A stretch of 64,000 bases of DNA from Siphonodentalium dalli (Eukaryota; Mollusca; Scaphopoda; Gadilida; Siphonodentaliidae): assembly GCA_032622095.1 (NCBI GenBank), contig CP136062.1, positions 131,209,282 to 131,273,281 on the forward strand, written 5' to 3'. How positions within the stretch are numbered: the stretch's first letter is position 1; every line of letters begins with the position of its first letter. A program made the position numbers and the translations under genes. Below the pieces are notes generated by a model, which saw only the letters and a list, made by a program, of their open reading frames with translations, was not told the DNA's origin and searched no databases. Positions 1 to 64,000 of the stretch are shown here, in pieces.

Positions 1-170
1 ACTGCCTCAAACATTAATGTGACTATCAATGGCTATATTATAACTGTCATCACACTGTTTATCAGTGCATCAAGCCAATCGGTGAAATATTTGCATGTCT
101 ATCAACTCATATGATCTGTTACTCTCACAACACCTAAAATATCCAAGTCTGGCATGGTGACTGTTTGTCG

Positions 171-812
171 ATGATAACAATATCGTCCTGCCACTACTGA
201 GCTTCAGAACCAGAAACCACCGACTTCTGGTGGAAACTGGTTCTTGGACAAACACCCCATACTCAGAACGAAGATGCACTCTTTGTATGGATGAACTCGG
301 CGATGAATACCACCTTGTTATGAACTGCCCTCGGTTAACTGCCCTCAGAACTAAATATTTGAAAGCCTACTATCGCAACCGACCGAACACAATTAAATTA
401 CATGACCTCTTCGATACAAATAACAGAAAGATCATAGTAAATCTATCAATATATCTAAAAAAAAGGCCCAAACACTAATGATCCACTCCTGAGGCTCAAT
501 GAAAAACAAAAACAAAACAAAAAACAACAACAACAACAAATGCCCACCCTCATACAACATATGTACAGGGAATCGCCCCACATACATTATATACCCCCAA
601 TAATTATAAGATAACTTTATCACATTATAAGATAGTATACCCTCAATCAATATACCATGTACATGTAGTACACTAATAACTCCAACCTATATTGTGTATG
701 TATATTATGTCACCTCACATTTATATTATGTAATATGTACACTGTTTGAAATTGAATCGCCTGTTATGTCAAATGCGACGAAAGGCGTCATAAACATCTG
801 AATCTGAATCTG
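171..812 (+). mobile_element. 5'-truncated LINE, 3' end only
   Basis: This fragment holds the last codons of a LINE ORF2, a 3' untranslated region of about 335 bp and a terminal short tandem repeat (GAATCT units at about 796-812). A small potential stem lies just upstream (GACG and CGTC around 777-789). The left boundary near 170 and the right boundary near 812 come from the uninterrupted paralogous repeat at 1022-1640. A short GTC target duplication is possible. The clade was not determined. Confidence 0.75.
172..478 (+). pseudogene. C-terminal end of a LINE ORF2 protein
   Basis: The frame is open from about 172 to the TAA at 476-478. It reads as the tail of a LINE polyprotein: an RNHRLLVETGSW segment, then a zinc-knuckle-like Cys-x2-Cys, a DEYH stretch and a final MNCP cysteine (RRCTLC to MNCP, about 265-335). 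This arrangement is familiar from the extreme C-terminus of many non-LTR retrotransposon proteins, where it probably helps bind nucleic acid. Everything upstream, including the reverse transcriptase, is missing, so the copy is dead. The first ATG-like codon has no meaning because the fragment begins mid-protein. The family could not be named from this end alone. Confidence 0.65.
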
Positions 813-1021
813 TCATTTATTATAACAGAACATGCTCCGGTAGACTAACAAAAGTGTTAAGGCATAATGCTAGATAATACTGGTTGACAGACTAATCGGG
901 AAATGGTTAGAAATTATGGAATTGTGTGTATCCTGTACAATGACCTAAGTTTGCATATATAAGTAAACTTGTCCTAATGCAACTAATGCCTAGATCATTG
1001 TATGCATGGAAAAAGAGCGAG

Positions 1022-1640
1022 CAACTGTCTCAAACATTAATGTGACTATCAATGGGTATAAAATATTTGTCATCCGTGCATCAATCCAATCAGTAATTAT
1101 TTGCATGTCTTTCAACTCAGATGATCTCTCACAAGACGGAAAGTATCCAAGTCTGGTATAGTGCTGTGACTGCTTGTCATCTATATATATAAACGAGTAG
1201 GATCTGTCCGGAGTTTTCTCTCAGACCCCTGGACCGAGTTCAACCAAATTTGGTGTGGTGACTCGGGGTACCCTGGCGGATGTTATAGTGGTATTAGTTT
1301 TTCAAAATTTTTAATTTAAAATAAAAATAAATAAATTGCTTTTGTTAAATTTGAGCAAGGAATTCAATCTTTAAAAAAAGGGTATTAAAACAATATATAT
1401 AAATCAAAATGTTTCAATGACTAAATGTGCTTGAATCGCACAAAGGGGCCGCCGCTAAGTGAAGGGTCTATATAAGATCAAAATGTGTGCGAAGTCCAAC
1501 AAAGGGGGCCACATGTATCTCCGATGCTGAATATAGGCTCCCAAAAGGAGCCTATTTCAGCTAGTTTAGTATAATATAACTAAGTTGCTCAAGTAGACTA
1601 ACATAAGTGGTATGGAATATGTTAGATAATATATATATAT
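1022..1640. repeat. Diverged duplicate repeat, copy 2 (interrupted by a Helitron-like element)
   Basis: This is the second copy of the repeat at 1-890. The left part is 1022-1179 and the right part is about 1565-1640 (GTAGACTAACATAAGTG, then GTTAGATAATA). The two parts are separated by the element at 1180-1564. Confidence 0.75.
1180..1564 (+). mobile_element. Non-autonomous Helitron-like element (385 bp)
   Basis: It begins TC-TATATATATAAACG at 1180 and ends CAGCTAG at 1564. The preceding host base is A (1179) and the following one is T (1565), as expected for Helitron insertion between A and T without duplication. A 9-bp stem (ATAGGCTCC at 1533-1541 with GGAGCCTAT at 1547-1555) lies just before the CTAG end, the usual Helitron 3' hairpin. 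The text after the 5' end (GACCGAGTTCAACCAAATTT) is typical of mollusc Helitron-derived repeats. There is no coding capacity. It interrupts the duplicate repeat at 1022-1640. Confidence 0.8.
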
Positions 1641-1805
1641 ATCTTTAATTCCTCCATATAAATGAAGATATGATAAACACATGTAATTTAACAAGAACAT
1701 ACAAAAACAATAGAACATAGGAACGAGAACATAACATATATACATGTACACACTTTATGTATGTGCAAAGCAAAACGAATATAGATGGAAACAGATCGGC
1801 CGGGC

Positions 1806-1866
1806 ACACGAACGAGAGAGAGAGAGAGAGAGTGAGAGAGAGATGGAGAGAGAGAGAGAGAGAGGG
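1806..1866. repeat. (GA)n microsatellite, interrupted
   Basis: This is a run of GA dinucleotides with a few interruptions (TGAG, ATGG). Confidence 0.95.
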
Positions 1867-3036
1867 AGCCGGATACAGATAGAGACAGTATGGGGAAGTA
1901 GAATGAAATGAGTTATGTTAGACAAAAGTGGAGAGAAACAGAGAGGGGTTAATTGAAACTAGATAATCCTAAATTTACGGACAACTGTAGCACCCAGCCG
2001 ACCACACGACCGGATGTTCAGTCACATCACAGTTGTCAGACACCATTGTTGGACATTACAAACAAATAGTAGACCCAATATAACACCATTGTATATAAGA
2101 GGGCTACCAATTATTTATATTGGCCAACAATGGTGACTTTCATCTCCCACTGACTACATGTATATAAGTGACAAACAATTTTGACGCCAATGACGAACGA
2201 TGGTTCCATTCGCACCACAGCGCCCTAATCGCCTTCAAGAAGTATCTCAATATGGTTTGAGGTGGAATGCATGCAATGTCCAATTTTTTTTCAATGAAAA
2301 CAGCTTCTGAAACAGGTTAAACTGTTGTTTGAACTAATTGAGATCATTGGGGGTAGTGGGTCCCCGAAAATGCCAGATGCAAAAAAACGGCATACCTTCC
2401 TGCAATTTTTTTACTACCCCCCCCCCCCCCCTGCTTGGCAGACAGAAAAACCACGCCCCTTGACACGGCCAGTGTGAGTGGAAATTGCACGTGTATTTTG
2501 CCGCGGTAACAATTGTCCAGGCATATACAACTGTCCAGTACAGAATTTTTCGAAATTAATCTTCGATATACGCAAACATATAATAAAATATTTGTTTTCG
2601 CTGTAAATATATCGAAGTGTATACACGTGATATATACTGTCGACGAAATTATCTGTATTTATGGGCACGAATACATTTTAGGATAGCTTTGACTCGCGAA
2701 TTATCAAAGTAATATCGTTCGGCACAGAAGAACAATAACTCTATTATGACGTGTTATGTTTGAATGTGATATATACAACTTGTATGCAAATGAACATGCT
2801 GCCTTTTCTGACAAGGTGTATAAGCACTGTGCATATGTTCGTTATTTATTATGAGGCGGTGCTAGAAGTGAACTATTTCTCGAATAGAGCCCCCCCCCCG
2901 CGGGAGTTCGTGGTGCATACATTGGGAGACATGAACATTCTAGATTACGAATGTCGACTTGTGGTATAAAGCATAGTATAAAATGCCAATTCGAAGAAAT
3001 AGAAAATGGAGGTAGAACAAATGCGCTGGGTTTTAA
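1867..3036. other. No recognisable gene
   Basis: Only short chance ORFs are present. A run of about 15 C lies at 2419-2433 and a shorter C run at 2890-2898. I see no repeat match to the rest of the window. Confidence 0.6.
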
Positions 3037-3444
3037 GAATGTAGATTGACTATCATCGAGACTCCAGCGTACTCAATCCCTGACTGGAACAATTACCAAT
3101 ACGACAAGCGGGTAAGAAAACACCGAGAGAACCCGGCAAGATATCCACCAGCAATACAACCTCCTAATCCAGAAGACCACCAAAACGTACTGACTGAACA
3201 AATCAGACAACTTAACATCGAGAATAAGGCAATCAACCAGTCTCACCATCAAAATTCACCGGAATTCTCATCCGACCTGCGCACGTACAAGAGGCACGTC
3301 ACAGGACGCGCACGGCGAAACACCAGGACTGAGACCAGGTACAATTACAAGCTGTACAGAAATGATGGCATCCACCCTGATGAATTACTCAGTGAAGTCT
3401 GGCTCCGGAAAATCAGGAACCAGATACTCAAAGACTGCTGGTAG
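3037..3444 (+). pseudogene. LINE ORF1, C-terminal SGNH-hydrolase-like part
   Basis: The frame is open from 3037, after an in-frame TAA, to the TAG at 3442-3444. It starts mid-protein, so no start codon is expected. Visible landmarks are ETPAYSIPDWN near the beginning, an LTEQIRQLN segment in the middle and LYRNDGIHPDELL near the end. The Asp-Gly-Ile-His stretch fits the last catalytic block (DxxH) of SGNH esterases, a domain known from the ORF1 proteins of CR1-like LINEs. The earlier GDS and Asn blocks would lie in the missing 5' part. The end overlaps the first ATG of ORF2 (3362) by about 80 bp in another frame. The SGNH call rests on motif layout only. Confidence 0.55.
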
Positions 3445-4786
3445 TAAACAAAATGTGGGTCGGTATGGGCTGAACCATGCTATAACCCATACCAGACAAA
3501 AAACACACCAGACCACACCATCAGGAGCACTGCGGAGAAAGGGTAGGCATGGGCTGTACCATGCTACACCCTACACACTCCAACTGGCACTGCAGAGAAA
3601 GGGTAGACATGGGCTGTACCATGCTACACCCTACACACTCCAACTGGCACTGCAGAGAAAGGGTAGGCATGGGCTGATCCATGCTACACTCTATTCACCC
3701 CATTACCAACGGGCACTGCAGAGGAAGGGTAGGCATGGGCTGATCCATGATACACTCTATGCACACCAAAACCAAAAACACCAGGCTCTACACAACAAAA
3801 ATAAAACAAAAGCGGGTCGGTATGGGCTGAACCATACTATACCCCTAACAGATAGCCACAAAAGGAGATATGGGAACATAACAACGGCAAAACACCTGCG
3901 CCTCCTCCTCATCATCGCTGGCATCGAACAAAACCCGGGGCCCAAAAAAGCGAAAAAGAAAGCTCCCACTAAGCAAAAGGAAAAATCAGTATACCCTTGC
4001 GGAGTATGTGAAGGAGCAGTGACATGGACAGTCATCGTAGGAGTATGCTGCGATGGATGTGATGTTTGGCATCACTACTCATGCGTAGACCTAGACACAG
4101 CAGAAGTCCAGTCACTAGAAGAAAGACCCAGCAAAGAATGGAAATGCATGAAATGTGACAGCATCAACATCGAGAGCTTCACATTACATAGCTATGAAGT
4201 CAGTACCTCCAACTACTACCAAACACTAAGCCATCTAGACAGCTCCATCCGAAGTATGAACTCAATTTTCGACCCGACCCATACTAGCAGTCCCAAAGCA
4301 GACACAACTCTAGGCTCAGCATCAAGATCGAACAGATTAGCATCCCAAAATACCTTTAACACACCAAGAAAAGACAATCTCAGATTGTTAATTGTTAATT
4401 GTAGAAGCCTAGTCAGCAACAAAGCGGAACTGGAAATTGCAACCTCCTACATAAAGCCTGATGTTATCATCGGTACAGAGTCATGGCTAAAAGGAAAGAA
4501 ACCAGGAAAAGAACCAGCCCAAAATGCCATCAAGTCAGCTGAAGTCTTTCCTGAAGATTATACTGCCTATAGGAACGACCGAGATACTACGGGTGGAGGA
4601 GTCTTCATTGCCATTCAACAGGAAGCAGTTGCAATAGAGAAGACAGAATATATCACCAACTGCGAAATTGAATGGATAAAACTGTCAATACAAGGAGGCA
4701 AGCATATACACGTGGGAATTTTCTACATGGCACATCGATCCAAATCAGACATAGAAAATCTAGAAAAATCCATCAAAGCACATTAA
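3362..4786 (+). CDS. LINE ORF2, N-terminal part: peptide repeats, 2A, PHD finger, endonuclease start
   Basis: The first two codons are ATG ATG at 3362, overlapping ORF1. A start slightly downstream cannot be excluded. Residues about 30-165 contain six copies of a Gly-Arg-His/Tyr-Gly-Leu-x-His motif spread over repeats of about 60-87 bp. A 2A-like motif lies at 181-194 (GIEQNPGP core) and a Lys-rich linker follows. A C4HC3 PHD finger spans about 213-265 (Cys213, Cys216, Cys230, Cys233, His238, Cys241, Cys262, Cys265). From about 340 the AP endonuclease begins, with the VNCRSL and TESWL motifs and a GGGVFIAI strand. The frame closes at 4786 inside the endonuclease, and the rest continues one frame over. 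The 2A motif predicts that the peptide-repeat leader is released from the PHD-EN-RT product by ribosome skipping. The function of the leader is unknown. Confidence 0.8.
   Translation: MMASTLMNYSVKSGSGKSGTRYSKTAGSKQNVGRYGLNHAITHTRQKTHQTTPSGALRRKGRHGLYHATPYTLQLALQRKGRHGLYHATPYTLQLALQRKGRHGLIHATLYSPHYQRALQRKGRHGLIHDTLYAHQNQKHQALHNKNKTKAGRYGLNHTIPLTDSHKRRYGNITTAKHLRLLLIIAGIEQNPGPKKAKKKAPTKQKEKSVYPCGVCEGAVTWTVIVGVCCDGCDVWHHYSCVDLDTAEVQSLEERPSKEWKCMKCDSINIESFTLHSYEVSTSNYYQTLSHLDSSIRSMNSIFDPTHTSSPKADTTLGSASRSNRLASQNTFNTPRKDNLRLLIVNCRSLVSNKAELEIATSYIKPDVIIGTESWLKGKKPGKEPAQNAIKSAEVFPEDYTAYRNDRDTTGGGVFIAIQQEAVAIEKTEYITNCEIEWIKLSIQGGKHIHVGIFYMAHRSKSDIENLEKSIKAH
3457..3844 (+). repeat. Six tandem hairpin-forming repeats in the ORF2 leader
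   Basis: Six copies begin at 3457, 3541, 3601, 3661, 3727 and 3814. Each is about 31 bp and is set in a longer, less regular unit. Each can form an inner stem ATGG/CCAT closing a GCTG-containing loop, extended by one variable pair and, in most copies, by an outer GGGT/ACCC stem. The variable pair is C-G in copies at 3541-3727, T-G in the copy at 3457 and T-A in the copy at 3814, which is a compensatory pattern. The same DNA encodes the Gly-Arg-His/Tyr-Gly-Leu peptide repeats. Confidence 0.7.
3902..3943 (+). other. 2A-like ribosome-skipping motif
   Basis: The encoded residues are LLLIIAGIEQNPGP. The core x-I-E-x-N-P-G-P matches the 2A consensus, with Gly in the usual Asp position. Skipping would occur between the Gly (3938-3940) and the final Pro (3941-3943). 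Comparable motifs upstream of the PHD/endonuclease region are known from several invertebrate Jockey-group LINEs. Activity of this variant has not been tested here. Confidence 0.75.
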
Positions 4787-7109
4787 AAAAGACTCCAGCT
4801 TCATCCATGGGGGAGACTTTAATTGTCCTGACATCGACTGGGATACAATGACTGTAGGGCCGGGGGCACAAGACCGAGAGATACAGAATGACCTCATCAA
4901 CGTGTGTGCGAAATTAGGACTAAAACAGGTACAGGAGGACCCAACCAGGGAAGGAAACCCACTGGACCTAATCATAACAAACAATCCAGCATTAATAAAA
5001 TCCACCACTACAATACCTGGCATATCAGACCATAATATGATCATTGCTGACTGTTCTCCAACTCCATCCTACAATAAACCAGTACAGAGAACTAGATATC
5101 TATTCGACAAGGCAAATTGGACTGACATAGCTGCAGATGTTGAGAAGATAGCGGTGCAAATAGAAGATTCTCCCACTGATACCAACATCAACACCATGTG
5201 GAACTTCTTTCGCGATTCCATCAAAGAAGTTGTGGAAAAAAGAGTACCAAAAGCACCAAGATGTCGACGCAAACAACTGCCATGGATAAATAGAAGACTC
5301 AAATTGCTTCTAAGGAAAAAAGCAAGATTACACAGGAAAGCTAAAGAAGCAGGATGTTGGAAAGAGTATAAAGACCACCAGAAAAAATGTAGGAGAGAAA
5401 TGAGGAAAGCAGAACAAGAACAAATAAACACCATAATAAAGAAGGGGGAGGAAAAGAAAACATCAAAACCCTTCTGGAGCTACATGAAGGCCCGAAAACA
5501 AGAAAGAACAGGTACGCCACCGCTAAAAACAGGAACATCACTCACAAACGATGCAAAAGAGAAGGCGGAGCTACTAAATAAGTCGGTATTCACCATAGAC
5601 ACTAACGAAGAGCTACCATCCATACCACAAAACAGTGTAAACATCAAACCACTGGAAATTACAGAAGAAGGAATAAAGAAACTCCTGGAAGATATAAAAC
5701 CATCAAAGGCACCAGGTCCAGACAACATCCCTAACAAAGTACTCAAATTACTGGCCAACGTACTGGCGAAACCCATCACCACCATATTCAACAAATCCAT
5801 AGAGACCGGCACCCTTCCAGAAGACTGGCTGAACGCAAACATAACACCAGTTTATAAGAAAGGAGACGTTCACCAACCATCCAACTACAGACCAGTATCA
5901 CTCACTTCAACATGCTGTAAGCTACTAGAGCACGTCCTGTGTAGACACATCCGCGACCACCTGGAACTCTGCAACCTACTGACTGATAGAAACCACGGAT
6001 TTAGATCTGGCCACTCATGTGTTACCCAGCTTGTAAACACCACACAAGATCTACTATCATCCTTTGACTCGGAGAAGCAAACCGATATGGCAATCCTCGA
6101 CTTTTCCAAAGCATTTGACACGGTACCACACCAGAGTATACTATACAAACTGAAGTCATACGGAATCACAGGACCAATACACACCTGGCTGACAAGCTTC
6201 CTAACAAAAAGGCATATGAGACTAGTGTTGGGAGGAGAAACATCCAAAAGTGTTCCAGTGGAATCGGGAGTACCACAAGGTTCAGTACTAGGACCCCTAC
6301 TATTCCTCTGCCACATCAACGACCTTCCACAAGCAGTCAAATCAGAAGTAAGACTCTTTGCTGATGACTGCATACTATACCGCCAGATAAATGACCACAT
6401 CCAACTACAACAGGATCTGACATCACTAGAAGAATGGGCGAAAACCTGGGGGATGAGATTCAATGCTGGAAAATTCTCCATAATGTCCATGAAGAACAAG
6501 GACAAGAACAAAACATCGTTCATCTACCAGCTTGACCATCAAATTCTGCAATCAGTCAAACAAAGCGTCTACCTTGGACTGACCATCACAGATTACCTAA
6601 AATGGTCAACGCACATATCCAAGATCACTGGAAGGGCCAATAGCACCTTAGGCTTCCTGCGCAGAAACTTACGTAGAGCGGACAGTAAATCCAGAGAGTC
6701 CGCATATAGAGCTATGGTGAGAACATCACTCGAATATGGAGCAGAAATATGGGACCCCGTCGCAGTAGGAGAAATAGAGAAGTTAGAGAAAGTGCAGAGA
6801 AGAGCGGCAAGATTCATCACCAACAACTATAGAGACCGGGGAAAAGGCACAGTAACCAGCATGATTGATGGCCTAAGGTTAGACTCACTAGAGATCCGCA
6901 GAAAGATGAAGAGAATAGAACTCTTCGGCAAGGTGGTTGAGGGGAAAATCCCAGCCATACACACACATGATTTACTAAAGGATAAGAAAGGAAGGAAAAT
7001 CCGAGCAAAAAAGTTTCCAGACCACAAAAGTGATAACATAATTTCGAGCCAAGAGTGTATCAACTCACGATCGTTCGAACCAATAAGACCCAACATTCTT
7101 TCTTCGTGA
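4787..7109 (+). CDS. LINE ORF2, rest of endonuclease and reverse transcriptase
   Basis: This continues the ORF2 protein in the next frame. The homologous frame is open from about 4788 (HGGDFNC motif near 4808), so the first in-frame ATG (4848) is not a real start. Numbered from that ATG, the endonuclease ends with SDHNMI (about residue 60). The reverse transcriptase spans about 260-560. It has APGPDNIPNK, the first catalytic Asp in LDFSKAFDTVPH (about 418), the SGVPQGSVLGPLLF block (about 470) and the catalytic FADD box (504-507). A thumb-like region contains YRAMVRTSLEYGAEIWDP (about 624-641). The frame stops at 7107, but a typical LINE C-terminus (FFVRTISDWDS) continues in another frame from about 7085 to a TAG at 7181. 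This copy therefore carries a second frameshift. The enzyme would nick target DNA and prime reverse transcription from it. Confidence 0.92.
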
Positions 7110-7201
7110 GAACGATCAGCGACTGGGACAGTATAGAAGATTACGCATGCTCGGGGAATATGACAGGAGAAACACCAGAGTAGTAGCAACGACGCGACAA
7201 C

Positions 7202-7250
7202 AGCCGAAAGGCTCCTGCGCCGAAATAATACAGATACAGATACAGATAAC
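7202..7250 (+). other. LINE 3' end: hairpin with GAAA loop and (GATACA)n tail
   Basis: AGCC-GAAA-GGCT at 7202-7213 is a perfect 4-bp stem with a GNRA tetraloop. About 12 bp later a short GATACA tandem tail begins and ends near 7248. A conserved 3' stem-loop followed by a short tandem repeat is the form of end recognised by the reverse transcriptase in L2/CR1-like LINEs. Confidence 0.7.
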
Positions 7251-7579
7251 AATGGATAACTTACATTGTTCGATGGCTGATTGGCGTGTTATAAATATAT
7301 TATAGAATCAGGTGCCACGCTTTTACCTGGCCGTCTGAATTGTTACAGCACCCCAATGTTGGATATTAAAGAGTATGTGGATAATTACAATATAATAATA
7401 CATATATAGTGTGCTATTCATGAGGATTTTTGAGTGATTATTCTGTGCAAGATAATACACAATATATAGTGAAATTCAACAATGATTTAATTCAACAACC
7501 CATGATGGTGTCCTTTATCCGCGCGATATGGGGTGACCACAAGAAAGATGTTAACGCCGCAGACGAAGATGTCACCAAA

Positions 7580-7581
<2 letters not shown>
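7251..7581. other. No gene seen
   Basis: AT-rich sequence lies between the LINE tail and the microsatellite. I see no recognisable structure. Confidence 0.5.
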
Positions 7582-7660
<79 letters not shown>

Positions 7661-7745
7661 CCTCTCTCTCTCTCTCTCTCCCCCTCTCTCTCTTTCTCTC
7701 TCTCTCTCTCTTTCTCTCTCTCTCACTCCCTCTCTCTCTCTTTCT
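7582..7745. repeat. (TC)n microsatellite, about 165 bp
   Basis: This long TC dinucleotide tract has a few CC, TTTC and ACTC interruptions in its second half. All open frames across it are low-complexity artefacts. Confidence 0.98.
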
Positions 7746-7781
7746 TTGTTCACTGTTGACCATACTGCATTAGCAAAGGTA

Positions 7782-8258
7782 TTAAAGGTACTCAACCCGT
7801 AAAGAGGGTCCCCATCTCAACAGATTCCAACAACAACAATCCGATCAGAGGGTCCTATATTACTATTTCTTTGGCTTTGGTGGTAAAAAATATTTGATTC
7901 GAGTCGAGGAACCCATCAAACAAAGCTCAGAGTTATTAGATATTGATTTTTCAAATTTGTTATGTTCTCGAGATGAGTACCAATAACTGCCGTAATCTGC
8001 TCTGGATGTGTACTCCAAATCTATTCAAACAGACAAGGATGAATAACTCTAAAATCAAGTGGTAATTTTAACGCAATTTTGATTGAGTACTGGGCCAGAT
8101 AGTATTCCCGATAATGAAAAATAATAGATTTCTAAAATCGATATCTAACAAATCTGAGCTTTGATGGGTGACTTCCTCGACTCGAATCAAATATTTTTGA
8201 CCCCCGAAGCCATTGAAATAGTAATTGAGAGGAGTTTTATCGGGTTGAGTACCTTTAA
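7782..8258. mobile_element. TTAA-flanked MITE, family A
   Basis: TTAA target duplications lie at 7782-7785 and 8255-8258. Terminal inverted repeats AGGTACTCAACCCG extend into a long imperfect foldback that includes TTGATTCGAGTCGAGGAA near 7893 and its complement near 8180. A TTAA target with AGG-type ends fits Kolobok- or piggyBac-like MITEs. Relatives lie at 30591-31030, 60308-60691 and 63600-63745. Confidence 0.8.
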
Positions 8259-9538
8259 GATCCGAAAACGTATGCTTCACAACATCTTGTAGATCACCTC
8301 TGAGGTTCTCTACACACTGATGTTCGCAAATACGAGGGGTCTGATCTGTTGGAGTAGACGATTTATGTGTCGGTTTACAAATCGTTGATACGTTGCAGCG
8401 TTTCGTCCTGCATGTGTGGTCTATATGCAAACTCCAAGAATGTTAATACTAAACGAATATCCAGTTAGCTGCATGCATGCGAACGACAGCATTCACGTGC
8501 GTCTGATCAAGGCATGACGTTATCATTCATTCACCTTTTTGAAATCGCAAATCTGAATGCTGAGATGGATGTTCAATTAATTTCAATTGAAATACATTCA
8601 TAATAGATATGTACAAAATATTTCGAATATGTTATGGATTCATATTTCAGATGACATTCACAGTCCAATTGATCAATCTCAGATACACATACAACACTCG
8701 AAAACTCATCAGAACTCCTTAAATACTACGCATATTTACTGCACAGATGATCGGCGTTTGGTGACATCTTCGTCTGCGGTGTTAACATCTTTCTGTGCCG
8801 ACAGTGGTCACTCCATATCGCGCGGATATTGAGAACGACACTGATTTTTAAAATTCTGTTCAATCCTATGCTTCATTGACAGATTCAACTATATACCGGC
8901 ATTTGTTTTGGAAGTCCAGGAACTATACTAGTGAGTGAATGTTCTAGAAAATTTGAGTGATCAAAAGCAAAAACACTATTGAAAAAATTCGCAAAACAAA
9001 TATTAAATGGTTTGATCTGGGAAAACTGATTGACAGCGGGTGGATAAATACTCCTGCTTTATGTGGACATCGTATACGTTGTTCGTTGTCTGTTTTACGA
9101 TGAGAAACCAACATATCCCCATATCATATACGTGAAAATGACTTTTTGAGAAAATACATTTTGAAATACCAGGACATTTTGGCAAAACGTGCGTCTGACC
9201 CTTAATCTTCTTTGAATTGAATCTTTTGATCGAGTAGACACCTCGTCTATGGATGTCTCAGAAGGACGTTCAGGGCAGCATCTGGAGAGATAATCGGGGT
9301 TATTTTTATCGTCATTGTGGTCGACCATTGTTTTTTTGTTTTTTGTTTTATCTATTTCTGAGTTTCATTTTATTATGACATCGCTACTTTGGCACGTGGG
9401 ATCCAAACCAAGATGTGATGTGGCTTTCATATGCGAGTTTTATTTGTTCAAATGCGCGCAAAGCAGTTTAGATTAACAACACATCTATAATCCACGCTTG
9501 TTTTGATTTTCCAGTGTTTTCAGTGTTTCGACCATCCC

Positions 9539-9540
<2 letters not shown>
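8259..9540. other. No gene seen
   Basis: Only short chance ORFs are present. I see no repeat structure. Confidence 0.5.
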
Positions 9541-9542
<2 letters not shown>

Positions 9543-9603
<61 letters not shown>

Positions 9604-9619
9604 CTCTCTCCCTATCTCT
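9543..9619. repeat. (TC)n microsatellite
   Basis: A second TC tract with two interruptions near its end. Confidence 0.97.
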
Positions 9620-9667
9620 CTATAGGGTCGTCGAGATACACACGTGTTGCTTAGCCCATATGATTCT

Positions 9668-9810
9668 TAGAGGCCCATTTAATTTCGAATGCCCAGATAA
9701 CATTATTATGTTTACCCATACCATAGTATGGTAAACATAATGTCAACGTCCGGATTGACCACTCGTCGTTCGTCCGTCTTGTCTGCCTGTCCGTCCGTCC
9801 GTCCGGCTAT
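9668..9810. repeat. Partial repeat with a small palindrome and a (GTCC)n tract
   Basis: GGCCCATTTAATTTCGAA near 9672 matches the outer end of the inverted arms at 10780-10905 and 11229-11353. A hairpin ATTATGTTTACC / GGTAAACATAAT spans about 9703-9742. GTCC/GTCCGTCC units lie around 9770-9805. Confidence 0.55.
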
Positions 9811-10779
9811 ACCGACGACAGGGTACTTGTGAGGTGCGTTCTTTTGTTTGCATGACTTGTGCCTGCACCCCACAAGTAACGTACGGAAAATCCAATTTTA
9901 AAGAGACTACTTAGCTATTGATAAGGCTATATTATTTCCTGATGTCTCTTATACCAATGTGCAGATAAAGAAAGCTATGGTATCTAATTTAAAAACAGTT
10001 TCAACAATACACATCACATGATATTAACAGTAGACTAGAACATCTGTGCTCTACAGATGGTCTGAGGTCATTATAAATGTTATTGGTTTAATAGATGCCA
10101 TACTTCAATATAAACAATGCCTGTGATTTGTTGACAGCTCTGCTATATAATGGATATTAATGGGTCAGCAGTGAGGTATCTTTATCTTGGTGGGTGTTGT
10201 TGATAGAATTTGACACATTATCATTGTAAACTTAAATTGGACTCTCTTAACCCAAGTATTCCATGTCCAGATCACCTTTTTCACATTTAACCCAATGCTG
10301 TGGTGGTGCAGCATTACATATCCTGCATTCTCTTATATAAATGCGAGTGTGACCCATAAATTCCAATAATTTGTGTTATGTACATTTGTCTATAATAGTA
10401 CATAACAGTATATTCTATAATTCAACATCAAAACTCTCATTTATGATTCCGATCATAGTAATTTACTATCGCCAAGGGATGGGTTAACATTTGCCGATCG
10501 TGATCGGCCTCTCGTTCCATATTATATACCATTTGGAAGAGGAACAAAAGATATATATATTTCACCAGAATACGAAGCAGTTTTGTCCTAGGACTGTCCA
10601 CCAAGTGATAGCGATTCATTCCAAGACTCCCCCCTTGTCAACACAGAATGCATCAGAATTCAAACTAAGAGATAGAGTTATCCCCCTTCCATTGAGTATA
10701 ATAGACTTTATAGTACAGTCCGGATCAAAATTAAATACAGGACACACCTTGGTACTTAGACAAAAACAACATGTTCCCA

Positions 10780-11353
10780 GTTTATTCGACCGGATCAGTT
10801 AATAATACAATGTTTTGGAGCTTCCTCTTTCAAATGGTATATAACATGGAATATGTTGTATATAATGTGATCTGGTGATTCGAAAATTAAGTGGGCCTTT
10901 AATGGAAGTTCGTTACCCATATGCTTCTTAATGCAATGCTGTCAATGTTACGGTATTATGGCGTATATCCACCATGTGCATGTATGCTTACTGATCACAG
11001 TTACTGGACAAGTAAATGTAAACGCTCTTTGTTATGGATGCATATGTGTATACCGTGCGTATGTATATGTCTGATAATCACAGTATATGTGTAACAAATA
11101 TAAACGCTTGTCATTATGGATCTTTATCGTGTGTACGTATGTCTGCCAATAACAGGTACAGGACAATGATATACATACGCTCTTTATTGTGGCTGTATAT
11201 AAGTACGAACATTTTATCTGGCCTCCATGGGCCCACCTAATTTTCGAACCCCCAGATCACATTATATAAAATATATGCCATATTATATACCATTTGAAAG
11301 AGGAAGCTCCAAATCATTGTATTCTCAACTTATCCGGTCAAATAAACTGAAAT
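10780..11353. mobile_element. Inverted-repeat element with arms of about 125 bp
   Basis: The arms are 10780-10905 and 11229-11353, inverted to each other. They share CCATTTGAAAGAGGAAGC, AGATCACATTATATA and ATCCGGTC blocks. A partial third copy of the arm lies at about 10515-10545. The spacer holds the tandem units at 10960-11215. No target duplication was identified. Confidence 0.6.
10960..11215. repeat. Degenerate tandem repeat, about 75-bp unit, three copies
   Basis: Each unit has a GTATGT(A)TGT...TAATCACAG...ATAAACGCTCTTT order. Units end near 11031, 11113 and 11188. The CGCTCTTTAT core recurs elsewhere in the window in unrelated repeats. Confidence 0.55.
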
Positions 11354-11381
11354 TGTTGAGATACCGATGCGTTTTCTGTGC

Positions 11382-11972
11382 TTAAAGGGGTACTGTACGC
11401 CAAATGTTGTTGTTGGTTTCTATAGTCTCCGAGTCAGAGAATAAGGTAACAATTTTTTCATTATTTGAAAGTCTGTTGAGTACGAAGTAGTGTTACGGAT
11501 GACAAATTTACCGGAATGCAAAAATACAAATTGTCGTTGTCGAGTAATTTTTGTACAGTTTTCAACCAAATGAATCAAATAAAAGTTATATTATAGGCAT
11601 ACTAGTCCAATATAATCATTTAAGTTATTGTATCGTCGCTAGTCAGTGAGTGACTTGAGTGTTCTCTCCGTATCATTATAATATTTTAAGCAATCGTGTG
11701 TGCGTTCGGTTTAACATCCAGTATCCCTCAATTACTTTATTTTGATTACGGAAATTCGTAATTTAATTGACGCCATTTTATGGCTCCAGTCATAAATTCA
11801 ATTTATATCAAATTATTAACTTTTAAATTATTAAATTTTAAGATAGCATATTAACCTGAGCGTTTACAGAATACATCTTCGACTCAAATTACTTATGTTT
11901 CTATATATTATCGATATTAGATCGTTGTTGTCACCGGAAATTTAATGCAAATGGCGTACAGTACCCCTTTAA
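11382..11972. mobile_element. TTAA-flanked MITE, family B
   Basis: TTAA lies at 11382-11385 and 11969-11972. The terminal inverted repeats are AGGGGTACTGTACGCCA and its complement. The interior is AT-rich and non-coding. A second copy lies at 31343-32141. Confidence 0.85.
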
Positions 11973-12920
11973 TCTTCATCTAAGTCTATTATTTTCAATG
12001 GAAAGGGAATAAATCTATATCTTAGTTTGAATTATGTTGTAATCTGTGAGTGAAACGGGGGAAATGTTTCTATGATTTCAGCTATTTTCTATTACTCTAT
12101 ATATGGGCACTTTCTGAGACACAGTCGTTCCAATGGTGATGAATTATAGTATTTTAATCATAATTTATGTCATAGAATGTTATTAAAACCGTATATGAAG
12201 GCACTATGACAAAAATAATCGGACCTTTGAGATACCTATAATAATATATATGCTCATTGAAATAAACAACATTTGTGTATATACTTCGTATATATGGTAT
12301 CACATTGTGCTACATATCAAGAGCACGTTTTGATTACGTACACGGTAAGATATAGGTTATATCAATTATGATTATATATGGTGTCATTATGTGCAGAGAA
12401 GTACACAGGCGATACTTGGTTCAGCCTTCTGAGCTCTGATGGTTTATAAAGTTGCCTGCTAACCGTAGTTACAGGCAATCAAATATAAACGCTCTGTATT
12501 GACGAGGTTGAGAAGTACCGACAGGCGTGTTATCGGATCGTCCCTATAATATAGTTATTTATTGTGTACCTCACGAAGATCGTTGCCATTATGTTAATGA
12601 GCGATGAAATATAAACGCTCTTTATGATGGTTTATAAACCGGTTCACACCCGTCGACCAATCTAATCGCTCCAATCCATGAACAGTATATTTCTTCCATA
12701 AATATAGGAATCTGTATTTTGCCGGAGCCAAAGTATAGACTTGTATTGAGCTAAAACTCACTAAGAAATTGGCATTATCAAGAAAGCAGGGCGAAACGTG
12801 TGAAATCGAACAATTGTTAAAAGGTCAATTCGATAAGTATATCAGATTTATTGTGAAGAAATGAACACGCTATACTTAGGGGATAACGATGTGGTGTTTT
12901 CACGCCGGTCATCCTATAAT
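11973..12920. other. No gene; two scattered CGCTCTTTAT-type motifs
   Basis: AT-rich sequence. ATAAACGCTCTGTATTG occurs near 12486 and ATAAACGCTCTTTATG near 12611, each following a similar AATATAAAC context. Nothing else was recognised. Confidence 0.5.
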
Positions 12921-12924
12921 AACC

Positions 12925-13105
12925 ACTGCGGGCAAATATGAGTGAGCAGGATCCATTAACACTGCGGGCAAATATGAGTGAGCAGGATCCATTAACACTG
13001 CGGGCAGGACCATTCAGCCGTTTCTTTAATTTAAAAAAAGAGCAGGATCCATAAACACTTCTCTTTTTTAAATTAATGAAACTGTTGAATGGTCCTGCTC
13101 GCCTT
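12925..13105. repeat. 36-bp tandem duplication joined to a foldback
   Basis: ACTGCGGGCAAATATGAG recurs at 12925 and 12961 (period 36), with a partial third unit at 12997. GCAGGACCATTCAGC at about 13003 is inverted at about 13086-13100, and AATTTAAAAAAAGAG at about 13027 pairs with CTCTTTTTTAAATT near 13060. The block can fold into a hairpin of about 100 bp. GAGCAGGATCC occurs four times, once in inverse orientation. Confidence 0.75.
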
Positions 13106-15540
13106 GTTTGTGGATCCTGCTCACAGTGGTTGCAATCTATGAATTGGTAACGGCTGCAGGTGGTCTTGCGTCTAGTGGAAAGTTTTGTACGAAAATGGAC
13201 TTTCGTTAGCTACAACAATGGTGATAAAAAAAGCAATAATTTTTTTTTCTTCTTCAGAATAACTTTAAATTTCCCTTATTCAACAGCTAAAGTGGTCGAT
13301 GGTGTGTAATATTTAGGGTTTGCAGAATTAATGTTCCAAATACTATGTGCAGCTTTAATTAATTTACATTCTGAATTTAACATAACAATATAACTAGTAA
13401 ATTTAACCACATTGAAACTGTATTGTAAATGTTGGTTCGGCAGCAATCGGGGAAAAACACAACACTCGCTTGAATTGCGTTTGGGTCTGTGACCAAAACA
13501 AATGCAAACCAGTATATATATGGACGTTCTCGTGGACCATATGACTGGACAAATAAGAATGATCAGTGTACATGTATTGAAATTGAAGAAATATCTGCCG
13601 CTCGGGAATCGGATAATTTATTCATGTTGTGTAATGTTCAGTGTCACTGTTAAAATTGTGTGTACTTTTGTGTCTGAAAATATAGGGTTATCAATATAAT
13701 ATTTTTTTATTTTAAAGGCATTTCGAAATGCCAGCCACCGATTATCGAACCCGTGATTCATGTTACATTTGCGTGGTAACTCTCATATTCATACCTAAAT
13801 TGAAGATCGTAAAGGAACGAGCGAAGCGACAGCTGTGTTGGCGTGAATTTTGTCCAATATATTTGTCCTATAAGCCACAACGTATCTCCCAAATCAAAAA
13901 GGCAAGAACTTACGTAGGATAAATGTGTGAAAAATAGTTCATTTCTCTATATTCGGTCGCCATATTGTGTAAGAGAGTATCAAATTCCCATCACAACGTA
14001 GCGTATTGTTATCACACCACACATATGTAAACGTCCACATACAATATTTCCAAAATTCAGATCGAACTCACTTGGTGCCTATTTTGAAAAATAACACCTG
14101 TCATGTTGGACGCCATCTTGTATGGTGTCTATTAAGCCACCGTTTGTTCAAGATAACATTTCCCAAAAGTATATGTTACAGTATGTCACAACGAACAACT
14201 GAGTGGGTTGAGTTAAATTATGGCGGGGTACTGAGTTCATTCTATCTGATTCGGCAATCGAATAATAAAAAAAAAACAACAGAAAAGTAAATTTTTGTTC
14301 CATTTTTTTTTCATATTCAGCGGGAAATTAGAACTTGATCGTGTCTGCTGAGAACGTTTGTTACACATAAATATTAATAGAAACAATTGCCAGCTGACAA
14401 CGAAGTGAAACGCCCTTAAGTATCAACAGCTCGAGTCGACTGGTTTGCATATGCGTTTATGGGGAGGGTTAAGTTTCAGAATAGAAAGTGATTATGGGTT
14501 AAGCATACCAATGTCATATTTCCCGATATACAGAATGATATATCAGTCAGTTTATAATTTATGGATAATCTAGATATGTTAATATGCACCAAGATACTGA
14601 CATTTGTTGGTCAGAAAAAGATATGAACAATTTGTCGATTTTCGACTTTTTCTCCAATTTCAGCTGAAAATCGACTGTTTAATAGCCAGAATGAGGTCCT
14701 ATCTGCCACAGGTTTCACTATATGGGTATTCTCCATCAGAAATATTAAATTTATAGATCGTGAGTGAATATCAGTTTTCATTAGCAAGTTTTTTCGATTT
14801 TGTGCCATTTTTTGGATCACCATATGCAAGTCGATTTTGTTCATATATAAGCAGTCACTCCATAATCAAAAATCGCACACGTCGTGACAAAGGCTGATTT
14901 ACAACATATAGCACATGATTTTCCTCGAGGGTTCGAAAGTACAGGGTATCTGAAAAAAAAACTAGAGGCTTTCTGGGAATCTCGTACTGACCTAATATAT
15001 ATTGGCCTTTAATTTTAAAATGATTGGTTGTGAAATATTGGGGAGGACTTGTCTGCGTTCTGCAGCAATTGTAAATTTTATGTCGGACACTTATTTACCA
15101 TAATAGAGTTTCCGGCATCATGTTCGTGTACTACAGTTTATGAAGAAATAGTCAATACTCTTCAGCCTGTCGCCGACAGTGTACTCAGGACCGAGTGGAC
15201 GCAGCGCCATGCGCCATGTTTAAACTTCCAGCTGTGTCCAATCAACATATTGGTTCATTAACGCGGTATGAAAATAAATATACTTGTATGAATTTCTATG
15301 CAAATATTTGTAATCAAAGTGTCAATGAAATAGTCAATATGGTATTATTTCTAAAATAACTCAACAAATACAGAAACCACTATCAAATAATAGCATCTCA
15401 TGACTGATATTTACTAAATGTTTTTTACCCGACCTTGCCTGGGAGAAAGGCGATGGGGACACACACACCGTACTTGATCGGCTTAATTTCAACTCTATAA
15501 GTTTCCGATTCTACAGCAAATAATTGCGTTCTCTTTTAAA
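13106..15540. other. No gene seen
   Basis: AT-rich sequence with only short chance ORFs. No repeat was recognised apart from a small palindrome near 13715-13735 (GGCATTTCGAAATGCC). Confidence 0.5.
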
Positions 15541-15544
15541 CCCT

Positions 15545-15825
15545 CGAGGTGAGTGGCATGGACTTGGAGACAGTGAGTTTTTTGTGTCTCACCCTCATCA
15601 TTAATGAGTTGAACAGTTGACAATATACTATCAGTTGGGAATTTCAGACCAAAATTGGTTGGAATTATTCCGACAGTTTGATTTTCCAATCAGTATTTAG
15701 TCTTAAATTTGTTCCTCGTTGACCAAAAGTCAAATATGTTTACATTTGATAAAATTGTGGACTGAAATAGCAATCAGTTGGAAATTTTCCAACCGTAGAA
15801 ATTTCCAACAGCCAAAACGTTTGAG
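15545..15825. repeat. Fragment of the GTTGGAAATTT repeat family
   Basis: GTGTCTCACCC near 15585, then GTTGAACAGTTG, and CAGTTGGAAATTTTCCAACC near 15774 match the order seen at 43480-44050, 46495-47230 and 47650-48400. No coding frame is conserved. Confidence 0.6.
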
Positions 15826-15889
15826 GGTACCAGATGAAAACATTTAACACAAAGCGGTGTCCAAGTGTAATTTCCCGGAACCTAATTGT

Positions 15890-16080
15890 CTGGTTGAGGG
15901 TGGATACACACATGCATGTAATTTCTGTAAGTAAAATCGATGTATTTTACATGGTCACACCAATCATTGATATCATTAGTCGCATGTGCGCGATCTGACA
16001 ATTTCAACAGACGAGACAAGTGAGCAGTTTAAGCCATTATCAAACTAACTGCTATCAAGAAATTTCAGGCCAGTCATAAA
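15890..16080. repeat. Dispersed repeat, inverted relative at 39155-39305
   Basis: GGTGGATACACAC, GTATTTTACATGGTCAC, CCAATCATTGATA and CAGACGAGACAAGTGAG occur here. They recur in reverse complement and matching order at 39155-39305. Confidence 0.65.
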
Positions 16081-17765
16081 TTCTTTCATGCATGCCGAAA
16101 TGAATAAATCCTGTCTGATATCTGTTGCTGTTTTTCACGAGTTTTAATTAATTACGAAGAGTGGACTTGAGTCCGTCGGTTTTATACTTGATTTGTTTTT
16201 CGTCATTTCAAGGTTATCCAAAATAAAAATAAAATGTGCAGAATTTGAACATCTTTTAGGGCGATTGTGATACACGAGTATTTAATGTCCCGCTAACAAT
16301 ATGATATGGTGCACTCATGCCTTGAATAACGGGCATTGGAAAATTAAGACAGACAATACCGGTTCATTGAGATTCCTCGGATAGTTTCAGAGCGAGCTCA
16401 TGTGATAACATTCAATTGGGATTCCCATGCAAATATCCATTACAGCGCCAACAAATTATGCAGGTACCGCGTTGAAAGTAAAAATAGTGACACCCCCCCC
16501 CCCCCCATTTTTCACCCATAATTTACATAACAGTATATGTTTCTCAAACCAAAGGTTGAACAAGTTCCTAACTGTCACAATTTTAGCTTGTACACGCTTG
16601 AATTATAACATTTTGGACCATAATCCATGATTGGGGAAGGGGGCTGGTTCTCGAAAGCTTCGAATAACTTAGGGATTTAGTTGATGTATCAGCCGGGATT
16701 ATCTGGGCATGAACGTACAATATATTTAACTTAAATATTCCATAGTTGTAAATTGTTCGTATTCATATATAACACAAGAGAGGAAAGGTGACGTAGTTGG
16801 GAACTCGTAGAGATAGACAACCCTGTTCCCCGAATGAAGACACACAGCAACACCACCTTCTGTACTCTCAAATTTAAAGCTGTAATACTATGTTCATAAT
16901 TATATGAATAGCATACATTGCAGAATATTATATTAATCACTCATAGCAAACAGACACGACTGACATGACTTTCAACTACAATATTTATAAGTCAGGAGTG
17001 GCTTCGTGGCTTCATGGGTGGGGGGGGGGGGGTCAGGACTCAGGGTGCTGCATGCCCCACCCCACCCGTCGAGGAAATATTCAATGGTCAGTCCGGTGGA
17101 TTCCGGGATAATATATAGCCCCCCCCCCCATGTTGGGGATCATAGCCCATGTGTTGAGGAAATCCTGGGGCCATCACTGGTATAAAAATCAAGAGAAGAC
17201 TGACAATGATTTTAACAGAAGGTCCAACATTTGGGTTATCGCGCGAACAATTATTTTAAGCGGCCTGACTATTTCGATCAGTCAACGGCTCTCTGCACGT
17301 TCAGAGCTTGGCTCACTGTGGTCAAACATAGCCGCAATGATTGGGTTGTCAGCGGGTACATATTACATGGTCTGTATGATCCATGTAAAACGACAAATAC
17401 ACGACATTTACAGAGATTACATGCATGTGTGTATCCACCCATATGGGGTGCATGCAATAGGAAATTCCAAGTTGGACACCACAACGGAGACCCTCTAGTC
17501 ACGTCTCTGAATTGAGAGGGTATCATTTGTATAGTTAAAGTGGCGTGTGGATTGGGGGTCATGCGTAATTTAATATTTTCAAATAAATGAAATGGCACTT
17601 CTTGGTTTTTTTAAAACAAAATCGTTGTTTTGCTAAAGTGAATTAATTTGAACTATAATAAACCAATGAATATACTGGATCACATTATTTGCATTCAATG
17701 TTGCAAAGGATGCACTAACGGTTCAAATTATCTTATGCAGGGACGTGGTCGCTGGTCACATATCT
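16081..17765. other. No gene; homopolymer runs
   Basis: A C14 run lies at about 16493-16506, a G run at about 17020-17032 and a C9 run near 17121. The overlapping ORFs at 17130-17600 show no recognisable domain and are probably chance. Confidence 0.5.
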
Positions 17766-17767
17766 TT

Positions 17768-17945
17768 TTTCGTTATAACCATATAAAATCTCGAGTTAAT
17801 CAGATGAGATATTTTCTCGACACACCGAGATCTTTTCTTGCTATGTTCTCGATAATATCTCGAGTTTATGAGATACTCTTTAATGATTTAGATCTTTTCT
17901 AGACACAACGAGATCTGTTCTCGATATAAAGAGATATGTTCTTTT
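17768..17945. repeat. Degenerate tandem array of a palindromic TCTCG...CGAGA unit
   Basis: About six units of roughly 25-30 bp occur, each a TTCTCG half followed by a CGAGAT half with an AT-rich centre (for example TTCTCGATAATATCTCGAG near 17847). The array could form several short hairpins. Confidence 0.65.
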
Positions 17946-17949
17946 AAAG

Positions 17950-18530
17950 TATAAAAAAAATCATTACACATGCATGTACATGAAGTTCAGACATGAGTTC
18001 ACGAGGCGGATGCCCAGGAAGATTCTGAAGTAGGAGCTCTTTTTGGAGCATATATCTCAAACCTGCCAATTGTTTGCGGTAATATGTCAGAAAATGAACA
18101 ACTGAATTATTTCATCGCCTTTTTCGATATGGTGGCCGATGGATCATTTAAAGTAGACCCTATTTCAAGCCAGTTATTCTGGAATGAGATTTTCAGCCGA
18201 TATGAACAGATTATGGTGGGTTGGGATTTGTTTGCTCCGTTTGAAGTCTATTCGGTTTTTGTGTGGTTACAAGAGACATAGAATTGAACAAATGGAACAA
18301 AAGGTGCAGAAAATCCAGAAACTGTAAATTTCGTTGTATACCAAACAGATACAGTTTGAAGGAAAATATAAATAACGTTGCAATTTCGTGCGCAATACCT
18401 GCATGGGATCATTCACGAAAACATACACCTCCTGGCAACTAAGATATGTATGGACGGGAAAATACTGACAGCAGAATTAGGAAAATATATTGGCGACGTT
18501 GATTTGTAAGAGAGTTCTCCCACATCCAAT
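17950..18530 (+). pseudogene. Decayed copy 1 of an unrecognised multicopy gene
   Basis: This segment matches 19040-19660 throughout. Short readable stretches include NYFIAFFDMVADGSFKVDP, SQLFW, WDLF, a VYVW-like block with ET-stop, a segment read as NFVVPNRYSLKENINNVAI in copy 2, and MDGK near 18450. Stops and indels break the frame many times. The text resembles large multicopy invertebrate ORFs of transposon origin, but I cannot name the family or a function. It lies in direct orientation about 0.5 kb before copy 2. Confidence 0.55.
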
Positions 18531-18792
18531 TTTTATTCGACTATTAAAATTATTTGGGCTTGGAATTTATATTGTTCAAATTATTCAGCACAAAATGATA
18601 CAAACTGTAAAAACACATTATGGTGGTAAACTATTCTGGGTTTATGGCCCTCTGATTCAATTTAAATTGATTCCTTGTTATATGTGCAGAAATCATAAAG
18701 GCAAGTTACGGATTTGTTTCGTGTTGTCACATAATTTGTTCCATGTCAGTGTTCTAAGTCACTGTTTTGTTCTATCTGCCAGATGATCTAAA

Positions 18793-19905
18793 ATGTTCAA
18801 ATGTGGATTTTGCACCGTGGAATCCGACTCTTTTGATTCTGTTATCAGACACTGCGCACCATATACCACCCAGCAGTCAATGACTATATATGCTTTGGCC
18901 CATCCATCGGCCGGATGCCTAATTGGAGAAATATGTAAACGAACATTTAATGGCTCCGGATCTGATGTGAGACTCCGCGATGGTAAGCTTTACGCAAAAG
19001 AAAGTCCTATTTCTCAAATAAGAGCCCTGCCAGTAAAGTTTAAAAAGTCATCACACATGCATGTATACGTGAAGTTCACACATGAGTTCACGAGGCGGAT
19101 GCCCATGAAGATTCTGAAGTATAGGTGCTCTTTTTGGAGCATATTTCTCAAAAGCTGCCACATGTTTGCTGAAAAATGTAAGAAAATGATCAACTGAATT
19201 ATTTCATCGCCTTTTTCGATATGGTGCATGGCCGATGGGTCATTTAAAGTAGACCATATTTCAAGCCAGTTATTCTGGGATGTTGTGCAGTTCGCCAGTC
19301 AACGGGGTATTCAAGGAATGCCGTGATTTTCAGCTGATATATGAACAGATACTGGTCTGTTGGGATTTGTTTGTTCCGAGCGAAGTTTATTCGGTGTATG
19401 TGTGGTTAAAAGAGACATAGAATTGTATAAATAGAACAAAAGGTGCAGAAAATCCAGAAACTGTAAATTTCGTTGTACCAAACAGATACAGTTTGAAGGA
19501 AAATATAAATAACGTTGCAATTTCGTGCGCAAAACCTTGGGTCATTCACGAAAACAGACCTCCTGGCAACTAAAGATTTCGGCCTCAGTAATCATGCAGT
19601 ATAAGATATGTATATATGGACGGGAAAACACTAACAGCAGGATTCAGAAAATATCTTGGCGACGTTGAGTTGTATGGCCACGAGAGTTCTCCCACATTAG
19701 AAGAGCGATTGGAACGTCTGAATGTTGAACAAGCCATATTTGTCGGATTTGTTCAAGAAATTGATTAACTGGAACAACTTGGTGTCGAAACAGTAAATCA
19801 AATGAGGGAAGAGAAAAGGATAATTCTGAGAAGTAGATGCTTGGATGTGATTTCCGAGTTGGCCGAGCGGAAGATAACTGATACTACAATATAAGAGCAT
19901 CGCTA
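18793..19905 (+). pseudogene. Decayed copy 2 of the same unrecognised multicopy gene (longer)
   Basis: It begins with an ATG and a short Cys-rich start (MFKCGFCTVESDSF with RHC at residue 20), which could be a degenerate zinc finger. From about 19190 it follows copy 1: FIAFFDMV, SQLFWDVVQFASQRGIQGM, WDLFVPSEVYSVYVWLKET, NFVVPNRYSLKEN, then MDGKTLTAGFRKYLGDVEL, SPTLEERLERL and a helical tail ending near ITDTTI (about 19890). Several stops and frameshifts are present. Copy 1 lacks the N-terminal block and the C-terminal tail. The high similarity in recognisable codons suggests a once-coding mobile gene. Its function is unknown. Confidence 0.6.
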
Positions 19906-20345
19906 GAGAGTATATTATATAGTAAAATACGCCCGTGGTAATTCCAACAAAGGGTCATAACTCTAGTGAAAAATGGCGGGCGGAATCCAAATTCGAAAAT
20001 GACCTGTATTGTTGGCTAGTATAAACTCACATACCAAATTTCATTCCATTCAGTTCAGACTTACTATAATGTTATCATCCGAAACGAAGATTCAGTGCAA
20101 ATTAAAAAAAAGGGGGGCCATAGCTCCGGTGACCAAGCGGAAGATAACTGATAGTACAATGTAATAGCATCGCAAGAGCGTATAGTATAGTGTAAAATAT
20201 TCCCGTGGTAATTCCCGAATTCGAACCTGTATTTTGTGCTGGTAAACCCACGTACCAAATTCCACTCCATTCAGTTGAGAGTATATAAAGTTATCATTTG
20301 GAAACCAAAAGCGAACGGGTGGACATACATGTACATGTACGGACA
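19867..20345. repeat. Tandem duplication, unit about 275 bp
   Basis: GCGGAAGATAACTGATA begins both units (about 19868 and 20139), followed in both by CCCGTGGTAATTCC, TACCAAATT and CATTCAGTT blocks and TTATCAT near the end. A similar 3' style (GTACCAAATTCCA..., then GGACATAC) is common in mollusc repeats. Confidence 0.75.
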
Positions 20346-22575
20346 GACCAATAACAGTATACGTCCCGTTATCTAATGAACGTGTCAATGCCACTGTAGC
20401 TCAACTTGCTTTGGGAAGGAGTTAATTTTTTTGCTGAGCAATGAATAGAATGATACAGAAGAAGGAAATATCAGTTTGATGTTTGGTGATGATCGGACGA
20501 GGGATGCCGCCTATATATGTATATAGGGTGGGTCAAATGAAATTGGTGACGGACCTACGGACGACGGACGCCAACCGGTGGCAATAGCTCAAACTTGACT
20601 TTAAAAAAACGGGTGTATAAAAAGAAATTGAAGAATACAAAGACAGTACAATTGTCGCGGTTTCCTATTATCGAATTGTCCCATGATATGGGCAAAACAA
20701 AAACCAGTGACATTATATGCAAAATATAGCCTCGAATTTCCACATCAGAAGAAATACGTATGCGATATAGCTGGATGTGTTGTAGATCGATATCGCATTG
20801 CCCGCATCAACTCATATTTGCGGTGTATTAGCTGGATCTTAATATTATCTAGTGATATTCATCAAAAGCAGTGAATATAATACACATAACATTCACTTTG
20901 AGGCTACTACACGAGGTGGGGTGAAAGAAAACGGAATAAACGTTGAACGCGCACGGAAAAAAATGCGTCTACCTATATCGAGGCTCCACCCAGTGATAAA
21001 GATAACATAAAAATGCGAAAACAGTGACACTGAGAAACATTCCGATCTCTAGGTTGTGTTCGGATTCAAAGCATGATGCTACATGCAGTTATACACTTAT
21101 GTTTCTTCGGTAAAATCAGCGATATATATATATTTACGTCCATGGTAAAATGACAGAATGAAAACGTTTAATTGGTTTCATGTCACTTTCGTCTGCAACT
21201 TCCGCATGTTGATCGTCTATGGGTCGTGGAGTTGAATGATTGTGTTTATACACACACCATTTGATAGGGCCTATACTCTAGAACAATCGATCCATGTAGG
21301 CCTATATGCAGAACCACGGGATGATGTCTAAATTACCTAAGGGACTGAAATCAGACATCGCGTCATTCGCAGTTTATATGTTTGCTGACTTTGCTCATAA
21401 CAATGACTACGTAATGATAGTAATCCTTTTCGCGTACCATAAATTATTTTATATAATATGACACTATTGTCGCCTATGTTCTGTGTTATACGTGAGATAT
21501 CGAGTTTCTTAATACATGCATGCCGTGATAAAAGATCCGGATGCAATAAAAGGAAAAAAACTGTCATGGCATTGAATTATTTGGATTTAGATAATAGTAT
21601 CTCTATAAAAACAAGATGGATCGTTTCTATGCTCGTGATTACATCCCATTTGTTACGCGCTCGTAAGGTGTATATTGGCAAGCATATTTGGCCCTGTTGC
21701 AGGAGGTGATGGACTAAATGTGATTTAAAATGTATTCGGTATTTGCGTACCTGTTACACCCTCTTAAGGTGCATATTGGCAAGAATCTCTGGCCCTGTCG
21801 TAGGATGTGATGGAGTAAATGTGATTAAAAACGTACTCGTTTTCGTTTTGTATGTTCTCTGTAATATCGGCCAGCTAACAATATGTTGAAGTCGGTGCCA
21901 CACTAAGGCTTTGATTTCACTCCGATCAGTCACGCGTTCAGAATATGTTCTCGATAATATACGATGTCGCTAATCCGTGATCCACACCACGATTGGTGCG
22001 TCTTTTGAATCGTGGCTTGTCCCGGTGAAATCTTTTCTATTGCGTTTAGTTTGGTATTGTGCTCTGGCAGTCGTTGCACTGTGGGGGAACTGTACTCCTG
22101 GCGATTTGGGAGGGACGATTCCTATTCTCCATTGAGCCATCGGCGACATTAAACAACAACATTAGACCATCGGTGTGTGTTTAAACAAAGTTAAAAACTA
22201 ATCCCGAAATATACAGAAATCGACTTTTTATTTTCGGACTCCGATTGTCCACCGAGGGCTCCGATTCTCTGCCTCATATAAAGTAGTGAGTTGATCGGCT
22301 TGATTTCTACCAATATATGACTGAGTTATATAAACTTAGTTATAAAAACCTGACAATTGTTGAGAGGCGGCATTGACATAGCAGTATGCAGGTCCATTAA
22401 TACGTCCGATAGAATGCAGCTGAGTCCAAGAGCACTTAGTTACAATAATGATCACATTCCCGACACCAACTTTATAAATGATACCAGTAGATGTCCTCAT
22501 AAAATACCCCTGTTAGTCCCGTTGGAGCCATCTAGATAGGTGGCACCCAAATTCGATAGGGGACAAACATACATA
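20346..22575. other. No gene seen
   Basis: Short ORFs only. A small GGACGACGGACG stretch lies near 20557-20571. AAGGTGTATATTGGCAAG near 21665 and AAGGTGCATATTGGCAAG near 21768 mark a short tandem similarity of about 100 bp. Confidence 0.5.
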
Positions 22576-22589
22576 AGTATATTGAAAAT

Positions 22590-22930
22590 ATATCATAGAT
22601 GTTCTTATAAACACTGTAAACAGAAGTATTCAAATTTGAAAACAGATAATGCACACTGTTCAATGTTCTAGAACAGATGTGTTCAATCATCCTGAACGGT
22701 TCCTGGTGTTCAAATGTGAACACGTGCGTTCAATGAAATGAATGGAAGTGTTCAATTTATGAATGCATATAAGCGTTCAGTTTTGAACACATAATGTTCA
22801 GATTACGAACATGAGTGTTCGAATTATGGGAACACTTGATGTGTTCCGAACACTGCAACACTTATATGTTTTCAAACAACAAAATCTGAACACGCATGTT
22901 AAAAAAGAACTAAATTTGAACATTACCACC
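22590..22930. repeat. Array of inverted GTTC/GAAC motifs
   Basis: More than a dozen TGTTC or GAACA half-sites lie in about 340 bp, many as imperfect palindromes: GTTCTAGAAC near 22664, GAACACGTGCGTTC near 22718, GAACATGAGTGTTC near 22808 and GGAACAC...GTGTTCC near 22829. Spacing is irregular, about 18-25 bp. The rest of the window does not show this density. Confidence 0.65.
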
Positions 22931-22934
22931 TGGA

Positions 22935-24639
22935 CACAGATACCGAATTCACATAAAAAACAATGGTAATCCCTAAATATTGAATGCCGTTGCCATGGAC
23001 ACCAGATGTTCTCCTGGTGACGAACGACCCACAGCCCAGCACCCCTGCAAAATTGTTTCCACATGTTGCAATCTATATATCAGCAAAGTTTCCCGCATTT
23101 AGTCAAGTCTGTCACGATTTTGCCAAATTTAGGTACCAAGCCACTGGCGGGGCTAATATGAATGTGATATACGTCGAGAAAACGGGACAATAGCACAGCT
23201 GCATTGAACCTAATGAATGACTAGCCATATATTGTGGTGATATGCGCGCTGTAACAAATATATGGGCAACTTTATAATGTGTATTACATGTAAAAACAGT
23301 TGAACTATCAACCATTTCGTCATTTTTTACTGTGCTAGTTGTTTATGATAAGGCTAGACGGATACACGCAATGGAAATAATTAAATTATGGTCATTTTAC
23401 GTTAAATGGCGGCCATATTGGAAGCCATTTTGGACACCATATTCAGCCGTTCTTGCGTTAAACAGCACATACATATTCCGATTAAACAACCAATTACACT
23501 AAGTTATAAAATAATTCAAGTTTCACGTATCACAGTAGCGATGGCATGGTAGGTGTAACAATTATATATGGTGGAGTTTAGTGACCATTGGTTGTCATAA
23601 TTAATATTCCATAGCTAGCCATGTCGCCCGCTGCATATTCGCACAATGAGTCCTCCAAAGTTCGTTATAATGAGCATTGTTCTTGTTTTTGGTCCTTGTA
23701 TAGTTCGCTTTGTTTATTGCATATACTTTCTCGCAGCTGCATTTCCTCCAACAGTTCCGACATAGCTTCATTGGCCCACATGATAATATTAGCGGAATTA
23801 TGCGGAGAATTAACGTCGCAAAAATAAAAACCGCATTTGGGGAACTGTCTTAATACGCATGAAATTAATATAAGTGGATAAACATGAATTGAGATCATAT
23901 CAACAAACCGTACTGCATACATGATATGTGAGTGAATGAGCTAGGGATTGCCACTGTCAAACACAATTCTGGACGATCGATCGTGCAATTATATATATTG
24001 TAGAGAATACAATGTAGCAAAACGTAATGAGTAGAGCTCAACCTTGCATGGTGAAACGCAATGGGTTAATTGGTCGAGTCGACTCATTGTGCGGAAACTC
24101 AGAGCGCCACATGGCAAGCTATGGCACAGAAATATGACGAACAATTGTCACCAAACTGCACCATAATAAATTGTCGCACATACAATGCCATCGCTACTGT
24201 GATACTTGTGTCCGCAGCCAATATAAGGAATAAATACGATACAAAGCAGCTGTTGTTTTTTATTATTATTTATTTTCTCTGTGCGCCTCGTCCTGTTTAA
24301 TCATACAACGTTCTGTCATTTTATAAGAATCTAGACAATTCTTCTCTGGTTTGATGGTCTGAATCGACTACATGGTCCGAATACTATATGCAGTTTAATA
24401 TTAATATTAGGAAACTATATACATTTGTCTCCAGCTTACAATTATATAAGCTTCATAACGAATTGTGGGCGGGTTAAAAAAAATCCCTCCGTTTCATGGA
24501 TGATGAAGACAAAATAACCATATAGGACGGCGTTCTGTGCCGCGCAGTCTGAAGAATAACAAGCCTCTGGATAAATTGTATGAGAAATACTGCATTGTTT
24601 GTGTTCAAAATCCTTCTTTATTATAGGATTACAAAGATG
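22935..24639. other. No gene seen
   Basis: AT-rich sequence with chance ORFs only. Confidence 0.5.
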
Positions 24640-25144
24640 TTAAAGGCACGTGAGGCCTTAATTGTCGAAAATATTCATATTTGTTCCAAACACCGTAAAC
24701 AGAAAAACATTAAAACGCATACAGTTTCGTTCATATATACCATGATCATCGCGTAAACAGCGTGCATGTTATCATAAATACCTACTATATTTTACCTAAG
24801 CAATAGCCTGATTGGGCTACAGAGGACAGCACAATGCTACTGGCTAATCACACACAAATGGCATAAACGCTCTTTATTAGTTCCATATCAGGAATTCACC
24901 AACAAAGAACGCTCTTTATGTTTACCATCATAATATAAACAAACACCAGGAAAGTAACGTGTTATGCTTAAATTGTTTACATAACAATGGTTAAACATAG
25001 AATAACATACTGTTTATGCGATATTTCTTATTATATACGGACAAAGTCTGTCTACATTTTGATGTTCTTTCTGTTTGTGGGGGTTTTTGACGGGTGGAAA
25101 TATTTTCACAGGATACCCACCGCCAAGGCCAACCGTACCTTTAA
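24640..25144. mobile_element. TTAA-flanked MITE, family C, copy 1
   Basis: TTAA lies at 24640-24643 and 25141-25144. The ends are AGGCACGTGAGGCC and GGCCAACCGTACCT, imperfectly inverted. The interior holds two CGCTCTTTAT motifs (24869 and 24910). It is nearly identical to the copy at 28033-28538. Confidence 0.85.
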
Positions 25145-25379
25145 TCGACATTTCTCAGAAAATCAACATATTCATTCAGGTATAAGGACATTTTGTATCT
25201 ACATCAGGATGAGAATCCATTAAGATATGCAACTGCTGCACTTTGCATGGAGTACGCTGTTGCGGTATCTACGAAGTAACAATTTTTACAAAGTGTATTA
25301 CAGCTTGGACTGAAGAATCTTGAAGATCAAATCAATACTCTAAACACATTTTATCTGACTGATATTATATGTACTTGTT

Positions 25380-26345
25380 TCTTTTAGATATAGTCGGATT
25401 CCTTATGTCGAAAAAAATGATCGCGCATTTTCGGAATGTTAAAAGCGACATGACAACGGTTTCTATACCACCAGTGTATCTATTTTCAGAATCTATCTGT
25501 TTCCAGCTTGATATTTTAGTGGAAACAGGTTTGTGTGAGGCTTTTGTTTGTGTGCCCCTTTATTTCCCCCCGCCCACCTGGTAATAAAAACATGCTATTA
25601 TACGCATAGCAAGTTCGGTAAGTGGCTTTCTTTGTTGCTGAAAATCGAAAAACAGGGAGAGATCTTGCCACAAATTGCATAATTACATATCTTAATGTGG
25701 AATTGTATCATAAAATCATTAGATGAATTGTATTTATGACTGCATTTTCAATTTTATTTCCCAAATATTAAGGCATTGTATATTCTTAAAATCTTCTATA
25801 TCACAGATAGACGAAAATGGACAATCTACAAGGATATCTTGATCATATGCCACAAACAAAACTCCGATACGTCGAGTTTTGGTGAAGATATCGCAGAAAA
25901 GCTAACCCTACCCCCACCCTCGCTGATTTCACAAGTCAGATTCCTTTGGTCGAAAAAAAAAACGGTCGCACAATTTCGGAATGCCAAACACGACATGCGA
26001 ACGGTTTATTTATCAATAGCGTATCTACTTTCAGAGTCTACCTTGTCCAGTTGAAATTTTATTGGAAAAAGTGTTTTGGCCTGTTTTAAGAATGTAAAGA
26101 GCGTTTACTTATTATACAAATATTAATCCTCATAACTAACCTTCTGGTGGACTGTGCGAGTTGAAATTAACAAAAGTATCAAATATGGCAGTCTAATTTC
26201 AGAGTCTATCTGTTTCCAGTCTGACATTTTAGTGGAAACAAATTATTTGGACGGTTTTAAGAATTTAAAGAGCGTTTCCTGGTTATAACAAATATTAACT
26301 AACACGATTAGCCTTATCATGAATTGTGCGAGTTGAAATTATGCA
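25380..26345. repeat. Degenerate tandem repeats with TTCAGAGTCTATCTGTTTCCAG core
   Basis: Related units begin near 25486, 26033 and 26199. They carry TTTCAG(A)(G/A)TCTA, then TTTTAGTGGAAAC and, in two, GTTTTAAGAAT.TAAAGAGCGTTT and GTGCGAGTTGAAATTA. An additional TCGAAAAAAA...CGC..TTTCGGAATG block recurs at 25407 and 25949. Confidence 0.6.
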
Positions 26346-28032
26346 CATATATCAAGCATGACTCTGAAATGTATTTTTGCGATTATTGGTGTCGTCAGAT
26401 AAGTCTCCGCGGGTACAGTACTACAGTTGTGATAAAAATTTAACGTTTAACCCAATAGAGCGTTTGACAATTTACTCAAATGTTCACAGTGATGGAACTT
26501 AACGGCTATCATATATGCATGGCTCTTACATGTACTCTACTGTAACTATATGTGAATTTTCAAAATTAAATTGCAACATAGTCAGGCCACCAGATACAGT
26601 AATTGAAAAAAAAAATGTGGTTCACATCAGTCATATACATCACTATCATGTGCTTCAGTGATAATGTCCACTATTCTACAAATGTAATGTTTATCGAGAC
26701 TAAAGTTTCAGGATCTCGTTTTAAATTGATTGATGGTGTTTTGACAAAATTAATGTTTATTGCCAGGACGAAGTACCGCATAATAAGGAGTTTTGTGGTA
26801 ACAAGTATGCAATTCATATTTATGTGTCAGTCACTGTTTGTTAAAAGTGTTGTTCGGTCATGTTGAATTTTTTATATTTTCATGCCAAGCTATGGTGGTT
26901 ATGGATCATTCTGTTTTAGTCTTAAGTTTGGAGAAACTCGACCAACATCAATGTAATAACTACAACAACGCACCTATGCCAATGATATGTTTAGCATACA
27001 TGTGAATAGGGTGGTATTGTTTAAATTTTTAAAACCATATGTGTTGCAAAACGTTGCTGGGCATAAATTAGTTGTTGTTCTATAAATCCTGGTCGGGTTT
27101 ATCCAAATTGGGAGTTGAAATTGTGTTGATCTGATGATAAAGAAGACACTTTCTCCGCACACTCAACACATCCCCCGAGATACATGTTTCACATACTAAA
27201 TTAACATCTTAGTAAACATAACAAATCACTCCCTCAAATCCTTTGCCACAAGAACAAAAATAAATTGTCAGTATAAATAGGCAAGACATCTCTGGACACT
27301 TTCTAAGAGATAATTTATTTATAAGAAGACATATATGTGCATTATGTGCTTGGTCTTATATATAGTACAACACTTTAAGATGCAAGTGTCACAGTGCGTG
27401 GACAAAGATTAAAAGACTTGCATAATTATGAATCAGGATTAATGGGGTATAATAATGACACGTGTTGTCAATTTCACTATGTCTGCTACAAAATTAAAAG
27501 TAATAAATTATATATTTATGTGCTTGTGTGAGAACTGTGGGTCCTGACAAAAACATTGACTTTGTTGTATTATGATATGGTGATACGGTTTACTATAATT
27601 CTCTCATTTTGCGACAAGTATACGTGCCTTTACTTGACGGACGATAGTCGATATTGTGCATTGCACAGCATTGTTTATATTGTGAGGAGAGGGTTCAATA
27701 TATCTTAGGCTGGCATGATAATGGTGCGATAAGATCGCGAAGAGACAGGAATTCATGCATTGTGGTTTCGTGAAAACCACTTATTGATACTAGCAAAGTG
27801 TCGAAGAACATAGTTGAATGGACCATTGAAGGGACCAGTCAATCATCCTTCATAATGTACCATGACTCCATCTGTTGTGAACAAACCATCGACTTAGGCT
27901 TAATGGATCGTTCTCCACAAGAATATACTTGGGCTTTGAACCATGACGTCCCATGGCGATCAACATTCTGGGCCGTGGTATTTTCCCGTAAATTAAATAG
28001 TGTCTATATATAGTCGGATGATATTGGTTATG
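26346..28032. other. No gene seen
   Basis: AT-rich sequence with short chance ORFs. No repeat match was noticed. Confidence 0.5.
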
Positions 28033-28538
28033 TTAAAGGCACGTGAGGCCTTAATTGTCAAAAATATTCATATTTGTTCCAAACACCGTAAACAGAAAAA
28101 CATTAAAACGCATACAGTTTCGTTCATATATACCATGACCATCGCGTAAACAGCATGTTATCATAAATACCTACTATATTTTACCTAAGCAAGAGCCTGA
28201 TTGGGTTACATAGGCCAGCACAATGCTACTGGCTAATCACACACAAATGGCATAAACGCTCTTTATTAGTTCCATATAAGGAATTCACCAACAAAGAACG
28301 CTCTTTATGCTTACCACCATAATATAAACAAACACCAGAAAAGTAACTTGTTTTGCTTTTGTTTACATAACAATGGTTAAACATATGAGAATAACATACT
28401 GTTTATGCGATATTTCTTATTTATATACGGACAAATTAAAGTCTGTCTACATTTTGATGTTCTTTCTGTTTGTGGCGGTTTTTGACGGGTGGAAATTTTT
28501 CACAGGATACCCACCGCCAAGGCCAACCGTACCTTTAA
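28033..28538. mobile_element. TTAA-flanked MITE, family C, copy 2
   Basis: TTAA lies at 28033-28036 and 28535-28538. Sequence and order are the same as 24640-25144, with a few small indels. The two insertions are about 2.9 kb apart in the same orientation. Confidence 0.85.
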
Positions 28539-29755
28539 AATGGTGACACAGATATGAAACTGTCCAGGTTTGTGCCCCATGGGCCATTGATCATTATAAG
28601 ATCGAGAAACTTAGCCTAGGCAACTACCGGGAATTGACTGGAAATTGCAATTATAGCTTATAGCGTCAACGCCAGTGTTTGTGTTTCCGATGCAGTTAAT
28701 ACCCAAATGTGAAATTTGAGATATGCCTGACCATCAGAGTGAACCAAATGTCTTATTTAAGGTTAGCAACGGTTGCTAATCAGATACCACAATGGTGTAC
28801 TAATCATTCACTGGTATTTTTGCCTTAATTTAGTCAGTTTCTATATAATCACATGGTGCTGTTTTTGTTCATAGTTGGGCACATGTATGTCTAAAACAGT
28901 GCAGGCATGTTCTGCATAGGCCACTGATCAGTATAAAACGGGGAGACTTTGCCACCTGATAGCTCATTAGTAACGGTTACGAAGCACCTACTCGGACTTT
29001 GCAAGAAAATGCAATTATAGTTTATATCTATTTTACTCATTAAGCTCTACTTTAATGGAAATTCGAATTTACGTGATTGTCACAGCTATACATGAAACTT
29101 GAAGATTAATTGTGGCTAGACTATTGATGGCGAATGTTGGATTTCAGTCGCTGTACTGAAGTTCGCCAAATGTAACTGGCGAAGGAAGTGTGAAACCAAA
29201 GCCTATACTGCTATAATAAAGATATCAGTTGCACCGAATTGTCCATTTGTCAATAGCACAAATCCTGCGAAAACACAGAATCTCCCAGCGTATGTGGGAC
29301 AGACTCTGATGACAACGATGGAGTTAATGACTTTTTTGTTTAAACATATTTTTATTGTAATATAATATAACAAGAGGGATCGATTTTGGAGTTAATGACT
29401 ATAAACAACTAACATATATAACTGTGTACTTGTGACACTACATCCCGTTATAATCAACGATGTGACTTCAAAACTAGTCAGTGGACAACAAGACAGACAA
29501 GTATCAAATAAAACAATAATTTAATATGTAATCACATGGTGAAACTTCAGTCTTGTTCAGTCTTGTTGGGAATATTTTCGTTTGACTCAACAGACTGCAT
29601 AATTATCGAAATTACCAAAACCATTCAACACTTACTTTTGACAATTACTATATCTTGATGCATAACTATATCATATATTGCATCTATTAAATCACGGATA
29701 GATACAGTGGGTCAAACACAAGTGTTAATCTTCATATATAGTTGCACACGGTCGA
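28539..29755. other. No gene seen
   Basis: No recognisable structure or conserved frame. Confidence 0.5.
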
Positions 29756-29799
29756 ATTAGTGATATTACAATCACCGTTTGAGCATAACACGAAATTCT

Positions 29800-30060
29800 C
29801 CATAGGGTTCAGTGTTAAATTTTGATCGCAACTGTAGCCAGCAAGAATCATTTGATCACATCCAATCTTTTTCAAAACTACGTCTGTGTTTCATACTTAG
29901 TATTTTTTTTTTAGGAATATCAGTACGATATATCATCATACGCAAAATGGCGCCATTTATCCATAATACTAGAATCTCCATATAGGGCTCGGTGTTAAAT
30001 TTTGATCGCAACTGTAGCCTGCAAGAAATTTTTTCAAAAATACATGTAAGGGTCATAGCT
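29800..30060. repeat. Direct repeat, about 180-bp period
   Basis: GTGTTAAATTTTGATCGCAA, followed by CTGTAGCC and GCAAGAA, occurs near 29811 and again near 29991, each preceded by a TAGGG(C/T)TC stretch. Confidence 0.7.
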
Positions 30061-30309
30061 AGTAGTTTTGAGTACTTTCAAATCGCACCGATCACCATAC
30101 GCCAGATGGCACTATCTATCGTTTTCTGTAAATACGAAACGCCCTCTAAATTATGTTGACTCAGATTTATAGATATATTTTGCAGATTTAGGCCGACCCG
30201 CCAAAATCCAAGAATGGAAACAAGTCAATCCTAAAAACACACCTACTAGGCATACATAATCCGTTTTCAGATGGCTTTTAACAAACCAATGCAAAATGAC
30301 ATAAGGCAT

Positions 30310-30469
30310 CTACAGCAGCATAGAACCACCACCTCCTCTTTTGTTACTAACTTGATTAAACAAGTTACTAACTTGTTTAATCAAGTTAGCTAACTTGATT
30401 AAACAAGTTAGTAACTTATTTAATCAAGTTAGTAACAAAAGAGGAGGTGGCGGTTCTACGCTGCCGTAG
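30310..30469. mobile_element. Short foldback element with tandem palindromes
   Basis: Ends CTACAGCAGCATAGAACC and GGTTCTACGCTGCCGTAG are inverted. They continue through ACCTCCTCTTTTGTTACTAA and its complement. The centre is a head-to-tail run of the palindromic theme CTTGATTAAACAAG / CTTGTTTAATCAAG (about four units). The termini resemble those of the large foldback at 59176-62926, in which a different palindrome occupies the same position. Confidence 0.75.
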
Positions 30470-30590
30470 GTTCCGAACAAAAATAATTGTGCTAGTGGTA
30501 TTCATATAATGTCTGGAATAGGAAACGGAATAACGCGCGACTGTCCGAAAAGGGTATTCCGTTATCCTAACATGAAACTATAGTTAAAGC

Positions 30591-31030
30591 CTAAAGGTAC
30601 TCAATCCGATGCAATGGTCCCCATATCAACAACAACAACATTTTTTGAAATGCACTTCAGTTATCGATTAATTGCCCAAAAATAATGCTAACCACACTCA
30701 ACTATAGTATAAAATTTGTCCAAAACCTGCTTTTTATCAACATTTTGTTCATGAAATTTTGCCGGTTTATCAAATGTCTGACACAAAAAAGCCACTTAAT
30801 TTTAGAGTTATCCATCTTCATCCGCAATTTGGTCCGAGGCAGTCTTCTCGTCGACTGTTTACTGAGCCACATACAATTATCGGCGGTGAAAAATAATAGA
30901 TTTCAAACATGGATATCTGATCACTCTGAACTTTGATGGGTGGGTTCATAGAATCGAATCGAATATTTTTTACCCCAGAAGCCAAGGAAATAGTAATTTG
31001 CGAGCGTTAATTCGGATTTTACATCTTTAA
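30591..31030. mobile_element. TTAA-type MITE, family A
   Basis: The left end CTAA-AGGTACTCAATCCG at 30591 has a mutated target base. TTAA lies at 31027-31030. The interior follows the family A order, including TTTGATGGGTGGGTTC and TACCCCAGAAGCCAAGGAAA near 30935-30990. Confidence 0.7.
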
Positions 31031-31342
31031 AAACTTCACGAACTGCCTTCTCTTCGTTTTAATCATCAAAATTAAGTACATGCATGTAGTACCATAAACG
31101 TTTCAAAGGTCTATGTTTTCTTCCATGGTTTTCACGTGCAATGTCCGCTGATTAAAAAAATGGAACTGGCAAAATTAATCAAAACGAATTTACCGAAAAA
31201 TCTAAGAAACAAAACACATATTTTCAGCGATATGTTATCGACAAATTTGTTCCGAAATAAGCCGAGTACATATGTTTTTAGTTATACCTCTTATACCAAA
31301 TTATGCATATATAATTTTGTAGTTCGAACAAGCCATGTCCGT

Positions 31343-32141
31343 TTAAAGGGGTATATATACAGTACTCAGATGTTGTTGTTGATTTCTATATTCTCTGCTT
31401 CGCGTAGCATAATGTAACCAGATTTCCACTATTTTGACTGTCTGCTGAATACGTAATATGCATGTTATAGATGACAGATAAACCAGAATGTTAAAAATAG
31501 AATGCTCGTAATTGCTCGTAACCCGCGGCCATATTGGATCCACCAGGTCCGGTTCCGTAGTTTTATTTAGCTTTCCATATATGGAATCATGAATAATTTA
31601 AAAGCTCCATATATGGAAATGCTACTCCAAAACTTTGACCTGTAGCACTAAAATCACGGAACCGTAGCTGGATGAATCTATGAAACCACGGAATCGGACC
31701 CGGTGGATTTATAATATAGCCGCGAGTTAGTGGCAGGACGTATTCGGATAATATATCAAATAAATGTTATATTATATTATTTAGGCATATATAAATAGTC
31801 GCAGATACTCATTACTTGTATTGTATATAGTCGGTGCATGGGCGGCTTGAGTTCCCGCCCCGTATCAACATATTTTTTATACGATGTTTGCAACGCGTTG
31901 CCCAGTCAACTATCCGTCAATTACTTTGATTACGTCCTGTGCGTGGACATTTGTAACTCAGTTTATGGCTAAAGTAAACTTATATTAAATTATTAAATTT
32001 GATTGTAAGATAACCTGTTAACCTGAACGTCTATAGAGAATATTTCTTCGACTCAAATTAATCATTGTTCTATATATTTTCGATATTAGATCGTTCTTAT
32101 TATCGGGAATTTAATGAAATTAGCGTACAGTATCCCTTTAA
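31343..32141. mobile_element. TTAA-flanked MITE, family B, with nested foldback
   Basis: TTAA lies at 31343-31346 and 32138-32141. The ends match the 11382-11972 element (AGGGG...GTACTC left, GCGTACAGTATCCCT right). An extra palindromic block at about 31538-31707 (ATCCACCAGGTCCGGTTCCG and its imperfect complement, with TTTCCATATATGGA inside) makes this copy longer and looks like a nested insertion. Confidence 0.75.
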
Positions 32142-32158
32142 GGCGTTCTTGAATACCA

Positions 32159-32236
32159 AATTTACACCACGGGTGGGATTGTTAGATTTACCAGCGAGTG
32201 TGGTAAATCACCAATCCCACGAGTGGTAAATTCATA
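32159..32236. repeat. Hairpin of about 75 bp
   Basis: AATTTACACCACGGGTGGGATTG at about 32159 pairs with CAATCCCACGAGTGGTAAATT near 32213, and an inner GATTTACCA/TGGTAAATC pair flanks the loop. Confidence 0.75.
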
Positions 32237-32241
32237 AAAAA

Positions 32242-33412
32242 AAACTTTAAAAAAACTTAGTGTGTATTTCATTTATATCATGATCCTGCCGATACGAATA
32301 ATATTAGAAAGTTAGAACTTAAAACGTGGAAGAAATGTGTCAACACTTCAACCCTCTGTGGATCCCGCACCAACTCAGTACATTAGTACTGTTACCCGGC
32401 GAAGGGATATGAAATATGAAATATGAGGGAATTGTGAATGTGTATAAAAAGAATTTTGAAATTTATAATATGTTTTTTTTTGTCACATAATATCACAGAT
32501 GTCACATAATATCACAGCTTTATGGAAGTATAGCTAATGTTTTGTTTATATTAAAGTGTCACAACTTGAAACTATATTTTGCCATGGAATTATTAATACC
32601 GGTGTTACTGTAACGCGACAGTGTATACACCCTATATATAATGTTGGTATATCAATTTCCCGTTCACAAAGCTTGGGAATCGTTTATACCCATAGTGTGC
32701 CTTTATACCTATAGTATGCATTTAACAACTTTTTTTTCACAATGACCGTTAATACTATAGTAGAGTACGTGATCGTGATATAAATACCCACCCGTAATTA
32801 GTTCCCTATAGGAAATGTTCAGAAAATAAGATCAACAAACGGCACGTTTGTTGAACTCATTATCTAAACATTTTCTACCCATATATATATATTCATATGT
32901 CTGTCGTCTGCTTATATTTCTTGGAATAATAGACCATTCCAATGTATACTTTTATTAACGCTCTCGGTGTATACTGTCCTAGAGATTCTAGATAGCTATG
33001 TTTCGCTGGGCGTTTTATTTATAGATAATGTGTTTTTCCGGTTGTGATAATTCACAGTAGGTCCCTATTTGCGGAGTACCTATTTGCAGAGGTTCCCGAA
33101 TTCGCGGAAGTCCCATAAAATGGTCGAAATATGTTGATTTTAATGAAGGAAATGGTGCGTATATGTCAATTGATACGTATTTTAAACAAATAACGACACG
33201 ACCATCATAATAGTGGTTTGTTCTATCAATCATATCATCATCATCATCATCATACGGAACAAGTCTTGCGACTTTTCGTCCCAATAACATTATTTGCAAT
33301 GCTTGTTTACAAATATATGTATCTTCATTCGATATTTACTTGTGAGTCACTTTAACATATTACTTGTCGTCGAACTCGTATTTCATATAATAGAAGAATC
33401 AGTCTATGTATA
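32242..33412. other. No gene; (CAT)n tract
   Basis: A short (ATC)n run lies at about 33232-33252. Nothing else was recognised. Confidence 0.5.
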
Positions 33413-33674
33413 TTTTGAATTGATCGAGTGTTGGAACCTCAACAGCGAAGTCTGGCAGAGAGTTCCAGCTATTATACCACCCTCTGCGTGAGGAAATATT
33501 TTCCTATGGCCTTGTTAACAATGGGCATCTGTAGCTTTTTATTATGTCCTCTTGTTCTTCCTGATGAATCTCTTTATAATAGGTCACAGGCATTGATATT
33601 GTAATGACCATTCAACAGTTTATATACCTCGATTAGATCTCCTCTAAATATTCCATATTTTAAAGACATCAGAT

Positions 33675-34860
33675 CAGGGGGTGGTCAGGAAAAAAAATTC
33701 GGACACTAGGCGCTTTTGATTTTTTCCGCCCTCTGGGTACCCACCACCCCCTAATTTGTATTTTTTCCGATTCTGGGATAGGGACCCACCCCCTTCAAAC
33801 TGCTTCAAATGACTATTTTACTTAGTTGTCCTGATCTTATCCGATCTATGTTCCATACCATGATTATAGAAGTATTTCTACTTTTGATTTATCAATAAGG
33901 CTGTAAAGTTTCAAGCAATTCTCCAATAAATGTGGGCTACAGGTTGTGCTGATGGATTCAAATTTGAATTCCAAGATGGCTGCTTTAAAAAAAAAAAAAA
34001 CTTCGGGAAAAAAAGGAGGCTCCCATTTTGAGGTCACCCCGAATATCCATATGAAGTTTGGTGACGATTGGATGAGAAATGTGACCTTAAGATGTGCTAA
34101 AGGATTTAGTCATACAAACAGTAAAATCCAAGATGGCCGCTGGCAGCCATGTTTTTTTTTACAGAATTCGTGAAAAAATTCTACGCACCATTGAGAGGTC
34201 ACACCGAGGATTCATATGCAGTTTTTGTGATGACTGGTTGAGGGATAAGCTCTGTATGGTGTGCTAAAGGGTTTAGTGGTGCAAAGAGTAAAATCCAAGA
34301 TGGCTGCCGGTGGCCGTGTGTTTCATCGAAAACCGTTCCAACTTTCAGAGCTCCAATCCTAGACCCATGCACTGAACAACGTTGAAATCGGTTAAAGTTT
34401 GTTTTAACACCTTTATGTTTTTTTTTTATGGTTCTTTGAATAGTCTATTTTTATTTGTAGAGTTTACATTTATTTGAAGAATCTATTATTTTGTTATTTT
34501 TTCATTTGTATCAGGTTGAATAAATGATTTTGAATAGAACTATTTAAACATGAGCCTTTCCGTGTCAATGTGCATTGATAGATCTTTGATGAAAACATTT
34601 AGCAAACTGACCCTTTTTATTACCCATTGGTGTCATCCCTCATTATTAACTAATAATGAACTCAAACCCCCTACCAAGAGTTAAGTGCATACCTATTACA
34701 TAATAGAAGCATTCTTAAAACATTTTGTCGCATTATTTTGAAGAAAAATGACTAGATGAAAAAAATTACGGAGCCAGGAAAAATTGTGTTAACCGGGCTG
34801 CTGAACCACCCACCCACCCCCGCTTAGTGTTCGGAAAAAAAATGCAGACCCCCCTTCCTT
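33675..34860. mobile_element. hAT-like non-autonomous element with 8-bp target duplication
   Basis: CATCAGAT flanks both sides (33667-33674 and 34861-34868). The ends are CAGGGGGTGGTCAGG...TTCGGACACTAGGCG on the left and an imperfect complement (CGCTTAGTGTTCGG...GACCCCCCTTCC) on the right. An 8-bp duplication with CAGGG-type ends fits the hAT superfamily. The interior has no transposase. It contains GATGGC(C/T)GC-type repeats near 33970-34310 that recur elsewhere. Confidence 0.7.
33960..34320. repeat. Repeats of the CACCAAACTTCATAT / AAGATGGCNGC family
   Basis: Three successive diverged units carry CCAAGATGG(C/A)(T/C)GC and, in two, a CATATGAAGTTTGGTGA-like block (34048 and 34207). The same family, in opposite orientation, occurs at 41490-41620 and 44655-44775. 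Confidence 0.6.
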
Positions 34861-35115
34861 CATCAGATTGAGTCTTATCATTTGTTCTCGGTAGCATAGA
34901 GTTTTGATTTGACGAACTTCTAGTTTCGATGCTTTTCTTTGTATTTCTCTAACACAATGCTTTGATATGTGTGATGTGGGCAGAGTTACAGTATTCGATG
35001 ATAGGTCTGACCATGCTTATGTAGAGCGATTAGAAAGTGTCGATGTCCAACTTCGTGAAAGTTCTGTTGACTGTGCCGATGATTTGATAAGCTTTGTTTT
35101 AGGATATTGTAGGAA

Positions 35116-35693
35116 GACTAATCTGGCCGTGTCAAATTGAGCTATAGCGATGGGATATCTCGCATGACAACACAATTCGGGTTTTCGTGGGGTGTGTATT
35201 CGCTGGATGTCTTATAGTTGCAGTATGTAACTATTATGATCGCGTTAATTGCTTTCGATGTTTAGGTATGAACAATGGCTGGGCCATGCACTCTTGATCG
35301 GGAACACAATGCCTCCGATTTTTGATCCGCATTTAGAAGCTTTCTGGTGTGGTGATTGAGAAACCTGCAGTAATAAGCCGTAGTTTTTTTTTATAATTTG
35401 AAGGATTAGTCGTTTTAACGGAATTCTGAGGCGGTGCATTCATGTAACCAATATATTTTATATTATAATTTATATTTATGGCTAATAATATGATCTTGAG
35501 GGCGTTACCATTTCTGATTATGGTTTTCTTGTAACTGATTGGGGGGAGTTAAGCACTCACTCACTGGAAGATCTACCTATATACTTAGCAGCGGAAGTAG
35601 CTCTCTCACTGTGCTAAATGTAGATATCTAAGTTAGACCACGCCGACGAACACAAAGTGCCACGCCAACGCCATTATCGATGGGATATCACCT
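35116..35693. other. No gene seen
   Basis: No recognisable frame or repeat. Confidence 0.45.
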
Positions 35694-35701
35694 TTTAGAA
35701 G

Positions 35702-35955
35702 CAAGCCTTGAAATAGTGTGCCAGTCATTTGCAGAATGAGGTCCCCAGAGGGTAAATTTAGTGATGCTACCCCGCATAGCGGGCTAGCATCACCAAATTA
35801 ACCCTCTGGGAACCTCATTCTGCTGAGTTGTAAGCAGAATGAGGTCCACAGAGGGTGAATTTGCTTATGCTAGCCCACTATGCGGGGTAGCATCACTAAA
35901 TTAACCCTCTGGGGACCTCATTCTGCAAATGACAGACACACTATTTCAAGGCTTG
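35702..35955. mobile_element. Foldback element of two nested hairpins, 8-bp target duplication
   Basis: TTTAGAAG flanks both sides (35694-35701 and 35956-35963). The ends CAAGCCTTGAAATAGTGTG and CACACTATTTCAAGGCTTG are perfect inverted repeats. Each half is also a hairpin: GCAGAATGAGGTCCCCAGAG pairs with CTCTGGGAACCTCATTCTGC in the left half, and the same theme repeats in the right half, around CGCATAGCGGG and CACTATGCGGGG centres. A related module sits in each arm of the large foldback (59519-59610 and its inverse). Confidence 0.88.
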
Positions 35956-36166
35956 TTTAGAAGTACAAAGATGTTGCTTTAAGTTGGACATTGCCCACTG
36001 GCCGTATATACACATACGTCATTTGTAAATAAGTGGTAGGATAATACTAATTAGTTGTCAGTAATTTTATAGTGCAATGGCAATTTACATCGATTTCTTT
36101 GACAGAAAATATTTGACATTTATATACGGTTATTTTGAGATATCTTATCAGGTTATGCCCCCCCCC

Positions 36167-36586
36167 CAGTCGTAAGTCGGGATCTTTTTACCCTGTGCCA
36201 ATAATGCATTCTCTTATATATGCGAGTCGACCATAGGTCGCCTCGCATATATAAGAGAATGCATTGGCCTAACAATTTTTTACAATTATAATAATTTGTT
36301 CTTGTATTCTTTAACAATTTTATAATTTCACCCATACGGAGCCCCAGACAAACATGAGCAGACGACACTCTTCTATATGCTTCTATATATGTGTGGGGCT
36401 CCCTGCAGGGTAATGGATGTTTTTTATTGTATGTCCTAAAAATTGTAAGGAACATTTATTTAAAAAACATGATAAAAAATTGTTATGCCAATGCATTCTC
36501 TTATATATGCGAGGCGACCTATGGTCGACTCGCATATATAAGAGAATGCATTGGCACAGGGTAAAAAAAATCCCGACTTACGACTG
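36167..36586. mobile_element. Foldback element of two nested hairpins, CAG...CTG ends
   Basis: The ends CAGTCGTAAGTCGGGA and TCCCGACTTACGACTG are perfect inverted repeats. Just inside each end is a complete hairpin, GCATTCTCTTATATATGCGAG paired with CTCGCATATATAAGAGAATGC, around a GTCGAC/AGGTCG centre, at about 36206-36266 and 36492-36555. The middle (36270-36480) is unrelated AT-rich sequence. The target duplication is obscured by a C run on the left. Confidence 0.85.
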
Positions 36587-37432
36587 GATTTGATATGGCG
36601 GGTCACATATAGTTTCCTTTTTCACATTAATGAATAGAAAATTATCAAAATCTGAAAGATCTAAAAACTCAGGAAAAGCATTGGCTTAATGTGTAAAATA
36701 TTGTCGAGTAAATCTTGGCAAGGAGCACATTTCATAACAAAATGATATGCATGTTCAACCTGTTCCGCGAACAAATGATATCATTGACTGGTAATGGAGG
36801 CTGTTTGTGCCTTCCTCTCTCTAATTCGAGTTTATAATTGTTCAACCTTAATCAAGTAAAATACAACATTGCTTCGGCTGCATGATATACACTCCAGTAT
36901 ATATGGCTCCAATTTATACTTAATCTTGAAAAACCAGTACGTGCGTAATTTGTTACCGCCTGATATTTTCTCGTCATCGAACATAGCACCACCAAAGCTC
37001 TCAATATGTTCAGTATCCAACTTGTTCAATAGTTCTTTTACTTAGTGTAAACAGTATTTAATCCATATAATTCATAAAGTAATTACAACATAATAACAAG
37101 TTATGGTATGGAGGGGATTCGACAGCAAGCTAATAGCTTATATGTGTCGTCTCTTTTACTTGAAATTATTTAGATTTATCTGTGTTTGAAAAGTCTATTT
37201 CGTAATTTAGAAATAAAGAATTCCAACCTGGCCAGACCTGGCATATAGAAGTAATCGCTTGATCTTCTACCAGGTTCCACATTCGATATCTATATATAAT
37301 TTGCCATGTGAGCGAAGTGCTCACAGGGGCGGCATATAAGGGAGCCTGTTTCAATTAGTTTTCTGAACATACGACTCAATGCGTCATGTATGAGTGGCAA
37401 TATCCCTAGTTCCGCTCGCGCTTCGTGACTCA
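36587..37432. other. No gene seen
   Basis: AT-rich sequence with chance ORFs only. Confidence 0.45.
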
Positions 37433-37983
37433 AAAATATTTCGGTTTACGCCCAATATATGTTTTGCATAGCTGTTCAAAAGATAAGTTATCACTGTTCG
37501 GATTTGCTAAATTTCCGGCCCAAATTTCACTTCCGTATAACATGATATGATTGATTAATTTATATTTCGTTGGTAATGATAATTGTATTTTCGACCAAAG
37601 AGTTTGAGTTAAAGACATATTATGGACTTGTTCGTGTGCGTGAAACTGATAAGTTGGTATGCAGGCGCTATGCCAACTTAAGGAATGTAGCATTCTATTA
37701 ACATCGCCGAAAATCTCAAGCAAATTGACCACACCACTCCATAGAAAACATCGTGTGAATTACGCTCAATTGTAAATATTTACTTCTCGATTCGGGACGC
37801 ATTTGTCAGCGATAAATTACCGAACACGATTTCGCCATCGAAAGTCACTTTATTTAATTAATGTAATAGAATGACGATGTGTTTAGTTAATTTGGATATA
37901 ATATTTGTAAAAATAACTACTTTGAGCAAGATTATTCTCCATTTTATTTTATCACCCTACCGGAGTGTTTCACATCACTTTAA
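37433..37983 (-). pseudogene. LINE-like fragment, empty-site paralogue of the large Helitron target
   Basis: On the minus strand a frame at 37732-37430 reads SVNRML-like text, then KLINHIMLYGSEIWAGN and SFEQLCKTYIG, resembling the YGSEIWG and FCK-x-LG region near the C-terminus of some LINE proteins. The upstream part (to 37983, starting AAAGTGATGTGAAACACTC) and the GCGAAATC block match 49762-49872 joined to 56311-56560, and also 56790-57130. This copy runs without interruption across the point (near 37873) where those flanks are separated by the 6.4-kb insertion. Confidence 0.6.
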
Positions 37984-38104
37984 GCGAACCATTATTAATT
38001 TGAGTCGGTTTACACGATTCGTCAAAAACTGTTTCTCATATTGTCAATATATATATTGAACAGTGTATACATACATATATACTGTACATATATATGATAT
38101 CCCT

Positions 38105-38290
38105 TGTCGGTCGCTGACCGAGGACGTGTTGACAGGGGGTTGTGTGGGGTGTCCCAAACCCCTAAGTTTGGTAAAAACAATTCAACAGTTGAAAATCGAA
38201 TGCCTGGCACAACAATGGTTAGAACTTTCACACCAATATAGGTTGAAATTATTCTCCTATAGTTTGAATTGCCAACTAGTAATTTGAGAG
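38105..38290. repeat. Fragment of the GTTGGAAATTT repeat family
   Basis: GTGTCCCAAACCCCTAAG, then AATTCAACAGTTGAAAATC, TTTCACACCAATATAGGTTG and TATAGTTTGAATTG follow the family order. Confidence 0.6.
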
Positions 38291-39150
38291 GATAGTTGTT
38301 GTTTTTGGACAACAGTCGCAGTCGTTTAAGGTGGTGCAGTTGTAAAATCAAAGTATGACAAAAACATAGATATTCTGATCTAGCCACGTCCCAGAACCAG
38401 ATATCCATGGTCGGTAAATATCCGATCCTATATCTTACCTTCGCATATATATGTCACTAGACGCGTTTTCAGAAATCAGTATCCATACGATGGTCGTGAA
38501 AAATCAGCCATTAACATGTCATGAACTAATCCGCTTCCCTGACAAGCGGCCGTGAAGAAGTAACCACGCCGTGTTCAAAGAGCCATGCTGATCCCAGAGT
38601 AAAGTTCCGAGAATCAATAGAATTTACGAACAATGGATATGAAGCATCGGCCCGGAGATGCTGGGTGGCGCCGTCGCGCCTAATGACGATAATCTTCATG
38701 TATACGTGTACATGTAAAAACAACGTGAAAGCATTGAAACTAGGTTTAAAGTATTGAACTAGCTGAATTCCCGTGGCGGATTTAACCGGTCCCAATAAAA
38801 GCCGAGAGCACCCGACCGTACCACCCTAGGACACCGAACGAAATGGTTCTTGCACCATCATGCATAATAGACCTCTATGGACCAAAGTTCCATTCCCCAA
38901 AAGTCCGTAGCTCCAGCGGAACAGCCTTACCACCGATTGCGCAACATACGTAAAAAAAAAGGCACCGATCGCACCTCCCCTAGCTGTCTGATCATGGAAA
39001 GGGATATGCTATCATGCAACAAGACATATTTAATAAGGGAGTTCGCTTTTTATATCCCCCCTCATTTAAAGTGACACGCTCGTTTTAAACAATTATATAT
39101 ATTTGATATATTTTTCAATTTATATTTGACGCGTTTATACGACACGCTCC
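38291..39150. other. No gene seen
   Basis: Chance ORFs only. No repeat was recognised. Confidence 0.45.
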
Positions 39151-39154
39151 TGTG

Positions 39155-39305
39155 GACTGGCCTAAAATTTCCTGATATCAGTCAGTTTGACAATCGCTTT
39201 TAACTACTCACTTGTCTCGTCTGGTATCTATCAATGATTGGCGTGACCATGCAAAATACATGTAATTTACATACATAAATTACATACAAGTGTGTATCCA
39301 CCATC
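39155..39305. repeat. Dispersed repeat, inverted relative of 15890-16080
   Basis: CTCACTTGTCTCGTCTGG, ATCAATGATTGGCGTGACCA and GTGTGTATCCACCA give the same blocks as 15890-16080 in reverse complement. Confidence 0.65.
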
Positions 39306-39466
39306 ATGGTCACTTTCAAAATAGTATAGTGCGACACACCCGAGCGCAGATGGCGCGAGTACGCATGCTCACCAGGGAAAACATAAACAAAAATAGGTTA
39401 AATTTTGGGCGCTTTATGAGATTTTGGCAGTCATATTGGAGGCGGACTAGATTCAAAATGTGATAG

Positions 39467-39996
39467 TTAAAGATGGATTATCTCTTTAAATAATTGTTTT
39501 TAAATAGTTGCGTGGGTATAAAATAATAGATATGAAATGAAGACCTATGTCCGGAAAAGCTTCTATCAATTAATATTGATTTTATTTCGAATATTAAATC
39601 GGGCCCATTTATGTTACTATTTTTAGAACCGACCATTCGGATGAGACCGTATTGCGATATAGAGCACTGGGCTGTTCCTACGGCTACGCATCGAATGTCA
39701 AATGTCACAGATTGGTTGTTTGTATTGTTTTGTTCCACAGATATTTAAGCGATAATGAGTATAATTAACGTTTATTTGTGACAAAATTGCACAATATAAT
39801 TTCTGGTCTCTGTTAACAGTAACCACTATTGTTCGTTAGCTGAACAAACACACCTTTTTAGACCAGAAAATATTCGAAATAAAATTAATATTAATCGATA
39901 GAAGCATTTCCGGACAGGAGTCTTCGATTCAAATCTAATATTTTATACCCCGGTAACTATATAATACATGTTTACAAAGAGATAATCCACCTTTAA
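39467..39996. mobile_element. TTAA-flanked foldback MITE, family D
   Basis: TTAA lies at 39467-39470 and 39993-39996. The ends AGATGGATTATCTCTTT and AAAGAGATAATCCACCT are inverted, and the arms continue through GAAGCTTCTATCAATTAATA-type sequence and TTTTATTTCGAATATT with their complements near 39870-39915. Confidence 0.8.
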
Positions 39997-39999
39997 CAC

Positions 40000-40610
40000 T
40001 ATTATATACAACTATGAGATACCCGTTATTGGTGAACAAAGTATGGGGTTCACATGTCGATCCTCTCTGCCATCGCGGCTATCGCCTCTGACTAGATGTA
40101 TCATTTCGCCCAATTTGGGCGTTTATCTGATGGCTGTTTTTCATCTGACGTGTGTATCGGATAAATGATGTGGAGGATTTATGTAAATGTTAGCCCAATC
40201 TACATTTCCAAGTAACGATGGTTTTGTTGTTTATTTTGAGGAATAATACCGCATCAGATGAATTCAGCCCAAATATGTTAACAGTTGTCGTGTAGAACAT
40301 TTGCAGTAGGTTAGCGTTATTTAGTATTTGTGGATGTCCTTTAACATGGGGAAAATAGACTACTGCGCTTGAACGAGCATGTGAATTTGTCGTTTTTAAT
40401 GTATAGCAACTTGATAATCAATAACAGAGGCATTCTCTGTCAAATACAGTCGCTCTATTTACGGTATTAATTGCGGAACTTTCTAAAGTAAACTACGCGT
40501 AAACGGGTACATACTGTAAATTATAGAAGGTGTCGGATCGGCCTAATCTCCCCGGGGCGAGTTCGACGTGTGCCAATTCGGCACACCTATAAGATGTATC
40601 CGAGGCCGAA
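40000..40610. other. No gene seen
   Basis: No recognisable frame or repeat. Confidence 0.45.
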
Positions 40611-40614
40611 TCCG

Positions 40615-40985
40615 ACTCGGAATAAAAGGTGTAACCGGGGTGTTATATAGCGTTTGGTCCGTTGTTTCTCAATGAATATTATTGAAATTTGGTGTATATG
40701 TCCGGACTGGGACATGGAATACAACGACGTTTGAATTGTTTTTAAATTTACAAATTTGTTGATTTTATTCATTTTTTTACGTTCTGAAACACACTATAAA
40801 GGTGTATAAAAGGTGTGAGCGGACTTGATGTCGCATTATCTTCTTTGTTTATAAATGGACAAGACTTAAATATAGTGCATATGTCCGGGTTATGACATGG
40901 ACAACATTAACGTTTGAATTGTTCTTAAATTCACAAATTTGTTGATTTTATTCAACTTTTCGTTCTTTCATTCTATAAAGTGTAA
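40615..40985. repeat. Tandem duplication, unit about 190 bp
   Basis: GGACATGGA...AACG.CGTTTGAATTGTT, then AAATTTGTTGATTTTATTCA and CTATAAAGGTGTA occur in both units (around 40705-40800 and 40890-40985). Confidence 0.75.
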
Positions 40986-41130
40986 ACGGTCGGCCCAATT
41001 TAAAAGGTTAAGCGGCTTATGTGCTTAGTGTTATAGGTAATCGGATTAACTAATTGGCGACTCTAAACTATTGTGTTTTGGGGTATTTGAGCTTTTTTGT
41101 GAAATAATAATTGAGGATGTGAATACATTT

Positions 41131-41460
41131 ATTTTAAGTGATAATAAACACATACAATATAATAACGAACACGAGACATACATAATTTATAAACTGTTAA
41201 CAAAAGATATCAAATTCAATACATGACAAAGATGACTCAGTGAAGTTTATAAATTGAACATAAAAACATTAAGGTAAGAATCTTTTTAAGGAATGCAACT
41301 TTATTTAATGATAATAAACACATAAATTAAAATAACAAACATGAGACATACATGATTTATAAACTGTTAACAAAAGATATCAAATTCAATACATGACAAA
41401 GATGACTCAGTGAAGTTTATAAAGTGAACATAAAAATATTAAGGTAATAATCTTTTAAAG
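41131..41460. repeat. Tandem duplication, unit about 171 bp, high identity
   Basis: GATAATAAACACATA...AACACGAGACATACATAATT and CAAAGATGACTCAGTGAAG recur in the second unit, starting near 41310. The copies differ by only a few bases. Confidence 0.85.
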
Positions 41461-42256
41461 CATTACTAAACCGTTTAGCACAGACCACAGTCCACTTCAC
41501 TCATCCGATCATCACCAAACTTCATATTTATCTTGATATTGATCTATCAGATAAGAGCTATCAAATATTTTATTAATTTCATAGGAAAAAATGGTCGCCA
41601 GCGGCCATATTGCATACGTTATATGTTATCGCGTCATGTCGATATCTAGTATTACTTAGAAATTTCACCTTTCAAGATTCATAATTGCTCCATTGACTGT
41701 AACAGATGAAATTATTCCCCTATTCGGATAGAGTGTCACTGAAACTTTATTTTGTCAGACTGTCTGTATAGTCACTGATTATATGTGGCAATAATCTGTA
41801 ATAAGATGTAGCACTATTTTATTTTATATCTACATGTAGTGCTGTTTTTATACAACAATTCTAATCCCCCCTTAGATCATCATGTGATCGACCATACATC
41901 GCGCGCGAGGACCTGGTTGAATTAAGGGGGGTTTTATGGATCACTTCTGTCCTCAAGCTAGATTATACTTATGCCATGTAATGGCATGTTTCTAACGTGG
42001 AGGGTTAGATATGCTTGAAACACCACCACTCTTCAATTCACACCAAGTTCTCAGCTGTCATGTTCGGATATTAGAACCCATAGCCATGATATATGGTTTA
42101 TTGTGTGTATACTAGTAATATAGTTATTTTCAGTACCTTTATATACCAGTACTGTGTATAACAATGCATATAAATTAATCCATGTATACATGTATATTGA
42201 TTCAACGGATTCAGTGGTTTTGTCCATCAGTCTATCAAATTTGCGGGGAAAACATG
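41461..42256. other. No gene; one GATGGTCGC-type repeat fragment
   Basis: 41490-41620 matches 44655-44775 (CACCAAACTTCATATT...GAGCTATC...GTCGCCAGC). The rest was not recognised. Confidence 0.55.
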
Positions 42257-42784
42257 CACTCTTAGAACAAATGTGTATAAATACTACACAATATGTGTTA
42301 CATTTGATCTTAAACAAAATTGTGTAGAAATGCAACATGACATAAATGTGTCGGTGGAATTTTCCCAACATTGAATATGAGTGAATATGTGAGTATATTA
42401 TATTTAATATATGAGATATTTTCTATTTGAGACATAAACCTCGTAACAGCTGCCATAATAAAAAATTGGCAGCTGCTTTAAAATTTTCTGCTACACAATT
42501 ATGTGTTGTTCCGTTTTTACACAAACATAGTGTATAAAAAATTTTTAAGCTGCCAATAAATTATTGTTTGTTCTGTGGTAGCCATTACGAGTTTTGTGTC
42601 TCCAATATAACACATTTCATCTAATAAATATGATACACTCACATATTCAATCATATTCAACGTTGATGATATTCCACCGACATATTTAATAATTATATGT
42701 CATGTGTCATTTCTACACAATTTTGTTTTAAGATCAATTGTAACACATTTTGTGTAGTATTTATACACATTTGTTCTAAGAGTG
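42257..42784. mobile_element. Long-TIR MITE, CACTCTTAGAACAAATG ends
   Basis: The ends CACTCTTAGAACAAATGTG and CACATTTGTTCTAAGAGTG are inverted. Arms of about 110 bp (ATACTACACAA, AACAAAATTGTGTAG, GACATAAATGTGTCGG and complements) are followed by a second inner inverted pair around CTCGTAACAGCTGCC and GGTAGCCATTACGAG. There is no coding capacity and no clear target duplication. Confidence 0.8.
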
Positions 42785-43057
42785 TGGCCACCAGCAGAAC
42801 AGTGAGTACACCCTGCTAAATTTCAAATTTGAATCAATTGGCGCACCCTGCAGCCAGCTTTTATTGGAGAACTTTTTCTCATGTGGATATTTTGGGTCAC
42901 CGCTAGATGTGAGCCATATTTTGTTCTCATACTTTCCTTGCGAAAACATCACTGTCAGCCGTGATCTTGAATTTTACTATTTTTATGGCTAAATAATTTG
43001 GTTGATCCTACAGACGACACCCCTTGTCCGATCGTCACAAGATTCCACAATGATCTT

Positions 43058-44583
43058 CTGGATAACCCTTGGAACAAACGTCGCACTACCGACGAATCGA
43101 ATTCAATTATTTGAATTAGATTCGTCGGTAGTGCGACGTTTGTTGCAAATAAATGCGAGTAGACGCACTACCGACGAAGAATGCGTGTGGTCAACACGAA
43201 TTTAATTGCTGATGCGTCTGAGATCCGTGTTTGAAACAAACGTCGCATCACCGTCGACTCGAATTCAATTCGGAGACATGCAAACGAGCTGCATAATGAT
43301 ATGCTAATGAGGGAATTCCAATTCAAACTGGAAAACACCAACGAGCATGACGTAATTTGGTGGTATTTGAATTCGAGTCGACGAAAGTGCGACGTTTGTT
43401 TCAAATTAAATGCGAGTAGACGCACTAAATAAATATTTATTCCGTTTGGATATACACGCTATATATAACACTGTGCATGGACGTATGCAAATTTAACATC
43501 AACGATGGGTTGAAATTGTTCTTGTAATTTGATTTTCCAGCAATGAATTATTGGGGAATTTGTTGTTTTTAGACCAACATTTGCACATTTTCCTACTTTT
43601 GGTCCAACATTTTGACTGAAATGGTTTGTGTCCTGGTCCCTCATGACCCCCGTGGCCAGCCAAAAAACTGCTAATTATTTTCCTATGCTTCCGTTCAAAA
43701 TTATGAACTTAAATGGTCATCAGTTGGAAATTTTCGAACCTTCGTGGGGGTTTCAGGTTGGAAATTGTCAGCACACTTGGAAAGCTTGAGGCCAGTCTAA
43801 TGCTATATAGGTTTTTGCGGTTTTCATGTTCAAAGTTTTCTCCCGCTGTGCCAAACAATGATCGGATTTTCAGGTTCAGATCTCTGATTTTTCTTCTACT
43901 GGCAGAACCATGGTCCGCCCAGTGCATGATCACAAATCTACTAATCCATTCAGAATACGCCATTATCCAGGCATATGAAGGAACAGCCAAGGGGGTGCAA
44001 ATTGAATTACGCAAATTTATTAGCCCCCCCGCAACCGAGACCCTATAGCCGTACGTCCCTGCCCGCCATGGTTATTTTACCGCGTGATTTTAGATAGGCA
44101 TACTGACGAAATATATAGTGATATAGCGCGTTGACCTCAACTTGCTATTAAATTGTTAAAACGGTACAACGTTTTCGTATAAAAATAAACTGGACCTGAT
44201 TTCTTTCAGACAAGTTCAAAGCAAAATACCACCTAAAGAATCATGTCCGACCTAAAATATGTATCAAATACCTACGAAATAGCGATATAAAACCAATAAT
44301 TTCCACTCCTCAGAATAGTAACATTAATTTCGTCGCTTGGAAGTCAAAAGCCACATTTTCTCACTAAATTTTACGTTTTAGAATTGATATAAAACTTCCT
44401 ATTTTAGCCGTTTTGACGAAAACCCTTATGAACGCTTTATGCCATTTTAAGAAATCATTTAGATTCGTCTTGAATTAAATGCGACGTTTGTTTCAACAGA
44501 CGAATTATGAATTAAACTCGAGTCTAATTCTAATTGAATTAGATTCGTCGGTAGTGCGACGTTTGTTCCAAGGGTTACCAGGG
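43058..44583. mobile_element. Foldback element with repeated GTGCGACGTTTGTT modules
   Basis: The ends CTGGATAACCCTTGGAACAA and TTGTTCCAAGGGTTACCAG are inverted and continue into CGTCGCACTACCGACGAATC and its complement. Behind the left end, 43072-43143 is by itself an almost perfect hairpin. A further inverted pair with the same core lies at about 43235-43266 and 43368-43403, and another half lies near 44480. The interior also holds a GTTGGAAATTT family fragment (43480-44050). Confidence 0.75.
43480..44050. repeat. Copy of the GTTGGAAATTT repeat family
   Basis: GAAATTGTTCTTGTAGTTTGA-like text, TTTTTAGACCAA, CATCAGTTGGAAATTTTC and GAGACCCTATAGCC occur in the same order as at 46660-47230 and 47650-48400. 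Confidence 0.7.
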
Positions 44584-45027
44584 TGAGAGTAATCTAATTT
44601 TTCCGAATTTCGTTAAAAAACATGACCACAGGCAGCAATTTGGTATCTTACTCTTTTACATATCCCTCATCTGATAGTCACCAAACTTCATATTGATCTT
44701 CGGGCTGACAACTAGATGGGAGCTATCGAATGCTTTGAATTTTTTTGGAAAACATTGTCGCCAGCAGTCATCTTCTATTTTGGTTTTTATATACATGTAT
44801 ATCTCTTCATGTGGATAGCCAGTATTACGCAGGTACTTCAACTTTCCGCATTCCTGTCATCATTTGAAATATAAAAATTTGCCTGATACATGCACCCTTC
44901 AAAATTTGTTTCGTCGTATCTATTTTAATGACCCGTATGGTAATATTGATATAGATATATTTGTCAAACATTTCTTTGTACAATATACAGGTATTTAGTT
45001 TGTAACTAAATCTAGAAATATATAATA

Positions 45028-45532
45028 GTAGCTGGTGGACCGGACTTCGTCCGGGGTGTTCCCCTATGATTTTCGGAGAATTGCGCGATTTAACCTTTAA
45101 TTGACCATTTTAAAGGTGAAGGTCATGTCGGGATCACGATTTGACCCGTCCAAAACACTCCCCGGGCAAAAGTATCCGACAAAAGTCCCCGTCGAAATCC
45201 GCCCGGCTTTACCCGATTTGACCTTGAATTGACAATTTTGAATGTCAAGATCAGGTCGGGGTCATGATTTGACCCACCCGAAACACTCCTGGGACAAAAG
45301 TAACGGTAGGTATCAAATTTCGTTGAAATCCTTCCGTTTTACCAGATTTGACCTTGAATTGATCTTTTTGAATGTCAAAGTCAGGTCGGGATCAAGATTT
45401 GTCCGTCCCGTCCAAAATACTCCCTGGAAATAATTTCCCTTAGGTATCAAATTTCGCCAAATCTGTCCGGCAGTTTTCCCGGCCATAACTAACAGACAAA
45501 CAGACAGACAAATGTAAAAAATATATATTAGA
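45028..45532 (-). mobile_element. Non-autonomous Helitron-like element, minus strand
   Basis: Read on the minus strand it starts TC-TAATATATATTTTTTAC at 45532 and ends with a GGAC-GAA-GTCC hairpin (+ strand 45040-45054) followed by CAGCTAC at 45028, one base from the expected CTAG. The interior holds degenerate repeats of about 120 bp (GATTTGACCTTGAATTGA, GTCAGGTCGGG, ATTTGACCC). The start abuts the CTAG end of another minus-strand element directly (45533-45536). Confidence 0.7.
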
Positions 45533-45920
45533 CTAGCTGATGTACTCGACTTCATTCGGGCTATTTAGGGATTTTTTTTGCAATCGCCTCCATCTGGACA
45601 GTACCCAGTATATACAGCGTCTGGCCAAACTATTGTTCAATTGGTCCAGAAACATGCCTATATCAGCACGTTAGAGGACATGGTCCCACGTGAAATTGGA
45701 CGTGTCCATATTGCTCCCGGGATCGAAGTAGTCCTACACACACACAAATTTTTAGTCGGATCGGTCAAGGTCCAGAAACATGCCTATGAGCAAGGTCAAG
45801 TTGACACGTTAAATAACAAATCCGAGTCGGATCTGTCGAGCAGTGTTAGAGTCTATAACACATACACACATGCATTCATACATACACACATACATACAGA
45901 CAGGTGTTCCAAAATGTATA
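45533..45920 (-). mobile_element. 3' part of a second Helitron-like element, minus strand
   Basis: On the minus strand it ends ...GTACATCAGCTAG at 45533, preceded by a weak CCCGAATGAAGTCGAG hairpin. The interior has two GGTCCAGAAACATGCCTAT blocks (45640 and 45769). (CACACATA)n-like repeats near 45865-45900 probably lie close to its 5' end, which I could not place. Confidence 0.5.
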
Positions 45921-46283
45921 ATCGATAGCTACAACAATTCTATGGTAGATAGTTCACGGGCGACCTGATGCATGCATCTTAGTTTTCTTGTGTTATTCTG
46001 GCAAGCACCGCCAACTATTCATCGTGAGTGTGTTCAACTCATTGTTCTTTTTATTAGTGACAGCTACCTGTGGGGGAAACCGGATCAATCAATAAACATT
46101 AGCTATGACAGCTAAACAATGCCCCCAATCCAATAATTCACTGAAATGAATACCTGGGACAGAAAAAGGATGAGGTGAATAAACACACGGAACGACCTCC
46201 CATCAGATGTAGTTAATGTGAAGACAGTAAATTATTTTGAAAATAAATTAGATCAATTTCTTGAAACAAGCAGAAAGAAATAC

Positions 46284-46425
46284 ATTTAGGGCGCGTACAC
46301 CTGAAGCTGCAAGAAAATATCTGCAAGAAAATATCAGGTAAAATTGCACACTGATATTTTCTTGCTGCAAAGATTACGCCCGTGAGAACGCGGCGGTTTA
46401 AACGGCGTTGATTGAGCTCAAACAT
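46284..46425. mobile_element. Small foldback X (GCAAGAAAATATC motif)
   Basis: It starts TTAGGGCGCGTACACCTG and carries two GCAAGAAAATATC motifs facing GATATTTTCTTGCTGC across a short loop, then GATTACGCCCGTGAG and TTGAGCTCAA. The same unit is inverted at 48730-48865. Confidence 0.7.
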
Positions 46426-46494
46426 AACAGTATTGGTCGTGCTGGTTCAAGTGAATTGCGTCCGGTAAATAACCTATAGTCCATTTTGGAAATT

Positions 46495-47230
46495 CATAGC
46501 TTTGTGAAATTTCCAACTGTTAAACATGTATCACCGAAGTCGGGTGGGATGAGGCACCCACCGACCTGTAGCAAAGTTGCTGATCTCATGCATAAAGACC
46601 TTCTACATAATGAGAAAGTGGTCACGCTATTTGGAAATTTGGAAATGTTATAATTGCATAGTGCATGCATATGTGGGGTGACAAAAGTTATTATGGTTTT
46701 GTGGCAAATCGGATGACCCCACCCCCATTGAGATCCCATATAAAGTTTTCAAGAGAATGTTGCTTGGTTCATGGGTCTGTGGTGTATATTACGTTACCGA
46801 ACTTACATGGGTGCATGTGGGGACATGAGACCCCCGCCAACTATGGTCAAAGTTTTCACAGTTGGAAACAATATTACTTGGAAATTTTACACCAACAATG
46901 GTTCTGGTATTATTCTGGTAGTCTGATTTTTCAACCACTGATGTATGTGGAATTAGTGGTTTTAGACCAATATTTGCATTTCTTCCTACTTCGGTCAAAT
47001 TAATAGCTTGAAATTTCTTCTAAGCCCTCCCTCCCCGGTGTCCAGTCAAAATTCAAGGCATGTGAGGTACCAGATGGGAAATTCAAAGACGATGGGGGTG
47101 TGAAAATTAAATTATGTGATCTTGGGTCTTTGGCCCGGTTCAAGAGGGGGGTGCAGTCAGAAATCCATGGACATTCTCCGTCAGCGGAAACCCTCAAAAG
47201 ATATACGTCCCCATACATATCCATATAATA
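46495..47230. repeat. Copies of the GTTGGAAATTT repeat family
   Basis: An inverted short piece (46495-46560, AAATTTCCAACTGTT) precedes a direct copy (about 46660-47230) with GTCAAAGTTTTCACAGTTGG, TTACACCAACAATGG, TTTTAGACCAATATTTGCA and GGTCAAATTAA blocks. Confidence 0.65.
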
Positions 47231-47273
47231 GTTCAGCGATTATGTCAAACAATCCAAAATGGAATTACGAAGT

Positions 47274-47592
47274 CAATTGTTGAAACAGGCGATAATATTG
47301 ATGGATCATAACTCGAGTGCGTGAACGGTTACCAGCGTGTCCCTTAGGGCGCGTACACATGGCCAGCAAGAAAATATCAGGTATGCCCCATGTGACTTAC
47401 TTGACCAATGAAATAAATAATACCGGAAAATATCAGACGAAGCGCGCTGATATTTTATCGCCAATTGGTGATATGTGTTCACCTTGATAGGTATAGCCAT
47501 CGGTATCCGTTAACTAATATCGCGGGGATATGATCGTAACAATTCAAACGCTCGAGTTATGATCCATCAATAGTATCTTCTGTTTCAACATA
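47274..47592. mobile_element. MITE carrying a foldback Y unit
   Basis: TGTTGAAACAGGCGATAATA...GATCATAACTCGAG at 47274 is inverted at 47546-47592. Between the arms lies unit Y, which starts TTAGGGCGCGTACACATGG at 47347 and has AAGAAAATATCAGG facing CTGATATTTTATCGCCA. A relative of Y is inverted at 48866-49058. Confidence 0.75.
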
Positions 47593-47649
47593 CTACGTAT
47601 TTCCATGTTATATTGGTTGTCAGAACCGCTGATGTATTATATATATACA

Positions 47650-48400
47650 TGTATATACGTGTGTGCAGAGACGTGGCGACAGGGTGGGGTGTCTCACCCC
47701 CCCCCCCAACTTTGGTCAAAATGTTCAACAGTTGGAAATTTCATACCTACCAAAACAGTTGGAAATTTCACACCAACAATAGTTTGAAAATGTTCTTGTA
47801 GTTTGATTTTCAAAAAAATTATTGGGGGGAATTAATTGTTTTTGGACCAATATTTGCATATTTTCCTATTTTTGGTAAAAAAAATATGGTCTGAAATGGT
47901 TATCAGTTGGAAACTTTCCAACCTCAGGGGGGGGGGGGGTGACAGGTTGGAAATTTCCAACACTTGGAAAGCTTGTGTCCTGGTCTCTCCCCCGTGGCCA
48001 GTCAAAAGTAAAAAAAAAATGCTAGTTAATTTAAGAAAACAATATTGTCATACATTTGGTCAACATTATCATTGGAATTGTCATCAGTTGTAAATTTTCC
48101 AACCTAAGTGGGGTGTCAGGTTTGAAATTTCCAACTCTAGGAATGCTTCAGGATAGTCTAGATGGTAGGATTTTGCTATTTTCTTGTTAAGATTACAAAA
48201 TTTTCGCACACCGGGCCGAACCATGGTCTAATATTAGGCCTAAGAGCACTGAGGTGCAAGGGGTGCAAATGGAATTATGGAAAACTTGTGTTTGGTCTGA
48301 TTCTGATTCAAAGGGGTGGGGTGCAGTTGGAATTTCCTAATGTGGACAACCCCCCCCCCCAACGGAGACCCTATAGCCATGTTCCTGATGCTTTATATTT
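47650..48400. repeat. Copy of the GTTGGAAATTT repeat family
   Basis: It begins near GCAGAGACGTGGCGACAGGG and ends near GGAGACCCTATAGCCATG. Several internal partial repeats of CAGTTGGAAATTTC are present, with G and C runs (47930-47939 and 48352-48360). Confidence 0.7.
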
Positions 48401-48729
48401 GGTACCTCACATGCCTTGATTTAGTTGTTTCACTTTAATTTGGACTGTATGTACGTTTCTAATAAGAAATTGTTGGCGGCTCATCGCTCTTCTCGCATGT
48501 GGGATGTGGCCCAGGGCCGAACCCGCCAACGTCTGTTTAGATGTCCTTTCGTGTGTTCACGAAGAACACACATCCCTACTCCAACGACGATGGCGCGTTC
48601 CTTTCTCGTTAAAATATGTGGCATTTAAAAAATTTCCATAACACTTTATAACTCTATGAATATTCGATATGGACTATAGGTTGTTTGTCCGCAATTATTC
48701 ACTTCAACAAACACGACTAACGCTAGTCA

Positions 48730-49058
48730 CATTGAGCTCAATCAACGCCATATAACCCGTCGCTTTCTCACGGGCGTAATCTTTGCAGCAAGAAAATATC
48801 AGAGTACAATTGTACCTGATATTTTCTTGCAGATATTTTCTTGCAGCTTCATGTGTACGCGCCCTAATTATAGAGATTAGTTAACGGATACCGATGGCCA
48901 CCAATCAAGGTGAACACATATCGCCAACTGGCGATAAAATATCAGCGCGCTGCCTTCGTCGGATATTTTCCGGTATTATTTATTTCATTGGTCAAGTAAG
49001 TCACATGGGGCATACCTGATATTTTCTTGCCCGCCATGCATGTGTACGCGCCCTAACA
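48730..49058. mobile_element. Inverted X and Y foldback units, adjacent
   Basis: 48730-48865 is X in reverse (TTGAGCTCAATCAACG ... TGTACGCGCCCTAA). 48866-49058 is Y in reverse (GTTAACGGATACCGATGG ... GCATGTGTACGCGCCCTAA). With the direct copies at 46284 and 47347 they form an inverted arrangement spanning 2.8 kb. Confidence 0.75.
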
Positions 49059-49761
49059 TGTACGACACAAGAAGAGCTGACAAAAGAGATCAAGCCCCAT
49101 GCCAGTAAGTGAGTATAAATACGACGTCTTCTGTGCTGGATACATGAAATTTTAATCGGTAAAACTTTGGAAAAGCATTCTCAAGGCAGGCTCTTTTAGA
49201 ATCCAAGAGTATTTCCCATATACAATATAGGTACTCAGTGTGACACCAGTAAGTGACTTCAGAATCTCTCAAAATCGATGGGATCAGCATGTGGTGTCTT
49301 TATTGATAACAAACACCGCCCATCATTGCCAGGTTGTGTGCAATGTCCAATAATCAAGCTATAAGTTTACTGGCATTTAAATAGAATATAGATATATATA
49401 TATACCAGTAAATCCATACGCGACTTTTAAGTGAATGGGCTTCAAGTTTAGTTTAGAAACATTTGTGCTTGAATTCCCGATCTTTATGGGGGTACGTTTG
49501 CACTATATACTATTCCATGTATTCGGTCATTTGCATGTCGTTAAAGGTTTGTGATCCTGATATAGTCAAATCCGGTGCGTCTTCCCAATGCTGGTCTTAA
49601 TGTCTCACGAGAATCGGCGATATTTCCATTCAGTCAAGCCTTTGCACAACCGGAGTGAGGTGAATGCGCGGTCGGAATTTATCATTGATGTACAATATAT
49701 TTAGCGCTCATTCTCCTTCTGAAATTTATATCATATTTTATCATTTTAATCGCATTGATTT
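49059..49761. other. No gene seen
   Basis: No recognisable frame or repeat. Confidence 0.45.
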
Positions 49762-49872
49762 TAAAGTGATATGAAACACTCAAGTTGGTGATCAAATAGA
49801 TATGGAGAATAATCTTGCTCAAAGTAGTTATTTTTTACGAATATTAATCCAAATTGACAATACACACCGTCA
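49762..49872 (+). repeat. Left half of the interrupted target repeat
   Basis: AAAGTGATATGAAACACTC...AATCCAAATTGACAATACAC...CCGTCA matches the start of 56790-56904 and, inverted, 37983-37873. It stops at the TC end of the Helitron-like insertion. The right half resumes at 56311. Confidence 0.85.
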
Positions 49873-49900
49873 TCTATATATATATTTTGAGACTTCCGTA

Positions 49901-49950
<50 letters not shown>

Positions 49951-51095
49951 GGTACTTCATAGAATCGAAAACGCGTCTACAGATTGAGCTCAAACTTCCT
50001 ATGTAAGTGTAAAATCACACCGACACCGCCGTGGTCGCGTTTTGGAGAAGCTCAGAGCACCCGTTCTCCAATCTCAGTCACAAAAAACGGCACTGCGGTG
50101 GTTAAGACATCAACGATCTTTATAATCAACGCTCTTTATTGCAATGGACGTGGCTAAACGACTGACCCCATGCGTCCGAAATACGGATGCGGACGAAATC
50201 CATATTTCACGACGGGATTAATTGACTGTCCGCTCTGAAGTTTAGGACGGGGAGGACGGGTACCATGAATTAACTCATTGAAAAACAAAGAATGCGTTAT
50301 CTCGGAAACGGGTGGAGCTATCGACTTGAAATTTGCTATGTGAATGTATCTTGCCCCGGATACAAATTTTATCGGGTCGCCGAGCCCGTGCGACACCAGC
50401 TTCGCGCATGCTCAGACGATATCTCGGAAACGGGTGGAGCTATCGACTTGAAATTTGCTATGTGAATGTATCTTGCCCCGGGTACGAATTTTATAGGGTC
50501 GCCGAGCCCGTGCGACGCCCGTGCAGCGCGTGCGCAGACGAGATATCGGAAACGGGTGGAGAATTTTATCGGGTCGCCGAGCCCGTGCGACGCAAGCTTC
50601 GCGCATGCGCAGACCAGATCTCGAAACGGGTGGAGCTATCGACTTGAAAAACAAAGAATGCGTTATCTCGGAAACGGGTGGAGCTATCGACTTGAAATTT
50701 GCTATGTGAATGTATCTTGGCCCGGATACAAATTTTATCGGGTCACTGAGCCCGTGCGACGCCCGTGCAGCGCATGCTCAGACGATATCTCGGAAACGGG
50801 TGGAGCTATCGACTTGAAATTTGGTATGTGAATGTATCTTGCCCCGGGTACGAATTTTATCGGGTCGCCGAGCCCGTGCGACGCCCGTGCAGCGCGTGTG
50901 CAGACGAGATATCGGAAACGGGTGGAGAATTTTATCGGGTCGCCGAGCCCGTGCGACGCAAGCTTCGCGCATGCGCAGACCAGATCTCGAAACGGGTGGA
51001 GCTATCGACTTGAAATTTGGTTAAATTAAAAAAATGTCATGTTTCTGAAACAAAGCCATGAGACGAATGCCGCCAGTGGCGGGCTAACCTGCTAG
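49873..51095 (+). mobile_element. Short Helitron unit A with minisatellites
   Basis: It runs TC...CTAG. After a (TA)n(TG)n stretch (49905-49950) come a unique block (49990-50280, shared with 55575-55930) and a minisatellite region (50290-51020). A unit of about 115 bp (ATCTCGGAAACGGGTGGAGC...GGGTCGCCGAGCCCGTGCGAC) is repeated there with deletions, in two higher-order blocks of about 366 bp. The last 95 bp are essentially identical to the end of the whole insertion at 56310. Confidence 0.8.
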
Positions 51096-51873
51096 TCTAT
51101 ATATATATTTTGAGACTTCCGTATATCTATTATATATTTTGGAAGATCTGTTTGTGTGTGTGTGTGTGAGGGTGTGAGGGTGTGTGTGTGGGGGTGTGCG
51201 TGTGTGTGTGTGTCTGTCTGTGTGATCGCGATGAACTCGAAAACGGCCGACCCGATTTCGATGAAACTTCGTATGTGAGGATACTATCGGTCGGGAAGTG
51301 GCATAGGCATATTAATTTTCAGATCCGAGGTCAACTTTTCACGTGCCGAGGTCAAATCTGTTTTTACGCCGTTTTGCGCTAATATATTTCAGTTCGGTGC
51401 TCACAAATCGATTCGATATAGCGCAAATAATAAATTGCCAGTCATATAATTTGCACGGTTAGAATCTGTGGCGCTTCCTCTTTCCAATGATGTATCACAC
51501 GCCTGTGTACGTTTAAAGTGTCTACCTTAATTATCGGGAAGAACGCAGGACCATGCTTCGCTCATCGAAAAACATTCCGTAAATATATTACGCCGTCAAC
51601 AGATCGTGACGTGATCATGTCGCGTTAACTCATCACCGGCCGATGTATCCGCAAATGACATTGGGCAATATATATATCTCGGAAACGGGTGGAGCTATCG
51701 ACTTGAAATTTGGTATGTGAATGTATATTGCCCCGGATACGAATTTTATCGGGTCGCCGAGCCCGTGCGACGCCAGCTTCGCGCATGCGCAGACCAGATC
51801 TCGGAAACGGGTGGAGCTATCGACTTGAAATTTGGTTTTTGAATAGCCCGGACGAAGTCGGGTCACCTTCTAG
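51096..51873 (+). mobile_element. Second Helitron 5' start and alternative 3' end
   Basis: The first 31 bases repeat the 5' end of unit A exactly and follow its CTAG with no base between. A (TG)n tract (51150-51225) and a CGATTTCGATGAAACTTCG block follow. Two minisatellite units (51678-51835) precede a different 3' end, CCCGGAC-GAA-GTCGGG hairpin and CACCTTCTAG at 51873. Confidence 0.7.
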
Positions 51874-52302
51874 TATGTATATATATATATTTATCTTATA
51901 CCGGTGTGAAGTTATACTGTGTATTAAATTCTCGTGATATCTTACATATGTGTATTATCATCTCAAGAAACGGACTATGCGCAGCGTGACCTTTCGCCTC
52001 GTGACGTCATGCTTGCCGTAGCGACGTATCAACAAAAAACTCTCGCCTCGAAATTGGGTCAAATAGACTGTAGCAATTCGAATGGTTTAAATGAGTAAAT
52101 TCATGAATAAAAGTGAAATAAAAAAAAGTACTGTAGCTTTATATCATAAAAAATGAATAAAAGTTCCCATTCAGAGCAAATATGTTAGGTTCAATTATTT
52201 TTTTTGGGTAATTTAGACGGCTTTCTCCGCAGAAAATTTGCAGTACTTTCGTCTGCTTTTAAAAGTTTAATTCGGACGTAGCTTGTACTGAATAATTGAA
52301 GT
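51874..52302 (+). promoter_or_regulatory. Upstream region of the recombinase ORF with a CRE-like site
   Basis: TGACGTCA, a full cAMP-response-element palindrome, lies at 52002-52009, and a GCGCAGCG stretch lies at 51980. No TATA box stands out at a useful distance from the ATG. Promoter function is inference from these two sites only. Confidence 0.35.
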
Positions 52303-54315
52303 ATGGATCTCAACGATCAGAATTTCGATGTTGATATGTCGTTTGATGAAGATATGCCAGGAATGACTACCCAGGATATAGAATCTCATTTTCTTGAGGG
52401 GTTCGACGTTGCAGAAGCCGAGGCTTCGGAGTCACAATCTACACAACTCTTTGATATCTTTAGCCAGGACAATGACCCTACTAGTAGTACTCCCACCCCC
52501 AGTAGCAACGCAAACAGTGAATTTGGTGCCTGTATTGAAGTTATTGAACTTACTGAGGACATTTCTAATAGATCTACTCTTATGGATAACTATGAAGCAA
52601 GTTCTGACCATGGTGACACCACATATTATCCCGAAGATGAAATGTCTCAATGTGAAAGTGAATCTCGTGATTCTGTTTCTGATCATCATGATGTCATTGA
52701 TGAGACAATTACTACTATTACTAATTATGTAGCTGAGTCTGAAACAGAAAGTACTGTACCTGAACCTGAGGAGAATAATCATGATGTACATCTTCCTGCA
52801 AATGAAAATCCAGATGAAAGCGATCATGGACCCAGCACCAGTAGTAGCATCAATATGTATGGAACCGATGAAGCCGAAGCTGACCATTTACTAGATTTAG
52901 AACCAATTGACTATGATGATGGGCGATTCATTCACATGGACAGTGATGCTATTGGTGAATTTGTTGACTCAAAGAGAAATGCGAACACGGTGAGGAAAAC
53001 ATATTACGATCTAAAACTGTTCAAACAATTTTTGAAATCACAAGGATTACAGGAGGATTTTCAGAACATCAGCCCTGTCTCTCTTGATCCTGCTGTTGCA
53101 AAATTCATTCTCTGTGTCAGAAAGCAAAATGGTAAGGACTATGAACCGACATCATTGCGGGGATTGATCTGCAGCATCGACAGACATTTACGGAGACACA
53201 GGTACCAGACGACCATACTAGGAGGAAAGGATCAGAATCTTTTTCAAGCTGCACGGGAATCCCTAGAAGCGAAACAACGAGATTTGAAGGAAAAGGGACA
53301 TGGAAACAAACCGTTCGCAGCAGATCCTGTCGATGATGATGATATCAAAATTCTTTATGCATCAAAAGTGCTTGGATGTCATGACCCAGAGACATTATTG
53401 CACACAATCTGGTTTAACAATGCGACACAACTTGGAATCAGGGGTCATAAGGCACATCACCAACTCAAATGGGGTGATATTAAGCTATCGAAGACTGTTG
53501 ATGGTGCCGAATATCTAACACACAATGAGCGTCAAACTAAGACAAGAACTGGAACTGACTGCCGAGATGTGAGGCAAGTGACGGGCAAAATCTTTGCAAA
53601 TGCTGTGATCGGAGATAAATGCCCGATATTCCTATACAAGAAGTATGCGTCACTGCGACCGGTTGGCTACTCAGAACAAGAAGACCCATTTTATTTAGCC
53701 ACAAGGACAATACCTCTGTCTGATGAACGCAGCGATAAATGGTTTAACAAACAAAAGGTGGGAATAAACAAACTTGGGAAAATCATGAAGTTGATTACAT
53801 CAAAATGCCCTCAACTAGATGATTCAGGAAAGCGATTAACAAACACGAGCACCGGGAAATATTGTATTCAGAAGCTGAGGGATGAGAATGTTCCGCCAAC
53901 TGATATCATGCAGATAACAGGACACAAGAATGTGGCTTCAATAAATAACTATTCGAAGTTGTCTATAAACAGACAGAAAGAAATTTCCACAATGCTCTCT
54001 ATGCCTGCTGGAAATATTGAAAATCAAGCAACAGCAGCAAGTTCCACACCTTATTTATCGTCAACTGGAAACTCAGCATTGCCATCAAGTTCAACTAATA
54101 ATCTCACAGTTACACCACCAGCTTCAGCCTCAGTGAATGTTCATTCCATGCAGTCGCTGACAATTTCGAATTCACACTCACACTCACAGCAAAACCAAAG
54201 TTTATTCTATGGGGCAACTCTTCACATAAACACTATGAATGTGAATACATACCCTGGTATGAATGATCCAAATGCACAACCTCTCCAATCTAATAATAAT
54301 CCAAATAATCAGTGA
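52303..54315 (+). CDS. Crypton-type tyrosine recombinase (DUF3504 / QRICH1-ZMYM-like), catalytic residues partly lost
   Basis: This is an intact single-exon ORF of 670 codons from ATG 52303 to TGA. Residues 1-210 are acidic and Ser/Thr-rich. About 215-300 look like the helical N-terminal DNA-binding domain (KRNANTVRKTYYDLKLFKQF). About 320-560 are the recombinase fold seen in Crypton elements and in the Crypton-derived QRICH1, ZMYM2 and KIAA1958 proteins. Landmarks are QLGIRGHKAHHQLKWGDI (Arg380), RQTKTRTG (Lys413), CPIFLYKKYASLRP, DPFYLA, the TGHK block (His541) and NNYSKLS (Tyr550). Where family members have an Asn-His-Ser-x-Arg-Lys box, this protein has NTSTGK (Thr515, Gly518), so the His and Arg of the active site appear missing. 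The tail from 570 is Ser/Asn/Gln-rich. It may bind DNA without recombining it. It sits inside the Helitron-type insertion. Confidence 0.85.
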   Translation: MDLNDQNFDVDMSFDEDMPGMTTQDIESHFLEGFDVAEAEASESQSTQLFDIFSQDNDPTSSTPTPSSNANSEFGACIEVIELTEDISNRSTLMDNYEASSDHGDTTYYPEDEMSQCESESRDSVSDHHDVIDETITTITNYVAESETESTVPEPEENNHDVHLPANENPDESDHGPSTSSSINMYGTDEAEADHLLDLEPIDYDDGRFIHMDSDAIGEFVDSKRNANTVRKTYYDLKLFKQFLKSQGLQEDFQNISPVSLDPAVAKFILCVRKQNGKDYEPTSLRGLICSIDRHLRRHRYQTTILGGKDQNLFQAARESLEAKQRDLKEKGHGNKPFAADPVDDDDIKILYASKVLGCHDPETLLHTIWFNNATQLGIRGHKAHHQLKWGDIKLSKTVDGAEYLTHNERQTKTRTGTDCRDVRQVTGKIFANAVIGDKCPIFLYKKYASLRPVGYSEQEDPFYLATRTIPLSDERSDKWFNKQKVGINKLGKIMKLITSKCPQLDDSGKRLTNTSTGKYCIQKLRDENVPPTDIMQITGHKNVASINNYSKLSINRQKEISTMLSMPAGNIENQATAASSTPYLSSTGNSALPSSSTNNLTVTPPASASVNVHSMQSLTISNSHSHSQQNQSLFYGATLHINTMNVNTYPGMNDPNAQPLQSNNNPNNQ

Positions 54316-54773
54316 CAAGTGATAAAATGTCTGTGGTTGTGCAAGTTTTAAATTCAGCCGGTGTGTTGAAGTTCAAGGATGTGCGCTACAACCAGAGTAC
54401 TATAGTCTTTTCCCAGAATGTTTAAAATTATTTAGCGGATTGACTGAATTGTGACTTAAAATTATCCTAAAAGACTGATTCATGGTTGAGAACATTGACA
54501 TTTAATTGATAACATTTCACAGTTCTTTATTTCAGACCACGTATAAATATTTAATCAGGACCTATATTTTGTTTATGATTGACTAATCACCCTCAATGAC
54601 CCATAGATCCGCAACCCCATCACATGTACTGTAACTGCGTATTCATGCGCAACGGAATTGCTCTTTGAAATTACCAAAATGTAGGTTGTTTTTGTTTCAA
54701 AACTGACATATATATAGCTTAATTTCACCAAAAATGATCATGTAGGTCGGCATAAGATAAATACAACAATAGC

Positions 54774-54898
54774 ATAGTGTGTTTTGAGATGTGTGTTATC
54801 TCAACTCGTTAGAAGTATGATTTTTCGCTCGGCAGAGCCTCGCGAAAAATCATACTTCTAACTCGTTGAGATAACACACATCTCAAAACACACTATGC
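54774..54898. repeat. Near-perfect hairpin of about 125 bp
   Basis: ATAGTGTGTTTTGAGATGTG and its complement flank an inner stem GAAGTATGATTTTTCGC / GCGAAAAATCATACTTC with a short loop at 54835-54840. Within the stem, ACTCGTT appears in the same orientation on both arms instead of complementary, leaving a small unpaired block. Confidence 0.85.
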
Positions 54899-54905
54899 TA
54901 TTATC

Positions 54906-54906
<1 letters not shown>

Positions 54907-54979
<73 letters not shown>

Positions 54980-54990
54980 TATATATATAT
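54907..54990. repeat. (TA)n microsatellite
   Basis: About 80 bp of TA dinucleotides with one phase break, next to the 3' end of the Penelope-like fragment. Confidence 0.97.
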
Positions 54991-55019
54991 GTATGATGGT
55001 GGATTGTGAAATAACACCT

Positions 55020-55565
55020 TTAAGACCTTTGAAATTTATATACGAACAAGCTTTCGGCTTTCGCCTTTCTCAAGTATAAGTCAGCATCTTTATTGATGCC
55101 CAGATGCAGGCTCCCGAATGCATCTATCATTTGTTGCTCTTTGATTCTGCGGTCCTCACGCACGGGCAGACCACCACACAATACCTGTAGACGAATGTCT
55201 TTAACTGAATGGTCAGGTAAGTTGAAGTGGCGGGCATATGGTAATCCCACATCATGTTTCCTGATATCCTGTCGATGGCCATTAACTCTAATGCTTAGAG
55301 AATTGCCAGTCTCACCAATATAATGCATGTCGGGGCAACGAACACATGCCATGTAGTATATCACCCCGGCCGACGTACACGATTGTTTTCCTTTTGGTGT
55401 GAATCGCTTCCCATCCTTAGTATGCATGACATCATTGGAGATGAGTTTCCACAAGCCACACCTAGGCCTATGACATGGAAATGTCCCGCTGTCACGTCCA
55501 TTCACGGTGTCATCGGTGAGTCGGCTCGACACAATCTTATTGGGCATCAATAAAGATGCTGACTT
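55020..55565 (-). pseudogene. Penelope-like element fragment: GIY-YIG endonuclease end
   Basis: On the minus strand the frame runs to a stop at 55020. It contains a PCHRPRC linker, a GIY-YIG domain (GVIYYMACVRCP, HYIGETGNSLSIRVNGHRQD), then ARHFNLPDHS and REDRRIKEQQMIDAFGSL, and ends ESLFVYKFQRS. Penelope-like elements carry this endonuclease behind their reverse transcriptase, where it nicks the target. The reverse transcriptase is absent, so this is a 5'-truncated copy. One linker position reads Trp where a Cys would be usual. The apparent first dozen residues are not genuine. They come from 55541-55565, an exact 25-bp inverted copy of coding sequence at 55078-55102. The ATG-like start is therefore an artefact. 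Confidence 0.85.
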
Positions 55566-55574
55566 TATGGCCAA

Positions 55575-56310
55575 AATCCCACCGACACCACCGTGGTCGC
55601 GTTTTGGAGAAGCTCAGAGCAACCGTTCCCAATCTCAGTCACAAAAAACGGCACTGCGGTGGTTAAGACATCGACGATCTGTATGTTGACCTTATATGGA
55701 GGTGTTAACAATCAACGCTCTTTATTGCAATGGACGTGGCTAAACGACTGACCCCATGCGTCCGAAATACGGATGCGGATTCCAATGGACGTGGCTAAAC
55801 GACTGACCCCATGCGTCCGAAATACGGATGCGGACGAAATGCAATTATCTCGACTTTCACGACGGGATTAATTGACTGTCCGCTCTGAAGTTTAGGACGG
55901 GGAGGACGGGTACCATGCAGTGAATTAACTCATTGAAAAACAAAGAATGCGTTATCTCGGAAACGGGTGGAGCTATCGACTTGAAATTTGCTATGTGAAT
56001 GTATCTTGGCCCGGATACAAATTTTATCGGGTCACTGAGCCCGTGCGACGCCCGTGCAGCGCGTGCGCAGACGAGATATCGGAAACGGGTGGAGCTATCG
56101 ACTTGAAATTTGCTATGTGAATGTATCTTGCCCCGGATACGAATTTTATCGGGTCGCCGAGCCCGTGCGACGCAAGCTTCGCGCATGCGCAGACCAGATC
56201 TCGGAAACGGGTGGAGCTATCGACTTGAAATTTGGTTAAATTAAAAAAATGTCATGTTTCTGAAACAAAGCCATGAGACGAATGCCGCCAGTGGCGGGCT
56301 AACCTGCTAG
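55575..56310 (+). mobile_element. 5'-truncated copy of the short Helitron unit
   Basis: It begins at CACCGACACCACCGTGGTCG, matching 50018 onward, and follows unit A through the CGCTCTTTATTGCAATGG block, a local 50-bp duplication (GACGTGGCTAAACGACTGAC twice, near 55732 and 55787), two minisatellite units and the terminal hairpin. It ends CTAG at 56310. Its missing 5' part is replaced by the Penelope-like fragment. Confidence 0.85.
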
Positions 56311-56565
56311 TTCTTATGTATTAATTAAATGCAATGACTCCCCATGGCGAAATCATTTGCGTTAGTTTATCGCCGATTGTGGCGTCCCGAATTGAAGTGT
56401 AAATATTTACAATTGTGCGTAATGTGGAGTGGTATGGTCGATTCATTTGACATTTTCGGTGATCTTAGTAGAATGATACATTCCCCAGGTTGGCATAGCG
56501 CATGGGTACTAACTTATAAGTTTATCGCACTCGAACAAGTCCATAATATGTCTTTAATTTAGACC
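56311..56565 (+). repeat. Right half of the interrupted target repeat
   Basis: TTCTTATGTATTAATTAAATG, then GGCGAAATCATTTGCGTTA...AATATTTACAATTG and GAACAAGTCCATAATATGTC match 56905-57130 and, inverted, 37620-37872. The coding-like frame includes DIFGDLSRM and EQVHNMSL, as in the relative at 37430-37732. Confidence 0.8.
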
Positions 56566-56789
56566 ATACTCTGGTTCCGGGTTTTTCAAGAGCCCCGGAG
56601 AATTCACAAACTGGTCACCCATCCCGACCTAACGGAAAGCCCCTATCGACACCACTCGACCACACTATGGCTTCATCAGCATGTGAGCACAGCTATAATA
56701 GTATGTACATGTAAATAACTTTATTGAAGTTCAACGAAGAACTATTTGGAGACAAGAGCATTAATGGAAAATATTAGATCGACGAGGGT

Positions 56790-57130
56790 TAAAGTATGAG
56801 AAACACTCCGACAGGGTGATCACATAGAAATTGAGAATTAGAAAGTAGTTATTTAATTGTTACGAATATTAATCCAAATTGACTATATACATCGTCATTC
56901 TTATATATTAAATAAATGCAATGACTCTCGTTGGCGAAATCATTTGTGTTAAATTATCGCTGAGAATCGTCCCGAATCTAGATGTAAATATTTACAATTG
57001 GACGTAGTTCAGACGATGTTTTCTATGGCGTGGTATGGTCCATTTCTTTGAAATTTTCAGCGATGTTAGTAACATGCTACATTCCCCAAGTTGGCATTCC
57101 CCAAATAAGTCCATAATATGTCTTTCAACA
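56790..57130 (+). repeat. Uninterrupted paralogue of the target repeat
   Basis: AAAGTATGAGAAACACTCC...AATCCAAATTGAC...CGTCATTCTTATATATT...GGCGAAATCATTTGTG runs without a break across the Helitron insertion point. It therefore serves as a natural empty site a few hundred bases from the filled one. Confidence 0.8.
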
Positions 57131-57649
57131 CCATGCATCGCGACGCATTTACATAGTGTAAAACACAACTTCAACATCAATTTGTTGTGAAGGTGGGTGT
57201 TTTTTGCTCCAAATAATTATTCTGACATTCAATTAGTTATAGACATCATTGAAACGAACTCGAAAGGAGGAAACCTGCAACCGCCTGCTGCTGTCTTCAG
57301 AATAAAAATCAACACCATTTTTCTCTGCAGGTTGTGTTGACATAACTAATGCAGGCTATTTGGCCAGGGAGGGTGTCACTCCGGGGTTGTCTAGGACGTC
57401 CTGCTTTCGGGCACCTTCAGTATCATGTGTATTTCCTATACACGATGGGGAATCACGTGGTTTCGAGTTGATGAGTATCACACATTCAAATGGCCGATGC
57501 GATCTAAAACCAGACCAGATGCGAGGAAAAGGGATAATAAACTATATAAGATATGACATACTACATATTATTTTGACAGCTACGAGCAGATGCTGTACTA
57601 TTTTTCAATCAAGCTGATACCTCATTTATGTCCAAATTCATATTTGTTT
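57131..57649. other. No gene seen
   Basis: Chance ORFs only. Confidence 0.45.
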
Positions 57650-57651
57650 GC

Positions 57652-57753
57652 ACTAACATTCTGACCAATGTTGTCAGTCGAAGGTTTCTCCAAGACGTAT
57701 GGACTGTTGTATTCCACGCACCTCCGACTGGCAACTTTGGTCAGAATGTTATA
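57652..57753. repeat. Hairpin of about 100 bp
   Basis: ACATTCTGACCAATGTTGTC...CAGTCGAAGG pairs with CCTCCGACTGGCAACTTTGG...AGAATGT. Confidence 0.8.
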
Positions 57754-58597
57754 GAAAACTACTATGTATTTCCGAACAAATAAGGTATGAACTTGTTTAA
57801 AAAATAAACTACCATATGCTCGTAACAGTCAAATTGCTATGTTTTGTGTCAGTTCCTCGTATATTATTTTTGTGTGCGTTTGCACATTTTGAATGTTTGG
57901 TACTCACCAACCTCAAAACCAGGCGATTCCCCACCGTGCTAAAAATTACAAGTATTTCAACATCGACGACGTTACCACGAGGTGTCGCTTCGCATATGGG
58001 TGATTGTGTTGATGTTAGTTGACCCATGTAAACATCGGCATACAGGCAGGCCTAATTGTCTATTCGTCAAAAGGTTCGCCCGGAAAAAAATGGTAAAGAC
58101 GCGATTTTGGTGTTCAAAATCCGCTTTGGCGTCTAATATGGCCGACAAACACTCTGAAACCCATAATAGGGCATTTACGTTTACACTGACACTACATATG
58201 CGGAGATTAAGGATGAGTATACACCATGCATTGAAATCCACATATAAAGGTGTAAGATTGGCCGAAAATAAGCTGCAGAAATCCAAGATGGCTACTAAAA
58301 TGGCCACCAAAAATTAGAAAATTACAGCTTGGCTTGAATAAGGTGAACCAACATTGCGCTAACCAGAATCGCTGGGAGAAGGGACATATAACCAGACACA
58401 ATAGAGGAAATTGTCCACGTATTCTCTTCACAATAAACACTCTGTATGGCCTCTGAAGTGACTGCTACACACACAGAACTGAGCACCATAATAGTATGGT
58501 TTGAAAGGAAATCGATACGGGTGGCATCCAATCAACTCACACGTTTTTAAGTTTTATTCCCACGGAGAGATATCTATATATAGTACCAATAAAGAAA
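57754..58597. other. No gene recognised
   Basis: Overlapping ORFs of 60-110 codons on both strands show no domain. CCAAGATGGC-type text near 58287 resembles the GATGGC repeats elsewhere. Confidence 0.4.
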
Positions 58598-58860
58598 TTA
58601 ATAATTATTCTATCAAAGGCTCAACATCAACTTCACCATATCCGACAATAACAGCTTCTGGATTTCGCCAGACTTCACCACGACAGTCACCACATGCCAC
58701 CACCAAAGGAGTGCATTTTTTTCTACAGGAACACAAATTACCCCCGCACGGATTTCTACTTCCCATCATGCATTTGCAGCGCACTAATTTTAGTAGTGAT
58801 GTTGGTGCAGGTTCGATGTCGATCATAATTGGAACTAAATGAGAACCCTGGATTTTTCAT
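58598..58860 (-). pseudogene. Cysteine-rich CXC-like domain of an unrecognised multicopy protein
   Basis: On the minus strand a frame reads LVPIMIDIEPAPTSLLKLVR and then a cysteine cluster: Cys-x-Cys, Cys, Cys-x-Cys, Cys, Cys-x2-Cys (RCKCMMG, CSCRKKC, ACGDCRG). This resembles the tesmin/TSO1-like Cys-rich tail of multicopy invertebrate proteins linked to mobile elements. A Trp occupies the place where a last Cys would be expected. A frameshift just upstream (near 58845) links it to a DWEMKNPG stretch, so the copy is broken. Function is unknown. Confidence 0.5.
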
Positions 58861-59169
58861 TTCCCAATCCTTGTCGATGGTAGTTTTTCCAGGTTTTTAA
58901 CAGATAACCACTTGCATATTCACACATAACCTATGGATATATGCCTTCGTTCTGTTGGTGGTAGTTTCCCTGAGGAGCCTCATGTCGATGACACCGTCTC
59001 CATAAACTGTGTGTACCGCAAGCTATTGAGGGTATCACCCTGCTTTCCCGCACACATATATCGCCTTGAAAAGAATGTCTCCGGCTTCGCCAAATTTACT
59101 TTGTCAAAATCGTTCACAATGGATGATATCCGCTGTAGTTCGGGGAAATATTTCTATTTTTAGGAGGCC
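58861..59169. other. Possible further decayed coding sequence, unresolved
   Basis: The minus strand has short readable segments before the Cys-rich domain, but no motif I recognise. Confidence 0.3.
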
Positions 59170-59211
59170 GGTTTTTACGGAAGCACAGTAGCGCCACAAA
59201 AAAAATAATAA

Positions 59212-59450
59212 TTACGGCGTTTAAACGCCCTATTACGGCGTTTAAACGCCCTAATTACGGCGTTTAAACGCCCTAATTACGGCGTTTAAACGCCCTATTA
59301 CGGCGTTTAAACGCCCTAATACGGCGTTTAAACGCCCTAATTACGGCGTTTAAACGCCCTAATACGGCGTTTAAACGCCCTAATACGGCGTTTAAACGCC
59401 CTAATACGGCGTTTAAACCCCCTAATTACGGCGTTTAAACGCCCTAATGC
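59212..59450. repeat. Left array of the palindrome GGCGTTTAAACGCC, 11 copies
   Basis: A perfect 14-bp palindrome recurs every 20-22 bp with CTAATTAC, CTATTAC or CTAATAC between copies. One copy has a single change (GGCGTTTAAACCCC near 59408). Confidence 0.95.
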
Positions 59451-59518
59451 GACATATATGGAATGACTAGTGAACCTTCGGACTGAACCTTCGGACTACT
59501 GAACCCTACTGGTCTGAA

Positions 59519-59625
59519 CAGAATGAGGTCCCCTAGCAAAGGGTGAATTTGGTGATGCTAGCCGCTATGCGGGGTAATATCTCTAAATTCACCCTCTGGG
59601 GACCTCATTCTGCAAATGTCAGGCA
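59519..59625. repeat. Hairpin module shared with the 35.7-kb foldback
   Basis: CAGAATGAGGTCCCCTAGCA...GGTGATGCTAGC...CTATGCGGGG...CACCCTCTGGGGACC...CATTCTGCAAATGTCAG has the same layout as one half of 35702-35955, including the CATTCTGCAAATG exit. The inverse copy lies at about 62585-62690. Confidence 0.85.
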
Positions 59626-59796
59626 CCTTATTTCCGGGCTTGATACCACCACTGGTATATGCGTTGGTTTGGGTGCAATGTGTCTAACCGTGAAACATGT
59701 GGTCCCCTGCTATAAGCATATACCCTTCGCTATGTGCATATTCGACTACATGGGGTTGTTTTTAGTGCATTCTAGTTCATTTTGGATTTTCGGAGA

Positions 59797-59932
59797 ATCG
59801 GGCCTTCGGAGTTATGGGCTTTCGGAGAATCGGGCTTTCGGAGAATCGGGCTTTCGGAGAATCGGGCCTTCGGAATTATGGGGTTTCGGAGAATCGGGCC
59901 TTCGGAGTTATGGGCTTTCCATGGCTGGCATT
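59797..59932. repeat. 16-bp minisatellite TTCGGAGAATCGGGCC
   Basis: Eight units alternate between TTCGGAGAATCGGGC(C/T) and TTCGGAGTTATGGGCT or a GGAATTATGGGGT variant. The opposite arm (62280-62413) also has eight units but in a slightly different order, so the arms have changed since duplication. Confidence 0.9.
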
Positions 59933-60237
59933 CTCAGAAATCCGGGCGGGCTAAGACCAGCCCTCCTCAATCAGCCTAGGTGGGCTATAGCCCTCCTCAG
60001 TGATGATGTCATAGCATGGACATTTTAGCCAACTACAGCGAAATCACATTCACGACAATGGAAATAGTCATTATCTGAACTAAACTGCGTTAATACATTT
60101 TACAAAGGCAGCCATTCCAAAATGTACCTCACCCCATAGACTTTACCCACCCGAATAAAGGCCATCGGTTATAGGGTGATAGAGCCAGAAACATTAATCG
60201 TGAGTCACTACTCATATAATGCAGTGGTCTTGTTATG

Positions 60238-60738
60238 GTGTTTGATGCACCAACTAATGGCTAAAATGTAGACAGTCATTTAATCTTATTAATGGTTCTC
60301 AATCTGATTAAGCACCCCTAAATTACTATTTCTTTGACTTCGGGTGTAAACAATAATTGATTCGAGTCGACGAACCTACCCATCAACGCTCAGAGTGATC
60401 AGATATCAACTTTTGAAGTTGTTTTACATCTATTGTTTGTGGCACAGAACACGCCGTCAAAAGGATGTTCTCAGTCAAAATTGCGTTAGTATTACCATTT
60501 ATTTTTAGTTATCCACCTTCGTCCGTTTGAATAAGTGTTTCTGTGGTAATTATCAGTACACATCTCGAGAAAATTACAAACTTCAAAAATCAATATCTCA
60601 TCACTCTGAGCTTTGATGGATGGGTTCCTCGACTCGAATCAAATATGTTTTACCCCTGAAGCCAAAGAAATAGTAATTTAGGGGTACTTAATCGGAATGA
60701 CTGTCTACATTTTAGCCATTAGTTGGTGCATCAAACAC
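60238..60738. mobile_element. Nested inverted-repeat element in the loop
   Basis: GTGTTTGATGCACCAACTAA continues through CTAAAATGTAGACAGTCATT and is inverted at 60695-60738. Inside it, TTAA at 60308-60311 and 60688-60691 bounds a family A-like MITE (GATTCGAGTCGACGAACC and complement). Confidence 0.8.
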
Positions 60739-61966
60739 AACAAGCCGCCGGAGACGGCGGTATCCCCCGCCGAAATGTGCAGTAGGGGAAGTGCATTCTC
60801 AATAAAGTTTACGTTCTCAGTACGTGGTAAATAAGAGGTGGGATTTTGTCAAAAAGGCTCGCGAACTCATTTTAGGTACTAGTCATGGGAACAAATATAC
60901 CAAAACTCTTTTAAATCCGTTGATATAAATTTTGAGCAAAATTTAAAAAATATATATATTTGATAAAATATACCTCAATATCTCCATAACCATGCATAAA
61001 TATTCTTAGAATGACATTTTACTTCTTGACAGCCCATATCACATGGTGGTCTGTGTACAGAACTGGAAAAGCATGTGTGTCCATTTTAATATTAGAGAGA
61101 AGTAGGTCGAGTATTCCTTCAAGTATATGTGTCGGCTGCACAACAGATTGATGTATTTTGAAGATGTTTTCAAGTTGAGACACATATTTCTCCTGATGGA
61201 TGTTGAAATTGATATCACCAGTGCAGATTATTGTAACAAATTTTAAAAAGTCCAATAACTCTGCTTAAAATAACCGGCCGGACCTGGTTTGTGAACTCAT
61301 TCTAGATACAGGTCATGTGAACTCATTTACCGAATATCTCTGAAATCCATTGAGATTTGTGGAAATGAGCCCTGTGACGTCGTCCATTTGCACACACAAA
61401 AATAAACAATGTCCAATAACTCTGCTTAAAATATCCTGCCGGACCTGGTTTTCGAACTCGTTCTAGATACTGATCATGTGAACACAAATAACAAAAATCT
61501 TTGAAATCCGTTGACATTTGTGGAAATGAGCCCTGTGACGTTGTCTATATGCTATTTGGTAAATAATAAACAAAGTCCAATAACTCCGGTAAAAATAACC
61601 GGCCGGACCTGGCATGCGAACTCATTCTAGGTAATGGTCAGGTGAACTCATATACCAAATATCTTTGAAATCCATAGAGATTTGTGGAAATGAGCCCCGT
61701 GACGTCGTCTATATGCTATTTGGTAAATTCAACAAAAATAATAAACAAAGTCCAATAACTCTGGTAAAAATATCCTGCCGGACCTGGCTTGAGAACGCAT
61801 TCTAGGTAACGGTCAGGTGAACTCATATACCAAATATCTTTGAAATCCGTAGACATTTGTTCAAGTTCTGACTCGATCAAATTCAGGACAGACGGACGGA
61901 CGGACGGACAGACGGACGGAACCCATTCCTATATCACCCGCAAATTTTCAATTTGGCGGGGGATAA
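60739..61966. mobile_element. Nested element with 160-bp tandem repeats
   Basis: TATCCCCCGCCGAAA near 60760 and TTTGGCGGGGGATAATAAC at its right end (61951-61969) are inverted. Four tandem units begin with GTCCAATAACTC at 61250, 61411, 61575 and 61750, each continuing GG(C/A)CGGACCTGG...GAACTCATTCTAG...CTTTGAAATCC...GAGATTTGTGGAAATGAGCC. A (GGAC)n run lies at 61890-61920. Confidence 0.8.
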
Positions 61967-62759
61967 TAACAAGAGCACTGCATTGTATGAGTAGTGACTC
62001 ACAATTAATGTTTCTGACTCTATCACGCTATAACCGATGGCCTTTATTCGGGTAGGTAAAGTCTATGGGGTGAGGTACATTTTGGAATGGCTCCCTTTGT
62101 AAAATGTATTAACGCAGTTTAGTTCAGATAATGACTATTTCCATTGTCGTGAATGTGATTTCGCTGTAGTTGGCTAAAATGTCCATGCTATGACATCATT
62201 CACTGAGGAGGGCTATAGCCCACCTAGGCTGATTGAGGAGGGCTGGTCTTAGCCCGCCCGGATTTCTGAGAATGCCAGCCCTGGAAAGCCCATAACTCCG
62301 AAGGCCCGATTCTCCGAAACCCCATAATTCCGAAGGCCCGATTCTCCGAAAGCCCGATTCTCCGAAAGCCCATAACTCCGAAGGCCCGATTCTCCGAAGG
62401 CCCGATTCTCTGAAAATCCAAAATGAACTAGAATGCACTCAAAACACCCCCAAGTAGTCGAATATGCACATAGGAAGGGTATATGCTTATAGCAGGGGAC
62501 CACATGTTTCACGGTTAGACACATTGCACCCAAACCAACGCATATACCAGTGGTGGTATCAAGCCCGGAAATAAGGTGCCTGACATTTGCAGAATGAGGT
62601 CCACAGAGGGTGAATTTAGAGATATTACCCCGCATAGCGGCTAGCATCACCAAATTCACCCTTTGCTAGGGGACCTCATTCTGTTCAGACATTGATCGGG
62701 TAGGGTTCAGTAGTCCGAAGGTTCAGTCCGAAGGTTCACTAGTCATTCCATATATGTCG

Positions 62760-62890
62760 CATTAGGGCGTTTAAACGCCGTAATTAGGGCGTTTAAACGC
62801 CGTATTAGGGCGTTTAAACGCCGTAATTAGGGCGTTTAAACGCCGTAATAGGGCGTTTAAACGCCCTATTAGGGCGTTTAAACGCCGTAA
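62760..62890. repeat. Right array of the palindrome GGCGTTTAAACGCC, 6 copies
   Basis: This is the same palindrome as the left array with complementary spacers (GTAATTAG, GTATTAG). Six copies are present against eleven in the other arm, so the arrays have expanded or contracted independently. Confidence 0.95.
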
Positions 62891-62926
62891 TTATTATTTT
62901 ATTTGTGGCGCTACTGTGCTTCCGTA

Positions 62927-63599
62927 GGTTTTGCCCTGGTCATATATAACATACGTTGTCTCACACCCAGACCAGGCATGGATGAAGAGAATATGTACCG
63001 TTTTACTTTGCCGGCCTTCTGCATAAGATCGCGTGTTTTCCATTAATAATTTATCACCCAGTTACAAAAACAACAACAACAATCGGAATTTCACCAAAAG
63101 CCGATTTAGTTATTAAATTAGTTTATTGCCAATAAATACTCACAACAATACCAATCATGATATCATATTTGCCGTAGAAGTCCTACAATAACGGTTTTTT
63201 TTCTTGGCAGTTTGGAGGTGAGTGAGTGTGGTTTACAATTCCTAATTCAAGTTGGAATTCCCCAAAAGTGTTGTCACGAATGTAAACACATAGTATTTCC
63301 ACGTGTATCCAGCATGCATGGTGCCATGTTATATGTCTATTTGCATGAATAAAACATGATTATCGATTCGTAAATAAGTATAAATTCATGTATGCGCGCG
63401 TCAACTATCACAACATACCATATTATTGTTGATGGCAATACTTTTCCTCGAATTTTATTCCAAAAGTAACCCGTCGCCACTTATCCAACATGGAGCCGCG
63501 ATCTTGCGTGACTCTCGTAACTGCGTGCGCGCATGTCTGTACTATATTTCTATATTTTGTGCTGATTTTTGCCAGCCGCCAAATATTCACATGCAGAGG
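62927..63599. other. No gene seen
   Basis: No recognisable frame or repeat. Confidence 0.45.
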
Positions 63600-63745
63600 T
63601 GAAAAATAACAAATTTCAAAAATCGATATGTAATAACTCTGAACTTTGATGGGTGGATTCCTCGACTCGAATTACATATTTTTTTACCCACCGAAGCCAA
63701 ATAAATTGTAATTTAGGGGGGGGGGGCGTTTAATCGGATTATGCA
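63600..63745. repeat. Fragment of MITE family A
   Basis: GTGAAAAATAACAAATTTCA, CTTTGATGGGTGGATTCCTC, CGACTCGAATTACATATTTT and GAAGCCAAATAAATTGTAAT follow the family A order. A G9 run precedes CGTTTAATCGG at the right end. Confidence 0.75.
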
Positions 63746-63766
63746 TATTTAACTCCCTGTTACAGA

Positions 63767-64000
63767 ATGTCGAGGGCTTTAATATGTTCGCTCTTTTTTA
63801 TGGACGCTCCCGAAACACTCTATCCATCTAGCTGTTCTTGTGTGTCCATGCCCACTCTACCTGTCCGGTCACAGTTCAGACTGAAACCAGACGATAGGGA
63901 ACCCAACTTGATTTCGTTCATGTTAAATGGCTCTCTGTCAGCGAACCACTGTTGGAGCTTCAACAGATCAATGTAATCTCGAATTCTTCTTGAGGTTCCC
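63767..64000 (-). pseudogene. Coding fragment of an unrecognised multicopy gene, runs off the window
   Basis: The minus strand reads continuously from 64000: RRIRDYIDLLKLQQWF, DREPFNMNEI, LGSLSSGFSLNCDRTG, then LDG, an in-frame TAG, SVSGASIKKSEHIKAL. The frame is kept on both sides of the stop, which suggests a recently disabled gene. The layout (DY-x-DL..L..WF, PF, L-x-SL-x-SG, NCD, ASIK) recalls multicopy, transposon-linked ORFs of marine invertebrates. I cannot give a function. The 5' part lies outside the window. Confidence 0.5.

Follow-up and report, generated by a model that had tools for sequence, protein, structure and literature searches.

The window, by which we mean the whole 64,000-nucleotide stretch that was analysed, contains a 6.4 kb block at 49873–56310 that starts with TC, ends with CTAG and lies between an A (base 49872) and a T (base 56311). 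An earlier note on this DNA had placed the block between A and T with these ends, and base inspection agrees. The flanks, 49761–49872 and 56311–56560, make up a single dispersed repeat of ~370 bp that the block splits in two. The left half, which is the target (plus strand), is delimited by BLAST to 37983–37866 and 56789–56908 and by an alignment of four copies, and the right half (plus strand) by BLAST and copy alignment. Three copies of the repeat are uninterrupted, one at 37983–37609 on the minus strand, one at 56789–57097 and one on contig C4 (L049). These carry the empty site as CGTCATTCT, and in the alignment of the four copies the joint shows neither loss nor duplication. The natural empty site proposed for the outer insertion is therefore borne out by all three uninterrupted paralogues.

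The Helitron ends described before are genuine, but there are three copies inside the block instead of one, and we call them Hel1, Hel2 and Hel3. Each has a TC start, a CTAG end and a hairpin just upstream of the CTAG. Hel1 (49873–51095, plus strand), defined by its sequence, its tandem repeats and its genome-wide relatives, is a complete non-autonomous Helitron of the form TC...CTAG located at the A/TC border of Hel3. Tandem-repeat analysis finds a 122-bp satellite-like array within it, and CTAG/TC joints like the one that it forms recur at other loci. Hel3 is spread over the block in pieces. Its first 30 bp (51096–51125, plus strand) are severed by Hel2 from the remainder, and when 51096–51125 is rejoined to 51874 onwards, the reassembled start aligns as the same start as that of Hel1. 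Its TA tract was located by sequence alignment to the left of the Crypton (51874–51889, plus strand) and again at 54916–54994, unstranded, where the tandem repeats and the fragment alignment indicate that it is shared with the 3′ tail of a Penelope-type fragment. The right part of Hel3 (55573–56310, plus strand), supported by BLAST, hairpin and fragment matches, carries the hairpin and the CTAG end; its first 3 bases are common to the preceding fragment, and its last 80 bp are identical to those of Hel1 (80/80).

Hel2 (51126–51873, plus strand) begins with TCTATTATATATTTTGG, finishes with a hairpin and CTAG, and is nested between A51125 and T51874. An element start had previously been placed at 51096, but that position opens the 30 bp of the outer Helitron, and the true start of the second Helitron follows at 51126. 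This start recurs at other places (L002/L011, L006/L007 and L029/L030), and in L002/L011 a Hel2-type start sits inside the TA tract of another Helitron. For Hel3 and Hel2, alignments show insertion at A/T sites with no duplicated target, and for Hel1 inspection shows the same at A/TC. Rolling-circle concatenation into a Helitron dimer or trimer was considered and rejected: the body and 3′ end of Hel1 differ from those of Hel2, whose start moreover lies 30 bp downstream of where it was first placed. The relevant passage of PMC2267711 explains the G/T joint of neighbouring Helitrons by insertion between a host A and the T of the resident element. The copies here resemble known Helitrons in their ends, hairpin, A/T site and G/T joint of neighbours, and differ in deeper nesting and in their satellite-like inner units.

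The Penelope-type fragment (54995–55572, minus strand) is 5′-truncated; in copy alignments, 35 bp at the 5′ end are inverted, and ~150 bp are absent near 55076. For the frame at 55020–55574 (minus strand, 184 aa), a Pfam search up to E 10 gave no match; by its motif and the many truncated copies near TA runs, we take it to be a putative Penelope-type GIY-YIG fragment. The piece has many truncated copies elsewhere and is independent of the Helitron: among the matches listed (116 pieces), only the window's own continues into a Helitron. The 3′ end lies at, or within ~50 bp of, a TA run in all three copies fetched.

The Crypton unit has its own ends and occupies ~51890–54915 on the plus strand, the end bases being uncertain by a few where they fall within the TA tract. 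It is delimited by a copy that is 99.7% identical over 3027 bp on contig C4 and another of 98.5% on contig C9, both in unrelated flanks. The left end, L (51890–51905, plus strand), is the start common to full and short copies. Two short relatives have exact empty sites with nothing duplicated or lost, and neither site is TT. For 8 of 10 joined-end pairs, no empty site appeared among the matches listed, which were filled by one pair, and inside the fetched loci no match spanned any of 11 joined pairs. The target base of the Crypton itself cannot be fixed because its insertion lies in the TA tract. A 4-bp direct repeat, TATC, stands at both ends at 10 of the 19 window-family right junctions, counted by eye with L030 left out as a duplicate of L029 and with no right end found for L035 and L040. 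Since the targets are A/T-rich, this repeat is weak evidence and is not relied on. Two elements joined head to head were also observed (L061), and inverted re-insertion therefore occurs. Among viral contigs, one scan gave no exact match and a second gave three pattern-matching stretches, none of them confirmed as relatives; a phage search gave no match.

The tyrosine-recombinase-like ORF of the unit (52303–54315, plus strand, 670 aa) matches DUF3504 at E 6.4e-21, so the recombinase ORF of the earlier note is real. It was compared with those of four further families whose ends, like those of the window family, are set from at least two copies (659, 646, 563 and 551). The recombinase is the sole sense ORF of at least 90 aa per unit in all five, and two of the five units also hold one short antisense frame. 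Neither a reverse transcriptase match or second long ORF nor a Rep, helicase or endonuclease ORF was found in the five units. The R-H-R-Y tetrad, as named in the Crypton survey (PMC3212892), is not intact in the window copy. In its family, T replaces the H of the HxxR box, and the window copy additionally lacks the arginine of the box, which its relatives retain. The box is present in families 659, 646, 563 and 551, and these four also have a Phage_integrase match over its cut-off. Because the box is degenerate in the window ORF, with T for H family-wide, the recent movement of this family may have been helped in trans.

The 3′ end of the unit has a fold-back structure. At 54746–54761 (minus strand), sequence comparison and a scan place an inverted copy of L, matching at 13/16 positions, which together with the adjoining palindrome arm spells the end-to-end junction of the element. 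The terminal palindrome or hairpin follows at 54762–54915 (plus strand), with 77-nt arms that are 91% complementary and fold together, the outer one forming the right end of the Crypton. The idea that the palindrome is a MITE was rejected, as it is the Crypton's own 3′ end. An inverted end-to-end junction copy just inside a long terminal palindrome is found in five of the seven DUF3504 families looked at. The scan asked for a 16-mer that starts with TTTAT upstream of the ORF and recurs in inverted form, at 13/16 positions or more, downstream of it. There was exactly one hit in each of the five families; the 185 bases behind it fold at -66 to -94 kcal/mol, and the inverted left end lies 0–6 nt from the hairpin in every case. 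When the last 330 bases were shuffled by mononucleotide, the number of shuffles out of 300 reaching the score of the inverted left end was 0 for the window, 1 each for the C4 copy, 659 and 646, 5 for 563 and 0 for 551. Taken alone, the match is therefore less than overwhelming family by family; the weight lies on the proximity of the hairpin in all five and on the single hit of its kind per family. With the ends joined, folds computed with DNA parameters predict pairing of the left end next to the hairpin in 5/5 families. Of the two remaining families, each represented by one copy, 525 did not show the anatomy in the fetched stretch (one 13/16 hit, with a weak fold of -24.8), and 548 had no hit in the 1509 bases after the ORF.

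The arm sequence differs between families while complementarity is kept. Families 551 and 563 are 72% similar over 176 bp of tail, and the palindromes accordingly count as four separate cases. Left ends begin with TT or TTT, and right ends finish without a T-run. The two-by-two loops of the palindromes are CTCG opposite CTCG in 11 of 12, taking one copy per family; in the window, CTCG occurs at 54805, 54828, 54839 and 54862. These pairs vary among copies, with one pair in the 659 copy L055, none in the C2 copy and one of two in the 646 copy L058. Short derivatives keep the inner site in 15 of 16 cases and the right end with its palindrome in 13 of 16, and all four CTCG are present in 7 of those 13.

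We read the block as a nest of separate insertions, in which the Crypton moves by its own route, most likely through a recombinase and with likely fold-back cis parts, and give this a probability of about 0.88. Among the competing explanations, the one that survives best accepts the nest and the ends but regards the inner junction and palindrome as by-products of past inverted insertions with no role in movement. Head-to-head elements such as L061 do exist, two of the seven families lack the anatomy in the fetched stretch, and the CTCG pairs differ among copies. This explanation nevertheless seems unlikely to us, considering that most short derivatives retain both parts and that complementarity is maintained while the arm sequence changes from family to family.

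It is quite improbable that the Crypton-like unit is instead a Helentron-type rolling-circle element with a captured recombinase ORF. The section of PMC4067079 on HINE and Helentron ends describes a left-end sequence repeated in inverted form near the 3′ end and then a palindrome, which the arrangement here resembles. The genome also contains Rep genes with long open frames, located by position, among which a partner with shared ends may lie. However, the units here have no Rep or helicase ORF, and in five families this anatomy belongs to units whose sole sense ORF of at least 90 aa is a tyrosine recombinase; four of the five have the HxxR box and the Phage_integrase match. The palindromes are also far longer than the 5–10 bp given for mite HINEs in that section. 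The TT target and T runs at the borders of Helentrons are not encountered here, with both empty sites other than TT, although the left ends do start with TT or TTT.

More improbable still is the single-element proposal of the earlier note, under which read-through of inner terminators would have let one composite Helitron pick up the recombinase gene together with the Penelope-type piece and carry both here as a unit. The outer TC and CTAG ends and the clean empty site are as expected, the genome does have Helitron Rep genes, and Helitron pieces lie near 3 of the 47 Crypton loci fetched. These three are all short derivatives, however (the duplicated pair L029 and L030, and L038), and none of them has a Penelope piece. 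Five good Crypton copies elsewhere (L044–L048, best 99.7%) have unrelated flanks, and neither they nor the relics L049 and L050 have a Helitron or Penelope piece beside them in the 6–10 kb fetched. Penelope-type copies likewise occur elsewhere without Helitron parts, and the inner boundaries of the block are each explained separately. No second composite with the same interior at a new A/T site appeared among the best Crypton and Penelope-type matches listed. The note had itself held that independent boundaries of the recombinase ORF would count against a single insertion, and such boundaries, with Helitron-free copies, are what was found. The outer boundaries of the block stand as those of a Helitron at A/T, but the reading of the recombinase gene and the Penelope-type piece as its cargo is not supported. 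Repeats do pose problems for assembly, but parallels to the inner boundaries occur at other loci, and an assembly artefact has a negligible chance.

In the nest that we favour, Hel3, a non-autonomous Helitron, would have inserted first, between the A and T of the dispersed repeat. Hel2 would have inserted at A/T within the 5′ end of Hel3, and Hel1 at the A/TC border between host and Hel3. A 5′-truncated Penelope-type copy would have entered the TA tract of Hel3, where a portion of the 5′ region of Hel3 is absent, and last a Crypton of its own family would have inserted into the same tract; we infer the order of these events inside Hel3. Most likely, the tyrosine recombinase of the Crypton joins both ends and integrates them without target duplication. 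Its cis parts are likely the left end, the right end, the inverted copy of the end-to-end junction and the terminal palindrome, proposed because the short derivatives keep them. On a single strand, pairing of the left end with its inverted copy would go along with folding of the palindrome next to it. Both element ends would thus meet on a continuous splint, and the recombinase might circularise that strand. The predicted splint presupposes single strands in vivo, which folds do not demonstrate. At integron attC sites, a tyrosine recombinase recognises a folded single strand; the kind of mechanism would be alike, and this is offered as an analogy alone, with no claim of homology.

To our knowledge, an inverted internal junction copy is otherwise found solely in a different element class. 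In DIRS retrotransposons, the internal circle junction is complementary to both ends of the element, as set out in the part of PMC6681497 that deals with it. The internal region complementary to both ends is shared here, but the Cryptons differ in having no reverse transcriptase/RNase H ORF, no DIRS-like inverted terminal repeats that we could see, and an added palindrome. With the CryptonA elements of animals, they share the DUF3504-type tyrosine recombinase as the sole long ORF and the short non-autonomous derivatives (as treated in PMC3212892), as well as insertion without target duplication, judged by the empty sites of the two short relatives. They differ in the inner junction copy and terminal palindrome, whereas the pertinent text of the 2011 survey reports no terminal repeats for animal Cryptons (Kojima and Jurka 2011, PMC3212892). 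The literature listings searched, together with the 2011 survey, gave no sign that this Crypton tail anatomy is already in print. More tentatively, many animal Cryptons may be fold-back tyrosine-recombinase transposons, in which the hairpin, often broken by CTCG pairs, and the inverted junction would splint the ends, the strand would be circularised and the donor would stay. In that case, DIRS would have received their junction from Crypton-like DNA elements, and it would be older than their reverse transcriptase.

The composite Helitron thus proves to be an ordinary case of nested insertions. What has been gained is an end anatomy that Cryptons of one animal-type genome have in common and that can be tested, set against the absence of terminal repeats in the corresponding part of the 2011 report (PMC3212892). 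The best 150 of 1168 DUF3504 candidates in the genome were scored, and many have equal frame length and score, which makes this genome a rich test ground. Should the inner junction act as a splint, DNA-only Cryptons would be linked with DIRS retrotransposons, and assays of excision and integration would have a concrete substrate. If the fold-back reading is true, it would explain how copy number can rise with a cut-and-join enzyme.

The block at 49873–56310 is a nest of elements. By sequence inspection, its 5′ end is TC and its 3′ end CTAG, with an A before and a T after. The assembly searched comprises 2.23 Gb in 9 contigs, the window lying at C2:131209282-131273281; its size and content suggest an animal. 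The two flanks of the block are the halves of a single dispersed repeat, and three uninterrupted copies of that repeat, at 37983–37609 (minus strand), at 56789–57097 and on contig C4 (locus L049), carry CGTCATTCT at the block position. Since these copies show the empty site, one Helitron-type insertion did take place at this point, and what the earlier note had said of the ends, the neighboring bases and a natural empty site is confirmed.

Three Helitron copies lie within the block. Hel1 (49873–51095) is complete and occupies the A|TC border of the outer element, Hel3, whose right part is at 55573–56310; the final 80 bp of the two are identical (80/80). The 30 bp at 51096–51125, joined to the bases from 51874, exactly match the Hel1 start, and on this identity we read them as the cut start of Hel3. 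Hel2 was at first read as starting at 51096; this was dropped, because the start TCTATTATATATTTTGG, found also at L002/L011, L006/L007 and L029/L030, sets its true start at 51126. At L002/L011, the Hel2-type start is likewise nested within another Helitron's TA tract, and at L006/L007, it comes after CTAG. The position of Hel1 has a counterpart in maize Helitrons, where a copy stands at the A|TC border of a resident element; one of the two orders given to explain it is insertion between the host A and the resident element's T (PMC2267711). CTAG|TC head-to-tail joints are present in further fetched loci of this genome, where Helitrons form CTAG|TC arrays. Helitrons at window 50298–50927 and 55957–56234 and at L009–L013 bear 122-bp satellite-like units. 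Among the PF14214 matches in the genome are Helitron Rep genes whose open frames measure ~1600 aa, and another group reaching 2864 aa.

The Penelope-type piece (54995–55572, minus strand) contains a frame, 55020–55574 minus, without a Pfam match in a domain search. Its DNA has many copies elsewhere in the genome; among the 116 matching pieces listed, only the window's own extends beyond query base 581 into Hel3. The three copies fetched all have a TA run at their 3′ end or no more than ~50 bp from it, which is consistent with a Penelope-type insertion into Hel3's TA tract. The window copy has a terminal 35-bp inverted piece and is missing ~150 bp near 55076. Elsewhere in the window, 3046–7252 holds what we take to be non-LTR retrotransposon-like frames, with a presumed 2A-like stretch and reverse transcriptase-like frame, and two frames resembling each other, at 59543–60028 and 62249–62659 and on opposite strands, contain repeats of FGESGLRSYG-like units.

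The Crypton, encoding the tyrosine recombinase, is an element in its own right. A query of 51878–54780 gave 78 pieces (best 40 of 792 candidates scored), and among these are copies on C4, C9, C2, C3 and C1 plus many short derivatives. They share a unit that spans ~51890–54915. On C4, the copy has 99.7% identity over 3027 bp and keeps the 670-aa frame open; on C9, the identity is 98.5% and the copy is frameshifted. Seven loci, L044–L050, have neither Helitron nor Penelope-type parts, and L049 contains the host-repeat copy. Apart from the window's own, 47 Crypton loci were fetched (L015–L050 and L054–L064); the Penelope-type piece is in none of them and Helitron pieces are in three, namely the duplicated pair L029/L030, well past the Crypton right end, and L038. 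Because the copies fetched elsewhere are mostly without Helitron and all without Penelope-type parts, the recombinase element has ends and boundaries of its own, an outcome that the earlier note had named as refuting its proposal, and that proposal, of a Helitron carrying the recombinase as cargo, is unsupported. The window's nest has a parallel at L038, where a Helitron and a short Crypton derivative lie side by side in opposite orientations, the derivative near the Helitron's TA tract.

Insertion is precise where an empty site was matched. Ten joined flank pairs from window-family copies were searched, and two were matched. The L042 pair accounts for 39 of the 40 matches listed, 19 of them at 100% over 160 bases, and L032 for one place at 100% over 160; the remaining eight are absent among these 40, the L042 pair having filled them. 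At both loci, no bases are duplicated and none lost.

Close to its right end, the window Crypton has its left end repeated in inverse (54746–54761, 13/16), and after this comes a palindrome whose 77-nt arms are 91% complementary. In reverse complement, the inner copy and arm read as right end plus left end, i.e., a would-be circle junction. A PF12012 profile search of the genome (best 150 of 1168 candidates scored), with every match listed above the cut-off, finds open frames of 563, 646 and 659 aa recurring many times. We fetched copies of further families, named by frame length (three of 659; two each of 646, 563 and 551; one each of 525 and 548). In 659, 646, 563 and 551, the shared unit begins TTTAT or ATTTAT, ends in a long palindrome and has the inner inverted junction. 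Their proteins have both DUF3504 and Phage_integrase matches, those of the window family being weaker, and the recombinase is the only sense ORF of at least 90 aa in these four units and the window's. A plain scan gives one match in each of the five, with folds of -66 to -94 kcal/mol, whereas the single 525 copy has one 13/16 match with a weak fold (-24.8) and the single 548 copy none in the 1509 bases after the ORF; the anatomy is thus seen in 5/7 families examined. In locus L061 (C1:229753100-229757100), to the left of position 361 of the reverse complement, two 551-family ends lie head to head, meeting at their left ends via an A/T core, as if one had inserted in the other's end.

At one fixed offset, the probability of the left-end match is ~1e-6 to 2e-5 per family, uncorrected for taking the best of ~314 offsets. 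When the last 330 bases are shuffled by mononucleotide and any offset is counted, 0 to 5 of 300 shuffles score as high. Between the inner copy and the hairpin lie 0, 0, 1, 1 and 6 nt in the five families. A BLAST comparison shows no similarity among the tails of the window unit, 659, 646 and the pair 551/563; within that pair, the tails are 72% alike over 176 bp. With one copy taken per family, CTCG stands opposite CTCG in 11/12 2x2 internal loops. It occupies mirror palindrome positions in the window (54805, 54828, 54839 and 54862) and in the tails of L056, L057, L059 and L062; other copies vary (one pair in L055, none in the C2 copy, 1/2 in L058). Among short derivatives, from a search favoring the left end and including the duplicates L029/L030, the inner site is kept in 15/16, right end and palindrome in 13/16, and all four CTCG in 7/13.

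We kept as a rival that the Crypton-like unit is a Helentron-type element. The end plan of Helentrons looks similar, but their palindromes are far shorter than those here (PMC4067079). As a Crypton, the unit differs from the animal Cryptons surveyed by Kojima and Jurka, who reported them to be without terminal repeats (PMC3212892), in having the inner junction and palindrome. It resembles DIRS elements, whose inner region is complementary to both ends (PMC6681497). In DNA-parameter folds of the joined ends, the left end pairs with the inner copy beside the hairpin in 5/5 families. We infer that a folded single strand may bring both Crypton ends together.
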